64,000 nt of DNA from an uncultured bacterium (GTDB lineage Bacteria; Planctomycetota; Phycisphaerae; Phycisphaerales; SM1A02), in contig CAIXJC010000011.1 in the NCBI GenBank assembly GCA_903919715.1, forward strand, positions 1-64,000. The letters run 5' to 3'. Shown here in pieces: positions 1-64,000 of the stretch (the first letter of the stretch is position 1; the number at the start of each line of letters is the position of its first letter). Below the pieces are notes generated by a model. The model searched no databases and was not told where the DNA came from. It saw nothing but the letters and a program-made list of their open reading frames with translations. A program made the position numbers and the translations under genes.

Positions 1-50
1 ATGAACCGACATCCGCTTTCGCACTTCATCACAGACCTACAATTTGCACC

Positions 51-1172
51 ATGAATAATTTTATGCCATCACATCTAGTCCGTCTTGTCGTCATCGCAAT
101 CAGTACCGTAAGTACGCCATGCTTGGCCGTATGCGTCGAACCCGCAGCGCGATCAGAATCCAACTTGGAATTCGATACCGGAATCAAGGGTTGGCAAACC
201 GTGCTTGACGGCGTCATGGGTGGACGCTCCACAGGTCGTATCTCAGCAGGCGAAGGTGGAACGTTGCAGTTCACGGGCGAACTTTCTTTGGAAAACAATG
301 GTGGGTTTTCTCAAATTCGCACCGAAATTTCAGAGGGAATATTTGCAGATACAAAGGGATTACTTATGCGCGTCAAAGGTGATGGACGCACCTATCAGTG
401 TGATATTCGATCGTCGCGCGCGCGGGTTATGGCTGGTGGATATCAGCGCGTCTTTGAAACCAAGGCTGGCGAATGGATCGAAGTTGAGATTCCCTTCGAT
501 GAATGCACTTTTAATACCTTTGGCCAACGCGTGCGCAATGCACCACCGCTTGCTCCAGAATCTATCGAATCGGTGGGGATCACTCTTGCGGATAAAAAGC
601 CGGGAGATTTCGCTTTAGAAATTGATTGGATCCGACCGCTTGGTGCGTCGCCAAAACCAACATCAAGTCAGTCGTTGACTACCGTCGCGCAGAAGGCGGA
701 TCTCACCACGCTACTTGCGCTCGTGAAGGCCGCAGAACTCGAACTTCCAAAGGGCGCTCGAGTCACAATCTTTGCGCCAACCAACGCCGCCTTCGCCAAA
801 CTTCCAAAGAAGCAAGTTGACTTTCTCACATCCGCTGATGGCAAGTCAGTTCTTCAAACAATCTTGAAGCATCACATCGTTGGACAGTCTCTGGAAATTT
901 CAGCGGTGCTTGATAGACGGCGACTGAAAGCTCTCTCAGGGCAAACGCTGAATGTTGATCCGAACAAACTCACCATCAATGACGCACAACTTCTAGCGAC
1001 CGATGTTGCTTTCGACAGTGGCGTAGTGCAAGTGATTGACAGCGTTTTGATGCCAGAACTCCGCACTATTGATGAGCTAATTGCTGCTGATGCGCGCTGC
1101 TCCACACTACGCACCGCGCTCGATGCCGCGGGCCTTGGACCACAACTCGGCAAAGATAATCCAGGACCTTGA
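51..1172 (+). CDS. CIA30 domain plus fasciclin (FAS1) secreted protein, upstream part before in-frame TGA
   Basis: The N-terminus has a hydrophobic stretch (LVRLVVIAISTVSTPCLA) that looks like a Sec signal peptide. Residues of about 38-200 resemble a CIA30 (complex I intermediate-associated protein 30) galactose-binding-like fold, with motifs such as GWQTVLDGVMGGRS and IDWIRPL. Residues of about 205-340 form a FAS1 domain with the typical TIFAPTNAAF and HHIVGQSL boxes. A second FAS1 domain begins at about residue 345, but an in-frame TGA at 1170-1172 stops translation where FAS1 domains normally carry a hydrophobic residue (G-P-stop-T-L-L-A-P). The same frame continues with good FAS1 coding sequence to 1781. 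The likely role is extracytoplasmic adhesion or binding. The start at 51 is chosen because it precedes the signal peptide; ATG 63 is an alternative. The domain calls are from pattern recognition; function is inferred. Confidence 0.7.
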   Translation: MNNFMPSHLVRLVVIAISTVSTPCLAVCVEPAARSESNLEFDTGIKGWQTVLDGVMGGRSTGRISAGEGGTLQFTGELSLENNGGFSQIRTEISEGIFADTKGLLMRVKGDGRTYQCDIRSSRARVMAGGYQRVFETKAGEWIEVEIPFDECTFNTFGQRVRNAPPLAPESIESVGITLADKKPGDFALEIDWIRPLGASPKPTSSQSLTTVAQKADLTTLLALVKAAELELPKGARVTIFAPTNAAFAKLPKKQVDFLTSADGKSVLQTILKHHIVGQSLEISAVLDRRRLKALSGQTLNVDPNKLTINDAQLLATDVAFDSGVVQVIDSVLMPELRTIDELIAADARCSTLRTALDAAGLGPQLGKDNPGP

Positions 1173-1781
1173 ACGCTCCTTGCACCATCAAACAAAGGAT
1201 TCACGGCCGTTCCACCCGAGGCACTCACCGCACTGCTCGCGGACAAGAGCGCACTCACTGCTGTGCTCGCTGGTCATGTTCTACCCACAGCGATTCGCCG
1301 CGATGAGATGTTGTCGCAAGGATCTGCTCGCACGCTCATGGGAGATGGTGAGGTTGTATTTGCTCTCAATGGAGGTGTGATTACCGTTTCTGATGCTCGC
1401 ATTGAAGTCGCCGACATTGAGGCGGCCAACGGTGTCATTCACATCATCGATCGCGTACTGGCCACCAAAAAAACTTCGCCCGCAAAGATCGCTGCGAACA
1501 CGATGAGTCCTGCTCAACGTGCGGCCGTAATCTTTGAACTCGCAATCGAACGAGGAGTGCCTCTCTTCAACGAAGGTGACCCAGCTGCGTGCGCTGCACT
1601 TTATGAACTTGCAATCAATGCGGTGCTCTTGCTTGGCGACAACTCCACTACGAAGCAAACAGGCACAATACTGACCGACGCTCTCAAAGCAGGGAAGGCG
1701 AACGCAGACCCAAAAGAGAGCGCCTGGATTTACCGCAGAGCAATGGATCGCGCACTTCAAATGATGCAGGTTTCCCAGTAA
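1173..1781 (+). pseudogene. Continuation of the CIA30/FAS1 gene beyond the in-frame TGA (second FAS1 domain and C-terminal region)
   Basis: This stretch is in the same reading frame as the gene starting at 51 and reads TLLAPSNKGF immediately after the TGA, the classic first box of a FAS1 domain. It then carries the LAGHVLP and VIHIIDRVL boxes, so the second FAS1 domain is intact apart from the stop codon. About 100 further residues follow, with a helix-rich tail ending QMMQVSQ. Without readthrough, only a fragment starting near 1263 could be translated. The explanations are a recent nonsense mutation, a sequencing or assembly error, or programmed readthrough. TGA is a normal stop elsewhere in the window (for example the ATGA junctions), so genome-wide recoding is not supported. 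Confidence 0.65.
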
Positions 1782-1804
1782 TAACTGCGCTTTGTTCATA
1801 GTCT

Positions 1805-2971
1805 CTACAAACTGCTCACCGTCTGCAACGTTGGCTGCGGGGTAGTCGCAACCACTGCCTTCGCAACCACTGCCTCGCTCATCCAGTGACCCCACCGCGC
1901 GACTTCGACAAGGTCCCTGCCTGCCAACCAATTTGCGCGGCTTGCCAGACGCAAATCAACACCAACCGAAAGCTGTCTCGGATCGAGATGCATTCGATTC
2001 TCTGTCTCAACTCGCACGCAACGAAATTCAGTATCGCCAGGACAAATGCCAAGCGTGACAATCGCCTCCCTGCAACCATGCACTTGCACCGCCTTCAACG
2101 CAAGTTCGCGCGCAATCAACGGCCCAGCACGATCAACCTTCCAGAAATCCTTGCCGCTCATCGCACCGCCACCAATTGGAATGCGCGGGCCATAAAAATC
2201 AACCACAAGTTTCTTTCCCGAAAGTCCGTTGTCACCCATCGGCCCACCAACTTCGAAACATCCCGCACCGTTGAAATTGAACTTCACAGAATCATCGAAG
2301 TGAAACCCAGGAACTGCAAGTGCGAAATCCGCCAGCGCAATCAAGAGCGCGTTGCGTGTCGCCCGATACGCATCAACTCCACCCCACTCCAATCGGTGAT
2401 GCAGCGAAACCGACAACGAATCAAGACGCCACGATCGCGCATCCAAATCTTCAGCAAGAAACACAATCACCTTTCCATCTGGCCCACAATTCGAAGCGTT
2501 TGCTTTAGAGAATGTGTAAAGCGCCTTTGCGAGGTGACGCGCCAGCGCATGTTCGACTGGCAAATATCCAGTCCCAGGCGTGCTGCACGCATATCCAGTG
2601 ACGATCGACTGATCGTCCGCCATCGGACGAATCTCGGACTCGCCTGTCGCAAACTTTCCTCGAATGAGATCGGTGATCACATTCAACTTGTCATCTTTCG
2701 ACCAAGACCAATTTGTATACCCCGCACTTCTGTAAACGCGCTCGGCGATTGCTTCCACATTTACTTTGCTGGTGCCGTCACCTGCGATTCGACCATCAAT
2801 GAAAACTGATTTGCGGAAGAGCGCGACCTCGACCGCAACAAGCGCGCGTGGATCTTTCTTCCACGCTGCCTGCACGATGCCATCAGCAATTGCGTCAGCA
2901 AGCTTGTCCGGATGCCCAGGCAATATCCACTCAGCAGTTCGCAGAATCGAACTTGTTTCGAAGTAATTCAT
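1805..2971 (-). CDS. Divergent S-adenosylmethionine synthetase (MetK-like) at the end of a MoxR/VWA operon
   Basis: At 388 residues this matches MetK length. It keeps the family landmarks: GHPDKLADAIAD at about residues 19-30 (ATP/Mg site), ADDQSIVTGYA at about 118-128 (equivalent to the usual GAGDQG), CGPDGK at about 162-167, GDNGLSGKK at about 246-254, and GGGAMSGKDFWKVDRAG at about 267-283. These carry the His, Asp and Lys residues expected for SAM synthesis from methionine and ATP, so activity is plausible. The rest of the chain is clearly diverged from housekeeping MetK, for example GWEVRA-type core sequences are absent. Its ATG overlaps the stop of the VWA gene by four bases. Whether this is the only MetK of the cell or a paralog dedicated to the operon cannot be decided from this window. 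Family call high, dedicated role inferred. Confidence 0.8.
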   Translation of the reverse strand: MNYFETSSILRTAEWILPGHPDKLADAIADGIVQAAWKKDPRALVAVEVALFRKSVFIDGRIAGDGTSKVNVEAIAERVYRSAGYTNWSWSKDDKLNVITDLIRGKFATGESEIRPMADDQSIVTGYACSTPGTGYLPVEHALARHLAKALYTFSKANASNCGPDGKVIVFLAEDLDARSWRLDSLSVSLHHRLEWGGVDAYRATRNALLIALADFALAVPGFHFDDSVKFNFNGAGCFEVGGPMGDNGLSGKKLVVDFYGPRIPIGGGAMSGKDFWKVDRAGPLIARELALKAVQVHGCREAIVTLGICPGDTEFRCVRVETENRMHLDPRQLSVGVDLRLASRANWLAGRDLVEVARWGHWMSEAVVAKAVVATTPQPTLQTVSSL

Positions 2972-4347
2972 TGTCCACCTCCAGTAATGTCAATCCAAAC
3001 ATTGACGTATTCCGCCATTTGATTGCGACTTGCATTGGCCCCCGTCAACGCAGTTCCGATGAAAACGCTATTCAACACTGACAATTCAGCGACAGTCACA
3101 GTCCCGACGTGACCATCTGTCACGATGACCGCGCGCTGCACTTTGTTTTCTTGCATATGCCGGACGATGCAGGTCATATTGTTACCCCCAGTCGAATTCA
3201 CTTTCCCCTCTCCTAGTTCTTTCAGCGTGACATCCGAAACGATGGTCGAAAACAAATGCACCTTTGGAAAGACACAATCCGAACAATCACGAATTGCGCC
3301 ATACAGCGGAGGTATCAACTCCGTCATACTTCCCGAAACATCCATATAAACATGAACACGTTCCCCGCTTGGTGTGATTTTTCGATGTTCGATCTGATGT
3401 GAGTGCATGATCTGCCTTCCTCCAATTGCTCGAAGCACCATCCCCCTGCGATCACACCGTGGAATTGGTGACTGAATCGACATCAAACTGAGATTCCGCC
3501 GCCTGACATCCCCCGTTTTTCCAGTCACGCTGACCTTGCGAATGAGACTTCGCAAAGAGTCTCGCTTGGTCTTCGGCACTTTTACTTTGTACGTTGCAAA
3601 GAGATCATCGAGCGAGGACTTTGGAAGCATCACGCTCGAAGGCCACTTGCCAACAACCTTCTGAATGACACTCGCAAGAGCAGGCGAGACGCTTTGCAAA
3701 TTTCTCTGATCGCTGCCGTTGGCCTCGTCATCGTGACCACCAATCAAGACCGTCATGTCAACTTCAATCACCACCCCACTGTTGCAAAGCGCCTCGCGCA
3801 ATTCGCTGTAAGTACAGCCTGTTTTATAAAGTCTGCGGTGTAGCGCAGCAAGTTCAGGGAATTTGCGCAGCGCTGGCGGAGTTACAGAAAGACCTGCCGG
3901 ACTCCATCCAGATGCTGGACGCAGAAAGCAGTACAGCGGATGCTTGTCGTCGTACAAATCTCGGAACAGCGCAGTCGACGCAGGATCTGGATATGCCTGG
4001 CACAACATTGCGTTGATGACTGCATCGAAGACAAGATTGTCCAGCGGTGTGGCACGAGCAAAGAGCCGAGTATGGCCAAGCACAATGTGATGCATCTCAT
4101 GCAGAATGAGCATGGTCATTTTCTCTTTGGTGTTTGCGTGTTCCGTGCAGAAAATTGGATTGATCTTCAGCACTGAATATTCACCGCAGCTGACGCATGC
4201 AGTTGGAACACTCGTTGTCTCTTCAATTGAAATCAATCGCAAGAGTGCATCTGCACCGAAGTGCATTGCAGGAACTGAATTCATAACTTGGTCAATGAGA
4301 TCTCGGTGAATGTGCGAGTCGGTCGTGTCGTGTGAATCTGTGATCAT
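2968..4347 (-). CDS. VWA/HExxH putative metallopeptidase (DUF2201-type)
   Basis: The 459-residue protein has an N-terminal zinc-protease-like helix HEMHHIVLGH at residues 83-92, followed by FDAVINAML at about 107-114, as in the DUF2201 putative metallopeptidase domain. The C-terminal half is a VWA-like domain with a MIDAS loop DVSGSM (336-341), a TGGNNMT loop (386-392) and VTDGH (about 409-413). CVSC at 51-54 could bind metal. Proteins of this kind usually pair with a MoxR-type AAA+ ATPase, and one lies two genes upstream. The start codon at 4347 overlaps the preceding gene by four bases and its stop overlaps the MetK-like gene by four bases, so synthesis is coupled. The probable role is a metal-dependent adaptor or protease working with the ATPase; its substrate is unknown. 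Confidence 0.8.
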   Translation of the reverse strand: MITDSHDTTDSHIHRDLIDQVMNSVPAMHFGADALLRLISIEETTSVPTACVSCGEYSVLKINPIFCTEHANTKEKMTMLILHEMHHIVLGHTRLFARATPLDNLVFDAVINAMLCQAYPDPASTALFRDLYDDKHPLYCFLRPASGWSPAGLSVTPPALRKFPELAALHRRLYKTGCTYSELREALCNSGVVIEVDMTVLIGGHDDEANGSDQRNLQSVSPALASVIQKVVGKWPSSVMLPKSSLDDLFATYKVKVPKTKRDSLRSLIRKVSVTGKTGDVRRRNLSLMSIQSPIPRCDRRGMVLRAIGGRQIMHSHQIEHRKITPSGERVHVYMDVSGSMTELIPPLYGAIRDCSDCVFPKVHLFSTIVSDVTLKELGEGKVNSTGGNNMTCIVRHMQENKVQRAVIVTDGHVGTVTVAELSVLNSVFIGTALTGANASRNQMAEYVNVWIDITGGGQ

Positions 4348-4880
4348 GTTGTTTGGCCTTTCTGGGTCCAGGAATTGGGAAGCGAGAGCGTGACGCAGCG
4401 GCTTAAAACCGCAGGCGTATAAATTGGTGACTGTGATTTGATGAACGCTTTGCTTGTGCAGCGCGCAACGACTGGCAACACACGGTGTGGATTGCTGACG
4501 ACGTCAGTTGGGTCACTGGGCGACAGGAATTTGTCAAAGAGTTCTTTGGTCAGAGCGTTTGCCTCGACCGGAACGATCATCGGCAATTGTTCGACAAGCG
4601 AAAGATCCTCGCCGTTGCCGTGAAGAAATTCACAGAGCATTTCAACGTTTTTTATGTTGGAAATTCCCCAAAACTTTGCGACATGCTCCAAGGCCTGCTC
4701 GATATTGAACGATGCCGCTGCCTTACGGCCTGCTTTCGTTTCGATTATTCGTTCAGGCAGAAGTAGCAATCCAAATGCCGTGATGCTTTTTCGAGAACCG
4801 ACGCCGGTTTGCTTTATCGCAGTTCGGGGTCCTCCCATATGAAGCTGCGACCGAATTTCAGTTGGACAAAGCTTGTTCAT
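4344..4880 (-). CDS. Unknown 178-residue protein of the MoxR/VWA/MetK-like operon
   Basis: I do not recognise a family. The sequence begins MNKLCPTEIRSQLHMGGPR, has a short hydrophobic patch (ITAFGLLLLPERII) that does not look like a true membrane span, and then a mainly helical middle part with KFWGISNIKNVEMLCEFLHG. No signal peptide or catalytic motif is evident. It sits between the AAA+ ATPase and the VWA/HExxH gene with four-base ATGA overlaps on both sides. Stoichiometric coupling with those proteins is therefore likely, and it may be an adaptor or substrate-recognition subunit. That role is inference from position only. Confidence 0.7.
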   Translation of the reverse strand: MNKLCPTEIRSQLHMGGPRTAIKQTGVGSRKSITAFGLLLLPERIIETKAGRKAAASFNIEQALEHVAKFWGISNIKNVEMLCEFLHGNGEDLSLVEQLPMIVPVEANALTKELFDKFLSPSDPTDVVSNPHRVLPVVARCTSKAFIKSQSPIYTPAVLSRCVTLSLPNSWTQKGQTT

Positions 4881-6346
4881 GCTGCCCTTCGATTCTGAAG
4901 TCGTTCGTGCATCGACATGTATGAATCCGCGATGTCTACGACAACCTTTTCATCTGCACACTGCGACTGCTTCCAAAGTTTGAGAAGAAGATTGTTCAAG
5001 CCGATCGTCGAAGGCGCATCTGCAACTCTTGAACCGATGGTTTGAACGATCTGCGTGTACGCCTTATATTTCGGACCCCACGCTTCGAAGTTGCCGTCAA
5101 TTTCACAGCCAATTTCAAGTTCGCCAACAAGTATTGCCAACTGCTCCGCAATTGCAGGATTTACACGTGCGATCGCGGCATGGTCGGCGATTGCTGCGGC
5201 TAGAAGATGGCGAGCGCCCAATCCACACGACGCGAGCGCATCCGCTGTGTATGCAGAGAGTTCATATCCAGGGAGCGAATCAATTTCGAGTGCTAGAAAA
5301 ATTCGATTGATTGGGTCAGTCTCTTGACAGAGCAGTCGGCGCGGATCTGCGCGCTCGAGGCGCAGAGATTCGAAAATTTTTCGGTGCGCCAATTGAAGTT
5401 TTCCTTCGTCAATGGTGATGCCTCGAGCGCGATCAGAAATAGTATTTTTCAGCGCAATCCAAGCGCTTTCGTCGATGTTGAACTTTCCTTCCAGTGTCCA
5501 CCGAGCGGCATGCACTGCAAAGATCGCTTCATTGAGCATCACCGCACGACGCCCCGAAAGTTGAATCTTGACTTCCGGCAATACCTTGGAAATCAAGTGG
5601 ACATATTCGTTCATCATTTCGCCATATGCGCCCTTCACCTGCGCGAGGCGCTGCCGCGTCGTATTGACAAGCGCCTGCACGGATTGCTTGACCGCAGGAG
5701 TAAGAACAAAAGCTTGATTCTGGACGAGCGCAATTCGATCATCTGGCGAGAAATTCACCCAGTTTGGCATTTCAACCACAAATGGGAAACGATCCGCAAG
5801 CGCAGCATCGAGTGCTTCACTGCCGAGATATTCCGTTTCGTCCCCACTGCTCGAATCACTTGGCGGCGGATTCATCGCAGCCCAACGGAATTTGAGATTT
5901 TTAATCGGCATCCCTTGAATACATTTTTCGTGAATGATTGGGAAAAGCCTGTTCTGCATATCTGGGCGGCAACGAGAAATCTCGTCCAAGAAAACCGCTT
6001 CTGCCGGCCAGATGCTTGCCGGAGTTTCAACAAACTTCAGCGTGCCATCTGCGTCAGGCAGTGGATAGCCAACGAGGTCGTCGTAATTCAGCAGGCTTGC
6101 GTTGTAGTGACGAAACTTCAGATCGAGCGCTTCTGCGACACGATTGAGCAGCAGACTTTTCGCAGTGCCATGTGCACCGATGAGCAGCAGCGGAGCTTCG
6201 GTTGCAAGCGCTGCGAGAAGGACTGCGTCGATTCGATCTGAACCGATAATGCCGAGTTGCCGCAGAAAACGCGTGGGAATAATCGCGGGTGCGTTTTCTG
6301 GATTTGATGCTGGAACTGCTGAATTTGTAGATGTTTCTTGCGCCAT
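4877..6346 (-). CDS. MoxR/RavA-like AAA+ ATPase
   Basis: From the chosen start the protein is 489 residues: Walker A GAHGTAKS at 57-64, Walker B AVFLDEIS at 117-124, a sensor-1-like region AAMNPPP near 157-163, and a long helical C-terminal part. This is the layout of MoxR/RavA-family ATPases, which remodel or load partners together with VWA proteins. The open frame extends upstream to 6664. The start at 6346 (MAQETSTN) is preferred because a GGAG sits nine bases upstream and the upstream reading is low-complexity leader sequence containing several perfect hairpins. The stop overlaps the next gene as ATGA. It is the first gene of a four-gene coupled operon. Cytoplasmic. Family call firm, target unknown. 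Confidence 0.82.
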   Translation of the reverse strand: MAQETSTNSAVPASNPENAPAIIPTRFLRQLGIIGSDRIDAVLLAALATEAPLLLIGAHGTAKSLLLNRVAEALDLKFRHYNASLLNYDDLVGYPLPDADGTLKFVETPASIWPAEAVFLDEISRCRPDMQNRLFPIIHEKCIQGMPIKNLKFRWAAMNPPPSDSSSGDETEYLGSEALDAALADRFPFVVEMPNWVNFSPDDRIALVQNQAFVLTPAVKQSVQALVNTTRQRLAQVKGAYGEMMNEYVHLISKVLPEVKIQLSGRRAVMLNEAIFAVHAARWTLEGKFNIDESAWIALKNTISDRARGITIDEGKLQLAHRKIFESLRLERADPRRLLCQETDPINRIFLALEIDSLPGYELSAYTADALASCGLGARHLLAAAIADHAAIARVNPAIAEQLAILVGELEIGCEIDGNFEAWGPKYKAYTQIVQTIGSRVADAPSTIGLNNLLLKLWKQSQCADEKVVVDIADSYMSMHERLQNRRAA

Positions 6347-6681
6347 GACAGACTCCAATGGCAACAAGAGCTCGGCTGCGAAAACACAAATTGAAATCAA
6401 AGCGCACGAAAAATCGTGGGCGATGAAATCAAAAAGTGCAGTTCGGAAGGGTGCGCCGAACACGATGTTCGAGCGCTTTGCGTCAACGCGATCCTTTGGG
6501 AAAAGGCTCGCGCGGCCGCATCGATCCCCCTTCGGGGCTGCCTCGGCACCGTTCGACTGCGTATCGCAGTTCGTCGGTTGCCGTTCAGACAAGAGGCTGT
6601 CTGAAACTCTTGATGCTGGGAGAAGTATACGACACAATTTCAAATATGCAAACGAATCAAACAATTTGCAATTGATTGTGA
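6347..6681 (-). promoter_or_regulatory. Promoter and structured leader of the MoxR/VWA/MetK-like operon
   Basis: This 335-base gap has no convincing gene. On the minus strand a promoter is readable: -35 TTTGCA (6647-6652), a 17-base spacer, -10 TATACT (6624-6629), which would start transcription near 6617. The resulting leader of about 270 nt contains three hairpins: TTCAGACA-6-TGTCTGAA (6584-6605), ACTGCG-3-CGCAGT (6556-6570), and a short CCCC/GGGG hairpin near 6522-6533. An SD-like GGAG lies just before the ATG at 6346. The promoter assignment is by eye; the hairpin arms are exact matches. The function of the leader is unknown. Confidence 0.45.
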
Positions 6682-8991
6682 TTAATCCACCGACACTGTC
6701 AGTTCGCGGGGATCATCTGGCGCTGATCGAGGCCTGCCAAAGTAATACCCCTGGAAATAGCAGCACCCTTTCTCAACGAGGCTTTCCCATACGTCGCGTG
6801 ACTCAATCCCCTCCGCGATCACCCGCAAGTTGAGCGACTCGCACATGGAGAGGATCGCGCGCACAATCGCCGCGTCATGGCGGTCAGTCAGGATGCGCTG
6901 CACATAACTTTGGTCGATTTTCACTTCGTTTACTGGAAGTCTGCGCAGATATGTCAGCGAGCTATATCCAGCGCCGAAGTCGTCGAGCGAAAATTCGATG
7001 TCATGCGCGCGAAGTTGGTGCATCCGCTCTGCAGCGAACTCCAGTTCTGTCACGACAGTCGCTTCAGTGATTTCAAGGCGAATACTGCGCCCATCAGTGC
7101 CAGTGCGACGAAGCGTGTCGAGCACGCGAGCTGGGAAATCTGGGTGCATAAACTCGGCCGAACTGAGATTCACAGCGATTCGGAATCCCTTTGGCAATCG
7201 GTCTCGCCACTTGCCGATCTGCATGCACGCGGACTCAAGACTCCATCGCCCTATTTCGTGGATGAATCCAGACTCCTCTGCGACTGGGATGAACTCGCTC
7301 GGGCCGCACGCTGGATCTTGGCCGTTCCAGCGCATGAGTGCCTCTGCACCAACAAGTCGCCCATCACGATCTACTTGCGCCTGATAGTTGACGGAGAGTT
7401 CGGCATGCTTGAACCCAAGGCGCAAACGCGATTCAAGCGCAGAACGTCGGTCGACCTTCTGCTGCATCTCTGGGTGGAAAATACGGACCATGTTTCGGCC
7501 TGCATCTTTGGCAGAATAAAGCGCTACATCTGCAGCCTTCAGAAGCGACTCAGCACTGTCAACTGGATCAACGCTAGCGGCGACGCCGATGCTCACGCTG
7601 TGGTGCGTCACACCGACGTCGATGCTGTACGACTCGTCGAGCGCGACAAGCAACTTGGTTGCAGTACGTTCGGCTTTGGCGAGCGCTGCGGCTGAATCGC
7701 TTCCGAGCTGTTCGAGAAGCACGACGAACTCATCGCCACCGAGGCGAGCAACCGTGTCGTATGGACGTACCAAGTCGCGCAGACGCTTGCCGACAGCGCG
7801 AAGAAGTTGATCGCCGGCAGCGTGACCATGAGTATCGTTGAGGCGCTTGAAACGATCGACGTCGAGCATGAGAACGGCAGCCATCTGTCCAGTGCGTTCG
7901 CGGATGTGTAGCGAATGTTGCAATCGATCTAGAAGAAGCCGACGATTCGGCAGGTCAGTCAACGGATCGAAATACGCCAACCGATGAATATCCGCCTCAT
8001 AGCGGCGCCGTTCTGTGAGATCCTGTACCGATCCTGCGAATCGCACTGCATTCCCCTGCGAATCACGAAGCACCGTGCCGCGAACAAGCACAGGAACCCA
8101 ACTTGCGTCTGCGCGCCGAAGGCTGACCTCCGCTTCGACGCTCGTGCGCCCACTTGCAAAGGCGTTGTCGAGCAACATTCCAAACCTTGCACCGTCCTTT
8201 GGATGAACGTGATCCTTCCAGAAGCCATCTTGCGTCCGTGCTGGCTGATCGGGCTCACCCAACAACTGCAGCCAGCGCGCAGATAAATAGCAGCGATTGG
8301 TGACCATGTCCCAGTCCCACCAACCATCGATCGTCCCCTTCATGACAAGTTCGAGTTGCTCCTGCGACCGCCGCAGTTCTTCAAGTTGGTGCTCGATCAA
8401 GCGGCGATCAACCCCGTGATCAATGTGTGCAGCGCACTTCTCCGCAAAGACAGTCAGCATCTCAAGAGTCTCATCGGATACTGGCTCGCTCATGCCTGCG
8501 ACCGCAGGAGAATCAGCGGCCAACACGATCGCCGTGGTGCTGCCATCGCGACCAACGCACCTGCATGCGATTGGTGTGATAAGAGGAACACCCACAAGAA
8601 TGTCGCTGATGTCCGCGCCAAGTCGCATTGCGCGAACCTTGCTACCTGTCCCAATCTTCTGGGCGATTGCGAGGCCCGCCTGCTCCCAGTGCGCGTGCGG
8701 GACGTTCACACCGAAGACTGCAAATGATGATTCCATCGCTTTGTCATACGGAGGTAAAACCCAAACGGCGCCCACTGCGATGTCCAGCACATCGACAATC
8801 GCCTCTGCGAAAGCCTGCGCCATCGTTTGCTCCTTCAGCGCACCGAGAAGGTGATTTGAAAACCGATTCAGTCGGATGAGCTGCAACACCTGTCGGTCAA
8901 GGCGCGCCTTAATTGAAATCAGTTGCTGCTGCAGAAGATTGTGCGATGCAGCACTAGCCGAAGGGTTGTTGGGCGTCTGCCCAGAGTTCAT
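6682..8991 (-). CDS. GAF-PAS-GGDEF-EAL cyclic-di-GMP turnover protein
   Basis: The 769-residue protein is read from the ATG at 8991, which overlaps the FIST gene stop as ATGA; an upstream extension to 9204 would lie inside the FIST gene. Order of parts: N-terminal coiled-coil-like helix (about 15-45), GAF-like region (about 45-190), a PAS/PAC fold containing GWWDWDM (about 210-330), GGDEF domain with intact GGDEF (418-422) and an RPYD inhibitory I-site five residues before it, then an EAL domain with EALMRW (from 550), a DDFGAGYSSL loop, KID and AEGIE motifs. All residues needed for both diguanylate cyclase and phosphodiesterase activity appear present. It is probably cytosolic, with no membrane span. 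The coupled FIST protein suggests that it supplies the sensory input. Confidence 0.9.
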   Translation of the reverse strand: MNSGQTPNNPSASAASHNLLQQQLISIKARLDRQVLQLIRLNRFSNHLLGALKEQTMAQAFAEAIVDVLDIAVGAVWVLPPYDKAMESSFAVFGVNVPHAHWEQAGLAIAQKIGTGSKVRAMRLGADISDILVGVPLITPIACRCVGRDGSTTAIVLAADSPAVAGMSEPVSDETLEMLTVFAEKCAAHIDHGVDRRLIEHQLEELRRSQEQLELVMKGTIDGWWDWDMVTNRCYLSARWLQLLGEPDQPARTQDGFWKDHVHPKDGARFGMLLDNAFASGRTSVEAEVSLRRADASWVPVLVRGTVLRDSQGNAVRFAGSVQDLTERRRYEADIHRLAYFDPLTDLPNRRLLLDRLQHSLHIRERTGQMAAVLMLDVDRFKRLNDTHGHAAGDQLLRAVGKRLRDLVRPYDTVARLGGDEFVVLLEQLGSDSAAALAKAERTATKLLVALDESYSIDVGVTHHSVSIGVAASVDPVDSAESLLKAADVALYSAKDAGRNMVRIFHPEMQQKVDRRSALESRLRLGFKHAELSVNYQAQVDRDGRLVGAEALMRWNGQDPACGPSEFIPVAEESGFIHEIGRWSLESACMQIGKWRDRLPKGFRIAVNLSSAEFMHPDFPARVLDTLRRTGTDGRSIRLEITEATVVTELEFAAERMHQLRAHDIEFSLDDFGAGYSSLTYLRRLPVNEVKIDQSYVQRILTDRHDAAIVRAILSMCESLNLRVIAEGIESRDVWESLVEKGCCYFQGYYFGRPRSAPDDPRELTVSVD

Positions 8992-10196
8992 GCGTCGACC
9001 TGACCAGGTCTTCGATAAATCGCCGCAAGAGCTGTGGTGTAGTTGTGATAGGCGTTTCGACCTCCGAGTCGTGCGTACTCGCCGAATCCATACATGCCAA
9101 ACCAGGGCGGAACCGAACCGCCATTCGCCAAGGGCTGCTGCATGCGGTGCACCAACTCCTCCTTCATGACGCGGTTGAACAACCGTCGACCACGTGCGAG
9201 GCAATCCGCTTGAAAGACCGCGATCGGATGCTGCGCAGGATGGCGAGCCAGCATCGCACGCATCATGCGATCCATGTCGTCGAAGATGCGAACCTCGTCG
9301 CGCACGGTGAGCCAGAGGTTGGTGCCCGCAACTGCGTCGGTGGCGTACACCAGTTGTCCGTCATCGGTGTGATGAGTCACAACGCGCAAGATGTGGTCAT
9401 TGCCATACTCCTTCGCAAGGGTCGGTGATAGACGCTCCGCAAGCGCGCCGATGGGAATCGTGTCGCCTTCACTTGCGCTATCGGCAAGACCAAGTCGGCG
9501 CAGAAACTCCGGCCATGCTGGCCGACCATCGAGTTCGGCGATTTGATTTTCATGTGCGCGCGTCACCTTGAGCGGATCGCCGCTTGCAACAAATCCATGG
9601 GTCGCCTGCGTGTCAACCTCGAGCGTCGGGTCCCAAATTCCAACTGCGAATGCACCGTGTTGTTGCTTCTTCCCATCGATCGCTTGGAATGTTGCGATCC
9701 CCTGCATCTGGTCGGAACTCGTCGCGCCGAAGATGACAACATCTGGACCAAGTACGGATTCGACTCCAGCGATGAGCTGATCATTCGCAATATCGATTCC
9801 CGATGCAAGCAAATAGATCATGCGAACGGGCTTGGGTGACTTTTGCAAATCACGAGCCAACTCGGCGCCCTTGGCGAACGAAGAATTCCCGTACAGACCA
9901 TCGACATGCGAGACGGTGAATCCCTCGCCAGTGATTCCCATGATGGCGATGTCGTGAATGGATTCGCCTGGACCCTCACGTCCGACAACACCTGCGCAAG
10001 AAGCCGCCAAGACGCGCGCTTTCGGGCACTGCGCACTGATAGCGCGAGAGAGAACCGCCACGTCATGCCCCACGCCAGCGTTGACCAACACTAAGTCGCA
10101 GGTTGGTGTTGTGGTTGCATAGGCCAACTCAAGCGCCTCTTGGATGGCGCGTTGGGGATTCACGGAACGGACATTGGCTGATCGAAAATCGAGCAT
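8988..10196 (-). CDS. FIST-domain sensory protein
   Basis: The 402-residue protein matches the FIST N and FIST C domain layout. The N-terminal part contains LVLVNAGVGHD, ASCAGVVG and GATSSDQMQG; the C-terminal part contains VRDEVRIFDDMDR and the ending GMYGFGEYARLGG, where FIST proteins typically have a FSC/GE(I/F)-type motif. FIST domains are thought to bind small molecules, possibly amino acids, in signalling proteins. A clear AAAGGAG six bases before the ATG supports the start at 10196. The stop overlaps the start of the GGDEF-EAL gene, which supports a two-component sensory unit controlling c-di-GMP. The ligand is unknown. Confidence 0.85.
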   Translation of the reverse strand: MLDFRSANVRSVNPQRAIQEALELAYATTTPTCDLVLVNAGVGHDVAVLSRAISAQCPKARVLAASCAGVVGREGPGESIHDIAIMGITGEGFTVSHVDGLYGNSSFAKGAELARDLQKSPKPVRMIYLLASGIDIANDQLIAGVESVLGPDVVIFGATSSDQMQGIATFQAIDGKKQQHGAFAVGIWDPTLEVDTQATHGFVASGDPLKVTRAHENQIAELDGRPAWPEFLRRLGLADSASEGDTIPIGALAERLSPTLAKEYGNDHILRVVTHHTDDGQLVYATDAVAGTNLWLTVRDEVRIFDDMDRMMRAMLARHPAQHPIAVFQADCLARGRRLFNRVMKEELVHRMQQPLANGGSVPPWFGMYGFGEYARLGGRNAYHNYTTALAAIYRRPGQVDA

Positions 10197-10300
10197 GGGA
10201 TGCTCCTTTGATTATGCGTGCGGGACGAGGCGAGTGAAGGGTAACAAACCGACGCAGCGTAAGTCCAATTGTGTGATGGTCATTGACCACCACCACCGAA

Positions 10301-12681
<2,381 letters not shown>

Positions 12682-15600
12682 ATGTGGTTGATTCGCGCAT
12701 CACTTCGAAATCCATACATGGTTGCGGCATTGGTCTTTGCGATCGCACTTATTGGATTGCTTTCGGCGCTCTCGATTCCCGTCGATGTCCTGCCTGTTTT
12801 CAAAGCCCCTGCCGTTCAAGTCCTGACTTATTACCCTGGAATGCCGGCGTCTTCGGTCGAGAAGACGATCACGAATCGAATCGAACGCTGGGTCAATCAA
12901 GCTCCTGGCGCACGATTGGTCGAATCACGTTCTGTTCCTGGCGTGAGCGTCGTAAAGATTTATTTTCGCGATGACATCAATTCCAACGAAGCGTTGACAC
13001 TGACGAATTCGCTTGCGCTTGGTGCTCTGCCGAATCTTCCGCCCAACACGCTTCCACCAGTTGCGCTTCCCTTTGATGCGACAGGGACATTGCCCGTTGG
13101 GATTCTGACTGTCGCAAATCCCACGCTCGATGATGCGAGACAAAAAGATGTTGCTCGAATCAACGTTCGCAACATGCTTGGCGCAGTGCCGGGTTGCATC
13201 GCTCCCATTGTTGTTGGTGGTCAAGATCGAACGGTCTTGATTTATCTCGATCAGAACAAACTGCTTGCGCGCAACCTTGTCTCGGTGGATGTTGTGAGCG
13301 CGCTGCGCAAGGGAAATCTGCTCGCCACTCCCGGGTCTGCGTACTTCGGTCCAAATCAAGTCCTTCTTGATAGCAACTCGATGGTTGAAAATGTTGAAGA
13401 TCTCAACATGCTTCCAATCACCTTCGGTCCGCAAGCGGGAGTTCTGCTTCAAGATGTCGGCCACGCCGAGGATTCCGCAACAATCCAGACATGCCGCGTT
13501 CGCATTGATGATCAGAACGAAGTCTTCGTCCCGGTCTACCGCCAACAAGGATCGAGCAGTCTCGCTGTCGCCAATGGCGTGCGCGACCGAATCCCGTACA
13601 TGGAAGAGCGACTTCCCAAAGAGACGACGCTGAAGTTGGTGATGGATCAGACTGTTGCGATTCGATCAGCGCTCGTGGCACTTGTTGAAGAAGGAGTCAT
13701 CGGCGCAATCTTGATTTCGATCATGATCTTGTTCTTCTTGGGCAATTGGAGAATGACCGTGATCGCCACGCTATCGATTCCACTTGCACTGCTTGGAGCA
13801 ATCGTTGGTCTGTATGTCACTGGGAACACGATCAACACGATGACTCTTGGCGGGCTTGCGCTTGCAATCGGCCCCCTTGTTGATGACGCCATCGTGGAAC
13901 TGGAAAACAATCACCGCAATTATCACCTCGGCAAGTCGCGCATCCGTGCGGCACTTGATGGATGCGCTGAAGTCATGGTTCCCGTCATGGTGGCAACCTG
14001 CACAACCGTGATCGTCTTGGCTCCACTGACGATGATGCCTGGAATGGGCGGATTCCTCTTCGCTCCACTGACGATTGCTGTTGGCTTTGCGATGCTCACC
14101 TCGTTTCTGCTTTCACGAACATTTGTGCCGATGATGTGCGCTAAGTTTCTGCCAGACGAGCATCGTCCGAGTGCGGTGAACGCGACTGGCGGGATCGCAG
14201 AAAACCACGCGAAACCTGCAGGTTTCTTCAGTGGTGCATCAGCGAGCTTTCAAGCCTTCATCGATCAGAAGACCGTGCGTTACACCCGACTGCTTGATTG
14301 GGCGCTTGGTCACCGAGGAATCGTTGTCACTGCGATCGTCGCGCTCTTTATCGCTTCGCTCTTCTTGACTCTCAAGATTGGCCGCGAATTCTTCCCGCAA
14401 GTCGATGCAGGTCAATTGAGTGTGATGGTTCGCGCTCCGTCGAATTTGCGACTCGACGAAACGGAAAAGCGGGTCATCGATGTTGAAGAATTCCTGAAGG
14501 CTTCGATCCCCGCAAGTGAACGGGACATGATCGTTTCGGAAATTGGATTGAACCCAGATTGGTCCGCGGCTTACACCCCGAACTCTGGGCAGCAGGACGC
14601 CGCAGTCCGCGTGCAATTGAATAAGAATCGTTCTCTGACTTCGCAGGAGTATGCGATCAAACTCCGACACTTGTTGGAAGCCGATGGTCGATTTGCAGAC
14701 CTTCGATTCAGCTTCGACACAGGAGGAATGATTTCGACTGCACTCAATCAGGGCGCGGCTTCACCCATCGACATTGAAATCGAAGGAGGCACAACCGAAC
14801 AGTCGCTTGACCTTGCAAAGGCAATCCGAAACGAGATGTCGACAATCCCAGGCGCTGCCGATGTCCGCGTTCATCAGCGCAATGACGCTTCATATCTTGT
14901 GATCAACATCGACCGCGAAAAAGCTGCCGCGATGGGGATGACTGCAGAAGATGTGATTCAGCAGGTCGTGGTCGCCATGAATTCGAGCGTCTCTATTCTT
15001 CGAAACTTCTGGATTGATTCGAAGTCGGGCAATCAATACTTTGTCGGCGTTCAATACCCGGAGCACTTGGACCGAACGATCGACGACGTGCTCAGCATTC
15101 CAGTTGTTGGCGCTGGCCAAGCGAATTCCGTTGACCTTGGGAGCCTCGTCACAGTCACGCGCCGCGCCGATGCCGTTGAGATCAATCACTCTGGACTTCG
15201 CCGTGTTTCTAATGTGTATGTCAACACTGAAAATCGCGACATCGCTGGTATCGCTGCAGACATCCACAAGAGACTCGAGAAGATGACCCTTCCTGAAGGA
15301 ATGTATGTACGACTCAAGGGTGAATACGCACGAATGAACGAGTCATTCCAAAGCCTGCTCTATGGCCTTGGACTTGCGACGTTGTTGGTGTACCTGTTGT
15401 TGGTCACACTCTTTCGATCATGGGTCGGACCCTTCATTACTATTTTTACAGTTCCCCTTGGTTTTATTGGCGTGCTTGCGATGTTGTTCGTCACGAACAC
15501 GACGATCAATGTGCAGTCCTTGATGGGAGTGATTTTTCTCGTCGGCATCTCCGTCAACAACGGAGTCTTGCTTGTTGACTTTGCGAACAAGCAAGCCGCT

Positions 15601-15873
15601 CACGGACTGAATCCGACCGAGGCGATCAAATTGGCTGCGGCAACTCGTTTCCGACCAATCGTCATGACATTCCTAGCGACGGTCCTGGCGTTGACCCCGA
15701 TGGCGATTGGCTTTGGCAAAGGAAACGAAGCAAACATTCCACTCGCTCGCGCGGTCGTCGGGGGCATGCTCACATCAACTGCGCTGACACTTTTTATGGT
15801 TCCAATTATGTACACCCTGCTGATGCGCAAGGTGCGTCAAGATCCCGATATCGAGGCAGAACTTGCGGCATAA
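12682..15873 (+). CDS. RND-family efflux permease (AcrB/MexB-like)
   Basis: The 1063-residue inner-membrane pump has the two-fold RND layout: TM1 near residues 10-30, a large periplasmic loop (about 35-330), a TM bundle (about 335-500), TM7 near 545, a second loop (about 570-870) and a final TM bundle. The proton-relay motif LVDDAIVELEN in TM4 keeps the Asp-Asp pair of hydrophobic/amphiphilic exporters rather than the metal-exporter variant. It drives proton-coupled export with an adaptor and outer-membrane channel. The adaptor gene follows 45 bases downstream; no outer-membrane factor is visible, so one must be borrowed from elsewhere. The permease-then-adaptor order is less common than the reverse. 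Substrate unknown. Confidence 0.92.
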   Translation: MWLIRASLRNPYMVAALVFAIALIGLLSALSIPVDVLPVFKAPAVQVLTYYPGMPASSVEKTITNRIERWVNQAPGARLVESRSVPGVSVVKIYFRDDINSNEALTLTNSLALGALPNLPPNTLPPVALPFDATGTLPVGILTVANPTLDDARQKDVARINVRNMLGAVPGCIAPIVVGGQDRTVLIYLDQNKLLARNLVSVDVVSALRKGNLLATPGSAYFGPNQVLLDSNSMVENVEDLNMLPITFGPQAGVLLQDVGHAEDSATIQTCRVRIDDQNEVFVPVYRQQGSSSLAVANGVRDRIPYMEERLPKETTLKLVMDQTVAIRSALVALVEEGVIGAILISIMILFFLGNWRMTVIATLSIPLALLGAIVGLYVTGNTINTMTLGGLALAIGPLVDDAIVELENNHRNYHLGKSRIRAALDGCAEVMVPVMVATCTTVIVLAPLTMMPGMGGFLFAPLTIAVGFAMLTSFLLSRTFVPMMCAKFLPDEHRPSAVNATGGIAENHAKPAGFFSGASASFQAFIDQKTVRYTRLLDWALGHRGIVVTAIVALFIASLFLTLKIGREFFPQVDAGQLSVMVRAPSNLRLDETEKRVIDVEEFLKASIPASERDMIVSEIGLNPDWSAAYTPNSGQQDAAVRVQLNKNRSLTSQEYAIKLRHLLEADGRFADLRFSFDTGGMISTALNQGAASPIDIEIEGGTTEQSLDLAKAIRNEMSTIPGAADVRVHQRNDASYLVINIDREKAAAMGMTAEDVIQQVVVAMNSSVSILRNFWIDSKSGNQYFVGVQYPEHLDRTIDDVLSIPVVGAGQANSVDLGSLVTVTRRADAVEINHSGLRRVSNVYVNTENRDIAGIAADIHKRLEKMTLPEGMYVRLKGEYARMNESFQSLLYGLGLATLLVYLLLVTLFRSWVGPFITIFTVPLGFIGVLAMLFVTNTTINVQSLMGVIFLVGISVNNGVLLVDFANKQAAHGLNPTEAIKLAAATRFRPIVMTFLATVLALTPMAIGFGKGNEANIPLARAVVGGMLTSTALTLFMVPIMYTLLMRKVRQDPDIEAELAA

Positions 15874-15918
15874 CCGCTCTCGATCGACCCGCAAATTATT
15901 GAACAGGATGCGCTCACG

Positions 15919-17067
15919 ATGAAAGACACGAAAGAACAAAAAGGCTGGAAATCAGTACTGTCTAAGGCATTCACATTGGTGATGATCGTCGGGATCTTCT
16001 ATTGGCTGATCACCACAAACAAGCCTGTCGAAACTGTCGCGCAAGACGCAGCGGAAGTTTCCAGTCCGACCTCACCGCCTAGTCAAACTCCTCAAAGCGC
16101 CGCAAGAACGATCCGCACCAAGAGTGTTCGAGCAAAGAAAAACCCCTCCCTCGAAATCGCTATCGACCAACCTGCATTTGTCGCACCCTATTACAGAGTG
16201 AACTTGTTTCCTCAAGCTGCAGGGATTGTTACTTTCATTGAGAAATCAATTGGAGACAAAGTGACATCTGGCGAACGTCTCGTGGAGATTCAGGTCACGG
16301 GCGACGGAACGAGTGCGTCGACTCCAAATCAAATTGCAGTTATTCGAGCCCCATTCGACGGCGTTGTTGCCGTGCGCGGCGTCGACGCTGGAACCTTTGT
16401 CCAGAACGCAGTTGTCGTTCCTGGTGTCGCATCGCTGATGACAATCGAACGGAGCGACATTGTGACTGTGTCAATGTTTGTGCCAGAGAACTTTGTCGCG
16501 TTTATAGACAAGAACAGCGAAGTCATCATTCATATCGATGCCCTTCCTGGAATCGCACTTCGAGCCAAGGTCTCTCGCCTTGCGCCATCGCTGCGTACAT
16601 CCGATCGAACTGTCATGGCAGAAGTGGATCTTTACAACGGAACTCCAGCAGAGTTTGAACAGTTCGCGACGAAAATGAAAGCGAATGACTTTGCTGATCT
16701 GAAAAGTCGAACGATGCCTTCGCTTCCAACTCTGCCTGAAAACCAACAGAGCCATATTCGGCTTCTTCCTGGCATGTACGGACAAATGCAACTGCTTCTC
16801 CCCGCACTTCGCGAAGTTGAAATGCTGCCCAGTCAAGTTGTGGCACGCCGCGGAGGGGTGCCATACATCTATGTTGTTGAAGATGGAAAGGCGAAGAAGG
16901 TATTGGTCACAGTGGAATTCGATGATGGAACGCAAGTGCGGATCCGACCAATCGACAACGATGGCAAGCCCGCCAGCGCGCTGCCTGACACCACTGAATA
17001 TGTGCTCAGCAATCAAGGCGAACTGTCAGACGGACAGGCCGTCACTGCAACTCACACCGACTGGTAG
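15919..17067 (+). CDS. RND periplasmic adaptor (membrane fusion protein, HlyD/AcrA type)
   Basis: The 382-residue protein has one N-terminal membrane anchor (residues 13-32) without a lipobox, followed by a Pro/Ser-rich linker. A split biotinyl-lipoyl-like domain follows (VNLFPQAAGIVTFI and VIRAPFDGVVAVRGVDAGTFV), then a beta-barrel domain and a membrane-proximal domain ending PDTTEYVLSNQGELSDGQ. There is no long coiled-coil hairpin between the lipoyl halves, so it is a short-hairpin adaptor. It would bridge the upstream RND permease to an outer-membrane channel. It is very likely co-transcribed with the permease gene, which ends 45 bases upstream. Confidence 0.88.
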   Translation: MKDTKEQKGWKSVLSKAFTLVMIVGIFYWLITTNKPVETVAQDAAEVSSPTSPPSQTPQSAARTIRTKSVRAKKNPSLEIAIDQPAFVAPYYRVNLFPQAAGIVTFIEKSIGDKVTSGERLVEIQVTGDGTSASTPNQIAVIRAPFDGVVAVRGVDAGTFVQNAVVVPGVASLMTIERSDIVTVSMFVPENFVAFIDKNSEVIIHIDALPGIALRAKVSRLAPSLRTSDRTVMAEVDLYNGTPAEFEQFATKMKANDFADLKSRTMPSLPTLPENQQSHIRLLPGMYGQMQLLLPALREVEMLPSQVVARRGGVPYIYVVEDGKAKKVLVTVEFDDGTQVRIRPIDNDGKPASALPDTTEYVLSNQGELSDGQAVTATHTDW

Positions 17068-17111
17068 CGCTCCGTCCCAACTGGACTGAATTTCACAACG
17101 AGTCGACGAAC

Positions 17112-18701
17112 TCACCACGGCTTGAGAGATCGAGCCGCATTGCCGATGAGTGCAATCAAACGATCGCGCATCGAGACCACGAGATGCGTTTCCTCTGCAA
17201 TTCCAGAGGCGATTCGCCGATTGGTCGAGAGCTGCCGAATCTCCTTGGCGAACTCTGGCCGCCTATTGAGAACCGGCAACACGCTGACCTTTGCAAGACG
17301 AAGAAGCGTTGCGCCATTTGGACCTGCGACGACATCTGCTGAGCGTGGTTGATCCAAGAGGAGCGCCATCTCACCGAACGCTTGTGGCGCATGAAGTTCG
17401 ACTGGTTCCTTGTCCTTTGGCATGACACGGACATCTCCGGAAATAATCAGATACATGTGATCGCTTCGCTCTCCAAATCGCACAGCCAACTCCCCCGCTT
17501 CCAAGTGTAAAAGGTGCGCATCCTGCGCCAATTCATTGCGCTCGGACTTGTTCATGTACCGCTCGGCGAAGAGCGGACAGGCCGCGAGATAGCGCTCGAA
17601 CTTCGCCACTCGGCCGTGTTCTGCGAGAGAGTGCTCGGCCTCGGACTTCATATCAACCATGCGAACACTGCGAATCGGGAACGGAATCTCAATCGTGCTT
17701 TCATTCAGCGCGTACCAAACTCGAGTGAGTACCGCATCAATATTTTCGTCCATCATGCGGCGATCCGCAACCCAGAATCGAAGTTCATAGTTGATCGACG
17801 AGTCGCCGTAACTGATCAGATGAACACATGGCGCAGGATGATCCAGGACATCAGAATCTTGCTTGAGCACCTGAAGCATCACATCCTTTACGCGCATCGG
17901 CGGCGTGGCATATGAAATCCCAATGATGCGCCGAACCCGAAGCGCACGCGACGGCTGATCGAGATTCAACACCTCCTTTGTCAGAAGTTCACCGTTGGCG
18001 ATGATCAGCATTTGCCCATCGAGTGTCTTGATGCGAGTGGATCGCAGGCTCGTATCCCAGACAACGCCCTCAACACCGTTCACACCAATCTGAATCATGT
18101 CCCCTTTTTCAAAGACTTTGTCCGCCTGTAAATCGAAGCCCGAAAACAAATTTGTCAATGTTCGCTGCAAACCAAGACCGAGAATGAAAACGAGCGCGCC
18201 GCCGATGCCGATCACAACGGCCTTGATCGAATACTGACTTGCAAAGTGAATCTGATAAATGATCGAAAGACCAGCCACCCAGAAACCGAATCGCAGCAAA
18301 GCTTTTTGCAGACGAACAAGGTCGGCTCCGTAAATCACGATGCAAAGATTGCTGAGCGCCACGACTGCGAAACTGCAACCGGCGAACAAGAATCCCAGTT
18401 CCATAAAAGTCCGAAGCAGTGGCACCGTCAACGAATTTGATCCTTCCGATTCATGAAGGACGACTCCGATTGAATACTCCCAACCACCATTGATCCCAGT
18501 CCAACAGAAAACTGCAAGAAGCAATCCAATTCCGATATTGCGAGCGTCGCCATGAGTCTTCACGACAAGCCGTGAACCAAGCACAACGAGATAGATCGCC
18601 AAGATCCAGAGCACTCCCAGCAGAAATGGACTGAGTGTCGAAATCGATTCCGCGGCGAGTTGCATCAAGACGAGTGACTTCATTGACACATTCTCACGCA
18701 T
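17112..18701 (-). CDS. MscS-type channel with C-terminal cyclic-nucleotide-binding domain
   Basis: The 529-residue protein begins with about four to five membrane helices (ILAIYLVVLGSRLVV, GLLLAVFCWTGING, FLFAGCSFAVVALS, VIGIGGALVFILG). An MscS pore/beta region follows: LGLQRTLTNLFSGF and GVEGVVWDTSLRSTRIKTLDGQ. The C-terminal 140 residues form a CNMP-binding domain with the phosphate-binding-cassette signature FGEMALLLDQPRSADV. This architecture is the bCNG subfamily, in which MscS-like channels may be gated by cyclic nucleotides rather than tension. An ATG at 18683 is an alternative start. Convergent with the adaptor gene, divergent from the GNAT gene. Confidence 0.88.
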   Translation of the reverse strand: MRENVSMKSLVLMQLAAESISTLSPFLLGVLWILAIYLVVLGSRLVVKTHGDARNIGIGLLLAVFCWTGINGGWEYSIGVVLHESEGSNSLTVPLLRTFMELGFLFAGCSFAVVALSNLCIVIYGADLVRLQKALLRFGFWVAGLSIIYQIHFASQYSIKAVVIGIGGALVFILGLGLQRTLTNLFSGFDLQADKVFEKGDMIQIGVNGVEGVVWDTSLRSTRIKTLDGQMLIIANGELLTKEVLNLDQPSRALRVRRIIGISYATPPMRVKDVMLQVLKQDSDVLDHPAPCVHLISYGDSSINYELRFWVADRRMMDENIDAVLTRVWYALNESTIEIPFPIRSVRMVDMKSEAEHSLAEHGRVAKFERYLAACPLFAERYMNKSERNELAQDAHLLHLEAGELAVRFGERSDHMYLIISGDVRVMPKDKEPVELHAPQAFGEMALLLDQPRSADVVAGPNGATLLRLAKVSVLPVLNRRPEFAKEIRQLSTNRRIASGIAEETHLVVSMRDRLIALIGNAARSLKPW

Positions 18702-18798
18702 TTTTCACTTCTCCGCCACTCTCCGCCAAACTCGCATGAGGCGGTGACTTGATGGGGGATGAAGCACTGCACAATTCGCCACTATTCTGCTGACCGTA

Positions 18799-19698
18799 AT
18801 GAAACAACTCGCCCCAAATAGCGCCGCTGCGAGAGATATTGCAAATGGGCGATACGTGGTGCGGCCGATGTCGCAGCGCGAGATCGATGAGATCGTCATT
18901 CCGCGCATGCGCAGTGCGGGATGGAATCCAGGAATTCACGACGCATCGACTTTCATCGTTGCGGATCCCAACGGTTTTCTCGTGGGACAACTTCATGGAA
19001 AGCCGATCGCTTGTGTGAGCGCTGTGCGCTATGACGACTCCTTCGCATTCTTTGGGTGCTACTTAGTCGACGAGGCGTACCGCGGATACGGGTATGGAAT
19101 GGCGATGCACGAAATGGCGCGAAAGAACGCTGTGGGTTGCGTTCAAGGCGGCGATGGAGTGCTTGAAATCATCGCAAAGTATGAACAGATCGGACGGGTT
19201 GCGGCATACAAGAACATTCGCTTTGAGGGCGTTGCGACGAGTGCGATGCACAGAACGAAAGATGCCACCGCAGTCGATGTCCGCAGTGTTGATTTGCAAA
19301 AAATCGCCCTGCTTGATCGTGCGTGTTTCCCTGCCACGCGAATCGCGTTCTTGCGTGCTTGGCTTTCGCAACCAGATGGAAGTGGATTTGCTGTGATGAA
19401 CGGAGAATCTGTTGAGGGCTTTGGATTCATTCGAAAATGTTTCCAAGGTCACAAGATCGGGCCACTCTTTGCGAAGACTCCCATTGCTGCTGATGCGATC
19501 TTTCGATCGCTGATAAGCACGATTCGACCTGGAGAATTATTCTGGTTGGATGTCCCAGAGCCGAATGAAAATGCGCTTGGTTTGGTCCAAAGAAATGGCA
19601 TGAAAGAAGTCTTTGCAACGATCCGCACATATACCGGCACACCGCCCGCTCTTCGACTTGATTGGGTGTATGGCATCACGACGTTTGAGCTTGGGTGA
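18799..19698 (+). CDS. GNAT-family acetyltransferase with YitH/HolE-like C-terminal domain
   Basis: The 299-residue protein has an N-terminal GNAT domain with the acetyl-CoA loop LVDEAYRGYGYGMAMHEMA (about residues 89-107, R/Q-x-x-G-x-G/A type). The C-terminal half matches the second domain of two-domain GNATs, with RIAFLRAWL, GFGFIRKC and KIGPLFAKT motifs typical of YitH-like enzymes. The acceptor substrate is unknown. There is no convincing Shine-Dalgarno before the start at 18799. The next gene follows on the same strand after 58 bases. Confidence 0.8.
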   Translation: MKQLAPNSAAARDIANGRYVVRPMSQREIDEIVIPRMRSAGWNPGIHDASTFIVADPNGFLVGQLHGKPIACVSAVRYDDSFAFFGCYLVDEAYRGYGYGMAMHEMARKNAVGCVQGGDGVLEIIAKYEQIGRVAAYKNIRFEGVATSAMHRTKDATAVDVRSVDLQKIALLDRACFPATRIAFLRAWLSQPDGSGFAVMNGESVEGFGFIRKCFQGHKIGPLFAKTPIAADAIFRSLISTIRPGELFWLDVPEPNENALGLVQRNGMKEVFATIRTYTGTPPALRLDWVYGITTFELG

Positions 19699-19756
19699 TC
19701 GCTCATCAAGCGCAGCGTGTGAATCCAAGCCAACATTGACGGACTATGCTCCCTCA

Positions 19757-20872
19757 ATGCACAAGACCTTCTGCTCGCCGTCCAAATACACGCAAGGAAT
19801 AAACGCGACACAATCGCTTGGCGCAGAGATGATGGTCATGGGACTTTCTGGACCGGTGTTGATTGTGGCCAGCCCTTCTCCGCAGCGAATACTTGAAGCG
19901 ACATGGCGCAAGACGTTTGCCGAAGCAAAGATTGCTTTTACGATCCATACCTTTGCCGGCGAATGCACACACGCTGAAGTGAAGCGCATCACTGCGGCGG
20001 CCACGGCGACGAAGTGCCAGACGATCGTCGGCGCAGGTGGTGGCAAAGTGCTTGATGCTGCGCGATCTGCCGCAGCATCGATGAAAGTTCCCTTTATTAG
20101 TTGCCCGACGATCGCAACGACTGATTCCCCATGCTGTGCAATCTCAGTCATCTATAACGAAGCAGGAGTCGTTGAGGAAAGTCAGCTTCATAGAACGAAT
20201 CCGGCCCTCGTGCTTGTCGACACACAAGTGATCGCAGAAGCGCCAGCACGGATGCTCGTTGCGGGAATGGGCGATGCGCTTTCAACTCTATTCGAGGCTC
20301 GTGCGTGCGTTGCGTCGAAGAGTCCAAATATGCGCGGCGGTTCGTGCACGCTGGTGGCTCTGGCGATCGCAGAGCTTTGCTATAAAACACTGCTTGCCGA
20401 TGGAGTTGAAGCGCTGCGTTCAGCGAGCGAAAAAACGGTCACTCCAGCGCTCGAACGGATCATCGAGGCAAATACGCTTCTCTCTGGGCTTGGATTTGAA
20501 TCGGCAGGACTTGCTGCTGCACATTCGGTTCATAATGGGCTGACTGTGGCTCCGGGCACGCACGATTTCTTGCACGGCGAAAAAGTTGCCTTCGGCGTCA
20601 TCGCCCATTTGATGCTTGAAAAGGCGAGTCCCGCGCAAATCGATGAAGTGCTGAACTTTTCCTATTCGATCGGACTGCCGATGACACTGTCCGACATCGG
20701 CTGCGCAAACATGACGAGTGACATGCTGGCCAAGGTCGCGGTGCGGGCGACGATTCCTGGCGAATGGATCCACAACGAACCATTTGCAGTGACGCCAAAG
20801 ATGGTTGAAGATGCAATTCTTGCTGCCGATGCTGCAGGACGCGCGTTCAAGGCGAAACGCGCGAGCGCTTGA
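19757..20872 (+). CDS. gldA: Glycerol dehydrogenase (GldA family)
   Basis: This 371-residue iron-type alcohol dehydrogenase would oxidise glycerol to dihydroxyacetone with NAD. The start MHKTFCSPSKYTQG matches the usual GldA N-terminus; the frame extends 144 bases upstream, but that part overlaps the preceding gene. The NAD loop GAGGGKVLDAAR lies at about residues 93-104. Metal ligands appear as the Asp in GMGDALSTLFEA, the His in AAHSVHNG and the His in FLHGEKVAFG. No dihydroxyacetone kinase is adjacent. Family call is firm; exact substrate could be another polyol. Confidence 0.9.
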   Translation: MHKTFCSPSKYTQGINATQSLGAEMMVMGLSGPVLIVASPSPQRILEATWRKTFAEAKIAFTIHTFAGECTHAEVKRITAAATATKCQTIVGAGGGKVLDAARSAAASMKVPFISCPTIATTDSPCCAISVIYNEAGVVEESQLHRTNPALVLVDTQVIAEAPARMLVAGMGDALSTLFEARACVASKSPNMRGGSCTLVALAIAELCYKTLLADGVEALRSASEKTVTPALERIIEANTLLSGLGFESAGLAAAHSVHNGLTVAPGTHDFLHGEKVAFGVIAHLMLEKASPAQIDEVLNFSYSIGLPMTLSDIGCANMTSDMLAKVAVRATIPGEWIHNEPFAVTPKMVEDAILAADAAGRAFKAKRASA

Positions 20873-20877
20873 ACAAA

Positions 20878-21426
20878 TTAGTACGGCGTCTTGCTTGCGG
20901 TATTGCGCCACAGCACAAATGCTGCGCTCGCCTCGTCGCGCAACAACTGCGTCATCGGGATCGATCGTTCATCGACTGGCTTTGAAAGTTGCTGATAGAT
21001 GAAGTTGTCATCGAACTGGATTGCGGCGGCGTCCAACTTCGTGTTGGCATAAAAAATTGCGTCAAGCCTTGCCCAGTAGATAGCCGCCAAACACATCGGA
21101 CATGGCTCGCAACTCGTATAAATAGATGCGCCCCTGAGATCGAATCGTGCGATTATCTTGCACGCCGCACGAATCGCATTGATTTCGGCATGTGACGTCG
21201 GATCGTTATTTGCAGTGACTTGATTCCAACCTTCACCGACAATCACGCCATCTTGCACTACGACTGCGCCGAATGGCCCCCCACCGTGCACTGCAACATT
21301 CTGCACCGACAGCTCTATTGCGCGGCGCATGAAACGCTCGTGATTTGAGTCCTGAGTTGAATTGGGAGTGGAATTGGGCGTGGAATTGTCAGCGGAGTTC
21401 ATCATCGCATTCTCATGATAGATCAC
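20878..21426 (-). CDS. guaD: Guanine deaminase (CDA-fold, GuaD type)
   Basis: This 182-residue zinc hydrolase would convert guanine to xanthine. The zinc site is complete: SHAEINAI (His, and Glu as proton shuttle) and SCEPCPMC (two Cys). The core closely follows the Bacillus GuaD pattern (GGPFGAVVV, NDPTSHAE, AIYWARLDAIFYA, FDDNFIY) and it has the characteristic C-terminal WRN-x(5)-PY ending that enters the neighbouring active site. The N-terminus contains a short tandem repeat, NSTPNSTPNST, encoded by a 12-base direct repeat near 21358-21390, so an internal ATG (21405) may be the start. Its 5' end overlaps the 3' end of the pseudouridine synthase gene by 14 bases, suggesting co-transcription. 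Confidence 0.9.
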   Translation of the reverse strand: MIYHENAMMNSADNSTPNSTPNSTQDSNHERFMRRAIELSVQNVAVHGGGPFGAVVVQDGVIVGEGWNQVTANNDPTSHAEINAIRAACKIIARFDLRGASIYTSCEPCPMCLAAIYWARLDAIFYANTKLDAAAIQFDDNFIYQQLSKPVDERSIPMTQLLRDEASAAFVLWRNTASKTPY

Positions 21427-22354
21427 GCTTGCTCACAAACTTCCTCGCCGCACCCGTAATTGGGTCGCGAAACTCCACGCTGCGTGCAAGCAACTGGAGC
21501 GGCTTGGAATAATCCCTTCGTGCGTCATCGGATGGCTTTGGCTGCATGATGGGGTACATCGGATCATTCAAGATTGGAATTCCAAGCGCGGCACAATGCA
21601 CCCGCAATTGATGCTTGCGCCCTGTGACTGGTCGCAATCGGTAAAGCGCATGCTCGCCCCGCGCCTCCATCAACTCGATATGTGTCAGAGAATTCGGGTC
21701 GCCCTTGGCAGTCTCTTCACGCATTCGCATGAAGTGTTCATCCTGCACCATTCGACTTTCGTATGTCATCGGAAGTTTGAGCGATGCGTTGGCACGTCCA
21801 ACAGCTTCATAAGACTTTTCAACTTCACGCTGACGAAAGAGCGCTTGGTACGCATCGCGCTGGGAATCTTGGATGCAGAAGACCACGATTCCAGCAGTGC
21901 CGCTATCAATGCGGTGAATCGGAACGAGCGCGTCGATTCCAAGACGTTTCTTGAGTCGAACAAGCAGAGTCTCCTGCACGAAGCGTCCCGATGGAATGAC
22001 TGGCAGAAAGTGCGGCTTGTCTGCGACCACAAGATGTTCGTCTTGAAAGAGAACTTGCTCCTCAAATGGAATGGGATCCTCAACTTCGATCGATCTGTAA
22101 TAGAAAACGCCAAGATTCGCTTCATGGAGGCGGTGCTGCGTGACGGCAACGCCGCGCTCATCCATGACTTCTCCCGCAGATATTCGGCGGTTCCATTCAC
22201 TGGCGGCAACGCTCGGAAATTGCTCGACGAGACAGTCGAAAATCGTATTCCATGGACCAACGGGCAAGACTGTGCGACTTGGACCGACTCCGCCTCGAGT
22301 TGCGAGAGGCGCCGAAGGTTTCGCCGGAGTTTTCGTCTTTCGAGCTGCGGTCAT
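21413..22354 (-). CDS. RluA-family pseudouridine synthase
   Basis: The 313-residue protein has the catalytic motif HRIDSGTAG at about residues 147-155 (the Asp is the nucleophile of the HR-x-D-x(2)-T/S-G family box). Further family motifs are VVADKPHFLPV and the RPVTGRKHQLRVHCAALG motif that contacts RNA. The N-terminal extension is basic and proline-rich. It isomerises uridine in rRNA or tRNA; the specific target cannot be told from sequence. It is divergent from the S1 protein gene with only 55 bases between the starts. Confidence 0.9.
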   Translation of the reverse strand: MTAARKTKTPAKPSAPLATRGGVGPSRTVLPVGPWNTIFDCLVEQFPSVAASEWNRRISAGEVMDERGVAVTQHRLHEANLGVFYYRSIEVEDPIPFEEQVLFQDEHLVVADKPHFLPVIPSGRFVQETLLVRLKKRLGIDALVPIHRIDSGTAGIVVFCIQDSQRDAYQALFRQREVEKSYEAVGRANASLKLPMTYESRMVQDEHFMRMREETAKGDPNSLTHIELMEARGEHALYRLRPVTGRKHQLRVHCAALGIPILNDPMYPIMQPKPSDDARRDYSKPLQLLARSVEFRDPITGAARKFVSKRDLS

Positions 22355-22409
22355 TCTGGGTTCGAGGCGGGAAGTCTACGGCGTTTCCCCACTCGCCTAA
22401 CCTGTCTGC

Positions 22410-23249
22410 GTGGCAACTATCGGCAAACGAAATCTCCTCAGCATTACGCGTGAGACAAATTCTGGCCTCTATCTCGACGGCGAAGAACTAGGCGAGATTC
22501 TGCTTCCTGGGCGCTATGTCCCTCGCGACCTCGAACCCGACGCAAAGTTGGATGTCTTTCTTTATCGCGATTCGGAAGATCGACTTGTGGCGACAACAGA
22601 AAAGCCATATGCGATGGTCGGTGAATTTGGATATCTGACCGTGAAGCACGTCCACGAAAGAATGGGCGCATTTCTGGATTGGGGACTCTCGAAAGATTTG
22701 CTCTTGCCGTTTGCGGAACAAGCGAAACCGCTCCAAGCTGGCAACCGCGTCATTGTTGCAGTCTGCATCGATCCCAATACCGATCGGATTATGGCGAGTG
22801 GACGCATTGTCGATCACATCAGCAAAGAACCTCCGACATTCAGCGAAGGGCAATCAGTGCGACTTCTTATCACTGGCGAGAGCCCACTTGGATACACCGC
22901 CATCGTCGAGCACACCCACCTCGGATTGCTTTACCGAACTGAACTTTCAGCGCCGATGGTTGTTGGGCAGCGCATCACTGGATTTGTGAGAGAAGTTCGT
23001 CCCGATGGGAAGATTGATCTTGGACTGGATGCCGCTGGATACGGGCGAATCGCGCCGCTGACGGACCAGATCATCGAGGCGCTTCAAGCTGCAGGCGGGA
23101 GGTTGAATTACGACGATGACAGCACGCCAGACGAAATTCGCCAGCGCTTTGGAACGAGCAAAAAAGCTTTCAAACAAGCACTTGGAAATCTCTTTCGCGA
23201 GAGACGAATCGCCTTCATGCATCCTGGGATTCACCTCGTCGAGCAGTGA
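22410..23249 (+). CDS. S1-domain RNA-binding protein of the CvfB/YitL family
   Basis: This 279-residue protein starts at a GTG. The CvfB layout is visible: an N-terminal S1-like unit (GLYLDGEELGEILLPGRYVP), a second S1 region with GEFGYLTVKHVHERMGAFLDWGLSKDLLLP, a third with VRLLITGESPLGYTAIVEHTHLGLLY, and a C-terminal winged helix (SKKAFKQALGNLFRERRI). CvfB-type proteins bind RNA; in Staphylococcus one influences virulence gene expression. The function here is probably post-transcriptional regulation or translation-related. The next gene starts 91 bases downstream behind its own AGGGAG site. Confidence 0.88.
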   Translation: MATIGKRNLLSITRETNSGLYLDGEELGEILLPGRYVPRDLEPDAKLDVFLYRDSEDRLVATTEKPYAMVGEFGYLTVKHVHERMGAFLDWGLSKDLLLPFAEQAKPLQAGNRVIVAVCIDPNTDRIMASGRIVDHISKEPPTFSEGQSVRLLITGESPLGYTAIVEHTHLGLLYRTELSAPMVVGQRITGFVREVRPDGKIDLGLDAAGYGRIAPLTDQIIEALQAAGGRLNYDDDSTPDEIRQRFGTSKKAFKQALGNLFRERRIAFMHPGIHLVEQ

Positions 23250-23340
23250 AGCGAACCACAAGCGCTGATTCTCTGCGGTAACCTCTCGACTCGGGCGCTT
23301 TGCCCATTTCAGCGGCTTCACTTCCCATAGGGAGAATTCA

Positions 23341-24468
23341 ATGAACGTTTCATTCCCGAAAATTATTCGTCAACTTTTTATCGCCGCTCTTGTGCTGTCG
23401 AATGCAACCTTTGCGATCAACGTGCATGCTCGCGGAGATATTCCAGACGATTGGTTCTTCGAGGGTGCCAACAGGCCGAAAGCACTGCGTGATCTTGAAG
23501 GGAAGCCTGCGCCAGAAATCGTCACACAAGCATGGATCGGCGATCCAACGACAATCGCTGCAAATCGTGGCAAGGTCGTCGTTATCGACTTCTGGGCAAC
23601 TTGGTGCGGTCCGTGCATGGCTGCAATTCCTGAAAATGTCGAGTTGATGAAAAAGTCCGCAGGGAAACCACTCGCTTTCATCGGCATCCACGACTCCAAT
23701 TCTGGTTGGAATAATGCGCCGCAAGCTGTCAAGAGTAAGGGAATCAACTATCCAGTTGCGCAGGACAAAGGAGATTCTGCGAAGGCGTATCAGGTTTCAT
23801 TCTGGCCAACATATGTTGTGATTGACCATGACGGCATCGTGCGCGCAGCTGGATTGATTCCGACTCACGTCGCAGAGGTCGTGGAAATGTTGCTGAAGAA
23901 AGTTCCAGCCGCATCCGCAACGGGGAGCGATTCATCCGCTTCCTACTTTGGCGGAGCTGCGCGCCCCTCGTGGCTGAAAGCGATTGAAGGAACCGCTGCA
24001 CCTGCATTACCGCAAGATGCAAAGTGGATCGGAACACCAGTCACGGCAGAAGCGCGTCAGAATCAAATCGTGGTGATGCAGTTCTTTTCGCCACAGGGCG
24101 ATGCTTCGATAAAACAACTGCAGCAAGTTGCAGAACTCGCGACAGAATTTGCTCCCCAAGGTGTCGTCATCATGGGCATCTGCGATGCTCGAAGCAAGTG
24201 GCCCGCCGCAAAGAGTGCAATTGAAGGCAAAAAGATCACGATTCCAATCATGCAGGATCGCGCAGTACCAGGCGTTGCTGGAAGCCAACCTCCAATCATG
24301 CTGGGAACAACTGCTGCGGAGATGGGAGTTCGACTTGCCCCAACCACCGTAATCATCGACCAAAATGGAAAAGTGCGGGCCGCTGGAGTGCGCCCTGACA
24401 AAGTCAAAGAAATGATCAACACGATGCTTACTGAACCGATTTCTGCGCCAAACACACCGAGCAAATGA
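23341..24468 (+). CDS. Secreted tandem TlpA/thioredoxin-like protein, first gene of a Bat-type operon
   Basis: The 375-residue protein has a signal peptide (IIRQLFIAALVLSNATFAINVHA) and two TlpA/AhpC-like domains. The first, at about residues 55-200, carries a complete redox centre FWATWCGPC. The second, at about 215-370, has the fold pattern (VVMQFFSPQGDASIKQL and TTVIIDQNGKVRAAG) but lacks the Cys-x-x-Cys, so only one domain can be redox active. It is exported and probably acts in the periplasm. An AGGGAG six bases upstream supports the start. The stop overlaps the MoxR gene as ATGA, linking it with the Bat operon. Confidence 0.85.
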   Translation: MNVSFPKIIRQLFIAALVLSNATFAINVHARGDIPDDWFFEGANRPKALRDLEGKPAPEIVTQAWIGDPTTIAANRGKVVVIDFWATWCGPCMAAIPENVELMKKSAGKPLAFIGIHDSNSGWNNAPQAVKSKGINYPVAQDKGDSAKAYQVSFWPTYVVIDHDGIVRAAGLIPTHVAEVVEMLLKKVPAASATGSDSSASYFGGAARPSWLKAIEGTAAPALPQDAKWIGTPVTAEARQNQIVVMQFFSPQGDASIKQLQQVAELATEFAPQGVVIMGICDARSKWPAAKSAIEGKKITIPIMQDRAVPGVAGSQPPIMLGTTAAEMGVRLAPTTVIIDQNGKVRAAGVRPDKVKEMINTMLTEPISAPNTPSK

Positions 24469-25505
24469 ACATGACAACTGGAAATACCACAAGTAACAAT
24501 ATGAGTTCTTCCACATCACACCCTGCCACCGTTCCAGCCGTTGGTGCTTGCCCATTTGCCGACACCGTTCGTACCCACGTTGGCAAGACCGTCGTTGGAC
24601 AGCAAGTTGTTGTCGAGCGCGTCATGATCGCACTGCTGACCGGCGGGCATCTGCTCCTTGAAGGTGTCCCAGGCATTGCCAAGACGCTCATCGTCCAGTC
24701 TGTCGCCAAAGCGATCGACCTGAAGTTCTCTCGCGTGCAGTTCACCATCGATCTATTGCCATCGGACATTCTTGGATCAGAGATTCTCGATCAGAAAACA
24801 AGCGAGTTTCGCATTCATCGTGGACCGATTTTTACCAACCTTCTGCTCGCTGACGAAATCAACCGCGCATCACCCAAAGTCCAGTCGGCGCTGCTCGAGG
24901 CAATGCAAGAGCGAAAGGTTTCCATAGGCGATACCTCGCACGTTCTTCCCGCGCCCTTCTTAGTGATTGCGACACAGAATCCGATTGAACAATCTGGAAC
25001 ATTTGAGTTGCCAGAGGCGCAGTTGGATCGATTCCTCTTACGCCACCGCTTTTCATATCCATCAGCGGAAGAAGAAACCGAAGTTGTGCGCAGAAGCCTG
25101 AAATTGAAGCTGAAACGTCAAGGAGATGGCGCGGTGCCGATGTCGGCATTCGATGCGATCGAAGATGGGGCGAAGCTGCACATCCGCGACCTTTCCGAGG
25201 CGATGGCTGCAGTGCAGAATGTTCATGTCAGCGAAGTCTTCTTGCGTGACTGTGTTGAGTTGGTGCATATGACGCGAAAGCATCCGGACATTGAATTGGG
25301 ATGCAGTCCACGCGCCGCACTTGCGCTCGTGCACGCCTCTCGCGCAAGAGCGTTCCTGCATGGTCGGGAGTACACCATTCCAGAGGACTTCTTCGCACTT
25401 GCTGAGGATGTCATTCTGCACCGCATGCGACTCTCGTACGAAGCGCTTGCGATGGGTCGAAAGTCAACCGATGTACTGACCGAAATGCTCCGCTCGCTTG
25501 CATAA
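24465..25505 (+). CDS. MoxR-family AAA+ ATPase of the Bat operon
   Basis: The 346-residue protein is a standard MoxR ATPase. It has Walker A GVPGIAKT, Walker B LLADEINRASPK, sensor 1 ATQNPIEQSGTFELPEAQLDRF and a C-terminal lid with GCSPRAALAL. Such ATPases act with DUF58 and VWA proteins encoded beside them to assemble or activate envelope or metal enzymes. The first codons (NMTTGNTTSNN) are low-complexity, so the start may be a few codons later; the ATGA overlap with the upstream gene supports 24465. Confidence 0.95.
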   Translation: MNMTTGNTTSNNMSSSTSHPATVPAVGACPFADTVRTHVGKTVVGQQVVVERVMIALLTGGHLLLEGVPGIAKTLIVQSVAKAIDLKFSRVQFTIDLLPSDILGSEILDQKTSEFRIHRGPIFTNLLLADEINRASPKVQSALLEAMQERKVSIGDTSHVLPAPFLVIATQNPIEQSGTFELPEAQLDRFLLRHRFSYPSAEEETEVVRRSLKLKLKRQGDGAVPMSAFDAIEDGAKLHIRDLSEAMAAVQNVHVSEVFLRDCVELVHMTRKHPDIELGCSPRAALALVHASRARAFLHGREYTIPEDFFALAEDVILHRMRLSYEALAMGRKSTDVLTEMLRSLA

Positions 25506-25517
25506 GAGTCCTTGCGC

Positions 25518-26378
25518 GTGACGACTATTCTGCGACCACCTGACGAACTTGCGCGCGGCGACTTTGAAATGGTCGTTCGACGACTCGCAGACGATCTTGC
25601 ATTTGGAATGGATCCATCACGCTTCATCGGATCAGGTCTGGAGTATGCGCAGTCTCGCCCATATTCCCCTGGCGATCCAATCAAGATGATGGATTGGAAG
25701 ATCACTGCACGACTTGGAAAGCCGTTCGTGAAAGAGTACGACACGCCGAAGCGAACGAATGTTTTTATCGTCGTCGACACATCGGCGTCGATGGGGATTT
25801 CGTCGACCACGATCACGAAGCATGATCTTGCGGTCTGGATTGCATCTGCGATTGGTTTGATCGCTCAGCGTCGGATGAGCCCCGTCGGAGTGATCGGCGG
25901 CGGCGAGCGTGAAACACGCTTAAATCCAAGCCTAAATCGTGGCGATCTTTGGCAGGCACTCGACCCGCTTCGCACAATCGGCCCGAATGAACAAACGCGA
26001 CTAGCGGACCGCTTGGGCGATCTTGATCTGCGCGCAAAGCGATCGAGTGTCTTTATCGTCATCAGTGACCTGCACGATCCCGATGCGATTCCTGCGATCC
26101 GCCACGCTTCTCAGAAGCACGACTGTGTTGCGATCCATCTGATGGATCCAGCTGAACGCGGAAAACTCCGCGCTGGCTTTTTCCGCGGTCAAGAGGCAGA
26201 GAGCGGACGGTCATTTATCGCGCATGGCGGATCCGCATGGGGACGCGAGGGTGAAGTCGCCGCCGACTTTGCACGTTGCGGCACAAGCTATCTCCGATTG
26301 CAGACTGACCAACCGTTCATCGCACCCCTTCGACATTTCCTCTCATTCAGACCGATGATGGGCGGAGGTCGCGGATGA
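25518..26378 (+). CDS. DUF58 domain protein of the Bat operon
   Basis: The 286-residue protein carries the DUF58 signature GSGLEYAQSRPYSPGD and MDWKITARLGKPFVKEY, followed by a VWA-like part with VVDTSASM and VISDLHDPD. A GTG at 25518 is preferred: AAGAG lies nine bases upstream, while the alternative TTG at 25512 is too close to it. DUF58 proteins are encoded with MoxR ATPases and VWA proteins in aerotolerance (Bat) clusters and are presumed partners of the ATPase. The stop overlaps the next gene as ATGA. Confidence 0.9.
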   Translation: MTTILRPPDELARGDFEMVVRRLADDLAFGMDPSRFIGSGLEYAQSRPYSPGDPIKMMDWKITARLGKPFVKEYDTPKRTNVFIVVDTSASMGISSTTITKHDLAVWIASAIGLIAQRRMSPVGVIGGGERETRLNPSLNRGDLWQALDPLRTIGPNEQTRLADRLGDLDLRAKRSSVFIVISDLHDPDAIPAIRHASQKHDCVAIHLMDPAERGKLRAGFFRGQEAESGRSFIAHGGSAWGREGEVAADFARCGTSYLRLQTDQPFIAPLRHFLSFRPMMGGGRG

Positions 26379-27196
26379 TCTTCACCCACCTCATCGCTGC
26401 GGCGCTCGCGTTCGCACCCACTGCAGACGAAAATCCAACTCCTCGAGGCATCACGGGCAGCGTGACGATCTCGCACTCGGGCGATCCACTGCAAGCCAAG
26501 CTCGATCAGGATCTTTCTTCGCCACTGCTGGTTCGCATGACGGATCTCTCAGGCGCCGATCCCACATCTAAACATCGATATCGAATCGACTTTATCGGAG
26601 CGGTTGCTGGGTCATTCGACCTGCGCTCGATGATCACCCACCGCGACGGAACACCTGCGACAGAAATCGCTGCAATTCCAGTCAAAATCGTCTCTGAACT
26701 GCCAGAGAAATTTGGGAGCGATCTTTTTATTGTTTCTGCAAAGCCATTGTTCGCACGAAGTTATTACCGAGTGATTCTCGGTTTGATCGCTGCAATTTGG
26801 ATTGCAATTCCAATTTTCGTATTTGTCCGCCGAGTGATCCGTAATCGACCCGCTCCTCCTGCGCCCCCACCACCACCGGCACCGACACTCGCCGATCAAC
26901 TTCGACCACTTGTAGAGGGAGCAATGAACCAAGGACTTTCGGTGCCCGACCAAGCACGACTCGAACTTCTGCTTATGGCTTTCTGGAGCGAGCGCCGCAA
27001 TTTTGCAGCACTACAACCTGCCGAGGCAATCGAAAAACTTCGCACGGATCCAGAAGCAAGCACCTTACTGCTGGCAATTGAACGCTGGCTACATGCACGC
27101 GGTGGTGCATCGCCTCAAGCCGCGCAAGGTCTTTCGCAGTTACTTGATCCGTACCGTGGTCATGCTCCTATTGCTGTTGCGGAGGTTTCGCAGTGA
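26375..27196 (+). CDS. Single-span membrane protein of the Bat operon (DUF4381-like)
   Basis: The 273-residue protein has a short N-terminal secretion signal (FTHLIAAALAFAPTA), an extracytoplasmic domain of about 110 residues, one membrane span near residues 130-150 (VILGLIAAIWIAIPIFVFV), a proline-rich linker (PAPPAPPPPPAP) and a helical cytosolic domain of about 100 residues. This matches the small membrane proteins between DUF58 and BatA genes in many Bat clusters. A specific family name is uncertain. It overlaps its neighbours by four bases on both sides, so it is translationally coupled to them. Confidence 0.75.
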   Translation: MIFTHLIAAALAFAPTADENPTPRGITGSVTISHSGDPLQAKLDQDLSSPLLVRMTDLSGADPTSKHRYRIDFIGAVAGSFDLRSMITHRDGTPATEIAAIPVKIVSELPEKFGSDLFIVSAKPLFARSYYRVILGLIAAIWIAIPIFVFVRRVIRNRPAPPAPPPPPAPTLADQLRPLVEGAMNQGLSVPDQARLELLLMAFWSERRNFAALQPAEAIEKLRTDPEASTLLLAIERWLHARGGASPQAAQGLSQLLDPYRGHAPIAVAEVSQ

Positions 27197-28095
27197 CATT
27201 TACATATCCGATGCTCTTGTTGCTCTTGGCAATTCCAGCGCTGATGTTGTGGGCGGTGCCCTATCGCAGATGGGGTCTCCGTCTCCCGTTTGATCACCAA
27301 CCTCATCCCAGTCGTCGATGGCTTTCCATTCTCCTTGCAACATTCGACTGCGTACCTGTACTCTTACTGGCAGCAACGATCGTCATTCTCGCTGGCCCGC
27401 AAACAATGCAACAGCCAAAGAATGCCCGAAAACTGACGAACATCCAATTCTGCCTCGATGTTTCGGGGAGCATGTCGATGGACAATCGCTATGAAAAAGC
27501 AAAGAAAGCAATCGAAGACTTCATCGCTGTGCGCGAAGGCGATGCATTCGGGCTAACAATTTTTGGTTCGCAACAAATTCGTTGGACGCCACTGACGAAA
27601 GATCTTTCTGCCGTAAAAAATTCTCTGCCCTTTGCCAATCCAAGTCGTCAACCGAGCCATATGGGAGGGACGCTGATCGGAGCAGCGCTGCGATTCTGCA
27701 AGGACAACATGATCAACGAAGCAGAACAAGGCGACCGCATGATTATTCTGGTTTCTGATGGGGAAAGTTCGGATCTTGCTGACGATGCGCCCACGCAAAT
27801 CGCCGACGAGCTGAAGAGCGCAAACATCAGGCTCTACCATGTCCATGTCGCAACGGATCCGATTCCAGATGAAGTTATCGATATCGCACGCGAAACTGGC
27901 GGCGAAGCATTTCAAGCGACAGATGCACTCAGCTTGAAGCGCGTCTTTACGCACATCGATCGAATGAAGCCTGCAGAATTTCGGACACTCGGTACGGTTC
28001 CGCTGGATCATTTTCAGCCATTCGCAATTGCTTCGTTGGCTTTCCTTGCACTGCATGTCATCGGACTTCTGGGAGCGCGATACACACCTTGGTGA
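27193..28095 (+). CDS. BatA-like VWA membrane protein
   Basis: The 300-residue protein has two N-terminal membrane segments (MLLLLLAIPALMLWAV and VPVLLLAATIVIL), a VWA domain with intact MIDAS CLDVSGSMS and LVSDGESSD plus a threonine loop GGTLIG, and a C-terminal membrane segment (AIASLAFLALHVIGLLG). This is the BatA architecture. BatA is thought to form an envelope complex with BatB and the MoxR ATPase that confers aerotolerance in Bacteroides; the role in planctomycetes is unproven. Confidence 0.9.
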   Translation: MTFTYPMLLLLLAIPALMLWAVPYRRWGLRLPFDHQPHPSRRWLSILLATFDCVPVLLLAATIVILAGPQTMQQPKNARKLTNIQFCLDVSGSMSMDNRYEKAKKAIEDFIAVREGDAFGLTIFGSQQIRWTPLTKDLSAVKNSLPFANPSRQPSHMGGTLIGAALRFCKDNMINEAEQGDRMIILVSDGESSDLADDAPTQIADELKSANIRLYHVHVATDPIPDEVIDIARETGGEAFQATDALSLKRVFTHIDRMKPAEFRTLGTVPLDHFQPFAIASLAFLALHVIGLLGARYTPW

Positions 28096-28119
28096 TTCAA
28101 CCAAGCGAGTAACCCAACC

Positions 28120-29115
28120 ATGCAGACTTCACACATCATCATCGCAGCTGCCGTGCTGGCTATCGTCGGGCTGGCTGAATGGATGCACGCACGCCGCGTC
28201 GCGCGCGTGGCACGCCTGGCGTTCGGCCCAAGCGGTCGACCTTTACGGTGGACCATTGCCGTGGCACCCGCCCGAGCGATCGCTGCTGCACTTGCGACAT
28301 GGGGCTTGCTTTTTCTTGTGACATATGATCCGATCGAAATAGAACATAAACCAGCCAAAATTGCATCAAATCATCTTCTCGTGCTGCTCGATGTTTCACC
28401 GAGCATGCAATTGAAAGATGCTGGTCCAGAGGCAACCAAAATCAGTCGCGGCAAACGCGCAGGCGAGGTCGTCCAAGGTGTTCTCGACCGTCTTGATATG
28501 GAGAACACGCGCATCTCGATCGTTGCGTTTTATACCGAGGCACTCCCGATTGTTCAGGACACATTCGACAAGGAAGTGATTCGCAATGCGCTTGATGGGC
28601 TTCCGATGTACACGGCTTTCGAATCTGGACCAACGAATTTGCAGAAGGGACTTGTCAAGGCATTTGAAATTGCTCGTCTCTGGCCTGCAGATTCTGCCAC
28701 GCTCTTGATTGTGACAGACGGCGATGTTGCAACCGGAATTCCGTCAGTCATTCCAAGTTCGATCGCAGACACGATCGTGGTTGGACTGGGAGATCCAGTC
28801 AAGAGCACGAATGTGAATGGGCATGCGAGTCGACAAGACACCATGGGGTTGCGCCAACTCGCAACGCGGCTTGGCGGCTTCTATCACGATGGCAATCGCA
28901 AGCACATTCCAAGCGATATCGTCAACGGACTGACGATGATTGCGCCGCGTGTCGGAGGCAATTGGAGCGAACGGGACTTGGCATTGCTTGCGGTCGGGAT
29001 CGGTTGTTCAACGCTTGCATTTGTTGGCCCGCTGCTGACATTCTTCGGCCGCCCACGCACGTTCTCGCGTGATCGCCGCGTACCGAAACCCCTGCAGAAA
29101 GAAGCGCTCGCATGA
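28120..29115 (+). CDS. BatB-like VWA membrane protein
   Basis: The 331-residue protein has N-terminal membrane helices (IIIAAAVLAIVGLAEW and ARAIAAALATWGLLFLVTY), a VWA domain with MIDAS LLDVSPSM (D-x-S-x-S kept although glycine is replaced by proline), a threonine loop GPTNLQKG and IVTDGDVATG, and a C-terminal membrane helix (LALLAVGIGCSTLAFVGPL). The architecture parallels the preceding BatA-like protein. The stop overlaps the next gene as ATGA. Confidence 0.88.
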   Translation: MQTSHIIIAAAVLAIVGLAEWMHARRVARVARLAFGPSGRPLRWTIAVAPARAIAAALATWGLLFLVTYDPIEIEHKPAKIASNHLLVLLDVSPSMQLKDAGPEATKISRGKRAGEVVQGVLDRLDMENTRISIVAFYTEALPIVQDTFDKEVIRNALDGLPMYTAFESGPTNLQKGLVKAFEIARLWPADSATLLIVTDGDVATGIPSVIPSSIADTIVVGLGDPVKSTNVNGHASRQDTMGLRQLATRLGGFYHDGNRKHIPSDIVNGLTMIAPRVGGNWSERDLALLAVGIGCSTLAFVGPLLTFFGRPRTFSRDRRVPKPLQKEALA

Positions 29116-29990
29116 TGTTTTCTCGAATTGCATGGGGATTCTGGGCACTCATTCCTGTTGCAGCAGTGACGTATCACTTTGGACCTGGCCAGACTGCGTA
29201 TGTACTGGATCGCGCCGCTCGACTGCAGAATCAAGCATCCGATGCGCAGAGTGAAGCGCAACTTGCGCAGGACGCTGCATATTCAAAGCACCTCGAAGCA
29301 ATCGCATCGAGACGAAAGGCCTTTCTCGAACCCTCTGCCGACAATCAGCGGGATGCGCTCGATGCGTCAGCCGTGGAGGAGCGCGCGTATGCGCAAGCGG
29401 CGGCCACATGGAAGACCACCTCTGATCGCTTTCAAGATGTGCTGACCACCCTTGGAGTTTCATCACCAAAGGAAGCACGTGACATTCGGTGGGCCAAGGC
29501 CCGAGCAGACGTCCGAGCTGGAGAAATCTGGACCGGCATCGATGAGTTGGAATCACTGGTGACTGAGTTGGACGGTTCTCCAAAGTTGGATGATGCTCTT
29601 GGGCGTGCGGCGCGGGAGGAACTTGCGACTGCGTATTACTACGGCGCACGATTGCTTCGGCTTTCTGGAATGCCAGTGCAGGAGTGGCGCATCGAATCTG
29701 GAAAAGCACGGCAGCATTTTCGATATCTCGCTGAGCGCGAACTGGCGAAGTCCACAGGCAATGCTGACGCCAACGATGCTGCAAAAAATTATCAGCGAAA
29801 TCTGGAACTCGTCCTGAATTTGGAACAGTCCAGCCTTGTAGATTTACAGGGGAAGCCGCTGCCGAAAGATTCACCGCGTGCCGGGAAACCTGGGAATAGG
29901 CCTGGAAACAAGCCAGAAAAATCCAAAAAGCCACCACGAGAAGATGGTCGAGGTGCGGGTGGCGCAGAAGAAATCCGAGATGGTTGGTAA
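29112..29990 (+). CDS. Membrane-anchored helical protein of the Bat operon (BatC/E position)
   Basis: The 292-residue protein has one N-terminal membrane anchor (IAWGFWALIPVAAVTYHFG) and then a long alpha-helical, alanine- and glutamine-rich periplasmic part (about residues 35-250) suggestive of TPR-like or coiled-coil repeats, without clear TPR consensus. The C-terminus is a basic, proline- and glycine-rich tail. It occupies the place of TPR proteins BatC or BatE in classical Bat operons. I do not recognise a named family; its role as a scaffold is inferred. Confidence 0.7.
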   Translation: MMFSRIAWGFWALIPVAAVTYHFGPGQTAYVLDRAARLQNQASDAQSEAQLAQDAAYSKHLEAIASRRKAFLEPSADNQRDALDASAVEERAYAQAAATWKTTSDRFQDVLTTLGVSSPKEARDIRWAKARADVRAGEIWTGIDELESLVTELDGSPKLDDALGRAAREELATAYYYGARLLRLSGMPVQEWRIESGKARQHFRYLAERELAKSTGNADANDAAKNYQRNLELVLNLEQSSLVDLQGKPLPKDSPRAGKPGNRPGNKPEKSKKPPREDGRGAGGAEEIRDGW

Positions 29991-30033
29991 TCCATATGAA
30001 GAAAAGAACGACTTCTAGAACCAGAACAACACT

Positions 30034-33000
30034 ATGAAACAAAGTATAAAATTGTTGAAATTCTCATACGCCTTTACTGCGATTTGCGTGTTTGCAAGCG
30101 CCACTGCACTTGGTCAAGGCGTCACTGTAAAGCTTGTACCCGCCACACCAGTTCTTCCAGCAAATGCCTCAGGAACAGTTGGGCTTACTGTCATTCAATC
30201 TGCGTCAAGTGTTGCAATACCAAATGCAACAGCGATTCCAATAGGAGCTGCACTCACAATTACTACAGACGAGACAAGCGTTCCAGCTGATGCGCAAGGT
30301 GTTGGTTCTGCGAATCCTTCGGGACCAATGCTTTCACCAGAACAACTCGACGATGTGCGGCGGGAATACAACGGAGCGAGTTCCCAAGACCGCGAAGCAC
30401 TGCGCGCGTACTTCCGTGATATGGGAATCGACATCAAGAAACTTCTTGGTGGTCCAGGTGAAGCGATGGAGCCTAACGCTTCGTCACTCGCACAAGCAGT
30501 TCGAATGATTGAATTCACGCGAACTCCACAGACAGTACTTGCGGCAAGATCGAAAATCGGATTCGCTGTCGAGGCGAACCCCCCTGCCACCGACTTTGCG
30601 GCAACTGCGAAATGGCTGCAATTGCAGGTACTTGCGGGAGAATGGACCGCACTCGGTGACGCACTGCGTGAACTCTCGCCAGCAGATGCAATTGCCGTCT
30701 ATACGCAGATACTTCAGACGATCAACCGTTCACAGCGAGGCGATCCCAATCAGAAACCAGACCCAGGACTACTTCCAGAAGAAGTGCTTGCGATCGCTGA
30801 TAGTGCTCCCGAAGCGCTGAGTGATTGGCAAGTGACAATTCTTGCGCAACTCCTCAAAGATGCGGCAGAAAAGTACAGCACAGCACCAATGCTTCAGAAA
30901 CTTGACGCGAATACTCGAATGTTTGGCAGACAAGATGCCGCACATCGCGAGCGAACCGTCAAATTCCTTGTCGCTGCAGGAATGGCGCTCGACGCCGCTG
31001 GATACTTTCCCCCGATTGATGATGCGCGAGCGAAACTTGATGCAGTCGCACTTTTCAATTACGGACGATATCACGAAGACTTCGCAAACAGCAATCGAGC
31101 GGGCGGTGAGACTGAAAGTCATTTGCGTACTGCATGGGGTTTGTACTGCGAAACTGCGCTGATCGAAAGTGCAGATGCTGCGCTGCGCCAAGATGCGATG
31201 CGTCGCGCAATTGATCTCTTGCCTTCGATGCCTCCTGCAAGAGCGTCAGAGTGGCTGAAGAAGGTCTTTGCGAATGCAACGCTCGCGCCTGCTGCGCTTG
31301 AAATCATTGCTTTAAAAGCAGTTTCACTTCGTGATAGCCAGCTTGATGTTGCCCAACGCGCTCAGACAATTTTGACAATGAAAGAATCTGTGGACACCTT
31401 GCTTACGCAAACTGGATTGGATATTCGACTTTTACGCGTTCCGCTGCGAATGTTGACAACGGCTCTTGTTGGCGAAGCTGAATCTGCTTTGGAAGGCAAT
31501 GCTGGGGGTGGTGGCGGCAGTCGCGGCCGTCGCAATCCGCGCCAACAAGGTCCTGCAGGCCCTCAAGAGATGAAATTATTACTTCGTGCGATGCCGAGTG
31601 AGAATTGGATGTCAGTACTAGAGCCCAGCCTTGCAAGCCGCACGTATCGAGCTGCAATCGAGATTGCAACCAGCGCAGATGAGGTGGATGTAGCGATCGA
31701 CTCTTTGTCGCACGCAGTCGCGCGATTTCCAGATCAAGCCGTTGAACTCGCTGATGACTTTCTGTTGCGCTGGGAGACTGGACTTGCTCCAAAGAATGCA
31801 GACGATCCCAATCAAATGATGTTCATTGGATTTGTGCGTGATGGAATGACATCAGCCCCGCTCACTCGTGGGCGACAGCGACGAAATCTTGATCGATTGG
31901 CGAGGCTGATGCTTGTGCTCGAAGAAATTGGCGTTGATCCCCGAAAACTCCCAAATGTTGCGAAGGTTTTTAGCGCCTGCCATGGTCGCACCGAAGTTTT
32001 CACAAAGGAGGGAATCACCAGTATTTTTGGCCCAATTGATCAGATTTCTCCAGAAACTTCATCAAGTCTCGCTGATCAAATGCGCTCGGGATTGAGCGGC
32101 GAATGGCGCGATCGAAAAGCTCAGCAAACTGCCGGAATGAAGCGATCACCAGAGGAAATCAATGCGATGGTCGAGCAAGGTTATGCGCTTGCAATTGAGT
32201 TGATTGATCACTCGATCGTTGAGAGACCAAATTCGTGGCGTTACGCGGTTACGAAAGCTGGATTGACTTACGATCGCGTGCAATACAAACAAGATCAGAA
32301 GAAAGAAGACTTTGCGACATACAACCAATATCGCAAAGAAGCATTCGAGGCGTTTGCTCAAACAGCGAATCGTTACGCGGAGGTGGTACGCCGCGGAGAT
32401 CAGCGTGATGATCCCAGCGTTTATCTTGCATGGTTCAGCGCTTCAGTCGGTGCGACGGAATTGAATTACCTCACTCGCGATGATTTACTCGTTGAAGGCT
32501 CGCCGCAGGATGATCAGATAGATCTGATTCGCAAATCGATTCAACAACTTCCTTCTGATGCTGCAGAACGTCATACCGCCGCGTTTGCACAGGCAATCAC
32601 AGATGCACTTGAAAAACTTGATCCTGATGTCAAGCCACGTGTCGTACGGCATGCGATGCGAATCATTGGCGACAATCCCGCTGGAGCGCCACTGCGACGA
32701 TTGACTGATCTTTATCAAGATCTGATGAAGGACGAAATCAAATTACGACTTGCAATCGACGGCGACGATCAGGTGGGCACAAACCAGCGTTTTGGCGCGA
32801 CGCTCACATTGCGTTTCACAAGCGAAGTTGACCGCGAAACGGGGGGATTTAGCCGATATTTGCAAAACGATGTTTGGGCTCGAGTTGGCAATTCGTATCG
32901 TCCGATGAACTATCGCGACCTTCTGAAGAAAAGCCTCAATGCATCATTTGGCGACAACTTCGAAATCGACGGAATTGGATTCTTCGAAGCGCTTGCACCC

Positions 33001-34023
33001 CCGCGACCTATTCGTGAAAGTGGTGCTGACGGATGGTTGGAGAAACCAGTTGCTTATGTCGTGTTGAAGGCTAAAGATCCCAGCGTTGACCGTATTCCTC
33101 AAATGACTATGGATATGCATTTCAATGACACTGCTGGGCCAGTTGTGCTGCCCATCATGTCCAACTCCCCACAGATTGACGCGGCGAAGTCGAGCGGCCC
33201 ACGACCGATGAAAAATCTCGACGTCGTTCAGACGGTTGACTTGCGCGACATGGGAAACGCGGACAAGGGTCATCCAATCGTCTTCGAAGTTCAGGCGAAA
33301 GCTGACGGCATTGTGCCCGAACTTGATGAACTCTTGCCTGACTATAAAAACGCGATGCCCGGATACGAAATCACTTCAAAGGGAATCGAGACGAGAGCAA
33401 TCAACTTAGTCGAGTCGGATGCGGGATCGTCAGGGATGAGATCGTTCATGCTCACTCAAGCTCCCGAGAAGAATGATTACATCCAAGCAGACGAAACTGG
33501 TGCGTATCGCCTACCGACCGAGCGGTCGTGGTTGATCACATACACACCGACGGCGGCAGCGATCGGCAACGCCTTTACTTTCCCAACGCTCAACAAGAAT
33601 TTGCAAGGAAAGCTTGTTTCGCGCCAATTTGCCGACATGGATGTTGTGACAGTGACTGAACCATCCGTTGCGGTGCGAGTCAGCATTCTGAACGCCCGAA
33701 ATATGATTTTCGGTGGAGTCGCAATCGCCGCAGCCCTAGTTGGTTTTATCGCACTTCGTCGACGCAAACCCGTTGCGATCGAACAGACCTCGCATCTTCC
33801 CACGCGCATCACCCCGATGAGTGTGATCACTGCACTTCGAAGAATCGACTGGGAGCGCGGAGATCTTCTGACCCCAACTCAGCGTTCGTCGCTGAATGCG
33901 GAAATCAATTCGCTGGAACAAGCATATTTTGGAAAAACTGATTCGCGTGGACCATCACAGAACGGCGAGGCGACCGCAGAACTTCGCAGTGCGCTTGAAC
34001 GATGGCTTAAACTAGTGGGCTGA
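30034..34023 (+). CDS. Giant signal-peptide/one-TM protein of the Bat operon (BatD position)
   Basis: The 1329-residue protein begins with a signal peptide (LLKFSYAFTAICVFASATALG). A very long periplasmic region follows, mostly helical and repeat-like between about residues 100 and 900, interrupted by a glycine-rich loop near 488-500 (AGGGGGSRGRR). A beta-rich part comes next (about 900-1220), then one membrane helix near 1225-1245 (IFGGVAIAAALVGFIAL), a cluster RRRKP, and a short cytosolic domain. This topology (signal, large ectodomain, one TM, cytosolic tail) is that of BatD, but it is about twice the length and I cannot assign a family. It lies seven bases before the small lipoprotein-like gene. 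Confidence 0.7.
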   Translation: MKQSIKLLKFSYAFTAICVFASATALGQGVTVKLVPATPVLPANASGTVGLTVIQSASSVAIPNATAIPIGAALTITTDETSVPADAQGVGSANPSGPMLSPEQLDDVRREYNGASSQDREALRAYFRDMGIDIKKLLGGPGEAMEPNASSLAQAVRMIEFTRTPQTVLAARSKIGFAVEANPPATDFAATAKWLQLQVLAGEWTALGDALRELSPADAIAVYTQILQTINRSQRGDPNQKPDPGLLPEEVLAIADSAPEALSDWQVTILAQLLKDAAEKYSTAPMLQKLDANTRMFGRQDAAHRERTVKFLVAAGMALDAAGYFPPIDDARAKLDAVALFNYGRYHEDFANSNRAGGETESHLRTAWGLYCETALIESADAALRQDAMRRAIDLLPSMPPARASEWLKKVFANATLAPAALEIIALKAVSLRDSQLDVAQRAQTILTMKESVDTLLTQTGLDIRLLRVPLRMLTTALVGEAESALEGNAGGGGGSRGRRNPRQQGPAGPQEMKLLLRAMPSENWMSVLEPSLASRTYRAAIEIATSADEVDVAIDSLSHAVARFPDQAVELADDFLLRWETGLAPKNADDPNQMMFIGFVRDGMTSAPLTRGRQRRNLDRLARLMLVLEEIGVDPRKLPNVAKVFSACHGRTEVFTKEGITSIFGPIDQISPETSSSLADQMRSGLSGEWRDRKAQQTAGMKRSPEEINAMVEQGYALAIELIDHSIVERPNSWRYAVTKAGLTYDRVQYKQDQKKEDFATYNQYRKEAFEAFAQTANRYAEVVRRGDQRDDPSVYLAWFSASVGATELNYLTRDDLLVEGSPQDDQIDLIRKSIQQLPSDAAERHTAAFAQAITDALEKLDPDVKPRVVRHAMRIIGDNPAGAPLRRLTDLYQDLMKDEIKLRLAIDGDDQVGTNQRFGATLTLRFTSEVDRETGGFSRYLQNDVWARVGNSYRPMNYRDLLKKSLNASFGDNFEIDGIGFFEALAPPRPIRESGADGWLEKPVAYVVLKAKDPSVDRIPQMTMDMHFNDTAGPVVLPIMSNSPQIDAAKSSGPRPMKNLDVVQTVDLRDMGNADKGHPIVFEVQAKADGIVPELDELLPDYKNAMPGYEITSKGIETRAINLVESDAGSSGMRSFMLTQAPEKNDYIQADETGAYRLPTERSWLITYTPTAAAIGNAFTFPTLNKNLQGKLVSRQFADMDVVTVTEPSVAVRVSILNARNMIFGGVAIAAALVGFIALRRRKPVAIEQTSHLPTRITPMSVITALRRIDWERGDLLTPTQRSSLNAEINSLEQAYFGKTDSRGPSQNGEATAELRSALERWLKLVG

Positions 34024-34030
34024 AGAACAA

Positions 34031-34477
34031 ATGAATGTCCAAACATCAATTACTCATCTGACAACTCTCCTCGCAGCAGTGGCATTTGCTGCCTGCCTTC
34101 AATGCGTTGGATGCAACATGATCCCAGGCAGGCTGATCGTGGTTGATTCAACGTATTTACCTCCCGTTGTCCCAACTGATCCAAAGGGTCTTCACGAAGT
34201 CACGGTCTATTTTGTGCTTGAGAATGTTGGCAAAGCACCGCTGCAAGTCCAACGCCTTCGGACGAGTGCGAGCTCGACCATGACAAGTGAGCCAGAAATT
34301 CCATGCACGCTCGAAGCGGAACAAACGATCCGCGTCGCGATGACTGCAACCACCCATGAAGAACGCGTCACACGGTACGCATGGGTTGAAACACAATCAG
34401 AACGAGTCGAATTGAAAGTGGTTGTCGATCCTCGAAAAATGCGTGCTGCAGTTGAAGCCGCGAAGCAAGTCAAGTAG
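34031..34477 (+). CDS. Small secreted DUF1573-like protein
   Basis: The 148-residue protein has a signal peptide (LTTLLAAVAFAACLQCVGC) whose last cysteine might be a lipidation site, although the lipobox is weak. A single Ig-like domain follows, of the DUF1573 pattern F-x-L-x-N-x-G-x-x-P-L-x-V (YFVLENVGKAPLQVQRLRTS). The Cys-Gly-Cys normally following the serine in DUF1573 is replaced by A-S-S. It is the last gene of the Bat-type operon, seven bases after the giant protein, and may bind an envelope partner. Confidence 0.65.
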   Translation: MNVQTSITHLTTLLAAVAFAACLQCVGCNMIPGRLIVVDSTYLPPVVPTDPKGLHEVTVYFVLENVGKAPLQVQRLRTSASSTMTSEPEIPCTLEAEQTIRVAMTATTHEERVTRYAWVETQSERVELKVVVDPRKMRAAVEAAKQVK

Positions 34478-34491
34478 GTCGATCAAGTCGA

Positions 34492-35439
34492 TCAACACTT
34501 ACAGTTCGACGCGCACGGTTTTCGAGCCGTTACATCGAGGCTGGTAATGAAATCGCTTGGCTTACTCCCCGGCGGGAGCGATTCGATGATCTTGCGATAG
34601 AGCGGATCTTCCCAGTTCGTCAACGCATCGATGTAATGAGACTTTGGCGTGAGCACGATTTCAGAAAGTCCCGCCGCGATCGCCTGAGCGCGTGTTTCGT
34701 CGACAAGCACTGCACCCGCCACGCAACCGACGAGCGCTTCGACATCTCGCAGCACGGCTTCAGGCAGCGGCCGCAAAAGTGCGAGATCCGAAACCGCAAC
34801 GCGACCGCCAGGTTTGAGCACGCGTGCGATCTCTCGCCACACTTGATCCTTCTCTGGCGACAGATTGAGCACGCAGTTTGAAATGACGACATCAACGCTT
34901 GCGTCCGCCACTGGAAGATGCTCAATCTCTCCAAGGCGAAACTCGACATTCGAAAAGCCAGTGCGCTGGGCATAAATCGAAAGATTGCGCCGAGCCTTCG
35001 TGATCATGTCGGGGGTCATATCAACACCGATGACCCTTCCACTTGGACCAACCTTCGGACCTGCGACAAAGCAATCAAATCCACCTCCCGCGCCAAGATC
35101 GAGCACAACTTCGCCCATTTTTAGAGATGCGATTGCCGTTGGATTTCCGCAGGACAGTCCCATGTTCGACTCGCTTGGAGTTGCGACAAGTTCACTCTGC
35201 GAATAGCCGATCGCCTGCGCAAGCGCTTCTGGAGTGAACGTTGCAGGACCGCAACATCCTCCACCAGCAGTGGGAGAACAAGAAGCGTTCGGCGCCGCAA
35301 CAACGGACGACCATGAGCCGCTTTGTGCGATCCGCGAGTACCCCTCACGAACCTGCTCACGAAGAGCATCGTCCGTGACGGGCTGATTGGCATTTGGCTG
35401 TTGACTTGCACTCTTTTTACTTGGTTCGTTACTTTTCAT
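34492..35439 (-). CDS. arsM: Arsenite S-adenosylmethionine methyltransferase ArsM
   Basis: The 315-residue enzyme would methylate trivalent arsenic with SAM, giving volatile or exportable methylarsenicals. It shows the SAM loop VLDLGAGGG (112-120). Conserved cysteines for As(III) are present: Cys54 and Cys62/63 near the N-terminus, Cys97 in MGLSCGNP and Cys189 in SNCVLNLS. A C-terminal CASNCKC tail could also hold arsenic. The start at 35439 has GGAG six bases upstream; the open frame extends further but lacks such a site. No ArsR or arsenite pump is adjacent. It is divergent from the decarboxylase gene. Confidence 0.93.
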   Translation of the reverse strand: MKSNEPSKKSASQQPNANQPVTDDALREQVREGYSRIAQSGSWSSVVAAPNASCSPTAGGGCCGPATFTPEALAQAIGYSQSELVATPSESNMGLSCGNPTAIASLKMGEVVLDLGAGGGFDCFVAGPKVGPSGRVIGVDMTPDMITKARRNLSIYAQRTGFSNVEFRLGEIEHLPVADASVDVVISNCVLNLSPEKDQVWREIARVLKPGGRVAVSDLALLRPLPEAVLRDVEALVGCVAGAVLVDETRAQAIAAGLSEIVLTPKSHYIDALTNWEDPLYRKIIESLPPGSKPSDFITSLDVTARKPCASNCKC

Positions 35440-35605
35440 AGCAAACTCCACAGAAGCGGCAATGCCGCAATTTGATTCCCCGAACAAACCGCCGGCCTTC
35501 GCACAAGAACTCGCCGTTCGTACAAACTTTGGAAACCTCAAGAATCCCAACGCAGTCGAATAGTTGAATACAAATAGGAATATAGCAAATCACAGCCGAG
35601 GTTTC

Positions 35606-35640
35606 TTGATTTAAGATATCATAATCGTAATATCTATTAT
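35606..35640 (+). promoter_or_regulatory. Promoter with overlapping palindromic operator for the keto-acid decarboxylase
   Basis: Readable elements are -35 TTGATT (35606-35611), a 16-base spacer, -10 TAATAT (35628-35633), then only five bases to the ATG at 35639. Transcription would therefore begin at or next to the start codon, and no Shine-Dalgarno exists, which suggests a leaderless mRNA. An exact inverted repeat AGATAT-N10-ATATCT (35614-35635) covers the spacer and -10 and is ideally placed for a repressor. The regulator is unknown; Rrf2-type factors bind comparable AT-rich palindromes. Confidence 0.5.
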
Positions 35641-37378
35641 GCCTAAATCCACCACGACCGTCGCCCAACACCTCCTCAACCGAGTTGCTCAAATGGGTGC
35701 AGCCCATGTCATTGGCGTCCCTGGGGACTATTCGTTTCCAATCACTGACGCAGCCTGCGTCCATCCAGAGATGAAGTGGGTTGGGTGCTGTAGCGAACTC
35801 AATGCGGCATATATGGCTGATGGATATGCACGCGTACGCGGAATTGGCGTCTTGACTACAACTTTTGGCGTCGGCGAACTCAGCGCTCTCAATGGCATTG
35901 CCGGCGCATTCGCCGAACGCGTCCCGGTCGTGCACTTGGTTGGAATGCCCGCGACGTCGACTCAAGCATTGCGATCCATTGTCCATCACACTCTTGGCGA
36001 TGGTGATTTCGGTGCGTGGGCAGCGATGTCGAGTCGAATTTCTTGTGCAAGCGCACTGCTTACTGTGGACAACGCTGTCGCAGAAATTGAGCGTTGCCTC
36101 AATGCCGCCGCCGCTCACAGTCAGCCTGTGTACATCGGTATCCCAGCAGATGTTGCTGAGACTCCCCTTTCAAACTCAAGCCTTCCGCAGATTCGCCAGC
36201 CCCTTTGGTCCATTCATGCAAGTGACCACGATGCGCTCCACGCCGCGGCTGAGGAGATTCTTGAACGCATCGCAAATTCGCGGCGCACTTGCATCTTGGT
36301 TGGATCAATCGTGGCACGACTTGGGCTGCGCAAGCAGACGACTGATTTCGTCGAAGCATCGGGTCTTCCCTTCGCCACGATGTGGATGGACAAATCCATT
36401 TTGGATGAAACCCACCCACAACATTGTGGCATGTACAGCGGATCCCTCGCAAATGATCAGGTTCGTGAGTTCGTGGAATCAAGTGACCTTGTGATCAATC
36501 TTGGCGCGATCCTGAGTGATCTGAATACAGGCATCTACACAGCCCAGCTCGATCGAATGCGCTGCATAACCATCATGCGCAACACGACGACCATTGCGGC
36601 AGCTGCATATCGCGATGTGCACATGAGTGATCTTCTTCGCATGCTTTCCGTCGGTTGCAAGCGCGCACCAAAGAAGTCGTCGTGGCCGAGTGTTCAAGGT
36701 TTGGGTGCACCTCAGGGAGATCCCGACGGACCTATTGCCTCGCCGTTTCTCTTCCCATCCATCGAGCAGTTCATGCGAACCGGCGACATGGTGTTTGCAG
36801 AGACTGGAACTATTTCAATGGGGCTTCTTTCCGCGCGCATGCCTCGAGGCGCAGATTTCATGAACCAAGCTCTCTGGGGTTCTGTGGGTTGGGCGGTGCC
36901 GGCGGGAATTGGTGGCGCATTAGCAGATCAGACGCGGCGAACAGTCATCGTTACTGGTGAAGGTGCGCATCAATTTTCACCGCAGGAACTCGGAACAGCA
37001 TCGCGCATGGGATTAAACCCAATCATCATTGTTGTGAACAATTCTGGCTATCTCACCGAGCGAATTCTTTGTCGCGACCCCGAGATGCAATACAACGACG
37101 TTCAACCTTGGAACTATTCAGCACTCCCCGAAGCGATGGGATGCGCTGGATGGAAGAGCACTCGCGTTCAAACCTGCTCGCAGTTCGCCGAAGCTCTGGC
37201 AGCAGCAAGCCATCATGGCAACGGCACGTACATCGAGGTAATGACTCCACGCGACGACTTGCCACCATTTGGAAAATCCATTCGCAATTTTTTACGTTCG
37301 ATGCGCGGCGCCCAAGTCGTCAATCATCCACCGGAACGACCTCTTGAAGCGCTGACATCTGCTCGATATATGGCTTGA
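35639..37378 (+). CDS. ThDP-dependent 2-keto-acid decarboxylase (pyruvate/indolepyruvate decarboxylase type)
   Basis: The 579-residue enzyme would decarboxylate a 2-oxo acid to an aldehyde. Catalytic landmarks of the Pdc/IpdC branch are present: GVPGDYSF (Asp), CCSELNAAYMADGYAR (activating Glu), VHHTLGDGDF (the His-His pair) and NNSGYLTER (Glu). The ThDP/Mg motif reads GEGAHQF, with Glu in place of the usual Asp of GDG; the NN partner is present. Substrate choice among pyruvate, indolepyruvate and phenylpyruvate cannot be read. The N-terminus fits the family, so 35639 is the right start despite having no Shine-Dalgarno. Its 3' end overlaps the convergent ABC gene by 59 bases. Confidence 0.88.
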   Translation: MPKSTTTVAQHLLNRVAQMGAAHVIGVPGDYSFPITDAACVHPEMKWVGCCSELNAAYMADGYARVRGIGVLTTTFGVGELSALNGIAGAFAERVPVVHLVGMPATSTQALRSIVHHTLGDGDFGAWAAMSSRISCASALLTVDNAVAEIERCLNAAAAHSQPVYIGIPADVAETPLSNSSLPQIRQPLWSIHASDHDALHAAAEEILERIANSRRTCILVGSIVARLGLRKQTTDFVEASGLPFATMWMDKSILDETHPQHCGMYSGSLANDQVREFVESSDLVINLGAILSDLNTGIYTAQLDRMRCITIMRNTTTIAAAAYRDVHMSDLLRMLSVGCKRAPKKSSWPSVQGLGAPQGDPDGPIASPFLFPSIEQFMRTGDMVFAETGTISMGLLSARMPRGADFMNQALWGSVGWAVPAGIGGALADQTRRTVIVTGEGAHQFSPQELGTASRMGLNPIIIVVNNSGYLTERILCRDPEMQYNDVQPWNYSALPEAMGCAGWKSTRVQTCSQFAEALAAASHHGNGTYIEVMTPRDDLPPFGKSIRNFLRSMRGAQVVNHPPERPLEALTSARYMA

Positions 37379-38195
37379 TGTGCTCATCTTCCATTGTCAT
37401 AAATTTGTCGAACGTTCCGTCGTAATAGACCTTCCCATCGACGAGCATGACGACTCGAGGCTTCAGTCTGCGCAACAGCCCAGTGTCATGAGTGACGACG
37501 ATACTCGTACGGGTGATGCCTGATTCTGGCAGCGAATGATGTGTGGACTCGATCAGCAACTGAATGGTCGCGCACATTTCAGGATCGAGTCCAGCCGTTG
37601 GCTCGTCATAGAAAACAAGGACGGGATCCATCACAAGTGCACGCGCAATCGCCAGGCGTTTCGCCATTCCGCCTGACAAGTCATCGCGGTCGCGAAGCAT
37701 GATCTCGTCTGCATTAAGACCGACCGACTGCAAGGCAATCCGTGCCAGCGGCATAATCTGCTCGTCCGTTAGCCCTTTGATCTCTGACGGCCAGAATGCC
37801 AAATTATAAAAAACACTCCCACTGAGTAGCGCATTCTTCTGAAAAACAACCGCCCAGTGGACGCGCAACCGGTCGAGGTCATCGTCGGACATCCCACTGA
37901 GATTCTCAAGCGGAGAACCTTTCACATCGTGATTCGCCATCATGACCTTCCCCGAATCGGGTTGGAAATGCCCCGTCATATGTTTCAACAAGACAGTTTT
38001 CCCGCAACCGCTGCCACCGATTATCGCGATCATCTCCCCTCGACGCACCGTCAAATTGATGCCGCGGAGCACCACCTGATCGCTAAATGACTTGCAAACC
38101 TCCTGAATACTGATTTCGGTTGCTTGATCCGAATTGCTTTGATTGGAAGCACCCACATTCGCAGTGCCATTTGGAGTCTGTTTCGAGGGCTTCAT
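37320..38195 (-). CDS. MlaF-like ABC transporter ATP-binding protein (orphan)
   Basis: The 291-residue protein has all ABC ATPase motifs: Walker A GGSGCGKT, Q-loop VVFQKNALL, signature LSGGMAKR, Walker B LVFYDEPTAGLDP and the switch His in VVTHD. The Q-loop neighbourhood and the GMAKR signature place it with MlaF-type ATPases of phospholipid/retrograde lipid transport (MlaFEDB/Mce systems). No MlaE permease or Mce-domain gene is adjacent, so its partners lie elsewhere. ATG 38195 is chosen at MKPSKQTPNG; the frame is open to 38294 and a poor Shine-Dalgarno leaves the start uncertain. The first 40 residues are low-complexity. Confidence 0.85.
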   Translation of the reverse strand: MKPSKQTPNGTANVGASNQSNSDQATEISIQEVCKSFSDQVVLRGINLTVRRGEMIAIIGGSGCGKTVLLKHMTGHFQPDSGKVMMANHDVKGSPLENLSGMSDDDLDRLRVHWAVVFQKNALLSGSVFYNLAFWPSEIKGLTDEQIMPLARIALQSVGLNADEIMLRDRDDLSGGMAKRLAIARALVMDPVLVFYDEPTAGLDPEMCATIQLLIESTHHSLPESGITRTSIVVTHDTGLLRRLKPRVVMLVDGKVYYDGTFDKFMTMEDEHIKPYIEQMSALQEVVPVDD

Positions 38196-38287
38196 TGGTG
38201 TGCGTTGAGAATAGTGGCGAGCGCCACATAAGGGATGCTGAAAAATGAGAGCAAGAGACGAAAGGGAGTCCGATCGGACAACATTTC

Positions 38288-38340
38288 TTGACAAACGCCG
38301 TAGCCATGCTCTAATTAAGACACGAAGATCCGAATATCTT
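38288..38340 (+). promoter_or_regulatory. Promoter and inverted repeat upstream of the pentaheme cytochrome gene
   Basis: A consensus -35 TTGACA (38288-38293) is followed after 17-18 bases by CTAATT/TAATTA (38311-38317) as -10. An inverted repeat AAGAT-N6-ATCTT (38325-38340) lies just downstream of the expected start of transcription, a position suited to a repressor. A good GGAG precedes the ATG at 38356. Sites were found by eye. Confidence 0.5.
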
Positions 38341-38355
38341 TAATAGGAGTTCACA

Positions 38356-40155
38356 ATGTCTATTTCTCGACGCAATCGTATCGCCCTCGCCGCACTGGGA
38401 ATTTGTGCGCTCGCACTCGTCGGCTCGATTCCGATGACTCTCGAGGACTTCTATGTTCCTGGCACACAAGTTGGCGACACGAATCAATACATGATTTGGT
38501 CATCCCATGCATGCATGAATTGTCACGGAACTTCGAACGCTGGGGATCCATATGCAACATGGCGAGGAAGCCTGATGGCGCTTGCGGGACGCGATCCCCT
38601 CTTCTATGCGCAGATGGCAACGGCGAATCAAGATGTAGATCACGTAGGAAATTACTGCATGCGCTGCCATGTTCCAGGCGCGATTATGACTGGCAATGCA
38701 CTTGTAAGTGACGGATCGACTCTGGACGACTATGACCGAGATGGGGTCTCGTGTCACTTCTGTCACTCGATGGTTGATCCGATATTCAAGCCTGGGATAA
38801 GCCCTCCAGGAGACAAGTCGATTCTTGCGGCACTGACTGATGTTCCAACCCACTATGGCAACGCGGCATTTGTGCTCGACCCTTCAGGCGAACGGCGCGG
38901 GCCTCGACTTGACCACCAAGCGATGCACCCCCTGACCGTATCGCCGTTTCATACATCAGGCGATTTATGCGGGACATGCCACGATGTTGGCAATCTCGCA
39001 ACGACGCGTCAATCCAACGGGACGTTTCGATACAACGCGATCGATGCACGCTCGCCCACGACTGACCCGCATCAACAATTTCCGCTCGAACGCACATACA
39101 CCGAGTGGAAGTTGAGCGCATTTGCCAACGGTGGCGTGGACATGGGAGGACGCTTTGGTGGCACTGGTCCAAGTGTTGTTTCTTCGTGTCAAGATTGCCA
39201 CATGCCGCGGGTCGCAGGAACCGCTTGCGTTTTTGGACCTGATCGGCCAGATGTTTCAAGGCATGACTTCTCAGGATCCTCAGTCGGCGTGCTCAAAATG
39301 ATCGCGGTGCAAAGCGTCGCAGACCCAGATGTCGATCCAGATGCGATCGCAGCCGCAATTGAAAAATCAATCAATATGTTGCAGAGAGCTGCGTCCGTGG
39401 AAGTGGATCAAACTGGCCAAACCGTTCGCGTACGAGTCGTCAATGAATCTGGGCACAAGATTCCAACTGGCCACATCGAGGGTCGGCGGATGTGGGTGAA
39501 TGTAAAAATGTTCAACGCTCAGAATGCGGTCATCCGTGAGTATGGCGCATACAACGATGTCACTGCGACACTCGATGAACACTCCACAGAAATCTATGAG
39601 ATGCATGTCGGACTCAGTGACTACGCATCGAAAATGACGGGGCTGCCATCTGGACCAACTGGGCATATGGCGCTCGCTGACACGATAGAGAAAGACAACC
39701 GTATTCCACCACGTGGCTTTGAAAATGCAGCGTTTGAAGCGGGTGGCGCTCCAGTCGTCGGGCATTCCTATGCGGACGGTCAATACTGGGATGATTCTTA
39801 CTTTGCAGTAGTCGCAGGTGCCGCACGTGCTGAGGTCTCGGTGATGTACCAGAATCTGCCGCGTGATTACATCGAACATTTGCGTGACGGCAACCACACA
39901 AATACACAAGGAATGACGCTCTGGACATTATGGAATGCGACAGACCGCGGCGCACCGATCAAGATGGTGTCCACAAAAATTCAACTCGTTGAGGCACTCT
40001 CTGGAGATGTCAACGGCGATGATCACGTCGACGGATCCGATCTCGCTTACCTCCTCTCGGCATGGGGAACGATCGACTCTCCAGCTGATCTCGACGGAAA
40101 TCGCATCGTCGATGGCCCAGATTTAGCGATCGTCATTGCGGGTTGGACCGGGTGA
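38356..40155 (+). CDS. Secreted pentaheme c-type cytochrome with C-terminal dockerin-like repeats
   Basis: The 599-residue protein has an N-terminal membrane/signal segment (IALAALGICALALVGSIP). It carries five Cys-x-x-Cys-His heme sites at about residues 53, 101, 133, 205 and 278 (CMNCH, CMRCH, CHFCH, CGTCH, CQDCH), in a cytochrome c554-like N-terminal half. A beta-rich domain follows (about 340-535). The C-terminus (about 541-599) is a pair of D-x-N-x-D-x-x-D-G calcium-binding repeats of the dockerin type (GDVNGDDHVDGSDL and DLDGNRIVDGPDL) common in secreted planctomycete proteins. It is probably extracytoplasmic electron transfer; the partner could be the membrane Fe-S protein encoded next. 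Confidence 0.85.
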   Translation: MSISRRNRIALAALGICALALVGSIPMTLEDFYVPGTQVGDTNQYMIWSSHACMNCHGTSNAGDPYATWRGSLMALAGRDPLFYAQMATANQDVDHVGNYCMRCHVPGAIMTGNALVSDGSTLDDYDRDGVSCHFCHSMVDPIFKPGISPPGDKSILAALTDVPTHYGNAAFVLDPSGERRGPRLDHQAMHPLTVSPFHTSGDLCGTCHDVGNLATTRQSNGTFRYNAIDARSPTTDPHQQFPLERTYTEWKLSAFANGGVDMGGRFGGTGPSVVSSCQDCHMPRVAGTACVFGPDRPDVSRHDFSGSSVGVLKMIAVQSVADPDVDPDAIAAAIEKSINMLQRAASVEVDQTGQTVRVRVVNESGHKIPTGHIEGRRMWVNVKMFNAQNAVIREYGAYNDVTATLDEHSTEIYEMHVGLSDYASKMTGLPSGPTGHMALADTIEKDNRIPPRGFENAAFEAGGAPVVGHSYADGQYWDDSYFAVVAGAARAEVSVMYQNLPRDYIEHLRDGNHTNTQGMTLWTLWNATDRGAPIKMVSTKIQLVEALSGDVNGDDHVDGSDLAYLLSAWGTIDSPADLDGNRIVDGPDLAIVIAGWTG

Positions 40156-40156
40156 C

Positions 40157-41632
40157 ATGGCGCAATCGACGCCAGTTGCGCTGACCATCTCGGCGGCAAA
40201 GGCACGAGCTTCGAAACACGGTCGAGTCCGTGCGATTGTTCTCGTCGGAGTTCATCTCATCGTCGCAATACACATCGCACACTGGATGATGGCCAAGCGA
40301 ACGCTTGCGCCGATGGAACTGAACGAATCGATGTACACGCTCGAGCAAGGCGCGATCACTGTCGGCGGCATATTGATGGCGCTCATTCTTTTGAGCGTCC
40401 TCTTGTTCGGTCGTTTTTTTTGCGCTTGGGGATGTCATGTTCTTGCCCTACAAGATGGCGCAGCGTGGTTGCTTGAACGTATCGGCATTCGCCCGCGCCC
40501 AATTCGCTCGCGACTCGCCCCGTTCATTGCAATTGCCGCAGCACTTTCGATGTTCGTCTGGCCACAGATCGAGCGGTGGCAAGCCGGTCGTGAATGGCTC
40601 GGACTTCGAGTAACGACAGACAGCGAAGGACTCGGATCACTGGTCACCGAAAACTTTCTACGCAACCTTCCAGGACCGATCACAACCACTGCGACTTTCA
40701 TTGTCTGCGGCGGAGTGTTGGTATGGATCCTGGGCTCCCGATCGTTCTGTCGCGTGATTTGTCCCTATGGCGCGCTCTTTTCGGCGGCAGATCGTCTCTC
40801 AATTGGGGCCATCCGACTCACGGGCGACTGCGATTCATGCGGACTCTGTACGGCAACCTGCACTTCCCACATCCGAGTGCATGAAGAGACAGCACGACAC
40901 GGACGCGTGGTATCGCCAAATTGCTTGAAGGATCTCGACTGCATTAAAGTCTGTCCACGCAACGCACTTTCATGGGGGTGGGGCGCCCCGAGTCTCTTAC
41001 GAAGCCTCGGCGAGTCACGCTTTACGCCGAATCCTTGGACATGGGGAGAGGATGTATTGCTGCTCGTTGTCGCTGCATTCTGCACCATCACATTCCGAAG
41101 CGTGTATGGCGAAGTCCCCTTCTTTCTCGCACTCGGACTTGCGCTGATCGTTGCCTGGATTGTCGTCATGACTGTGCGGATGCGCACTTCGCCTGATCTG
41201 CGAATCTCAAGAATCCAACTTCAGCGCAGCGGCCGCACGACGCGGGCAGGTGCGGTCTGGTTGACGGCGACGATTGGATTACTGTTATTCGTTGGGCACT
41301 GCGGTTGGATTCGACTTCATGAACAACTCGGGCGCAATGCGTGGGCGCAGTGCGCAGCTGACCCAACTGCCGCAGCATCCTCTGGAGCTGCACAGCGTGG
41401 TGCGGATCAGTTCGAAGCCGTTCTGCGATTTGGAATTTGGCACCCTGCGTATGTCCACCGCATGCTCTGCGACATCTATGTTTGGAGCGGCCGCGCAGAT
41501 CTCGCACGCCCCCATGCAATTGCAATGACGGAGATCTGGCCAGAATCTGTCGAGCGCCGTGCACAACTTGAGGAAGTTCTGCGAATGGCGCAGGTTCTGG
41601 AGACGAAAGCAAAAAAACTCGGACCGAGTTGA
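40157..41632 (+). CDS. NapH/CcoG-like polyferredoxin membrane protein with C-terminal helical repeat region
   Basis: The 491-residue protein has membrane helices near residues 25-45, 70-95, 125-140, 180-200 and 295-340. It also has the cysteine motifs of NapH/NosR/CcoG quinol-interacting proteins, FFCAWGCH and FCRVICPYGALF, and two 4Fe-4S clusters, CDSCGLCTATC and CLKDLDCIKVC. The last 120 residues form a soluble, TPR-like helical segment (AVLRFGIWHPAYVHRML). It likely carries electrons from the quinone pool to the pentaheme cytochrome encoded immediately upstream; one base separates the genes. ATG 40157 is preferred to the GTG at 40136, which lies inside the upstream gene. The terminal acceptor is unknown. 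Confidence 0.82.
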   Translation: MAQSTPVALTISAAKARASKHGRVRAIVLVGVHLIVAIHIAHWMMAKRTLAPMELNESMYTLEQGAITVGGILMALILLSVLLFGRFFCAWGCHVLALQDGAAWLLERIGIRPRPIRSRLAPFIAIAAALSMFVWPQIERWQAGREWLGLRVTTDSEGLGSLVTENFLRNLPGPITTTATFIVCGGVLVWILGSRSFCRVICPYGALFSAADRLSIGAIRLTGDCDSCGLCTATCTSHIRVHEETARHGRVVSPNCLKDLDCIKVCPRNALSWGWGAPSLLRSLGESRFTPNPWTWGEDVLLLVVAAFCTITFRSVYGEVPFFLALGLALIVAWIVVMTVRMRTSPDLRISRIQLQRSGRTTRAGAVWLTATIGLLLFVGHCGWIRLHEQLGRNAWAQCAADPTAAASSGAAQRGADQFEAVLRFGIWHPAYVHRMLCDIYVWSGRADLARPHAIAMTEIWPESVERRAQLEEVLRMAQVLETKAKKLGPS

Positions 41633-41728
41633 CGAAACCCCTATTTCGGATACTCTTGTCCGATTCTAGGCATTTCAACATGCTTCGCGTTTTGCCTCAC
41701 GAAATAATGGCTTCGGAGAGTACTGCAC

Positions 41729-43573
41729 ATGAACACACATTCATTTCATATTCCCGTCATGGGAACTGGCTTCACGATCGACACACCAATCAAGGTTGCG
41801 AAATTTGGAATCTCGAGCGTGATTTCGCTCGTCGACGATCACTTGATCGAGCAGATGCGCCGGCGATACTGCGCACTGCACGGCGAAACGTTCGAACCCA
41901 TCGCCGACAGCGAAAAGGATCACCGAGCACTGCGCATCACGGCGTATCTGAATCTTCTCGACCTGATCGTGGGGCGTCAGATTGGCGAAATGAAGTGGCA
42001 ATCATTTGATGGGGTCAGCGATCTCAGCCTCTACTTCGATCGCATGCACGACCAGTCCGATCTGAAACGTGCATATCAAGAGATGTTGTTGATGGATGAA
42101 GGAGCAAACAAAGTCGTTCGCGGTGACTACCTCCGCACATGCGTGGTCGCTGGCTCTATTGATGTCAACATCATGACCAAAGCCGACCGTGAAAACTCAT
42201 TCAAGGGAGAAAAGTTGCCGCGAGAATTTTCGGATGCACTTGCGGCGCTGCGTGGCTATGCAAATAGTTCGCTGCGATCATCAGTTATTTTTTCCGCGGG
42301 GCTGAATCCGTATCTTTATAGTTATGTCGCTGAATTTGATGATTTCTATGCGGGGATCGGGGAGTCTCCACGCAAGAAAGTCGTGCTCAAAGTCAGCGAT
42401 TTTAGATCCGCATCGATCCAAGCAAGAACCCTTGCCAAGAAAGGCGTCTGGGTGAGCGAGTTCCGCGTCGAGTCTGGACTGAATTGCGGCGGCCACGCAT
42501 TTCCCACGGCGGGGCATTTGCTCGGACCAATACTTGATGAGTTCAAACACAAGAAGCGCGAATTGACTGATCAACTCTTTCCGATCTATCAATCCGCACT
42601 CCTCAAAGGGAATCGAATTGCGCCATCTGCGCCCTATCCCGTTCTTGTCACTGCACAAGGTGGCGTCGGCACGGCAGAGGAGCACGATTTCCTCTTGGAA
42701 CATTACGACGTGCATTCCGTTGGATGGGGCACTCCATTTCTGTTGGTGCCAGAAGTCACGGCAGTTGATCAGTCGACCTTGGATGCGCTTCTGGCAAAGG
42801 ACAAGGATGTCTATCTCAGCGACAGTTCTCCACTGGGAGTCCCCTATTACAACCTCCGCAATTCTGCCAGCGAAGAAAAGCGGTCCTCACGAATCGACGC
42901 TCGAAAGCCAGGCAGTCCATGCCTCAACAAGCATCTCGCATTGAACACTGAGTTCGGCGAACCTTTATGCGTCGCATCGCGGGAGTACCAACGAAAGAAG
43001 CTGAAAGAGATTCAGAAACTCGATTTGAGTGCATCCGATTTCGCCGCCAAGACAGCGCCCATTCTTGAAAAGTCGTGCATCTGCCGAAATCTTGGAGACG
43101 GAGCTCTTTTGAAGTACGGGATCACAGTGAAGAAAACTGAACTGACGCCAGCGATATGCCCTGGTCCCAACATCGCATATTTTTCGAGAGTCTGTTCATT
43201 GTCAGAGATGGTTGGGCATATTTATGGAAGGATCAGCGTTTTCAATCCACTGGAGAGTCGCCCCCATATGTTCATCAATGAACTTCGAATCTACGCCGAT
43301 TACTTCATCGAACGACTCCGGCGAGCGAGTCCGAGTCCCGCGAATAAAGAGATTCACTACTTCACGGAATTCAAGCAGAACCTCTTGAGTGGTATCGCCT
43401 ATTACGCAGACCTTCTACGGACGATGCGTATGGCCTCCACAATAAGCAGCGACAACTTTGCGTCCGCTCTCACTTTATTGAGCAAGCAATTGGAATTGAT
43501 CAGAGTCCCAGAACCAACTCCAGATTCAGTTCTTGAGGCAAATGTGATGCTTTCAGTTTCGAATCGCTTTTAA
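41729..43573 (+). CDS. Unrecognised 614-residue protein, probable TIM-barrel (nitronate monooxygenase/IMPDH-like)
   Basis: No family name is recognised with confidence. The opening HIPVMGTGFTIDTPIKVAKFGISSVISL resembles the first strands of an FMN- or phosphate-binding TIM barrel. A later stretch, VLVTAQGGVGTAEEHDFLL followed by VHSVGWGTPFLLVPEV, looks like the phosphate-binding end seen in nitronate monooxygenases and related barrels, and NCGGHAFPTAG resembles their GGH active-site loop. The C-terminal third has a cluster of cysteines (SCICRNLGDG, CPGPNIAYFSRVC) that could bind metal or Fe-S. No signal peptide, so cytoplasmic. GGAGAG about eight bases upstream supports the ATG. Enzyme activity is inferred only. 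Confidence 0.6.
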   Translation: MNTHSFHIPVMGTGFTIDTPIKVAKFGISSVISLVDDHLIEQMRRRYCALHGETFEPIADSEKDHRALRITAYLNLLDLIVGRQIGEMKWQSFDGVSDLSLYFDRMHDQSDLKRAYQEMLLMDEGANKVVRGDYLRTCVVAGSIDVNIMTKADRENSFKGEKLPREFSDALAALRGYANSSLRSSVIFSAGLNPYLYSYVAEFDDFYAGIGESPRKKVVLKVSDFRSASIQARTLAKKGVWVSEFRVESGLNCGGHAFPTAGHLLGPILDEFKHKKRELTDQLFPIYQSALLKGNRIAPSAPYPVLVTAQGGVGTAEEHDFLLEHYDVHSVGWGTPFLLVPEVTAVDQSTLDALLAKDKDVYLSDSSPLGVPYYNLRNSASEEKRSSRIDARKPGSPCLNKHLALNTEFGEPLCVASREYQRKKLKEIQKLDLSASDFAAKTAPILEKSCICRNLGDGALLKYGITVKKTELTPAICPGPNIAYFSRVCSLSEMVGHIYGRISVFNPLESRPHMFINELRIYADYFIERLRRASPSPANKEIHYFTEFKQNLLSGIAYYADLLRTMRMASTISSDNFASALTLLSKQLELIRVPEPTPDSVLEANVMLSVSNRF

Positions 43574-43581
43574 TAAAAAAC

Positions 43582-43609
43582 TTGCCTCAAACAAACTTTG
43601 TGCTATAGT
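43582..43609 (+). promoter_or_regulatory. Strong sigma70-type promoter of the DEAD-box helicase gene
   Basis: TTGCCT (43582-43587), a 16-base spacer, and TATAGT (43604-43609) form a near-consensus promoter just after the stop of the upstream gene. Transcription should start near 43616, leaving a leader of about 215 nt before the TTG start codon at 43830. Confidence 0.6.
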
Positions 43610-43829
43610 CGGGATCTACCCCGCCGGTACTCCTCAGGTCGCAGCGCTCTGCTTGCGACACTTCTCTGGGATTCAGCCGGCAACTTTTGGTGGCGCATCG
43701 GAAGCGCCCCATCAGTGCCAATAGGCCTGATTCTGCTTCTTCCCGGCTCGTCCGCGGTGGTGCCAGATCCGTCCAGTACACAGACCAACGGTCTCCGAAT
43801 AGACCAGTGGTTAGAAAGTTGTTTTCATT
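43610..43829 (+). ncRNA. Long structured 5' leader of the DEAD-box helicase mRNA (possible cis-acting RNA)
   Basis: This transcribed region has no convincing coding sequence but contains exact stem arms: GTCGCA/TGCGAC (43638-43659), GGCGC/GCGCC (43692-43708), and a hairpin GGTCT-CCGAAT-AGACC extended across a 2x2 loop by ACCA/TGGT (43784-43811), which ends 18 bases before the start codon. Long leaders of this kind are known in cold-shock RNA helicase genes such as deaD, where they control stability and autoregulation. Whether this one is regulatory is inferred; I do not match it to a named riboswitch or to 6S RNA. Confidence 0.4.
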
Positions 43830-45209
43830 TTGTCAAACGACACCGCTTCGCTCGTCTCTCCCCCGTCCGCATTCGCTTCACTGAACTTGGTCAAACCCCT
43901 GCTCGATGCGCTCAGCGCCGAGGGGTACACGACGCCAACTCCAATCCAATCGCAAGCCATTCCGCCTGCGATCGAAGGTCGCGATGTGCTTGGTATCGCA
44001 CAAACTGGCACTGGCAAAACCGCTGCATTTGCCCTGCCAATTCTTCACCAACTACTTGGAAAGACAGTTGCGACAACCGCACTTGCGCATGGTCGTGCAC
44101 CGCGTGCATTGATCTTGGCTCCAACGCGCGAACTCGCTGCACAGATCGGCGAGAGTTTCGCAGCGTATGGTCGTCGCACACAAATCAAACACGCCGTCGT
44201 CTATGGAGGCGTCGGACAACGACCTCAAGTGAATGCACTTCGTAATGGCGTTGACATTCTCGTTGCAACCCCAGGACGTTTGATGGATTTGATGCAACAA
44301 CGACTCGTTGACCTTCGATCAATCTCATTCGTTGTGCTTGACGAAGCAGACCGAATGCTTGACATGGGTTTCATCGATCCAATTCGCCGCATTATGGCGG
44401 TCGTGCCGACCAAACGACAGACGATGCTTTTTTCGGCGACCATGCCGAGCGAGATCAAGCATCTTGCAGATTCTTTTATGAAGGACCCAGTTCGCGTCGC
44501 TGTCACCCCTGCTTCGTCAACAGTCGACCGCATCGAACAACATCTCTATCAGGTGTCGACTGCGCAGAAGACTCAGCTGCTGCTGTACGTGCTTGCATCA
44601 AAGGGCGTCGAACGAACTCTCGTGTTCATGAAGACCAAGCATGGTGCGGATCGAGTGGTCAAACGGCTGCACGCCGCTGGCATTAGCGCACAAGCGATCC
44701 ACGGAAATAAGGCGCAAAATCATCGACTTCGTGCGCTCGAGGCATTTCGGTCGGGAGAGTCTCCTGTGCTCGTCGCGACGGACATCGCAGCGCGTGGAAT
44801 TGATGTTGACGGCATCACGCATGTGATTAACTTTGATCTTCCGATGGAGCCAGAGGCGTATGTGCATCGCATTGGTCGCACCGCTCGCGCTGGTGCTTCT
44901 GGAATTGCAATCACATTCTGCTCGACTGAAGAGCGCGGACTTTTGCGAAGCGTCGAGAAGCTCACTCGTAAGCAGATCCCACTCTTGGCTCTGCCAACAT
45001 CTCTCCCACCAATGCCACAACCGGCGGCGCCGTCGAATACGCCAGGGCGAGCGCCAGCGAATCCACAGCGTCGCAACTCCCCTCAGCGAACGCATTCTCC
45101 GCAACGGCAACATGCGCCCGAACAATCCCATGCGCCAAAGATGCCACATGCGCATCGCGGTCCATCGGTTGCAGGTCGGTCCATGTCGCGGCGAACGCAA
45201 GGTCGCTGA
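43830..45209 (+). CDS. DEAD-box ATP-dependent RNA helicase, RhlE type
   Basis: The 459-residue protein has all helicase motifs: Q motif GYTTPTPIQSQAI, motif I AQTGTGKT, Ia PTRELAAQ, II VLDEADRM, III SATMP, V DIAARGIDVDG and VI HRIGRTARAG. The C-terminal 70 residues are a proline-, arginine- and histidine-rich tail (TNRP/QRTHSPQRQ repeats) as in RhlE-type helicases that bind rRNA or mRNA. The start is a TTG at 43830, reached through the structured leader. It unwinds RNA in ribosome assembly or mRNA decay; the leader suggests control by cold or by the protein itself. Confidence 0.94.
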   Translation: MSNDTASLVSPPSAFASLNLVKPLLDALSAEGYTTPTPIQSQAIPPAIEGRDVLGIAQTGTGKTAAFALPILHQLLGKTVATTALAHGRAPRALILAPTRELAAQIGESFAAYGRRTQIKHAVVYGGVGQRPQVNALRNGVDILVATPGRLMDLMQQRLVDLRSISFVVLDEADRMLDMGFIDPIRRIMAVVPTKRQTMLFSATMPSEIKHLADSFMKDPVRVAVTPASSTVDRIEQHLYQVSTAQKTQLLLYVLASKGVERTLVFMKTKHGADRVVKRLHAAGISAQAIHGNKAQNHRLRALEAFRSGESPVLVATDIAARGIDVDGITHVINFDLPMEPEAYVHRIGRTARAGASGIAITFCSTEERGLLRSVEKLTRKQIPLLALPTSLPPMPQPAAPSNTPGRAPANPQRRNSPQRTHSPQRQHAPEQSHAPKMPHAHRGPSVAGRSMSRRTQGR

Positions 45210-45291
45210 CTGGACGCAAAATAAGAACGCAAGTGCACACTGAATTTCACTTTTCTTCATACGCTATTGCACAGAAAGAGAGAATCACACA

Positions 45292-45774
45292 ATGCCTCAA
45301 TCATCCGCCGTTCAGTGGGTCATCACAATCAATTTCCGCCAAGCAAATTTGCTGAGTTGCCACCGCGTACCAAATCACGGATGGCATGCTGATCAGCAGG
45401 CAAAACTGGACAATCCATGGGAAGACTTCCATGAGCATGACCGCCCTTCGATTCTTGGACAGGGTGGAGTCGACGGATCCGCAAAGCGGACGGCTTCGGT
45501 TGGGCACGAACAAGAGGAACTTCACAAGCGATTTGCCGCGGATGTTTGCCGCTGGATGAAGAAGGTCACGCAGGAATCCAAGATTGAGAGCGTGAACGTT
45601 TTCGCGCCATCACGCGTCTTGGGTTTGATTCGTGAGCAACTTGCGGACTTGAGTGCGCAGGCTAATTTTCATGATTGCGACATCGCAAACCTGAAACCAA
45701 GTGAAATCGCTACCCACCCTGCCGTTGTTCGCTCTCTTGAACCACGCAGCGCATCAGCAAAGAGCGGAAGCTGA
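45292..45774 (+). CDS. Host-attachment-family protein
   Basis: The 160-residue protein matches small bacterial proteins named host attachment protein, after a plant-associated homolog. Motifs include the N-terminal WVITINFRQANLL, the central HEQEELHKRFAADVCRWM and the C-terminal VNVFAPSRVLGLIREQL. The fold is thought to resemble release-factor eRF1-like (baeRF) domains, suggesting a link to RNA or translation rather than to adhesion. No signal peptide. An 82-base gap separates it from the helicase gene. Confidence 0.75.
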   Translation: MPQSSAVQWVITINFRQANLLSCHRVPNHGWHADQQAKLDNPWEDFHEHDRPSILGQGGVDGSAKRTASVGHEQEELHKRFAADVCRWMKKVTQESKIESVNVFAPSRVLGLIREQLADLSAQANFHDCDIANLKPSEIATHPAVVRSLEPRSASAKSGS

Positions 45775-45786
45775 ATTCACGGCTCA

Positions 45787-46335
45787 TCACTGAACTGTGA
45801 ACGATTCTGCGGCTTGATGTAGCGCCGAAAGCGGTAGCGCCGAAAGCGGTAGCATCGAAATTCGTCCAGGCATTCCCTTCGTCGCACGTTCTGCACGGAG
45901 GTATGCATGGCATGCAACGCAGGTGTGCGTCAAGACCGCAAAGTCATCCGATGCCGCATCCAATTGTTTCGCTCGTGCGTGGCTAGCCATCTGATCGCAA
46001 ATTTCGCGAAACCGCGAACTCATCGCGAAATAAGCTGCGGAATCATTGACAATCCACTCGCCGCCCTCGCTGATGCGTTTGAGCGCGAGTGCGTTTCCCT
46101 CAATTTTTGTGTAATCACTCACAACGAGTCCATCGAGAAGCGCCTGTGCATGAACAAGTTTCGATTGCATGACGCCCGACATCGTGGCTTGCGGTGGCGT
46201 ATCGAATGCGCTTGCCGCTTTGAGCGAACTTGCTTGAGCCGACGAATCGTTCGCCTGACTTCCAGCACAGGACGCCAGAAGGCATGTCAGAAGGCATGTC
46301 AGAACTGAAAACGAAAGATGATTAATCCGCTGCAT
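45787..46335 (-). CDS. Lipoprotein c-type cytochrome (cytochrome c'-like, one heme)
   Basis: The 182-residue protein has a lipoprotein signal (LTCLLTCLLASC, lipid cysteine at 23) and one heme site CVACH at residues 139-143 near the C-terminus, inside a helical region. That position is typical of cytochrome c'-type four-helix bundles. Two coding tandem duplications are present: a 12-base repeat in the signal peptide (TCLLTCLL) and a 15-base repeat near the C-terminus (PLSALPLSAL). It lies 29 bases downstream of the universal stress gene and, further up, the cbb3 operon, suggesting a role in respiration or NO binding. Confidence 0.8.
   Translation of the reverse strand: MQRINHLSFSVLTCLLTCLLASCAGSQANDSSAQASSLKAASAFDTPPQATMSGVMQSKLVHAQALLDGLVVSDYTKIEGNALALKRISEGGEWIVNDSAAYFAMSSRFREICDQMASHARAKQLDAASDDFAVLTHTCVACHAYLRAERATKGMPGRISMLPLSALPLSALHQAAESFTVQ
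45819..45853. repeat. 15-base tandem repeat inside the cytochrome lipoprotein gene
   Basis: The unit GTAGCGCCGAAAGCG occurs exactly twice (45819-45833, 45834-45848) plus five bases of a third copy. It encodes the PLSAL pentapeptide duplication at the C-terminus of the lipoprotein and is a candidate slippage site. Confidence 0.8.
46277..46300. repeat. 12-base tandem repeat in the lipoprotein signal peptide
   Basis: AGAAGGCATGTC is repeated exactly (46277-46288, 46289-46300), encoding the TCLLTCLL duplication in the hydrophobic core of the signal peptide. Confidence 0.75.
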
Positions 46336-46364
46336 GAATGAAACTCCATTGATTAGCCGAACAA

Positions 46365-47315
46365 TTAAACGACGCTACGAAGTCCAGAAGTTTGGGCTGC
46401 TTCTTTCTGCACGGTCAGCACTGGGCACGGGGCGTAATGCAAAATTTGCTCCGCAATACTTCCGAGGAGAAATCGATTGATGCCGGTTCGGCCAACCGTT
46501 CCGATGGCGATGAGGTCTGCGCCAACTGCTTCCGCCTCGCGCAACACAGCATCGACTGGACTGTCACGAACCACTTTGGTGTCGATCTCGAGCCCTTCGC
46601 GGCGCAACTGAGTCGCGAACAACTTCAAGTGCTCACGAGCAGAAGCTTCGGTTTCACCCCAATATTCAGGCGACGGGATTGGGATATTGATATCGACATA
46701 GAGCAGCGGAATTGGCACCGAATGCAGCAGAACGAGGCGTTGCTGAACGTTCGTCTGCCAAAAATAACTGATGGCATATCCAATTGCCCGCGCCGACTCT
46801 TGTGAAAAATCCGTCGGTGCGAGAATCGTCTGAATGCCGTGCGCATTTGGCTTCAACCGCTTGCGATATGCCACCACCGGAATCGTTGTGACTCGGATCA
46901 GCCGATTCGCAGTCGCACCCATGACGCGCTGCATGACTGTCGAACTGGCATGCGCTCCAACAACAATTAGATTTGCTTTGGACTCTTCGGCGAACTGAGA
47001 AACAACGAACCACGGCCTTCCAATCGCACACTCGGTGCGAACAAGGATCTTCTTCGCCGCAATAATCTTGCGCAGCGCCTCCAAGTTTTCACGGACAATT
47101 TTCTCAAGCGGACCGTCTTGCTCCGCCAGCCATGGCAGAGTGACATCAATCGCATGCACAAGAATCAACTCCGCACCCTGTTCGATTGCGAGTTGCATTG
47201 CCCACTCAAGAGCCTCGGACGCCTGCTTCGAGAAATCGGTCGCAACAAGAATTCGTTGAAGGCTTGAGTATGTTGGAATGCGATCAGCCGCCGAATTTAA
47301 TTCGCCAGTACTCAT
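46365..47315 (-). CDS. Tandem universal stress protein (two UspA domains)
   Basis: The 316-residue protein consists of two UspA domains. The first (about 18-160) starts with RILVATDFS and ends with the nucleotide loop VVGAHASSTVMQRVMGATANRLI. The second (about 165-305) starts with TILAPTDFS and ends with AIGTVGRTGINRFLLGSIAEQIL. The G-2x-G-9x-G-S/T ATP-binding pattern is present in both. The ATG at 47315 has GGAG nine bases upstream; earlier ATGs do not. The gene follows ccoS by 87 bases, so it may be part of the low-oxygen response with the cbb3 operon. Confidence 0.88.
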   Translation of the reverse strand: MSTGELNSAADRIPTYSSLQRILVATDFSKQASEALEWAMQLAIEQGAELILVHAIDVTLPWLAEQDGPLEKIVRENLEALRKIIAAKKILVRTECAIGRPWFVVSQFAEESKANLIVVGAHASSTVMQRVMGATANRLIRVTTIPVVAYRKRLKPNAHGIQTILAPTDFSQESARAIGYAISYFWQTNVQQRLVLLHSVPIPLLYVDINIPIPSPEYWGETEASAREHLKLFATQLRREGLEIDTKVVRDSPVDAVLREAEAVGADLIAIGTVGRTGINRFLLGSIAEQILHYAPCPVLTVQKEAAQTSGLRSVV

Positions 47316-47402
47316 TGATGAATGCTCCATATTGGTAGTGATTCTCGCACAAATCTGTGCACATTCTGCCCCAACGGCGGACAATCTATCACACAATGCG
47401 TA

Positions 47403-47576
47403 TCAATTTTCATCGGGACGACCCAAAGTTTTAATTGCTGGATCTTCATTCAACATGCGAACCGCTGGAGTATCAAGGTCTTCGAATTGATCGGAACGAG
47501 CGGCCCAAATAAATGCTGCAACTGCAGAAGCGGCGATCAGCAACGCAACTGGAATTGCGATCACGATTAAAGTCAC
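47403..47576 (-). CDS. ccoS: CcoS/FixS small cbb3 oxidase maturation protein
   Basis: This 57-residue protein starts at a GTG (47576) that overlaps the ccoI stop as GTGA. It has one N-terminal membrane helix (IVIAIPVALLIAASAVAAFIWAA) followed by SDQFEDLDTP, the characteristic CcoS signature, and a short charged tail ending RPDEN. CcoS is needed for incorporation of the copper and heme cofactors into cbb3-type oxidase. It is the last gene of the cco cluster. Confidence 0.9.
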   Translation of the reverse strand: MTLIVIAIPVALLIAASAVAAFIWAARSDQFEDLDTPAVRMLNEDPAIKTLGRPDEN

Positions 47577-50110
47577 TGCCGCACCCCGCTGCGTAATGGA
47601 TCTGCCGATGAGGAAAATCGCGGCATTCGAAGTGCGACCGCTGTGACCGTGAGCCCACTCAGCGGCATCAGAATTGCGGCAATGAACGGGCTGATCAACC
47701 CAAGGGCAGCAAGCGTTCCTCCAATTGCGTTGTATGCAATGCTGATTGCGAAGTTGATATGAATCGTCCGCATCGTGCGCTGCGCACCTTCGATGAGCGA
47801 CGTGACCTGACGGAGTCCTCCCCCAGTCAGCGCGACATCTGCGTGGGCGATTGTCGCCTGTGCCCCCTGACGAACTGCAATGCCAACGTCCGCCGCCGCC
47901 ATCGCAGGCAAGTCATTGACGCCATCACCGACCATCACAACAGGTCGCAGTAATTGACTGTGAATAATGCTGACCTTTTCTTCTGGAGTGCATGCGCCAC
48001 GAACCTGAAATGGCTCGATTCCAAGCGCCGAACCGACTTTATTTGTGATCTGCGAAAGATCACCTGATGCCAACCAGACACTCCATCCACTCGTCTGCAA
48101 TCCACGAACAAGGTCTGCTGCATCGATACGCACTGGATCGCCGATCGCAAGAACGGCGACGACGACTCCATCAAGAGCGATCAGCGCTGGCGAGAATCCT
48201 TCGGCAACGCTGCTCTGGCAACCACTCAAGAGTTCTGCGCTGCATGTCGCGCCGCTGCGCGTCACAAACCCAACACTGCCCACTTCAAGACGTTGACCAT
48301 CGATCGTGCCTGCAATTCCTTGCCCGAGAAATTCTTGGACATCGCAGACAACGGGTGTTGCAAGTGATGCACACTCTTCAAACAAAGATTCATGCTTGTG
48401 ATTATGCCAATGCTCGACAATCGCCTTGCCAACAGGGTGCGCACTGTGCGCCTCAAGGAGTGCCGCAAGTCGCACAGATTTGCAATCGCCGACCACCGAC
48501 ATCACGCGCATGGAGCCTTCGGTGACAGTCCCAGTCTTATCCAACACAATCGTCCCCCGCTTTGCGATGCGTTCAAGAACATCGCCACCGCGAATCAGAA
48601 TTCCCGCTCGCGCAGCCTTACCCAGCGAAGAAACCATCGTTAATGGCGTCGCGAGGCCAAGCGCACATGGGCACGTGACGACGAGCATCGCGACCACCAC
48701 AGAGAGAACGCGCGATGGATCGATGAACCACCAACAGATGCCAACTGCAATTGCCATGACCACGACAACCAACAAAAACCATCCCGCGATTCGATTCGCG
48801 AACTCGACAGTTGGAGGACGCTTGGCGATTGCATCTTCGACCATCTGGGCAATTCCTGCGGCTCGCGTCTTGGATCCCGAAGCCGTGACATCAATACGAA
48901 TCGGCGATTCGCCGAGCAAGCGAACACCTGCAAAGACGCACTCGCCATGATTGCGGCGGACTGGACAGGACTCTCCCGTGAGGAGCTGCATATCAAAGTG
49001 TGCATATGCACTTTGCATCAGGCCATCGGCACTGACCGATTCTCCAGCGGGGATTTCGATTTGATCACCAAGGCGAAGGGCATCAGTCGGAACTTCTTCA
49101 AGTGATCCATCAGGCGAAACTCTTCGGGCTGTCTGCGGAACAAGCGCGCAAATTAGTTCGATTTCGTGCCGAGCAGACCGCTGTTGCCGAAACTGAACAA
49201 AGCGCCCAACAAGCAAAAGAAACACCAACATCGAAATACTCTCAAAGTAGACACCTGAGCGACCGGCGATGGTCATGGCTGCACCACCGATCAGTCCTGC
49301 CGCCAATGCGAGTGCAATCGGCAGATCCATGTGCGGCCGTCGAGCGCGAATTGCATTCAGCGCATTTCGCAAGAAGAGTCGGCCCGGCCAGAGCACTGCG
49401 ATTGCTGCGAGCAACACGCTCGTCCACTGAAGAAATTGTCGAGTGGGATCATCCATCCATGAAAATTGTGCGCCGTAGAGGGCGAATGCGATTGCCATCA
49501 CATTCCCACTGATTGCACCCGCGACGGCGATATCGATAAGCCAGATTCGATCTTGGCGCCGCCACTCTTGGCGCGATGCAAGCGTTCCGATTGGACGAAC
49601 CTGATACCCAAGTGCAGCGATTCGCTGTGCAATCTTGGCAAGAGACGTCTGGGCCGAAACCCATTCGAGCGCGATGACGGATCGACCAAGATCGACACGC
49701 GAATTCATGAGGCCTCGTTCCAACCGAGGCAACGCTTCGAGGAGCCATAAACATGCGCCGCACTTCAGACCGTCGAGGCGAAGTTCGGCACGAAGTCGAC
49801 CATCATCCAACGTTTGAACATGCCTCGACTGGAACTCCGCATGATCGAGGTATGCCTGGGACGAATTTCGATGCGGTCGATTTGGAGATGACCCCTCCGC
49901 TGTTTGCATTGCATAATATTTTTCTAACCCGCATTCATGCAGCATCAACCAAACCGCTTCGCATCCAGCGCAACAGAATTTTTCTGCATTGGTTGTTTGG
50001 CAACTCTTCGGCATCGCCTGACCACAGTGAGTGCACAGCGCCTGCGATGACTTCTCAAGGATCGATTCGTCATTACGTGATGCTTGATTCGTGACGACAG
50101 CGAGAGTCAT
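47573..50110 (-). CDS. ccoI: CcoI/FixI copper-transporting P1B-type ATPase
   Basis: The 845-residue protein delivers copper to cbb3 oxidase during assembly. At the N-terminus are Cys pairs CTHCG (26-30) and FCCAGC (45-50), the latter typical of CcoI, then a metal-binding domain with LKCGACLWLL. Membrane helices frame the CPC transport motif TCPCALGLATPL. The phosphorylation site is DKTGTVTEG and the hinge is GDGVNDLPAM. The ATG at 50110 overlaps the SafE-type gene as ATGA; a longer reading to 50137 is rejected. Inner membrane. Confidence 0.95.
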   Translation of the reverse strand: MTLAVVTNQASRNDESILEKSSQALCTHCGQAMPKSCQTTNAEKFCCAGCEAVWLMLHECGLEKYYAMQTAEGSSPNRPHRNSSQAYLDHAEFQSRHVQTLDDGRLRAELRLDGLKCGACLWLLEALPRLERGLMNSRVDLGRSVIALEWVSAQTSLAKIAQRIAALGYQVRPIGTLASRQEWRRQDRIWLIDIAVAGAISGNVMAIAFALYGAQFSWMDDPTRQFLQWTSVLLAAIAVLWPGRLFLRNALNAIRARRPHMDLPIALALAAGLIGGAAMTIAGRSGVYFESISMLVFLLLVGRFVQFRQQRSARHEIELICALVPQTARRVSPDGSLEEVPTDALRLGDQIEIPAGESVSADGLMQSAYAHFDMQLLTGESCPVRRNHGECVFAGVRLLGESPIRIDVTASGSKTRAAGIAQMVEDAIAKRPPTVEFANRIAGWFLLVVVVMAIAVGICWWFIDPSRVLSVVVAMLVVTCPCALGLATPLTMVSSLGKAARAGILIRGGDVLERIAKRGTIVLDKTGTVTEGSMRVMSVVGDCKSVRLAALLEAHSAHPVGKAIVEHWHNHKHESLFEECASLATPVVCDVQEFLGQGIAGTIDGQRLEVGSVGFVTRSGATCSAELLSGCQSSVAEGFSPALIALDGVVVAVLAIGDPVRIDAADLVRGLQTSGWSVWLASGDLSQITNKVGSALGIEPFQVRGACTPEEKVSIIHSQLLRPVVMVGDGVNDLPAMAAADVGIAVRQGAQATIAHADVALTGGGLRQVTSLIEGAQRTMRTIHINFAISIAYNAIGGTLAALGLISPFIAAILMPLSGLTVTAVALRMPRFSSSADPLRSGVRQ

Positions 50111-50892
50111 CGATCGACCACACCTTCCATACAACATGGTGGCTTCTTGATTTGAATTGAATCCACAGTGGAAACGCCGACGACAACTGAAGGTGAGTCG
50201 TTCAACCGTTCCGCCACGAGCTTTGCAAGCGGAGCGCGAACTCCTGCGGTGTACACGCCGACCCCGATCATTGCCGCACCCGCAAGCGCTGCGAGCATCC
50301 GGCGTTTATCGCCACCGAGCGATGCAATACCTGCGCCGACGAGCGCCAAGATTGGTACTGTTCCAGCCCAGAACATAACCATCACAAGAAGGCCTCCAAG
50401 CATCGTTCCCGTCCCTGAACTGACCGCTGCGAACGCCCACAACCACCCGCACGGCAAGAGCGGTGTTGCGAGACCAATCACCATCGAGCGCCGAATCGGT
50501 GGCATTGCAGCAGCCGTCCGATGAATCAGAGTCAGCATCCCCTTCATCCAATTGGGAATCGGCACGGCTGCGAGACCTACACCGCCCGCCTGCAATAGAA
50601 CTGCAACACCCACAAGCGCGACGGCGCAACCGGCGATGATCGCAGCGACATGTTGAATGCCGACGAGCGCACCACCGGAATTCAGCAGAATTCCAAACGC
50701 GCCGGCCAACAACCCAACGACCGCATACGAAACAAGTCGCGCACCGTGATAGACGGCGCTTGCGCTCGCACTCCGCCGCCCGCCACACTCCCCTGCACCT
50801 GCGCAGAAGGCGGCAATTCCACCGCACATTCCAGCGCAGTGGGGACTGCCAATGACGCTCGCAATCAGAATGCTCGTGGCGAGAGCGATCAT
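50107..50892 (-). CDS. SafE/TauE-type membrane protein of the cco operon
   Basis: The 261-residue protein has about six membrane segments and the N-terminal metal-binding-like motif GSPHCAGMCGG. This motif is typical of the sulfite-exporter-like (SafE/UreH-like) proteins encoded between ccoH and ccoI in many cbb3 operons. These are suspected copper-handling or assembly factors. It overlaps both neighbours by four bases. A specific transported substrate is not known. Confidence 0.85.
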   Translation of the reverse strand: MIALATSILIASVIGSPHCAGMCGGIAAFCAGAGECGGRRSASASAVYHGARLVSYAVVGLLAGAFGILLNSGGALVGIQHVAAIIAGCAVALVGVAVLLQAGGVGLAAVPIPNWMKGMLTLIHRTAAAMPPIRRSMVIGLATPLLPCGWLWAFAAVSSGTGTMLGGLLVMVMFWAGTVPILALVGAGIASLGGDKRRMLAALAGAAMIGVGVYTAGVRAPLAKLVAERLNDSPSVVVGVSTVDSIQIKKPPCCMEGVVDR

Positions 50893-51458
50893 TGATCAAA
50901 CGCTTTCGCTGATGATGTCACTCCAAGCGCCGACGGCGCGACAAATGCAATGTGCCGACGAAATCGATCCGAATATATTTTGCCATTTGCCTCGATGGTG
51001 ACACGAATTTCCCACTGGCCGTTGATGCGGATGGGAACATCGATTCCGTAACGCCCAGCTCCCCCCGGAGAGAGTGCGAGCTGGATGCGAGAATCAGCAG
51101 CACGAATCGGAAACATTTCTGTAGTAACAACTGCGCCTTCAATTTTCACCCCGTACTTATCAGCGATCGTCAATTCCAAACGCGCCGAACGTGGATCCTT
51201 ACGCCCCGCCACGATGCTTGGCGTCACGATCCAACCAAGCGCGCCATTTTCGGCGATCTGGCGCTTCATTTCATCCCATGCAGCACCCTTTCTGTAATAG
51301 TCGGGCTCCGCCGCTGTCGCACTTCCATCGCCCAAAGCAAGCGTGACCATCGCAGTTGCTCCGATGACGGTGCACGACAACATCACAACTGGAACAAGTG
51401 CCCAGCGATTTTCGAGAAATTTCCAACCGATCAATTTTCGCATGGAACTTTGACTCAT
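50889..51458 (-). CDS. ccoH: CcoH/FixH cbb3 oxidase assembly protein
   Basis: The 189-residue protein has one N-terminal membrane helix (ALVPVVMLSCTVIGATAMVTLAL) followed by the FixH hallmark PDYYRKGAAWDE and an Ig-like periplasmic domain ending with INGQWEIRV. CcoH stabilises the assembling cbb3 oxidase in the membrane. The start overlaps the ccoG stop as ATGA. Confidence 0.92.
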   Translation of the reverse strand: MSQSSMRKLIGWKFLENRWALVPVVMLSCTVIGATAMVTLALGDGSATAAEPDYYRKGAAWDEMKRQIAENGALGWIVTPSIVAGRKDPRSARLELTIADKYGVKIEGAVVTTEMFPIRAADSRIQLALSPGGAGRYGIDVPIRINGQWEIRVTIEANGKIYSDRFRRHIAFVAPSALGVTSSAKAFDQ

Positions 51459-52924
51459 TTGTAACGATGCTCCTCCGCCTCATGGTTTCGACTCTCGCCA
51501 TTCACTTCCTTCGCACGACCTGCGGATTGTTTTATCGAGAACGGACCCGCAATTGTGAGATGAACGACCGTGCCGAACCCGTGTTCATCATGCACGAAAA
51601 TGTCGCCAAGCCGACTGCCTCGACCAAATGAATGTGCGGGACACAAGACCGTTATGTCGATTGATCCAGCTTCCGATGCCTCGACCGTCACGTGGGGAAT
51701 ATCGCCTACGACTGAAACATCGCCGATCCCTGAGACCGAATATCGCTCTGAGAGATGCGTGTGATTTTCAACGAGCAATCGAATCGGCGTTGCGATTTCA
51801 CCCGAAGGCGTCGCCGTGAAATTGGTTCCCGCCAATCGCGTTTGCTCGATCAGAGCAGGCTCACGCCGAATGAGAAGTGTGACGAATGCGGCAAGCAACA
51901 CTGCAAGAATGGCCGGATAGATCGCAACCCGAAATCGAGGACCTTTTTGTTTCACCCCCTCAAATAGGTTCTGAGTGGAATATCGGATCAATCCCTTTGG
52001 CTTGCCGATTTTCCCCATGACCTCATCGCACGCGTCAACACACTGCGCGCAGTTGACGCATTCCAATTGAAGACCATCTCGAATGTCGATGCCGGTTGGA
52101 CAGACCTGAACACATTTCATGCACTCAACACAGTCGCCAGCAGGCGCTCCAGCCGACTCCAATTCTCGACGCGCTGCCACCCTCGAGCGTGGTTCGCCCC
52201 GCTTCTTGTCGTAACCGATCACGAGTGAGTCGCGGTCAAGCAGGACACTTTGAAATCTGCCATAGGGACAAACGATTGTGCAGAGTTGTTCGCGAAAGAA
52301 AACAAAGTCGAACATCATCATCGCCACGGTTGCTGCGAAAATCCCAAAGGCCACGGGATGATCTGCTGGCGATCTCACCGTCCAACCAATCAATCGGTCT
52401 GTGCCGACGAAATATGCAAGAAACGTGTTGGCAAGGTGTGCGCTCAGCAGCAGGAAGACGGCATACATCGTGACTCGTCGCCACGGCGCAACCGCTTGTT
52501 TGGGCTTGCCAAATCCTGCACCAAGGAAGAATCGCTCGATCGGTCGATAGACGAATTCAAGATAGACGGTTTGTGGGCATGCCCAGCCGCACCAAACACG
52601 TCCGTAGATTGCCGTCAAGAGAAAGACCGCCACGAAGATTGACAAAATGAGCAGTGCCAACAGCAGTGTTTCCGTAGGCCGAAACGTCGTTCCAAAGAAT
52701 GTGAATTGCCGAAGCATGACATCGAGCAAGAGCGGCGGCTTGCCAGAAATCCGAAACCACGGAAGCACCGTAAAGACCACAATCAATGACCAAGCCACGA
52801 CAAATCGTGACGTCCAAAAACTGCCTCGTACCTCACGCGGGGAGAGCCATCGTCTGCTTCCGTCACAGTTCAATGTCGAAAGAACTCGTTCATCTAACTG
52901 AGGTAGCGTGAAATTGGGACTCAT
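51455..52924 (-). CDS. ccoG: CcoG/FixG polyferredoxin, cbb3 maturation cupric reductase
   Basis: The 489-residue protein has five to six membrane helices and the cysteine motifs WCGWACPQTV and CTIVCPYGRFQS, then two 4Fe-4S clusters CVECMKCVQVC and CVNCAQCVDAC, and a C-terminal Ig-like periplasmic domain. CcoG reduces Cu(II) to Cu(I) for transfer through CcoI during cbb3 biogenesis. Start ATG 52924 shares a base with the ccoP stop (TAATG); an earlier ATG lies inside ccoP. Confidence 0.93.
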   Translation of the reverse strand: MSPNFTLPQLDERVLSTLNCDGSRRWLSPREVRGSFWTSRFVVAWSLIVVFTVLPWFRISGKPPLLLDVMLRQFTFFGTTFRPTETLLLALLILSIFVAVFLLTAIYGRVWCGWACPQTVYLEFVYRPIERFFLGAGFGKPKQAVAPWRRVTMYAVFLLLSAHLANTFLAYFVGTDRLIGWTVRSPADHPVAFGIFAATVAMMMFDFVFFREQLCTIVCPYGRFQSVLLDRDSLVIGYDKKRGEPRSRVAARRELESAGAPAGDCVECMKCVQVCPTGIDIRDGLQLECVNCAQCVDACDEVMGKIGKPKGLIRYSTQNLFEGVKQKGPRFRVAIYPAILAVLLAAFVTLLIRREPALIEQTRLAGTNFTATPSGEIATPIRLLVENHTHLSERYSVSGIGDVSVVGDIPHVTVEASEAGSIDITVLCPAHSFGRGSRLGDIFVHDEHGFGTVVHLTIAGPFSIKQSAGRAKEVNGESRNHEAEEHRYK

Positions 52925-53520
52925 TACGGATTCCAAGGCGCAATGGATTCACCTTGCGGAGCTTTGGGAACAGCTGGTGTTGTGCCTCGAAAGTGTGCGA
53001 CATATGCAGCGAGCAACACGCGCTGCGGGACGGGGAATCGCTTCTCCCATGCAGGCATCCCTCGAGGGACCACTCCGCCAGATATCACGGTGTAGATATC
53101 GCCAATGCTCTTCACATTGATGTATGAGCCGTCACACAAATTCGGACCGGTTCCACCCCCGCCATCCTTTGCATGACAGACAGCGCAATTGCTTGCGAAT
53201 AGCCCGGTCGCTGCCTGCATCATTTTGGGGTCGACCATTAATCCCCGAACAGTCTCCGGCGTTGGTTGCAGGTCGCCGAGTTTTGCGAATTGCTCCTCAT
53301 AAAAAATTCCCATGTCAGCTTGATAGTCCGCTTGAACGCTTGGGCCCACACCCATCATGAAGTACATGGCGTACAGCAGTGCATAGCCAAACGACGCCCA
53401 GAAAATTGCCGACCACCAAAACGGCATTGGATTGTCGTACTCCTGAATGCCGTCGGCACCATGAGGAAGAAGGTTGAGATCCAATGGATCAACGTTGTGA
53501 TGTGTATTCGAATCAGGCAT
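52924..53520 (-). CDS. ccoP: CcoP, monoheme c-type subunit of cbb3 oxidase
   Basis: The 198-residue protein begins with a soluble segment (IQEYDNPMPFWW, a typical CcoP start), one membrane helix (AIFWASFGYALLYAMYF), and a periplasmic cytochrome domain with one CAVCH heme site and GTGPNL. Canonical CcoP has two heme c groups; only one is visible here and the second domain is missing rather than mutated. The start overlaps ccoQ by eight bases. It transfers electrons to CcoNO in the inner membrane. Confidence 0.92.
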   Translation of the reverse strand: MPDSNTHHNVDPLDLNLLPHGADGIQEYDNPMPFWWSAIFWASFGYALLYAMYFMMGVGPSVQADYQADMGIFYEEQFAKLGDLQPTPETVRGLMVDPKMMQAATGLFASNCAVCHAKDGGGGTGPNLCDGSYINVKSIGDIYTVISGGVVPRGMPAWEKRFPVPQRVLLAAYVAHFRGTTPAVPKAPQGESIAPWNP

Positions 53521-53710
53521 GGGGTTTCTCGCTGTTCTCTGGAGTGTGAGTCGGGCGGTCAAGAGGCAATTCAGCGTCTCTCTGCCACGAAGACTTTGGA
53601 ACCATAAAAACGTATGCAACAATTGCAAAGAACAAGACTATAAAAATGACTAACGCAATCATCGGCCAGAGACCGGCGAGTGCGAGCATCTGCAAGGGTG
53701 CGCGAATCAC
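53513..53710 (-). CDS. ccoQ: CcoQ-like small cbb3 oxidase subunit
   Basis: This 65-residue protein has one membrane helix (MIALVIFIVLFFAIVAYVF) and a charged tail. It starts at a GTG that overlaps the ccoNO stop as GTGA, and it lies between ccoNO and ccoP where ccoQ is expected. Assignment rests on position, size and topology. Confidence 0.85.
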   Translation of the reverse strand: MIRAPLQMLALAGLWPMIALVIFIVLFFAIVAYVFMVPKSSWQRDAELPLDRPTHTPENSEKPHA

Positions 53711-55995
53711 TGTGAACCTCCCGTTGGCGCTGCGGTGCCAGGAGCATTGACGGTTGGAGCTGCAGGCGACAACGCAATTGGCTTATTGAGATCTGTCCCA
53801 AGCCGTTGTAGATACGCAATCACAGCAAGCACTTTCGTGTCTTTGACATCCTCAAGACCGTCTGGCTTTCCATTTTCAGTGATCAACTGATCAAATACTT
53901 TTATTGCCTGCGCATGAGCCAAGTCCTGTGCGTTGGCAATCGTTTCCGGACTGTACGGAACGCCAATAGCGTGAAGCGTCTGAACGGCCTGCGTCGCTTG
54001 AGACCAATCGATCGGTTGATCAACAAGGTGTGCGAACCTCGGCATGATCGATCCAGGACTTGTATCAACAGGATTATTGAAATGGCGAAGATGCCAAAGT
54101 GCGCTTGGATTTCGAACGCCTTCTCGAGCAAGATCAGGACCAATCCGACGACTTCCCCAGAGGAACGGATGGTCAAACACACTCTCGCCCGGCTTTGAAT
54201 ACTCACCGTATCGCTCGGTTTCAGCAACGAGCGGCCGAATCATCTGCGAGTGACAATTGACGCAACCTTCGCTGACATAAATATCACGCCCGATGCACTC
54301 GAGTGGCGTCAGCGGTTCGACAGTAGAAATGCGCGGAATATCGCTGCGAATCGTGAACATCGGGACAATCTCAAAGAGACTTGCGACCACGATCGCGATC
54401 GCGACCCACACGATAAATATCAGCGGTAATCCCTCAAATCCGCGGTGCCACCGAAGTCGCGCGAATCGATCGAGTGCGAATCCGACTGGAAGCACACTGT
54501 TGGGCGGCAATGAAGATGGCGGCGATGGATGTGGTCTCCACGACTTTGAGAGACGCGCCGCCTGATACACGGGCACGTCATACACACGCGGACGACGCAA
54601 CCATGTCATCAGTAAATTCGAACAACCGATCAATGCGGCGGTCAAATACAGCGTCCCTCCGATCGAACGAATCCAGTAGAGCGGAGTCAATTTTGTAACC
54701 GTTGACAAGAAGTCGTACTGCAGAACGCCATCTGAATTGAACGTTCGCCACATGAGTCCCTGCGTCAATCCCGCCGCATAAATCGGGATGATGTACAAAA
54801 TGATTCCAACCGTTGCGATCCAAAAGTGAAGGTTCACCCACGAAGGCTTTGCGATTGGCGCCTGAAACAATCGAGGGGCAAGCCAATACACCATGCCGAA
54901 GATCATGAATCCAACCCAACCTAGCGTTCCAGCATGAACATGGGCGATTGTCCAATCGGTGTAATGACTGAGCGCATTCACGCTCTTCACGCTGAGAAGC
55001 GGACCTTCAAAGGTGGTCATGCCATAAAAAGTAATTGCCACGACGAAAAATTTGAGAATCGGATCTTCCGCAACACGTCGCCACGCGCCACGCAAAGTCA
55101 GAAGGCCGTTGATCATCCCACCCCAAGATGGCATCCACAACATCAGACTGAACAACATTCCAAGTGTCGAAGCCCAGTCGGGGAGCGATGTGTAATGGAG
55201 ATGATGCGGCCCGGCCCAGATATAAATGAAGACGAGACTCCAGAAGTGGACGATCGACAATCGGTATGAAAACACTGGCCGCCCTGCTGCTTTTGGAAGA
55301 AAGTAGTACATGATCCCCAGGAATGGGGTCGTCAGAAAGAACGCAACGGCGTTGTGGCCATACCACCACTGCATAAATGCGTCTTGGCTGCCTGCATAAA
55401 TCGAATAACTGCGATGCCAATCAGCGGGCATGGCGAGATTATTGAAGATGTATAGAACAGCAATCGCCACAACCGTCGCGATGTAGAACCAGAGCGCGAC
55501 ATACAGATGTCGTTCTCGGCGAACAGCAATCGTGCCGAAGAAGTTCACCGCAAACACAACCCAAATCAACACCACCGCGATGTCGATCGGCCACTCGAGT
55601 TCTGCGTATTCCTTGCCCTGAGTAAATCCAAGCGGCAAACTGACAGCGGCCGCAACGATGATCAATTGCCAACCCCAGAAATGAATCCGACTTAAGAGAT
55701 CACTGAACATCCTCGCCTTGAGCAGGCGTTGACTGGAGTAATAAACCGCCGCGAAAATTGCATTCCCAGCGAATGCAAAAATGACCGCATTGGTATGGAG
55801 CGGACGAAGTCTCCCAAACGAGAGAAACTCTCCAAGATTCGCCGACGGCATAGTGAGCTGCACGGCGATGATCACCCCCACCAACATGCCCACGACACCC
55901 CACAGCATCGTTACAAAGACGAATTTTCGAACAATGTCGTCGTCGTAGCTGAACGATTCGAGCGTGGCCGGCGTGGTTTCTGGTTGCTGACTCAT
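53707..55995 (-). CDS. ccoNO: CcoNO fusion: catalytic CcoN joined to monoheme CcoO of cbb3 oxidase
   Basis: The 762-residue protein carries a full CcoN (about residues 20-480): twelve membrane helices, WWYGHNAVAF (His ligands for the heme-copper site), WAGPHHLHYT, DWTIAHVHAGTLG and others. It is fused to a CcoO domain (about 520-740) with one heme site CVNCHSQM and LWGSRRIGPDL. Such fusions are known in Bacteroidetes and some other phyla. The enzyme reduces oxygen to water at low oxygen and pumps protons. GGAGAG nine bases upstream supports the start. First gene of the eight-gene operon ending with ccoS. Confidence 0.95.
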   Translation of the reverse strand: MSQQPETTPATLESFSYDDDIVRKFVFVTMLWGVVGMLVGVIIAVQLTMPSANLGEFLSFGRLRPLHTNAVIFAFAGNAIFAAVYYSSQRLLKARMFSDLLSRIHFWGWQLIIVAAAVSLPLGFTQGKEYAELEWPIDIAVVLIWVVFAVNFFGTIAVRRERHLYVALWFYIATVVAIAVLYIFNNLAMPADWHRSYSIYAGSQDAFMQWWYGHNAVAFFLTTPFLGIMYYFLPKAAGRPVFSYRLSIVHFWSLVFIYIWAGPHHLHYTSLPDWASTLGMLFSLMLWMPSWGGMINGLLTLRGAWRRVAEDPILKFFVVAITFYGMTTFEGPLLSVKSVNALSHYTDWTIAHVHAGTLGWVGFMIFGMVYWLAPRLFQAPIAKPSWVNLHFWIATVGIILYIIPIYAAGLTQGLMWRTFNSDGVLQYDFLSTVTKLTPLYWIRSIGGTLYLTAALIGCSNLLMTWLRRPRVYDVPVYQAARLSKSWRPHPSPPSSLPPNSVLPVGFALDRFARLRWHRGFEGLPLIFIVWVAIAIVVASLFEIVPMFTIRSDIPRISTVEPLTPLECIGRDIYVSEGCVNCHSQMIRPLVAETERYGEYSKPGESVFDHPFLWGSRRIGPDLAREGVRNPSALWHLRHFNNPVDTSPGSIMPRFAHLVDQPIDWSQATQAVQTLHAIGVPYSPETIANAQDLAHAQAIKVFDQLITENGKPDGLEDVKDTKVLAVIAYLQRLGTDLNKPIALSPAAPTVNAPGTAAPTGGSQ

Positions 55996-56248
55996 ACGGA
56001 AGTTCTCTCCAAATCGAGGCGTTTTTCTCGGAATGGCTCCAAGCGGAACCCTGAAATGCCGAGAAATTGAATACCGACGAAAAATCTTTACGAAACTCCA
56101 TCAACGAATCACAGACCATGATATCGTAATTAAGTTAGAATAGGAGACATAGATTTCTTAATTTATGAAAAGGAGTCTTTTTCTCCGACTCTCAAATGCG
56201 TCAGCAGATCTTTCCGAGCAAATTCGATCGAACCAAGGAGGCCCTCAT
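55996..56248. promoter_or_regulatory. Divergent control region between ccoNO and the first Rrf2 regulator gene
   Basis: This 253-base non-coding region drives ccoNO to the left and the Rrf2 gene to the right. A TAGAAT (56136-56141) could be a -10 for the Rrf2 gene, and GATATCGTAAT (56120-56130) resembles one arm of the palindrome near the decarboxylase promoter at 35614-35635 (GATATCATAAT). AAGGAGG seven bases before ATG 56249 is an excellent ribosome-binding site. No perfect FNR box was found. Confidence 0.4.
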
Positions 56249-56791
56249 ATGTACGGAAAACAAACACAGCGTGCGATTGGGGCGATGAGTCGCCTTGCGG
56301 AAGTTTGGGATGGTGCCCAAACGCGCTTGTCCGCAGTTGATATTGCACAGCAGCGAGCCCTTCCGGGGCCGATGCTCGCGAAAATTTTGACATCACTCTC
56401 GCAAGCAAATCTCCTCGTCGGCTCGCCAGGACCTGGCGGCGGATATGCACTTTCGCGAGCGCCTGCGGAGATTTCGTTTCAGGAGGTGGCAGACGTCTTT
56501 GAACGTGAAGATCCATCAAACCTCTGCCCTTTCGGAGGAGGCATATGCGGCGTTGGCAAAAATTGCGCACTCCATGACAAGCTTGTCGAAGTGCAGCGAA
56601 CTGTCAAAACTTTCCTGGCGGAGACAACATTTGAAATTTTTCGACGCGCTGCACAGGACGAAGAAATTGATGCTGAAGCTGTTGCTGTTATCGCATCAGT
56701 CATGCCAAGCGCGATCGCAGGTGCCCTCGCAAATGACAACGGAAAATTGCCTCGTGAAAGTTTTCGAGTCCGCGAACGGCGGCCGCTCTAG
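56249..56791 (+). CDS. Rrf2-family Fe-S transcription regulator 1
   Basis: The 180-residue protein has an N-terminal winged helix (MYGKQTQRAIGAMSRL, GGGYALSR wing). Three cysteines, Cys93, Cys100 and Cys106 (CPFGGGIC-GVGKNC), are the Fe-S ligands of IscR/NsrR-type Rrf2 proteins; the spacing C-x6-C-x5-C is close to the canonical. The start is fixed by AAGGAGG upstream; an ORF extension to 56165 is not supported. It is divergent from the cbb3 operon, so it probably controls it in response to oxygen, NO or Fe-S status. It is paralogous to the regulator at 58135. Confidence 0.88.
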   Translation: MYGKQTQRAIGAMSRLAEVWDGAQTRLSAVDIAQQRALPGPMLAKILTSLSQANLLVGSPGPGGGYALSRAPAEISFQEVADVFEREDPSNLCPFGGGICGVGKNCALHDKLVEVQRTVKTFLAETTFEIFRRAAQDEEIDAEAVAVIASVMPSAIAGALANDNGKLPRESFRVRERRPL

Positions 56792-56809
56792 ACCGCAGTG
56801 GTCGAGAGC

Positions 56810-58054
56810 CTACGACGAACGCAATTCCAACCGGGGCAGCCAGGGCAATATCCCCAAAGCGATCGCAGCAAATAGTGCGCCGATCCAAAAGACGACCTGT
56901 GCGTTGCCAGTGCTCCAAAGCCACCCAGCAACCAAGCTTGCGATCAACAATGAAATTCCTTGCAGAAATCCAAATATTCCAAGCGCAGTCGCCAACCTTT
57001 CCTTCGGGGCGCAGTCGACGATCAGAGCTCGCGCAGTTCCTTCTATACACGCGACGCTGACGCCATAAATCGCAAATATCCCCCACAGTCCGACACGAGT
57101 TTCAGCTGAAACAAGCGCGAATGAAGCGTATGAGATGGCGTACAGGACCCATCCAGTCGCAAGGACATGCCAGCGACCGAACCGATCGCTCAACAATCCC
57201 ATGGGATAACTCGCGATGGCATAGGTCGCACTTAATGTGGCATACATCAGGATTGATTCGACTGGAGTACTTCCCAGTTCCAACGCACGCAGCAAGAGGA
57301 ATGTGTCGCTGGAATTTCCAAGCGAGAACAAGACCAACGCCACGATTGCGATCCAAAATGCTCGCCCAAATGATTTATGACGCGCCGTTGCGTGCGCTTC
57401 TCGACGTGCGAGCACTTTGTCAGGATGCGTGCGTGGAATTAGAAAAGTGAGAGCCCATGCTGTCAATGCTGCCAACGCCGCACATGCGAAGATGATGCGA
57501 AACTGAAAACCATCCTCAGGAACCGCTGGTCGCGATCCAATGGACCATGCGATGATCCCTGCTGCGATCAACGATCCAGCCACTCCACCGTACGAATCAA
57601 TTCCACGGTGAAATCCAAACGCACGCCCACGGTCGGACTCCGGCACGCTTTCCGCAATCAGCGCATCGCGTGGTGCACTTCGGATTCCCTTGCCAATTCG
57701 GTCCAGTAACCGACCGCTGAAGACCATTCCCCAACCACCCGCAATCGCAATGATCGCCTTTCCAAGGCATGCGAACCCGTATCCCCTGCGAACCCAACGC
57801 ACTCGATGCCCGCTTGAATCACTGTGGTATCCAGCCAATCCGCGCACAATGCTGACAATCGCTTCCGCAACGCCTTCGATCAACCCGAGCGCCACAGGAC
57901 TTGCGCCGAGCACGCCGATAACGAACATCGGAAGCAGCGGATAGGTCATTTCTCCTGCGAGATCTGCGAAGAGGCTGATTCCGCTCAGAATCCACAGCGA
58001 CTTAGGAAGTGGCAATCGCGGTTGTGGGTTCGAGTGTTTCACGGTGTACCGCAT
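56810..58054 (-). CDS. MFS-family transporter
   Basis: The 414-residue protein has about twelve membrane helices and MFS loop motifs, including the A-like RWVRRGYGF region and GRLLDRIGKGIRSAPRDALIAES, SDRGRAFGFHRGIDSYGGVAGSL and the second-half loop GLLSDRFGRWHV. The substrate is unknown. ATG 58054 is preferred; a GTG at 58078 is possible. It is convergent with the first Rrf2 gene and divergent from the second, which may control it. Confidence 0.85.
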   Translation of the reverse strand: MRYTVKHSNPQPRLPLPKSLWILSGISLFADLAGEMTYPLLPMFVIGVLGASPVALGLIEGVAEAIVSIVRGLAGYHSDSSGHRVRWVRRGYGFACLGKAIIAIAGGWGMVFSGRLLDRIGKGIRSAPRDALIAESVPESDRGRAFGFHRGIDSYGGVAGSLIAAGIIAWSIGSRPAVPEDGFQFRIIFACAALAALTAWALTFLIPRTHPDKVLARREAHATARHKSFGRAFWIAIVALVLFSLGNSSDTFLLLRALELGSTPVESILMYATLSATYAIASYPMGLLSDRFGRWHVLATGWVLYAISYASFALVSAETRVGLWGIFAIYGVSVACIEGTARALIVDCAPKERLATALGIFGFLQGISLLIASLVAGWLWSTGNAQVVFWIGALFAAIALGILPWLPRLELRSS

Positions 58055-58134
58055 TGCGGCTCTCAACACTGTACGCACATGCGTCAGATACGCACTTTGT
58101 GTGATTCATGTATATTTCGGCAAAGGAGATCTCT

Positions 58135-58641
58135 TTGTACGGAAAGCAAACAGAATGTGCAATCGCAGCGGTCAGCAGACTTGCGGAAATTTATGACAAC
58201 GGGGTATCGCGACTGAACGCTGAAGAAATTGCTGTTGCGCGCGGACTCCAAGCTCCATTTGTTGCAAAGATATTGACTGCACTCTCCATGGCTGGAATCG
58301 TCCGCGGATCGCGTGGACCTGGTGGTGGATATACCCTCACTCGTGCGCCGAAAGAGATCACGCTTCGCGAAATCCACAGCCTCTTCGAAAGACCCGACAC
58401 GAGTCCAAACTGTCCATTCGGTGGCGGAATTTGTGGCGGTGGATCCCCCTGCGCATTGCACCATTCGCTCGTCGACCTTCAGGGAAACGTTGATCAATTT
58501 CTTGACAAGACAACATTTGAGGCATTTCGCGTTGCATATCAGGAACAAGGACATCGCCCAGTTCCATCGGGAACAAAGCCGAAGGTTGCTCGCCGAGAAA
58601 GCTATCGCGCACGAAAGCCGCGGTCACCCAAAGCTGGGTGA
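58135..58641 (+). CDS. Rrf2-family Fe-S transcription regulator 2
   Basis: The 168-residue protein is a paralog of regulator 1: same start MYGKQTE, same wing GGGYTLTR and cysteines at identical positions 93, 100 and 106 (CPFGGGIC-GGGSPC). The start is a TTG at 58135 with AAAGGAG six bases upstream; this is better than the ATG at 58108, which would add nine residues absent from the paralog. The basic C-terminal tail (KPKVARRESYRARKPRS) is longer in charge than in regulator 1. It likely autoregulates and controls the divergent MFS gene. Confidence 0.86.
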   Translation: MYGKQTECAIAAVSRLAEIYDNGVSRLNAEEIAVARGLQAPFVAKILTALSMAGIVRGSRGPGGGYTLTRAPKEITLREIHSLFERPDTSPNCPFGGGICGGGSPCALHHSLVDLQGNVDQFLDKTTFEAFRVAYQEQGHRPVPSGTKPKVARRESYRARKPRSPKAG

Positions 58642-58646
58642 TTGCA

Positions 58647-58699
58647 CTGGGAGCGGTCGCTCCCTCGCAGTCGCTCCCTCGAAAACTCTGTCTCCCAGT
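58647..58699. terminator. Hairpin between convergent Rrf2 and homogentisate dioxygenase genes
   Basis: The inverted repeat GGGAGCG-GT-CGCTCCC is exact (58649-58664), and a second, wider pair ACTGGGAG/CTCCCAGT (58647-58654 with 58692-58699) brackets a TCGCTCCCTCG direct repeat. There is no clear U-run, so it is only a candidate bidirectional terminator. Confidence 0.4.
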
Positions 58700-59931
58700 T
58701 AGGCCTTCACCCCAACGGTGGCGAACGCTTCACCCGTTGGAGCGAGCAAGTTTGCTGTTTGCGGACGCCAACTCAACACGTACTTGGGATCCTCAATACT
58801 GATTGCTTCCTGCGTTGGCGCGAGGGGGCGGAATGTATCGCACATCACAGCGAGTTCGTTCGTTGAATGCTGATCCATCGTTGCTTCAACGGTGCCAGGA
58901 TGTGGACCGTGTGCAATTCCCAGAGGATGCAATGTCATTGAACCCTCTTCAACTCCCCTCCTCGCCGTGTAGTGACCATCAGCATAAAACATCACTTCGT
59001 CGCTATCGACATTTGAATGCGCGTATGGCACACGAATGGCTTCTGGATGAAAGTCGAGTGGTCTTGGGCAGAAACAGCAAATCACCGCGTTGTGCCCTTC
59101 GAAGACCTGATGGACTGGTGGCGGTTGATGCAATTGTCCAACGATCGGCGCGAAGTCGAGCGCATGAAAACAGTACGGCCAACAGACGCCGTCGAATCCA
59201 ACGATGTCCATTGGATCGTGCGCATATCGAAAAGAATGCAGCGCTCCACGCGCCTTCACGATGACTTCATACAACCCATCAACCATTGCACTCTTGGGAG
59301 TTCCAAATGGCCCTTGAGGTGGACGAATGTCACGCTCGCAGTACGGGCTATTCTCTAGAAATTGCCCGACGCCTCCCTGCCGATACCGTGGTGGCGCTTG
59401 CACATGTGACCCGTTGACAAACTCCATCGTCACAAACCGCGCACCAGGTGAGTCGAAATCCATTCGATAGATAGTTCCCTTTGGAATGACAACAAAGTCT
59501 CGCGCATGCATCTGAAGTCGTCCGAAAATCGTGGTCAGCAATCCAGATCCACACTGAAGAAATATGCATTCATCAGCTTGACCGTTCTTGTACAGCGTCG
59601 GCATCGATTCCTTCGCAACGCACATCGATATTTCGACATCTGCATTGCCAAGCAACACTTTACGACCTGTAATTGGATCGCCTTCTGGACGCAGATTCTG
59701 AGTGCGAAGATGCCGCATGCGAAGCGCACGCTCCTGCACATACGTTGGCTCGACGACACGACTCATTTCGCATGACTCGACTGCCGTTGGGGGATGCCGG
59801 TGATAGATCGTGCTCATCGTGCCAGAGAACCCTTCGTTCCCAAAGACTTCTTCGAAAACAAGATGGCCGTCGACCATATGACGAACATGACGCTTGTGAG
59901 GAATCGAACCACGTGCGATATAGAAAGACAT
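58699..59931 (-). CDS. hmgA: Homogentisate 1,2-dioxygenase
   Basis: The 410-residue enzyme opens the homogentisate ring to maleylacetoacetate using Fe(II) and oxygen. The iron site is visible as VPYAHSNVDSDEVMFY (His and Glu) and HPLGIAHGPHPG (His). Earlier family motifs are HRHPPTAVE, LLGNADVEI, IPKGTIYRMDF and YAHDPMDIVGFDG. The length is close to the usual 400-440. It lies 55 bases downstream of the hydroxylase/HPPD fusion gene and completes a Phe/Tyr to maleylacetoacetate route, apart from the aminotransferase. No maleylacetoacetate isomerase or fumarylacetoacetase is in the window. Confidence 0.94.
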   Translation of the reverse strand: MSFYIARGSIPHKRHVRHMVDGHLVFEEVFGNEGFSGTMSTIYHRHPPTAVESCEMSRVVEPTYVQERALRMRHLRTQNLRPEGDPITGRKVLLGNADVEISMCVAKESMPTLYKNGQADECIFLQCGSGLLTTIFGRLQMHARDFVVIPKGTIYRMDFDSPGARFVTMEFVNGSHVQAPPRYRQGGVGQFLENSPYCERDIRPPQGPFGTPKSAMVDGLYEVIVKARGALHSFRYAHDPMDIVGFDGVCWPYCFHALDFAPIVGQLHQPPPVHQVFEGHNAVICCFCPRPLDFHPEAIRVPYAHSNVDSDEVMFYADGHYTARRGVEEGSMTLHPLGIAHGPHPGTVEATMDQHSTNELAVMCDTFRPLAPTQEAISIEDPKYVLSWRPQTANLLAPTGEAFATVGVKA

Positions 59932-59986
59932 GTTGTTGCTCCGTGTGAAAGAAAAAGAAGAACGAACGACTGAGTGACTACATGAA

Positions 59987-62083
59987 TCAGAGATTTCCGC
60001 GGCGCTCTTGCTCTAATTCCAACGCTTCAAAAAGAGCTTTAAAATTGCCTTTTCCGAAGCCTTTTGCACCTTTGCGCCCAATGATTTCGACGAATAGCGT
60101 TGGTCGGTCTTGGACAGGCTTTGTAAATACCTGAAGGAGATATCCCTCTTCGTCGCAGTCAAGGAGAAGTCCAAGCGATTTCACGCGAGCATGCGACTCA
60201 TCGATGGATCGCCCGAGCGCACCTTCAACTCGATCCCAAACACTTTCGTAATACGTGTCGGGCAAGCCTAAAAACGCAACGCCACGACGGCGCAGTTCGC
60301 CGACGGTTGCGAGTGCGTCACTCGTTCGAAATGCCAAATGCTGGACGCCAGGCGTTCCGTCATGCCAATCCAAATACTCCTGAACCTGACTCTTACGCAA
60401 CCCTGCTGCCGGCTCATTGATTGGAATCTTGAGGACGCTTCGACCGCCGTCCATCACCTTGGACATCAACGCTGAATATTTCGTTGAAATATCTTGGTCA
60501 TCAAAGTGCTTGAACAACTTGAACCCAAACACTTCGCTATACCAGTCCACCCATGTATTCATTTGGCCAAGCCCCACATTGGCAACGCAGTGATCGACAG
60601 CACAAAGGCCGCATGGTCGCTGGATATTCAGGTCATTCATTGGATCATTGACGACCTTTCTGAAGTTCGGCGCAAACAACTCCCCCACATTCCCATTCAC
60701 ATCACCACATCGACCGCGGCGACTGACAAGGCTGTGAACGCATCGACCAAATGCCTGAATGCCTGAAAAAACAGCGACATCGTCGCCATCACGAATTTCA
60801 ACTGGCTCGTATGCACTCTTCGCACCATTGCGCAAAGCCTGCTCATACGCAGCTTCTGCGTCGCGCACAGTGAAAGCGACATCGCTGACTCCGTCACCAT
60901 ATCGCGCAACATCCAAACTGGCGGGATGATTTGGCGTCAAGCCCGTCATCAGCATGAGGCGAATGTCGCCTTGAACAAGAAGATGGCATGCTTTATCGCG
61001 ACTCCCTGTTGTCAGATCGCTGAATTGATCCGCCATGAATCCGAAGTTCGCTCCGTAGTACGTACGAGCTTGGAGCGCATTTCCAACATGCAGGCCAATG
61101 TGATCGACTCCAAGAAGCGCCAGTGGATCTGCGGGCGCACTTTGAAGGAGCCTTGGCGATGCAGAATGTGTTACAGCATGCGATGCATGATTGCCATTTG
61201 CAGAGTGTTCTTTGTTCTTCGAACACGCCGAACCATTTCGACACGTTCCACCGCAACCAACCTTTGGTGCGCCTTCGGTGTCGAGGTAGGAATTGATTTG
61301 ACCCAAATCATCGAGCACGAATAGTTGCTTCTGGAAGTGGTCGATTTCGAACGATGTCGCGGCGACAATCGCAGGATCAAATGGGCGCCGAATGACTTCG
61401 GGCGACTGCAAGCAATAAAGTGATTCCGCAGGCGACGATGCAAGACCCGCACCAAGAATTCGAATGTGATCTTGCTCGCGAATCAGGCCAAATTCAACAG
61501 TAAACCAGAGCACATTGGTCAGGCGTACGAGTTGTGCGGCATCCGCCTTGACTCCCGCGTGACCGAACCTTTCCAAGATTCGGGCCATCTGCTTGTCTGC
61601 ACAGAGCGGCGTGTGGCCAAAGATGTCATGAAATGCGTCAGGTTCTGGCAAGTATCCCTCGTGCTCGGGATCGCGAACAACGACCGTCACAGGGAGGATC
61701 TTGCGAGCGAGGCACGCGAAAAATGCACGGGGGGGCAAGTAACCAGTCACCGCACGAACTTCCCACCCCGTCAGCGATTTGAGTTTATTCGAAACGTCTG
61801 CGATCACTGGAACATGGTCGTGGTCAATCTCAAGGGCACGCGCTCCATCGAGCCAATGCGTACTTGCATGGAGCGGAAGGTATGTACGTTGCTGTTGGCA
61901 GAGTCGACTCCAAATCTGATGCTCACGGGGCTCATATGCGACAAAGTTCTGCCGAACAAATATTGTCTCTAACTCTGGAAGATCGTCTGATCCAGTTTCG
62001 TATTTCGCAAGTGCGACGCAAGAGGCTGCGACCTCCAAAGGATCCAACACACAAGGGCGAACGATTGTCGGCATCGATTTCAT
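59987..62083 (-). CDS. Fused phenylalanine 4-hydroxylase and 4-hydroxyphenylpyruvate dioxygenase
   Basis: The 698-residue protein is two complete enzymes. Residues 1-275 are a pterin-dependent phenylalanine 4-monooxygenase with EPDAFHDIFGHTPL (iron ligands His152, His157) and WFTVEFGL (Glu197). Residues 275-320 form a Cys- and His-rich linker. Residues 321-698 are a 4-hydroxyphenylpyruvate dioxygenase with the three Fe(II) ligands His498 (VDHCVANV), His582 (VQHLAFRT) and Glu666 (LFVEIIGRKG) and the C-terminal KGFGKGNF helix. It would make tyrosine from phenylalanine and homogentisate from 4-hydroxyphenylpyruvate; an aminotransferase must act between. AGGAG seven bases before the ATG. I know of no standard fusion of this kind. 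Confidence 0.92.
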   Translation of the reverse strand: MKSMPTIVRPCVLDPLEVAASCVALAKYETGSDDLPELETIFVRQNFVAYEPREHQIWSRLCQQQRTYLPLHASTHWLDGARALEIDHDHVPVIADVSNKLKSLTGWEVRAVTGYLPPRAFFACLARKILPVTVVVRDPEHEGYLPEPDAFHDIFGHTPLCADKQMARILERFGHAGVKADAAQLVRLTNVLWFTVEFGLIREQDHIRILGAGLASSPAESLYCLQSPEVIRRPFDPAIVAATSFEIDHFQKQLFVLDDLGQINSYLDTEGAPKVGCGGTCRNGSACSKNKEHSANGNHASHAVTHSASPRLLQSAPADPLALLGVDHIGLHVGNALQARTYYGANFGFMADQFSDLTTGSRDKACHLLVQGDIRLMLMTGLTPNHPASLDVARYGDGVSDVAFTVRDAEAAYEQALRNGAKSAYEPVEIRDGDDVAVFSGIQAFGRCVHSLVSRRGRCGDVNGNVGELFAPNFRKVVNDPMNDLNIQRPCGLCAVDHCVANVGLGQMNTWVDWYSEVFGFKLFKHFDDQDISTKYSALMSKVMDGGRSVLKIPINEPAAGLRKSQVQEYLDWHDGTPGVQHLAFRTSDALATVGELRRRGVAFLGLPDTYYESVWDRVEGALGRSIDESHARVKSLGLLLDCDEEGYLLQVFTKPVQDRPTLFVEIIGRKGAKGFGKGNFKALFEALELEQERRGNL

Positions 62084-62197
62084 TGCAAATCTCCTGAAAA
62101 CAAGAATACCCCGAAATCAAGATCGCCAATTCGATATTTTGAATTCAGAAGAAAAATCTTCGTCTTTCGCCTGCTCTTGGTTTAAAGAGTCAACCCG

Positions 62198-63745
62198 TCA
62201 CATCAGCCAAGTACAGACCACTGTGATCACAATCACCGCGCAGAGATTCAACAAAAAACCAACCTTGATCATTTCTCGAACTGGAATCAATCCCGTTGAA
62301 AAAACGATTGCATTGGGCGGCGTCCCAACAGGAAGCATGAACGCGAGACTTGCCCCAAGTACTGCGGTGACGACCAATTTCTCAGGAGCGATTCCAAGCC
62401 CTGGCGCCATCGCACCGAGAATCGGGACGGCCGTCGCGGCAAGCGCCGTATTCGAAGCAATCTCACTTGCGAAAATCATAATCGTCGCAACTCCTGCAAT
62501 GATAAAAGGTTCAGGAACTCCTCCGAGCCCGGTGACGCTTTGAGCGATCATCTGTGAAACACCCGTTCGCTGCATCGCGTCGGCGAGGCTCAGTCCACCG
62601 CCAAAGAGAATGAAGACCCCCCACGGCAATCGCTCCGTTTGCGACCACGGCACAATGGGCGTTGCACTGCCCCGCGCTGCTGGCAATATGAAGAGCGCAA
62701 TCGCTGCCGCAACGGCGATAAGCCCATCCTTCAGCATCAAATCTGGAACCAAGGATTTAAGGAACGGTGCACCAACCCACGAGACCACTGCAATTCCGAA
62801 GATGATGAGGGTCAATTTTGCCGCGCGGGTCAGTGGAACTTGAGGGGATCTGGGGCTTGAACCTGCTTCGCCGATGTCCGTGATCGGTCGGCGCAATCCA
62901 TGAAACGGAAAGACGAACCAGAAAATGATCTGGGCACAGAGCATCATCAGAACTCCTGTCGGAACTCCGACCGAAGCCCACCGAACAAAGTCCATCTTGC
63001 CACCGTTCGCATTGATCCACTCGACTCCGATGGGATTGGGTGGACTGCCAAGCACGGACATCACACCGCCGATGCTGGCGCCGTATGCGATTGCTAATAG
63101 AACCGCCCGCTGAAAATTTGCTGTGGCCTTGATGGTCGCGCCATCGGCCGTCCCCTTGACTGCATACATGGCAACTGCGGCAGTTGCGAGAGGCAACATC
63201 ATGGCCGCCGTCGCTGTATTGGAAACCCATGCGCTGATCAACGCTGCCACCAACAAGAAGGCTGCAACAATTCGACCGGGCGAATCTCCGATACAGCGAA
63301 TCGCCAATAACAAGAAGCGCTTTCCAAGTCCGTGTCGCTCAAGCGCAATCCCCAACACACATCCACCTGCAAAGAGGAAAATGACGTCGTTTGCATATGG
63401 CGTTAAAACTTGCTCCGCCGTTGATGCGCGCAAGAGTGGGAGCACCACGATTGGCAATAGACCCGTCACTGCAAGATCGACCGCCTGCGTCGCCCACCAG
63501 ATTGCCATCCAACCAAGCAATCCGATCACAATCGCCCCTGCCGAGGAAAGCGCCGCTGAATCAGACGTGATTGGACGGAAGTACAACCATAACAAGAATC
63601 CCACGAGGGGTCCGATGAACAGCGAGACCAGTCTCCGCGTGGTCCATGAATCATTGCAGGATTCATTTGATTTGCTCACATCGAGCAGAATACCTAACCG
63701 CATCTCACTGGCTATCCAATGAACAAACGTGATCAGCCAAATCAC
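62198..63745 (-). CDS. DASS/SLC13-family sodium-coupled anion transporter
   Basis: The protein is 515 residues from the GTG at 63745; an ATG at 63703 would give 501. About eleven to twelve membrane helices are present, with the two SNT motifs of the DASS family, SNTATAAMMLPLA and EIASNTALAATAVPI, and the G-x-P-P-N loops (GSPPNPIGV, GTPPNAIVF). The family carries dicarboxylates, citrate or sulfate with sodium. Its place beside homogentisate catabolism suits uptake or export of an organic acid such as fumarate, but this is inference. Neither start has a good Shine-Dalgarno. Confidence 0.88.
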   Translation of the reverse strand: MIWLITFVHWIASEMRLGILLDVSKSNESCNDSWTTRRLVSLFIGPLVGFLLWLYFRPITSDSAALSSAGAIVIGLLGWMAIWWATQAVDLAVTGLLPIVVLPLLRASTAEQVLTPYANDVIFLFAGGCVLGIALERHGLGKRFLLLAIRCIGDSPGRIVAAFLLVAALISAWVSNTATAAMMLPLATAAVAMYAVKGTADGATIKATANFQRAVLLAIAYGASIGGVMSVLGSPPNPIGVEWINANGGKMDFVRWASVGVPTGVLMMLCAQIIFWFVFPFHGLRRPITDIGEAGSSPRSPQVPLTRAAKLTLIIFGIAVVSWVGAPFLKSLVPDLMLKDGLIAVAAAIALFILPAARGSATPIVPWSQTERLPWGVFILFGGGLSLADAMQRTGVSQMIAQSVTGLGGVPEPFIIAGVATIMIFASEIASNTALAATAVPILGAMAPGLGIAPEKLVVTAVLGASLAFMLPVGTPPNAIVFSTGLIPVREMIKVGFLLNLCAVIVITVVCTWLM

Positions 63746-63751
63746 ACTGGA

Positions 63752-64000
63752 TCAATCAGAACTTTTGGATGCGACCACTGCACCCCACGATGCGACGCTT
63801 CCGCGGAAATCACTCATGGATGCTCGTGCATGAGACTCGTCCAAGAATGCGATGATGCCCGACCCCATTGCCGTGTGTGCCGAGGACTTCACCAGAAACG
63901 AAGCGGATTCGGCAGGCAACCAAGCCTTCCCCTGATAATCGCGAACAAATTGCGAAGTGACTTTCAATGTTGTATTCGCCTTCATGTAATCAAGCATGCA
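63752..64000 (-). CDS. NosL-like copper protein, 3' part (5' end outside the window)
   Basis: Eighty-three codons are visible, running off the right edge. The visible part reads CMLDYMKANTTLKVTSQFVRD, then LPAESASFLVKSS and AMGSGIIAFLDESHARASM, a pattern like the C-terminal half of NosL (copper delivery to nitrous-oxide reductase and similar enzymes), with a cysteine in a CM-x-DY context. The frame continues beyond 64000. It lies only six bases upstream of the transporter gene on the same strand. Confidence 0.55.
   Translation of the reverse strand, partial: CMLDYMKANTTLKVTSQFVRDYQGKAWLPAESASFLVKSSAHTAMGSGIIAFLDESHARASMSDFRGSVASWGAVVASKSSD

Follow-up and report, generated by a model that had tools for sequence, protein, structure and literature searches.

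The question raised by this locus is what a MetK-like enzyme does in a single operon with a MoxR-class AAA+ ATPase, a VWA protein and a small protein of no recognised family. MoxR/VWA pairs are widespread, and to our knowledge the target has been identified for few of them; in this module a candidate target enzyme accompanies the motor, which makes the question of the target directly testable. The locus comes from an uncultured bacterium of the SM1A02 lineage (assembly GCA_903919715.1, contig CAIXJC010000011.1), and the window, that is the whole stretch of DNA analysed, comprises positions 1 to 64,000 of this contig. The open reading frames of the window place all four genes on the minus strand in the order MoxR, small protein, VWA/HExxH protein and MetK-like protein. 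A search of window positions 1 to 12500 against Rfam gave no match at the gathering score.

All three junctions between these genes are ATGA overlaps in the window sequence, as an earlier note on this DNA had described. Among relatives, with the window excluded, near-identical loci included and starts picked by script, the spacing was exactly -4 at 6 of 19 junctions between MoxR and the small protein (all at most 37 nt), at 15 of 22 between the small protein and VWA, and at 16 of 29 between VWA and MetK (all within 63 nt). The overlaps suggest translational coupling of the four genes. The additional claim that the four proteins are made in a fixed ratio went too far, as ATGA overlaps do not establish a ratio.

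For a first survey of the module, the VWA protein of the window was searched in 181 genomes of its family and 392 genomes of the phylum, and the loci obtained were then compared by tblastn with all four proteins; two short weak matches from the family search (G144, E 3.5e-4; G112, contig C177, E 6.3e-5) were left out. With a more sensitive VWA profile the module was found in 25 of the 181 family genomes, at 27 loci, G004 and G021 carrying two loci each. In G010 the locus is split over two contig ends, and its halves were taken together. The MetK-like gene directly follows the VWA gene at all 26 family loci with enough contig, the 27th (G099) ending inside the VWA gene. Wherever the contig was long enough, MoxR, VWA and MetK-like genes were found in the same order and on the same strand, and they also stand in this order at 4/4 loci from three other planctomycete families (G323, G218, G405 and G252). 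At most loci tblastn also detected the small protein, though in many cases the match covered no more than its C-terminal part. The earlier proposal that the four genes belong together is upheld by the conserved order and by the adjoining MetK-like gene at every checkable locus: they are one conserved system.

Two possibilities that would have spoken against a single system were ruled out. The MetK-like homologs do not rarely neighbour MoxR/VWA genes, since they lie beside VWA wherever this could be checked, and the MetK-like gene is not the only MetK of its genome, an ordinary MetK being present on contig C20 of the window genome. In G117, G118 and G123, MetK-like fragments lacking a VWA gene lie at contig edges and are truncated there, so that they count neither for nor against the linkage. 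Seven phylum genomes had a distant VWA match alone, with no MetK-like match in the fetched stretch.

Module-type MetKs were found among the 392 phylum genomes in the four genomes from other families named above and in G000 and G097, and a class-wide draw matched 6 of 397 genomes, all six from the window's own family. Because 25 of 181 genomes carry it in the family and few match in the phylum and class draws, the module is mainly a feature of one family and is seldom met outside it.

In comparisons of the window with three relatives, dN/dS ranged from 0.05 to 0.65 and was below 1 in 12 of 12 cases; dS against the third relative was near saturation (2.3-2.5). Constraint was weakest on the small protein, whose ratio was 0.59 against one and 0.65 against the other of the two closest relatives. 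The identity matrices of MoxR, VWA and MetK-like proteins from 23 loci agreed, with Mantel rho values of 0.78, 0.79 and 0.82 that are inflated by close relatives among these loci, and 0 of 999 permutations reached values as high. On the MetK-like tree, in which long branches were flagged, the placing of the window's genus (g1, ten rows) as one clade was rejected with a p-AU of 1.8e-46. Because the three large proteins co-diverge and the genus does not appear as one clade, the module probably moves horizontally as a unit, which is the simplest explanation; an old duplication with loss may be an alternative. Of 19 genomes of the genus, only that of the window carries the flanking FIST gene, by which an empty site would have been recognised.

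The MetK-like protein (388 residues; 1805..2971, minus strand) contains the N, M and C domains of S-AdoMet_synt, all over the Pfam cut-off, and scores 156.8 bits against NCBIfam metK, under the cut-off of 309.4. In a profile search of the 181 and 392 genomes, module MetKs with uncut ends scored 427-636 bits and the next matches listed at most 200.6. Module MetKs formed a single branch apart from 31 ordinary MetKs (SH-aLRT 100) in a quick tree in which long branches were flagged. A module MetK was found by this search in 24 genomes of the family; 21 of them show at least one further MetK match as judged by the profile hit itself, and no second MetK was found in G024, G111 and G124, which are 83, 83 and 55% complete.

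To compare residues, 27 module MetKs, forming 20 clusters at 85% identity, were aligned with E. coli MetK and with 30 ordinary planctomycete MetKs, the best 30 of many more. Like ordinary MetKs, the module proteins have the three-domain architecture and the main ATP and triphosphate residues: H14, D16, D118, D163, K165, D238, K245, K265 and D271 are retained in 27 of 27, E42 in 26, and K17, K269 and F230 in 25 each. They differ from ordinary MetKs in a diverged C-terminus, in their own branch and at three positions that are E, Q and R in all 30 ordinary planctomycete MetKs: in each of the 27, Glu55 is replaced by Arg (Arg61 in the window protein), the alignment shows no residue opposite Gln98, and Lys takes the place of Arg244. 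In an alignment-independent check, the stretch from GY to DQ held no Gln in 23 of the 27 and scattered Gln in the other four. New invariant residues include Arg53, Arg61 and Glu111.

Passages in PMC3853416 and PMC1282579 describe Glu55 as helping to bind the amino group of methionine, and Gln98 and Lys269 as binding its carboxyl group. Because the catalytic residues are retained and Glu55 and Gln98 are gone, the MetK-like protein appears to have kept the ATP chemistry and to have lost or rebuilt the recognition of free methionine; its use of methionine may be weak or altered. With Glu55 and Gln98 lost throughout the family, the usual synthesis of SAM from free methionine is probably not what the enzyme carries out, and the suggestion that the system uses SAM as a signal or modifier was not borne out for the same reason. 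Asp238 and Lys269, which also hold methionine, are retained in 27 and 25 of the 27 proteins, respectively.

The MoxR-class ATPase (489 residues; 4877..6346, minus strand) matches Pfam AAA_5 (3.9e-11) and carries Walker A GAHGTAKS, Walker B VFLDEI, sensor 1 AAMNP, the arginine finger ALADRF and sensor 2 LSGRR. Relatives carry the same motifs, although the Walker B pattern used did not catch every variant and part of the MoxR frames are cut, and K63, D121, E122, N159, R186, R266 and R267 are invariant columns. As judged from these motifs, the AAA+ machinery of the module appears intact.

The VWA protein (459 residues; 2968..4347, minus strand) fuses a zincin-like HExxHxxLGHTR region to a VWA domain. 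H83, E84, H87, H92 and R94 of this region and the MIDAS sequence DVSGS (D336, S338, S340) are invariant in 27 rows, and TDG is also present in the window protein. DUF2201_N was detected in all 27 members at E values up to 0.1; the window protein (E 0.017, 15.2 bits) falls below the Pfam cut-off of 23.2, as does L071, and L073 lies above it. VWA_CoxE was detected in 24 of the 27 at E values up to 0.1, the window protein not being among them. A predicted structure (mean pLDDT 71, pTM 0.49) had as its top PDB match 9qhe_G, a chain of the NorQD complex, with an E value of 1.7e-3 and a TM-score of 0.25 over the model; VWA/I-domain chains followed, and no match was below 1e-3. No propeller family matched any of the 27 members, and the modelled VWA strands reach the C-terminus.

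An intact MoxR AAA+ protein beside a VWA protein with intact MIDAS, whose model has its top match in the NorQD complex, resembles NorQ-NorD and similar MoxR/VWA pairs such as CbbQ-CbbO. The module differs from these pairs in the HExxHxxLGHTR region of its VWA protein and in the addition of a small protein and a MetK-like enzyme. RavA-ViaA has been described as a further MoxR/VWA pair. For NorQ and NorD, PMC13036017 describes remodelling of a NorD linker by NorQ, which enables metal insertion, with nitric oxide reductase as the target, and a 2023 study of NorQ and NorD (PMC9976466) is likewise reported to concern service to an enzyme target. By analogy, the MoxR/VWA pair of the module may remodel the MetK-like or the small protein.

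A MoxR and vWA core with further coupled components also recalls the ternary conflict systems of Kaur et al. 2020, for which four classes (VMAP, iSTAND, FtsH and beta-propeller) are named (PMC7159879). The window MoxR just passes Pfam bpMoxR, a family from MoxR-vWA-beta-propeller systems (28 bits against a cut-off of 27). However, the beta-propeller class is there said strictly to have its propeller C-terminal to the vWA domain, and none is seen in the VWA protein of the module. The other three classes are marked by a VMAP, inactive STAND or FtsH third component, and Pfam gives no match for the small protein of the window. The main text of PMC7159879 contains none of the terms 'SAM synth', 'AdoMet', 'MetK' and 'DUF2201'. 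It has 'adenosyl' in 7 places, one of them a passage on radical SAM.

MoxR and zincin-VWA genes occur in the same stretch without MetK in G426, G198, G314, G394 and G344, stretches that gave no MetK-like or small-protein match. The signature of such MetK-free planctomycete pairs is HExxHxxxGD (7 VWA ORFs in 6 genomes, G231 left out), not the HExxHxxLGHTR of the module, and the VWA protein of one of them (L081) passes DUF2201_N. MoxR with a DUF2201-type VWA protein had been called a known pairing; the pairs in other planctomycetes agree with this, but none of the open PubMed Central papers searched contains both 'DUF2201' and 'MoxR'. In the open PubMed Central literature, a scope that leaves aside preprints and most subscription papers, no system was found that joins MoxR/VWA with a MetK-like gene.

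Our preferred reading, to which we give a probability of roughly one half, is that a remodelling pair of the NorQ-NorD type serves a neofunctionalised MetK acting on something other than free methionine, the whole being a self-contained module exchanged between planctomycetes. The MoxR AAA+ ring and the VWA/zincin-like protein would form the remodelling pair, the small protein would be its adaptor or client, and the MetK-like enzyme would be the catalytic output of the module or a client. This enzyme would still attack ATP at C5' and release triphosphate, with an acceptor other than free L-methionine, and the MoxR/VWA pair would load, activate or remodel it. The module would then be an accessory trait, in stress or conflict, and not part of core metabolism. 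If the methionine site of this MetK branch has been rebuilt, the known range of the MetK fold would be extended, with a new adenosylation reaction or signal as a candidate.

It is possible, if rather doubtful, that the module is an anti-phage or conflict system, in which MoxR, VWA and the small protein sense infection and the MetK-like protein is the effector, for example by consuming ATP or making an adenosylated signal. Its patchy presence, apparent spread as a unit and up to two copies per genome would be in keeping with such a role. PADLOC gave no match for the small, VWA and MetK-like proteins of the window and two weak AAA matches for MoxR (E 0.013 and 0.02). No swapped effector domain was seen in the VWA protein across 27 members, which counts against this explanation. 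On the side of defence are genes near the module. Among 17 neighbour proteins, hand-picked and several of them for a defence-like look, with the VWA protein of L081 itself left out, 5 had PADLOC matches below 1e-20: type IV restriction enzymes beside the module at L056 and L085, a HEC-01A-like ATPase 9 nt downstream at L073, a Fic protein 54 nt downstream at L066 and a PDC-S36-like gene adjoining the module at L061. Weaker matches were a Cas9-HNH resemblance (L085 and L054), a methyltransferase (L071) and an FAD oxidoreductase (L057). None of 10 control ORFs, chosen as likely real genes from 20 listed, fell below 1e-20, one matching a Cas10 model at 4.6e-6; the contrast of 5/17 with 0/10 is biased because the neighbours were hand-picked, partly by look.

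The type IV restriction enzymes lie 838 nt (G004) and 1394 nt (G010) upstream of MoxR on the same strand, with one opposite-strand ORF between. Across all module genomes but G107 and G124 (27 of 29), only three genes had a match that covered more than 600 of the 945 positions of the type IV family, two being those beside the module and the third lying on another contig of G015. This count was made after the neighbours had been seen, which weakens it as support for a defence role, and the proximity of these enzymes is a post hoc lead, not proof. The other neighbours looked ordinary (nitric oxide synthase domain, transporters, FAD oxidoreductase, YCII, DUF192), which also argues against a defence setting.

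The same neighbourhoods bear on a role as a maturase for cofactor or metal insertion, in which the MoxR/VWA pair would mature the MetK-like protein or another metalloenzyme in an adenosylating biosynthetic step. The enzyme target described for NorQD favours such a role, but no biosynthetic gene recurred in the limited sample of neighbours scanned, and we regard this explanation as unlikely. An accessory SAM supply, in which the MetK-like enzyme would be a normal methionine adenosyltransferase that merely evolves fast and would increase SAM locally for the benefit of a stress module built on MoxR/VWA, would explain the three MAT domains, the main catalytic His, Asp and Lys residues in 27/27 and the retained Asp238 and Lys269, but is improbable given Arg for Glu55 and no Gln98 across all 20 clusters, a score of 156.8 bits against the metK cut-off of 309.4 and an ordinary MetK elsewhere in the window genome.

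The small protein (178 residues; 4344..4880, minus strand) had been reported as unrecognised, and this stands: it has no Pfam match, its 26 relatives have no Pfam match in common, and a fold search gave no match (best E 2.5). Its N-terminal motif is LHMGGP in the window and L[HNQA]NMxxRP in relatives, and its C-terminal motif is ARCTSKAFIK. At L057, L061, L062 and L070-L073 it was recognised as an ORF that fills the gap, and the sequences of all these loci but L070 entered the alignment. Their homology, above all that of L071-L073, is less sure because they share only 17-22% identity with the window protein.

The Met of the N-terminal LxNM-type motif is present in 27 of 30 readable small proteins, near-copies and the viral contig L146 included. 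These counts were taken by eye, an automatic pattern having been misplaced in L018, L063 and L064. Because the residues for the free amino and carboxyl groups are lost from the MetK-like enzyme, a methionine embedded in a peptide can be considered as acceptor, and the conserved motif Met, presented by the MoxR/VWA pair, might be adenosylated. This would be a new post-translational modification, peptidyl S-adenosylmethionine. We consider it a long shot. Against it stand the small protein of L062 (G073), with Leu in place of the motif Met, and those of L070 and L071, which lack the motif and have their initiator Met at about this position.

Among mobile elements, plasmid records gave no match to the VWA protein; the MetK-like protein matched 166 plasmid records (30-32% identity among the 20 matches listed) and 117 phage records (27-35% among the 20 listed). 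On the viral contig L146, MoxR is accompanied by a small protein containing LNNMS and by a VWA gene that is broken; near the break the GC content climbs from about 0.56 to 0.70. The contig may thus be a chimera or contain an insertion, and for this reason was not used as evidence of host range. Of 111 MetK relatives on viral contigs, 80 were kept, with identities of at most 38%, and 74 of these were readable (6 unreadable). These 74 are ruled out as module type: Glu stands at the place of Glu55 in all of them, and the pattern of the Gln98 stretch was matched in 72, the remaining two showing Gln by eye.

Between the KatG-like peroxidase gene of the window and MoxR, the first gene of the four-gene module, lie two genes (6682-10196, minus strand), one encoding a GGDEF/EAL protein and the other a protein with a FIST domain. 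The FIST gene was found in 1 of 19 genomes of the genus, that one being the window's own. At two loci of relatives, L003 and L005, a KatG-like gene resembling that of the window stands immediately upstream of MoxR, at distances of 369 nt and 366 nt, respectively.

An HNH_4 protein is encoded a short way upstream of MoxR at the relatives' loci L085 (4993-6048, minus strand) and L054 (11888-12895, plus strand), and both proteins weakly resemble the HNH domain of Cas9. The HNH_4 gene of L085 is flanked by MoxR and a type IV restriction enzyme. In genome G073, a gene for a nitric oxide synthase oxygenase domain protein (L062 13066-14313, minus strand) is located approximately 1 kb upstream of the module.

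The viral contig L146 carries copies of MoxR and of the small-protein gene along with a VWA gene that is broken (3264-5000). They adjoin phage-like genes, and GC content jumps at the point where the VWA gene is broken.

On the plus strand of the window, a CIA30/fasciclin gene is followed by a fasciclin match that continues past its stop with the frame unchanged (51-1781 in all); the counterpart of this stop-split region in genome G007 is a single open frame of 587 aa.
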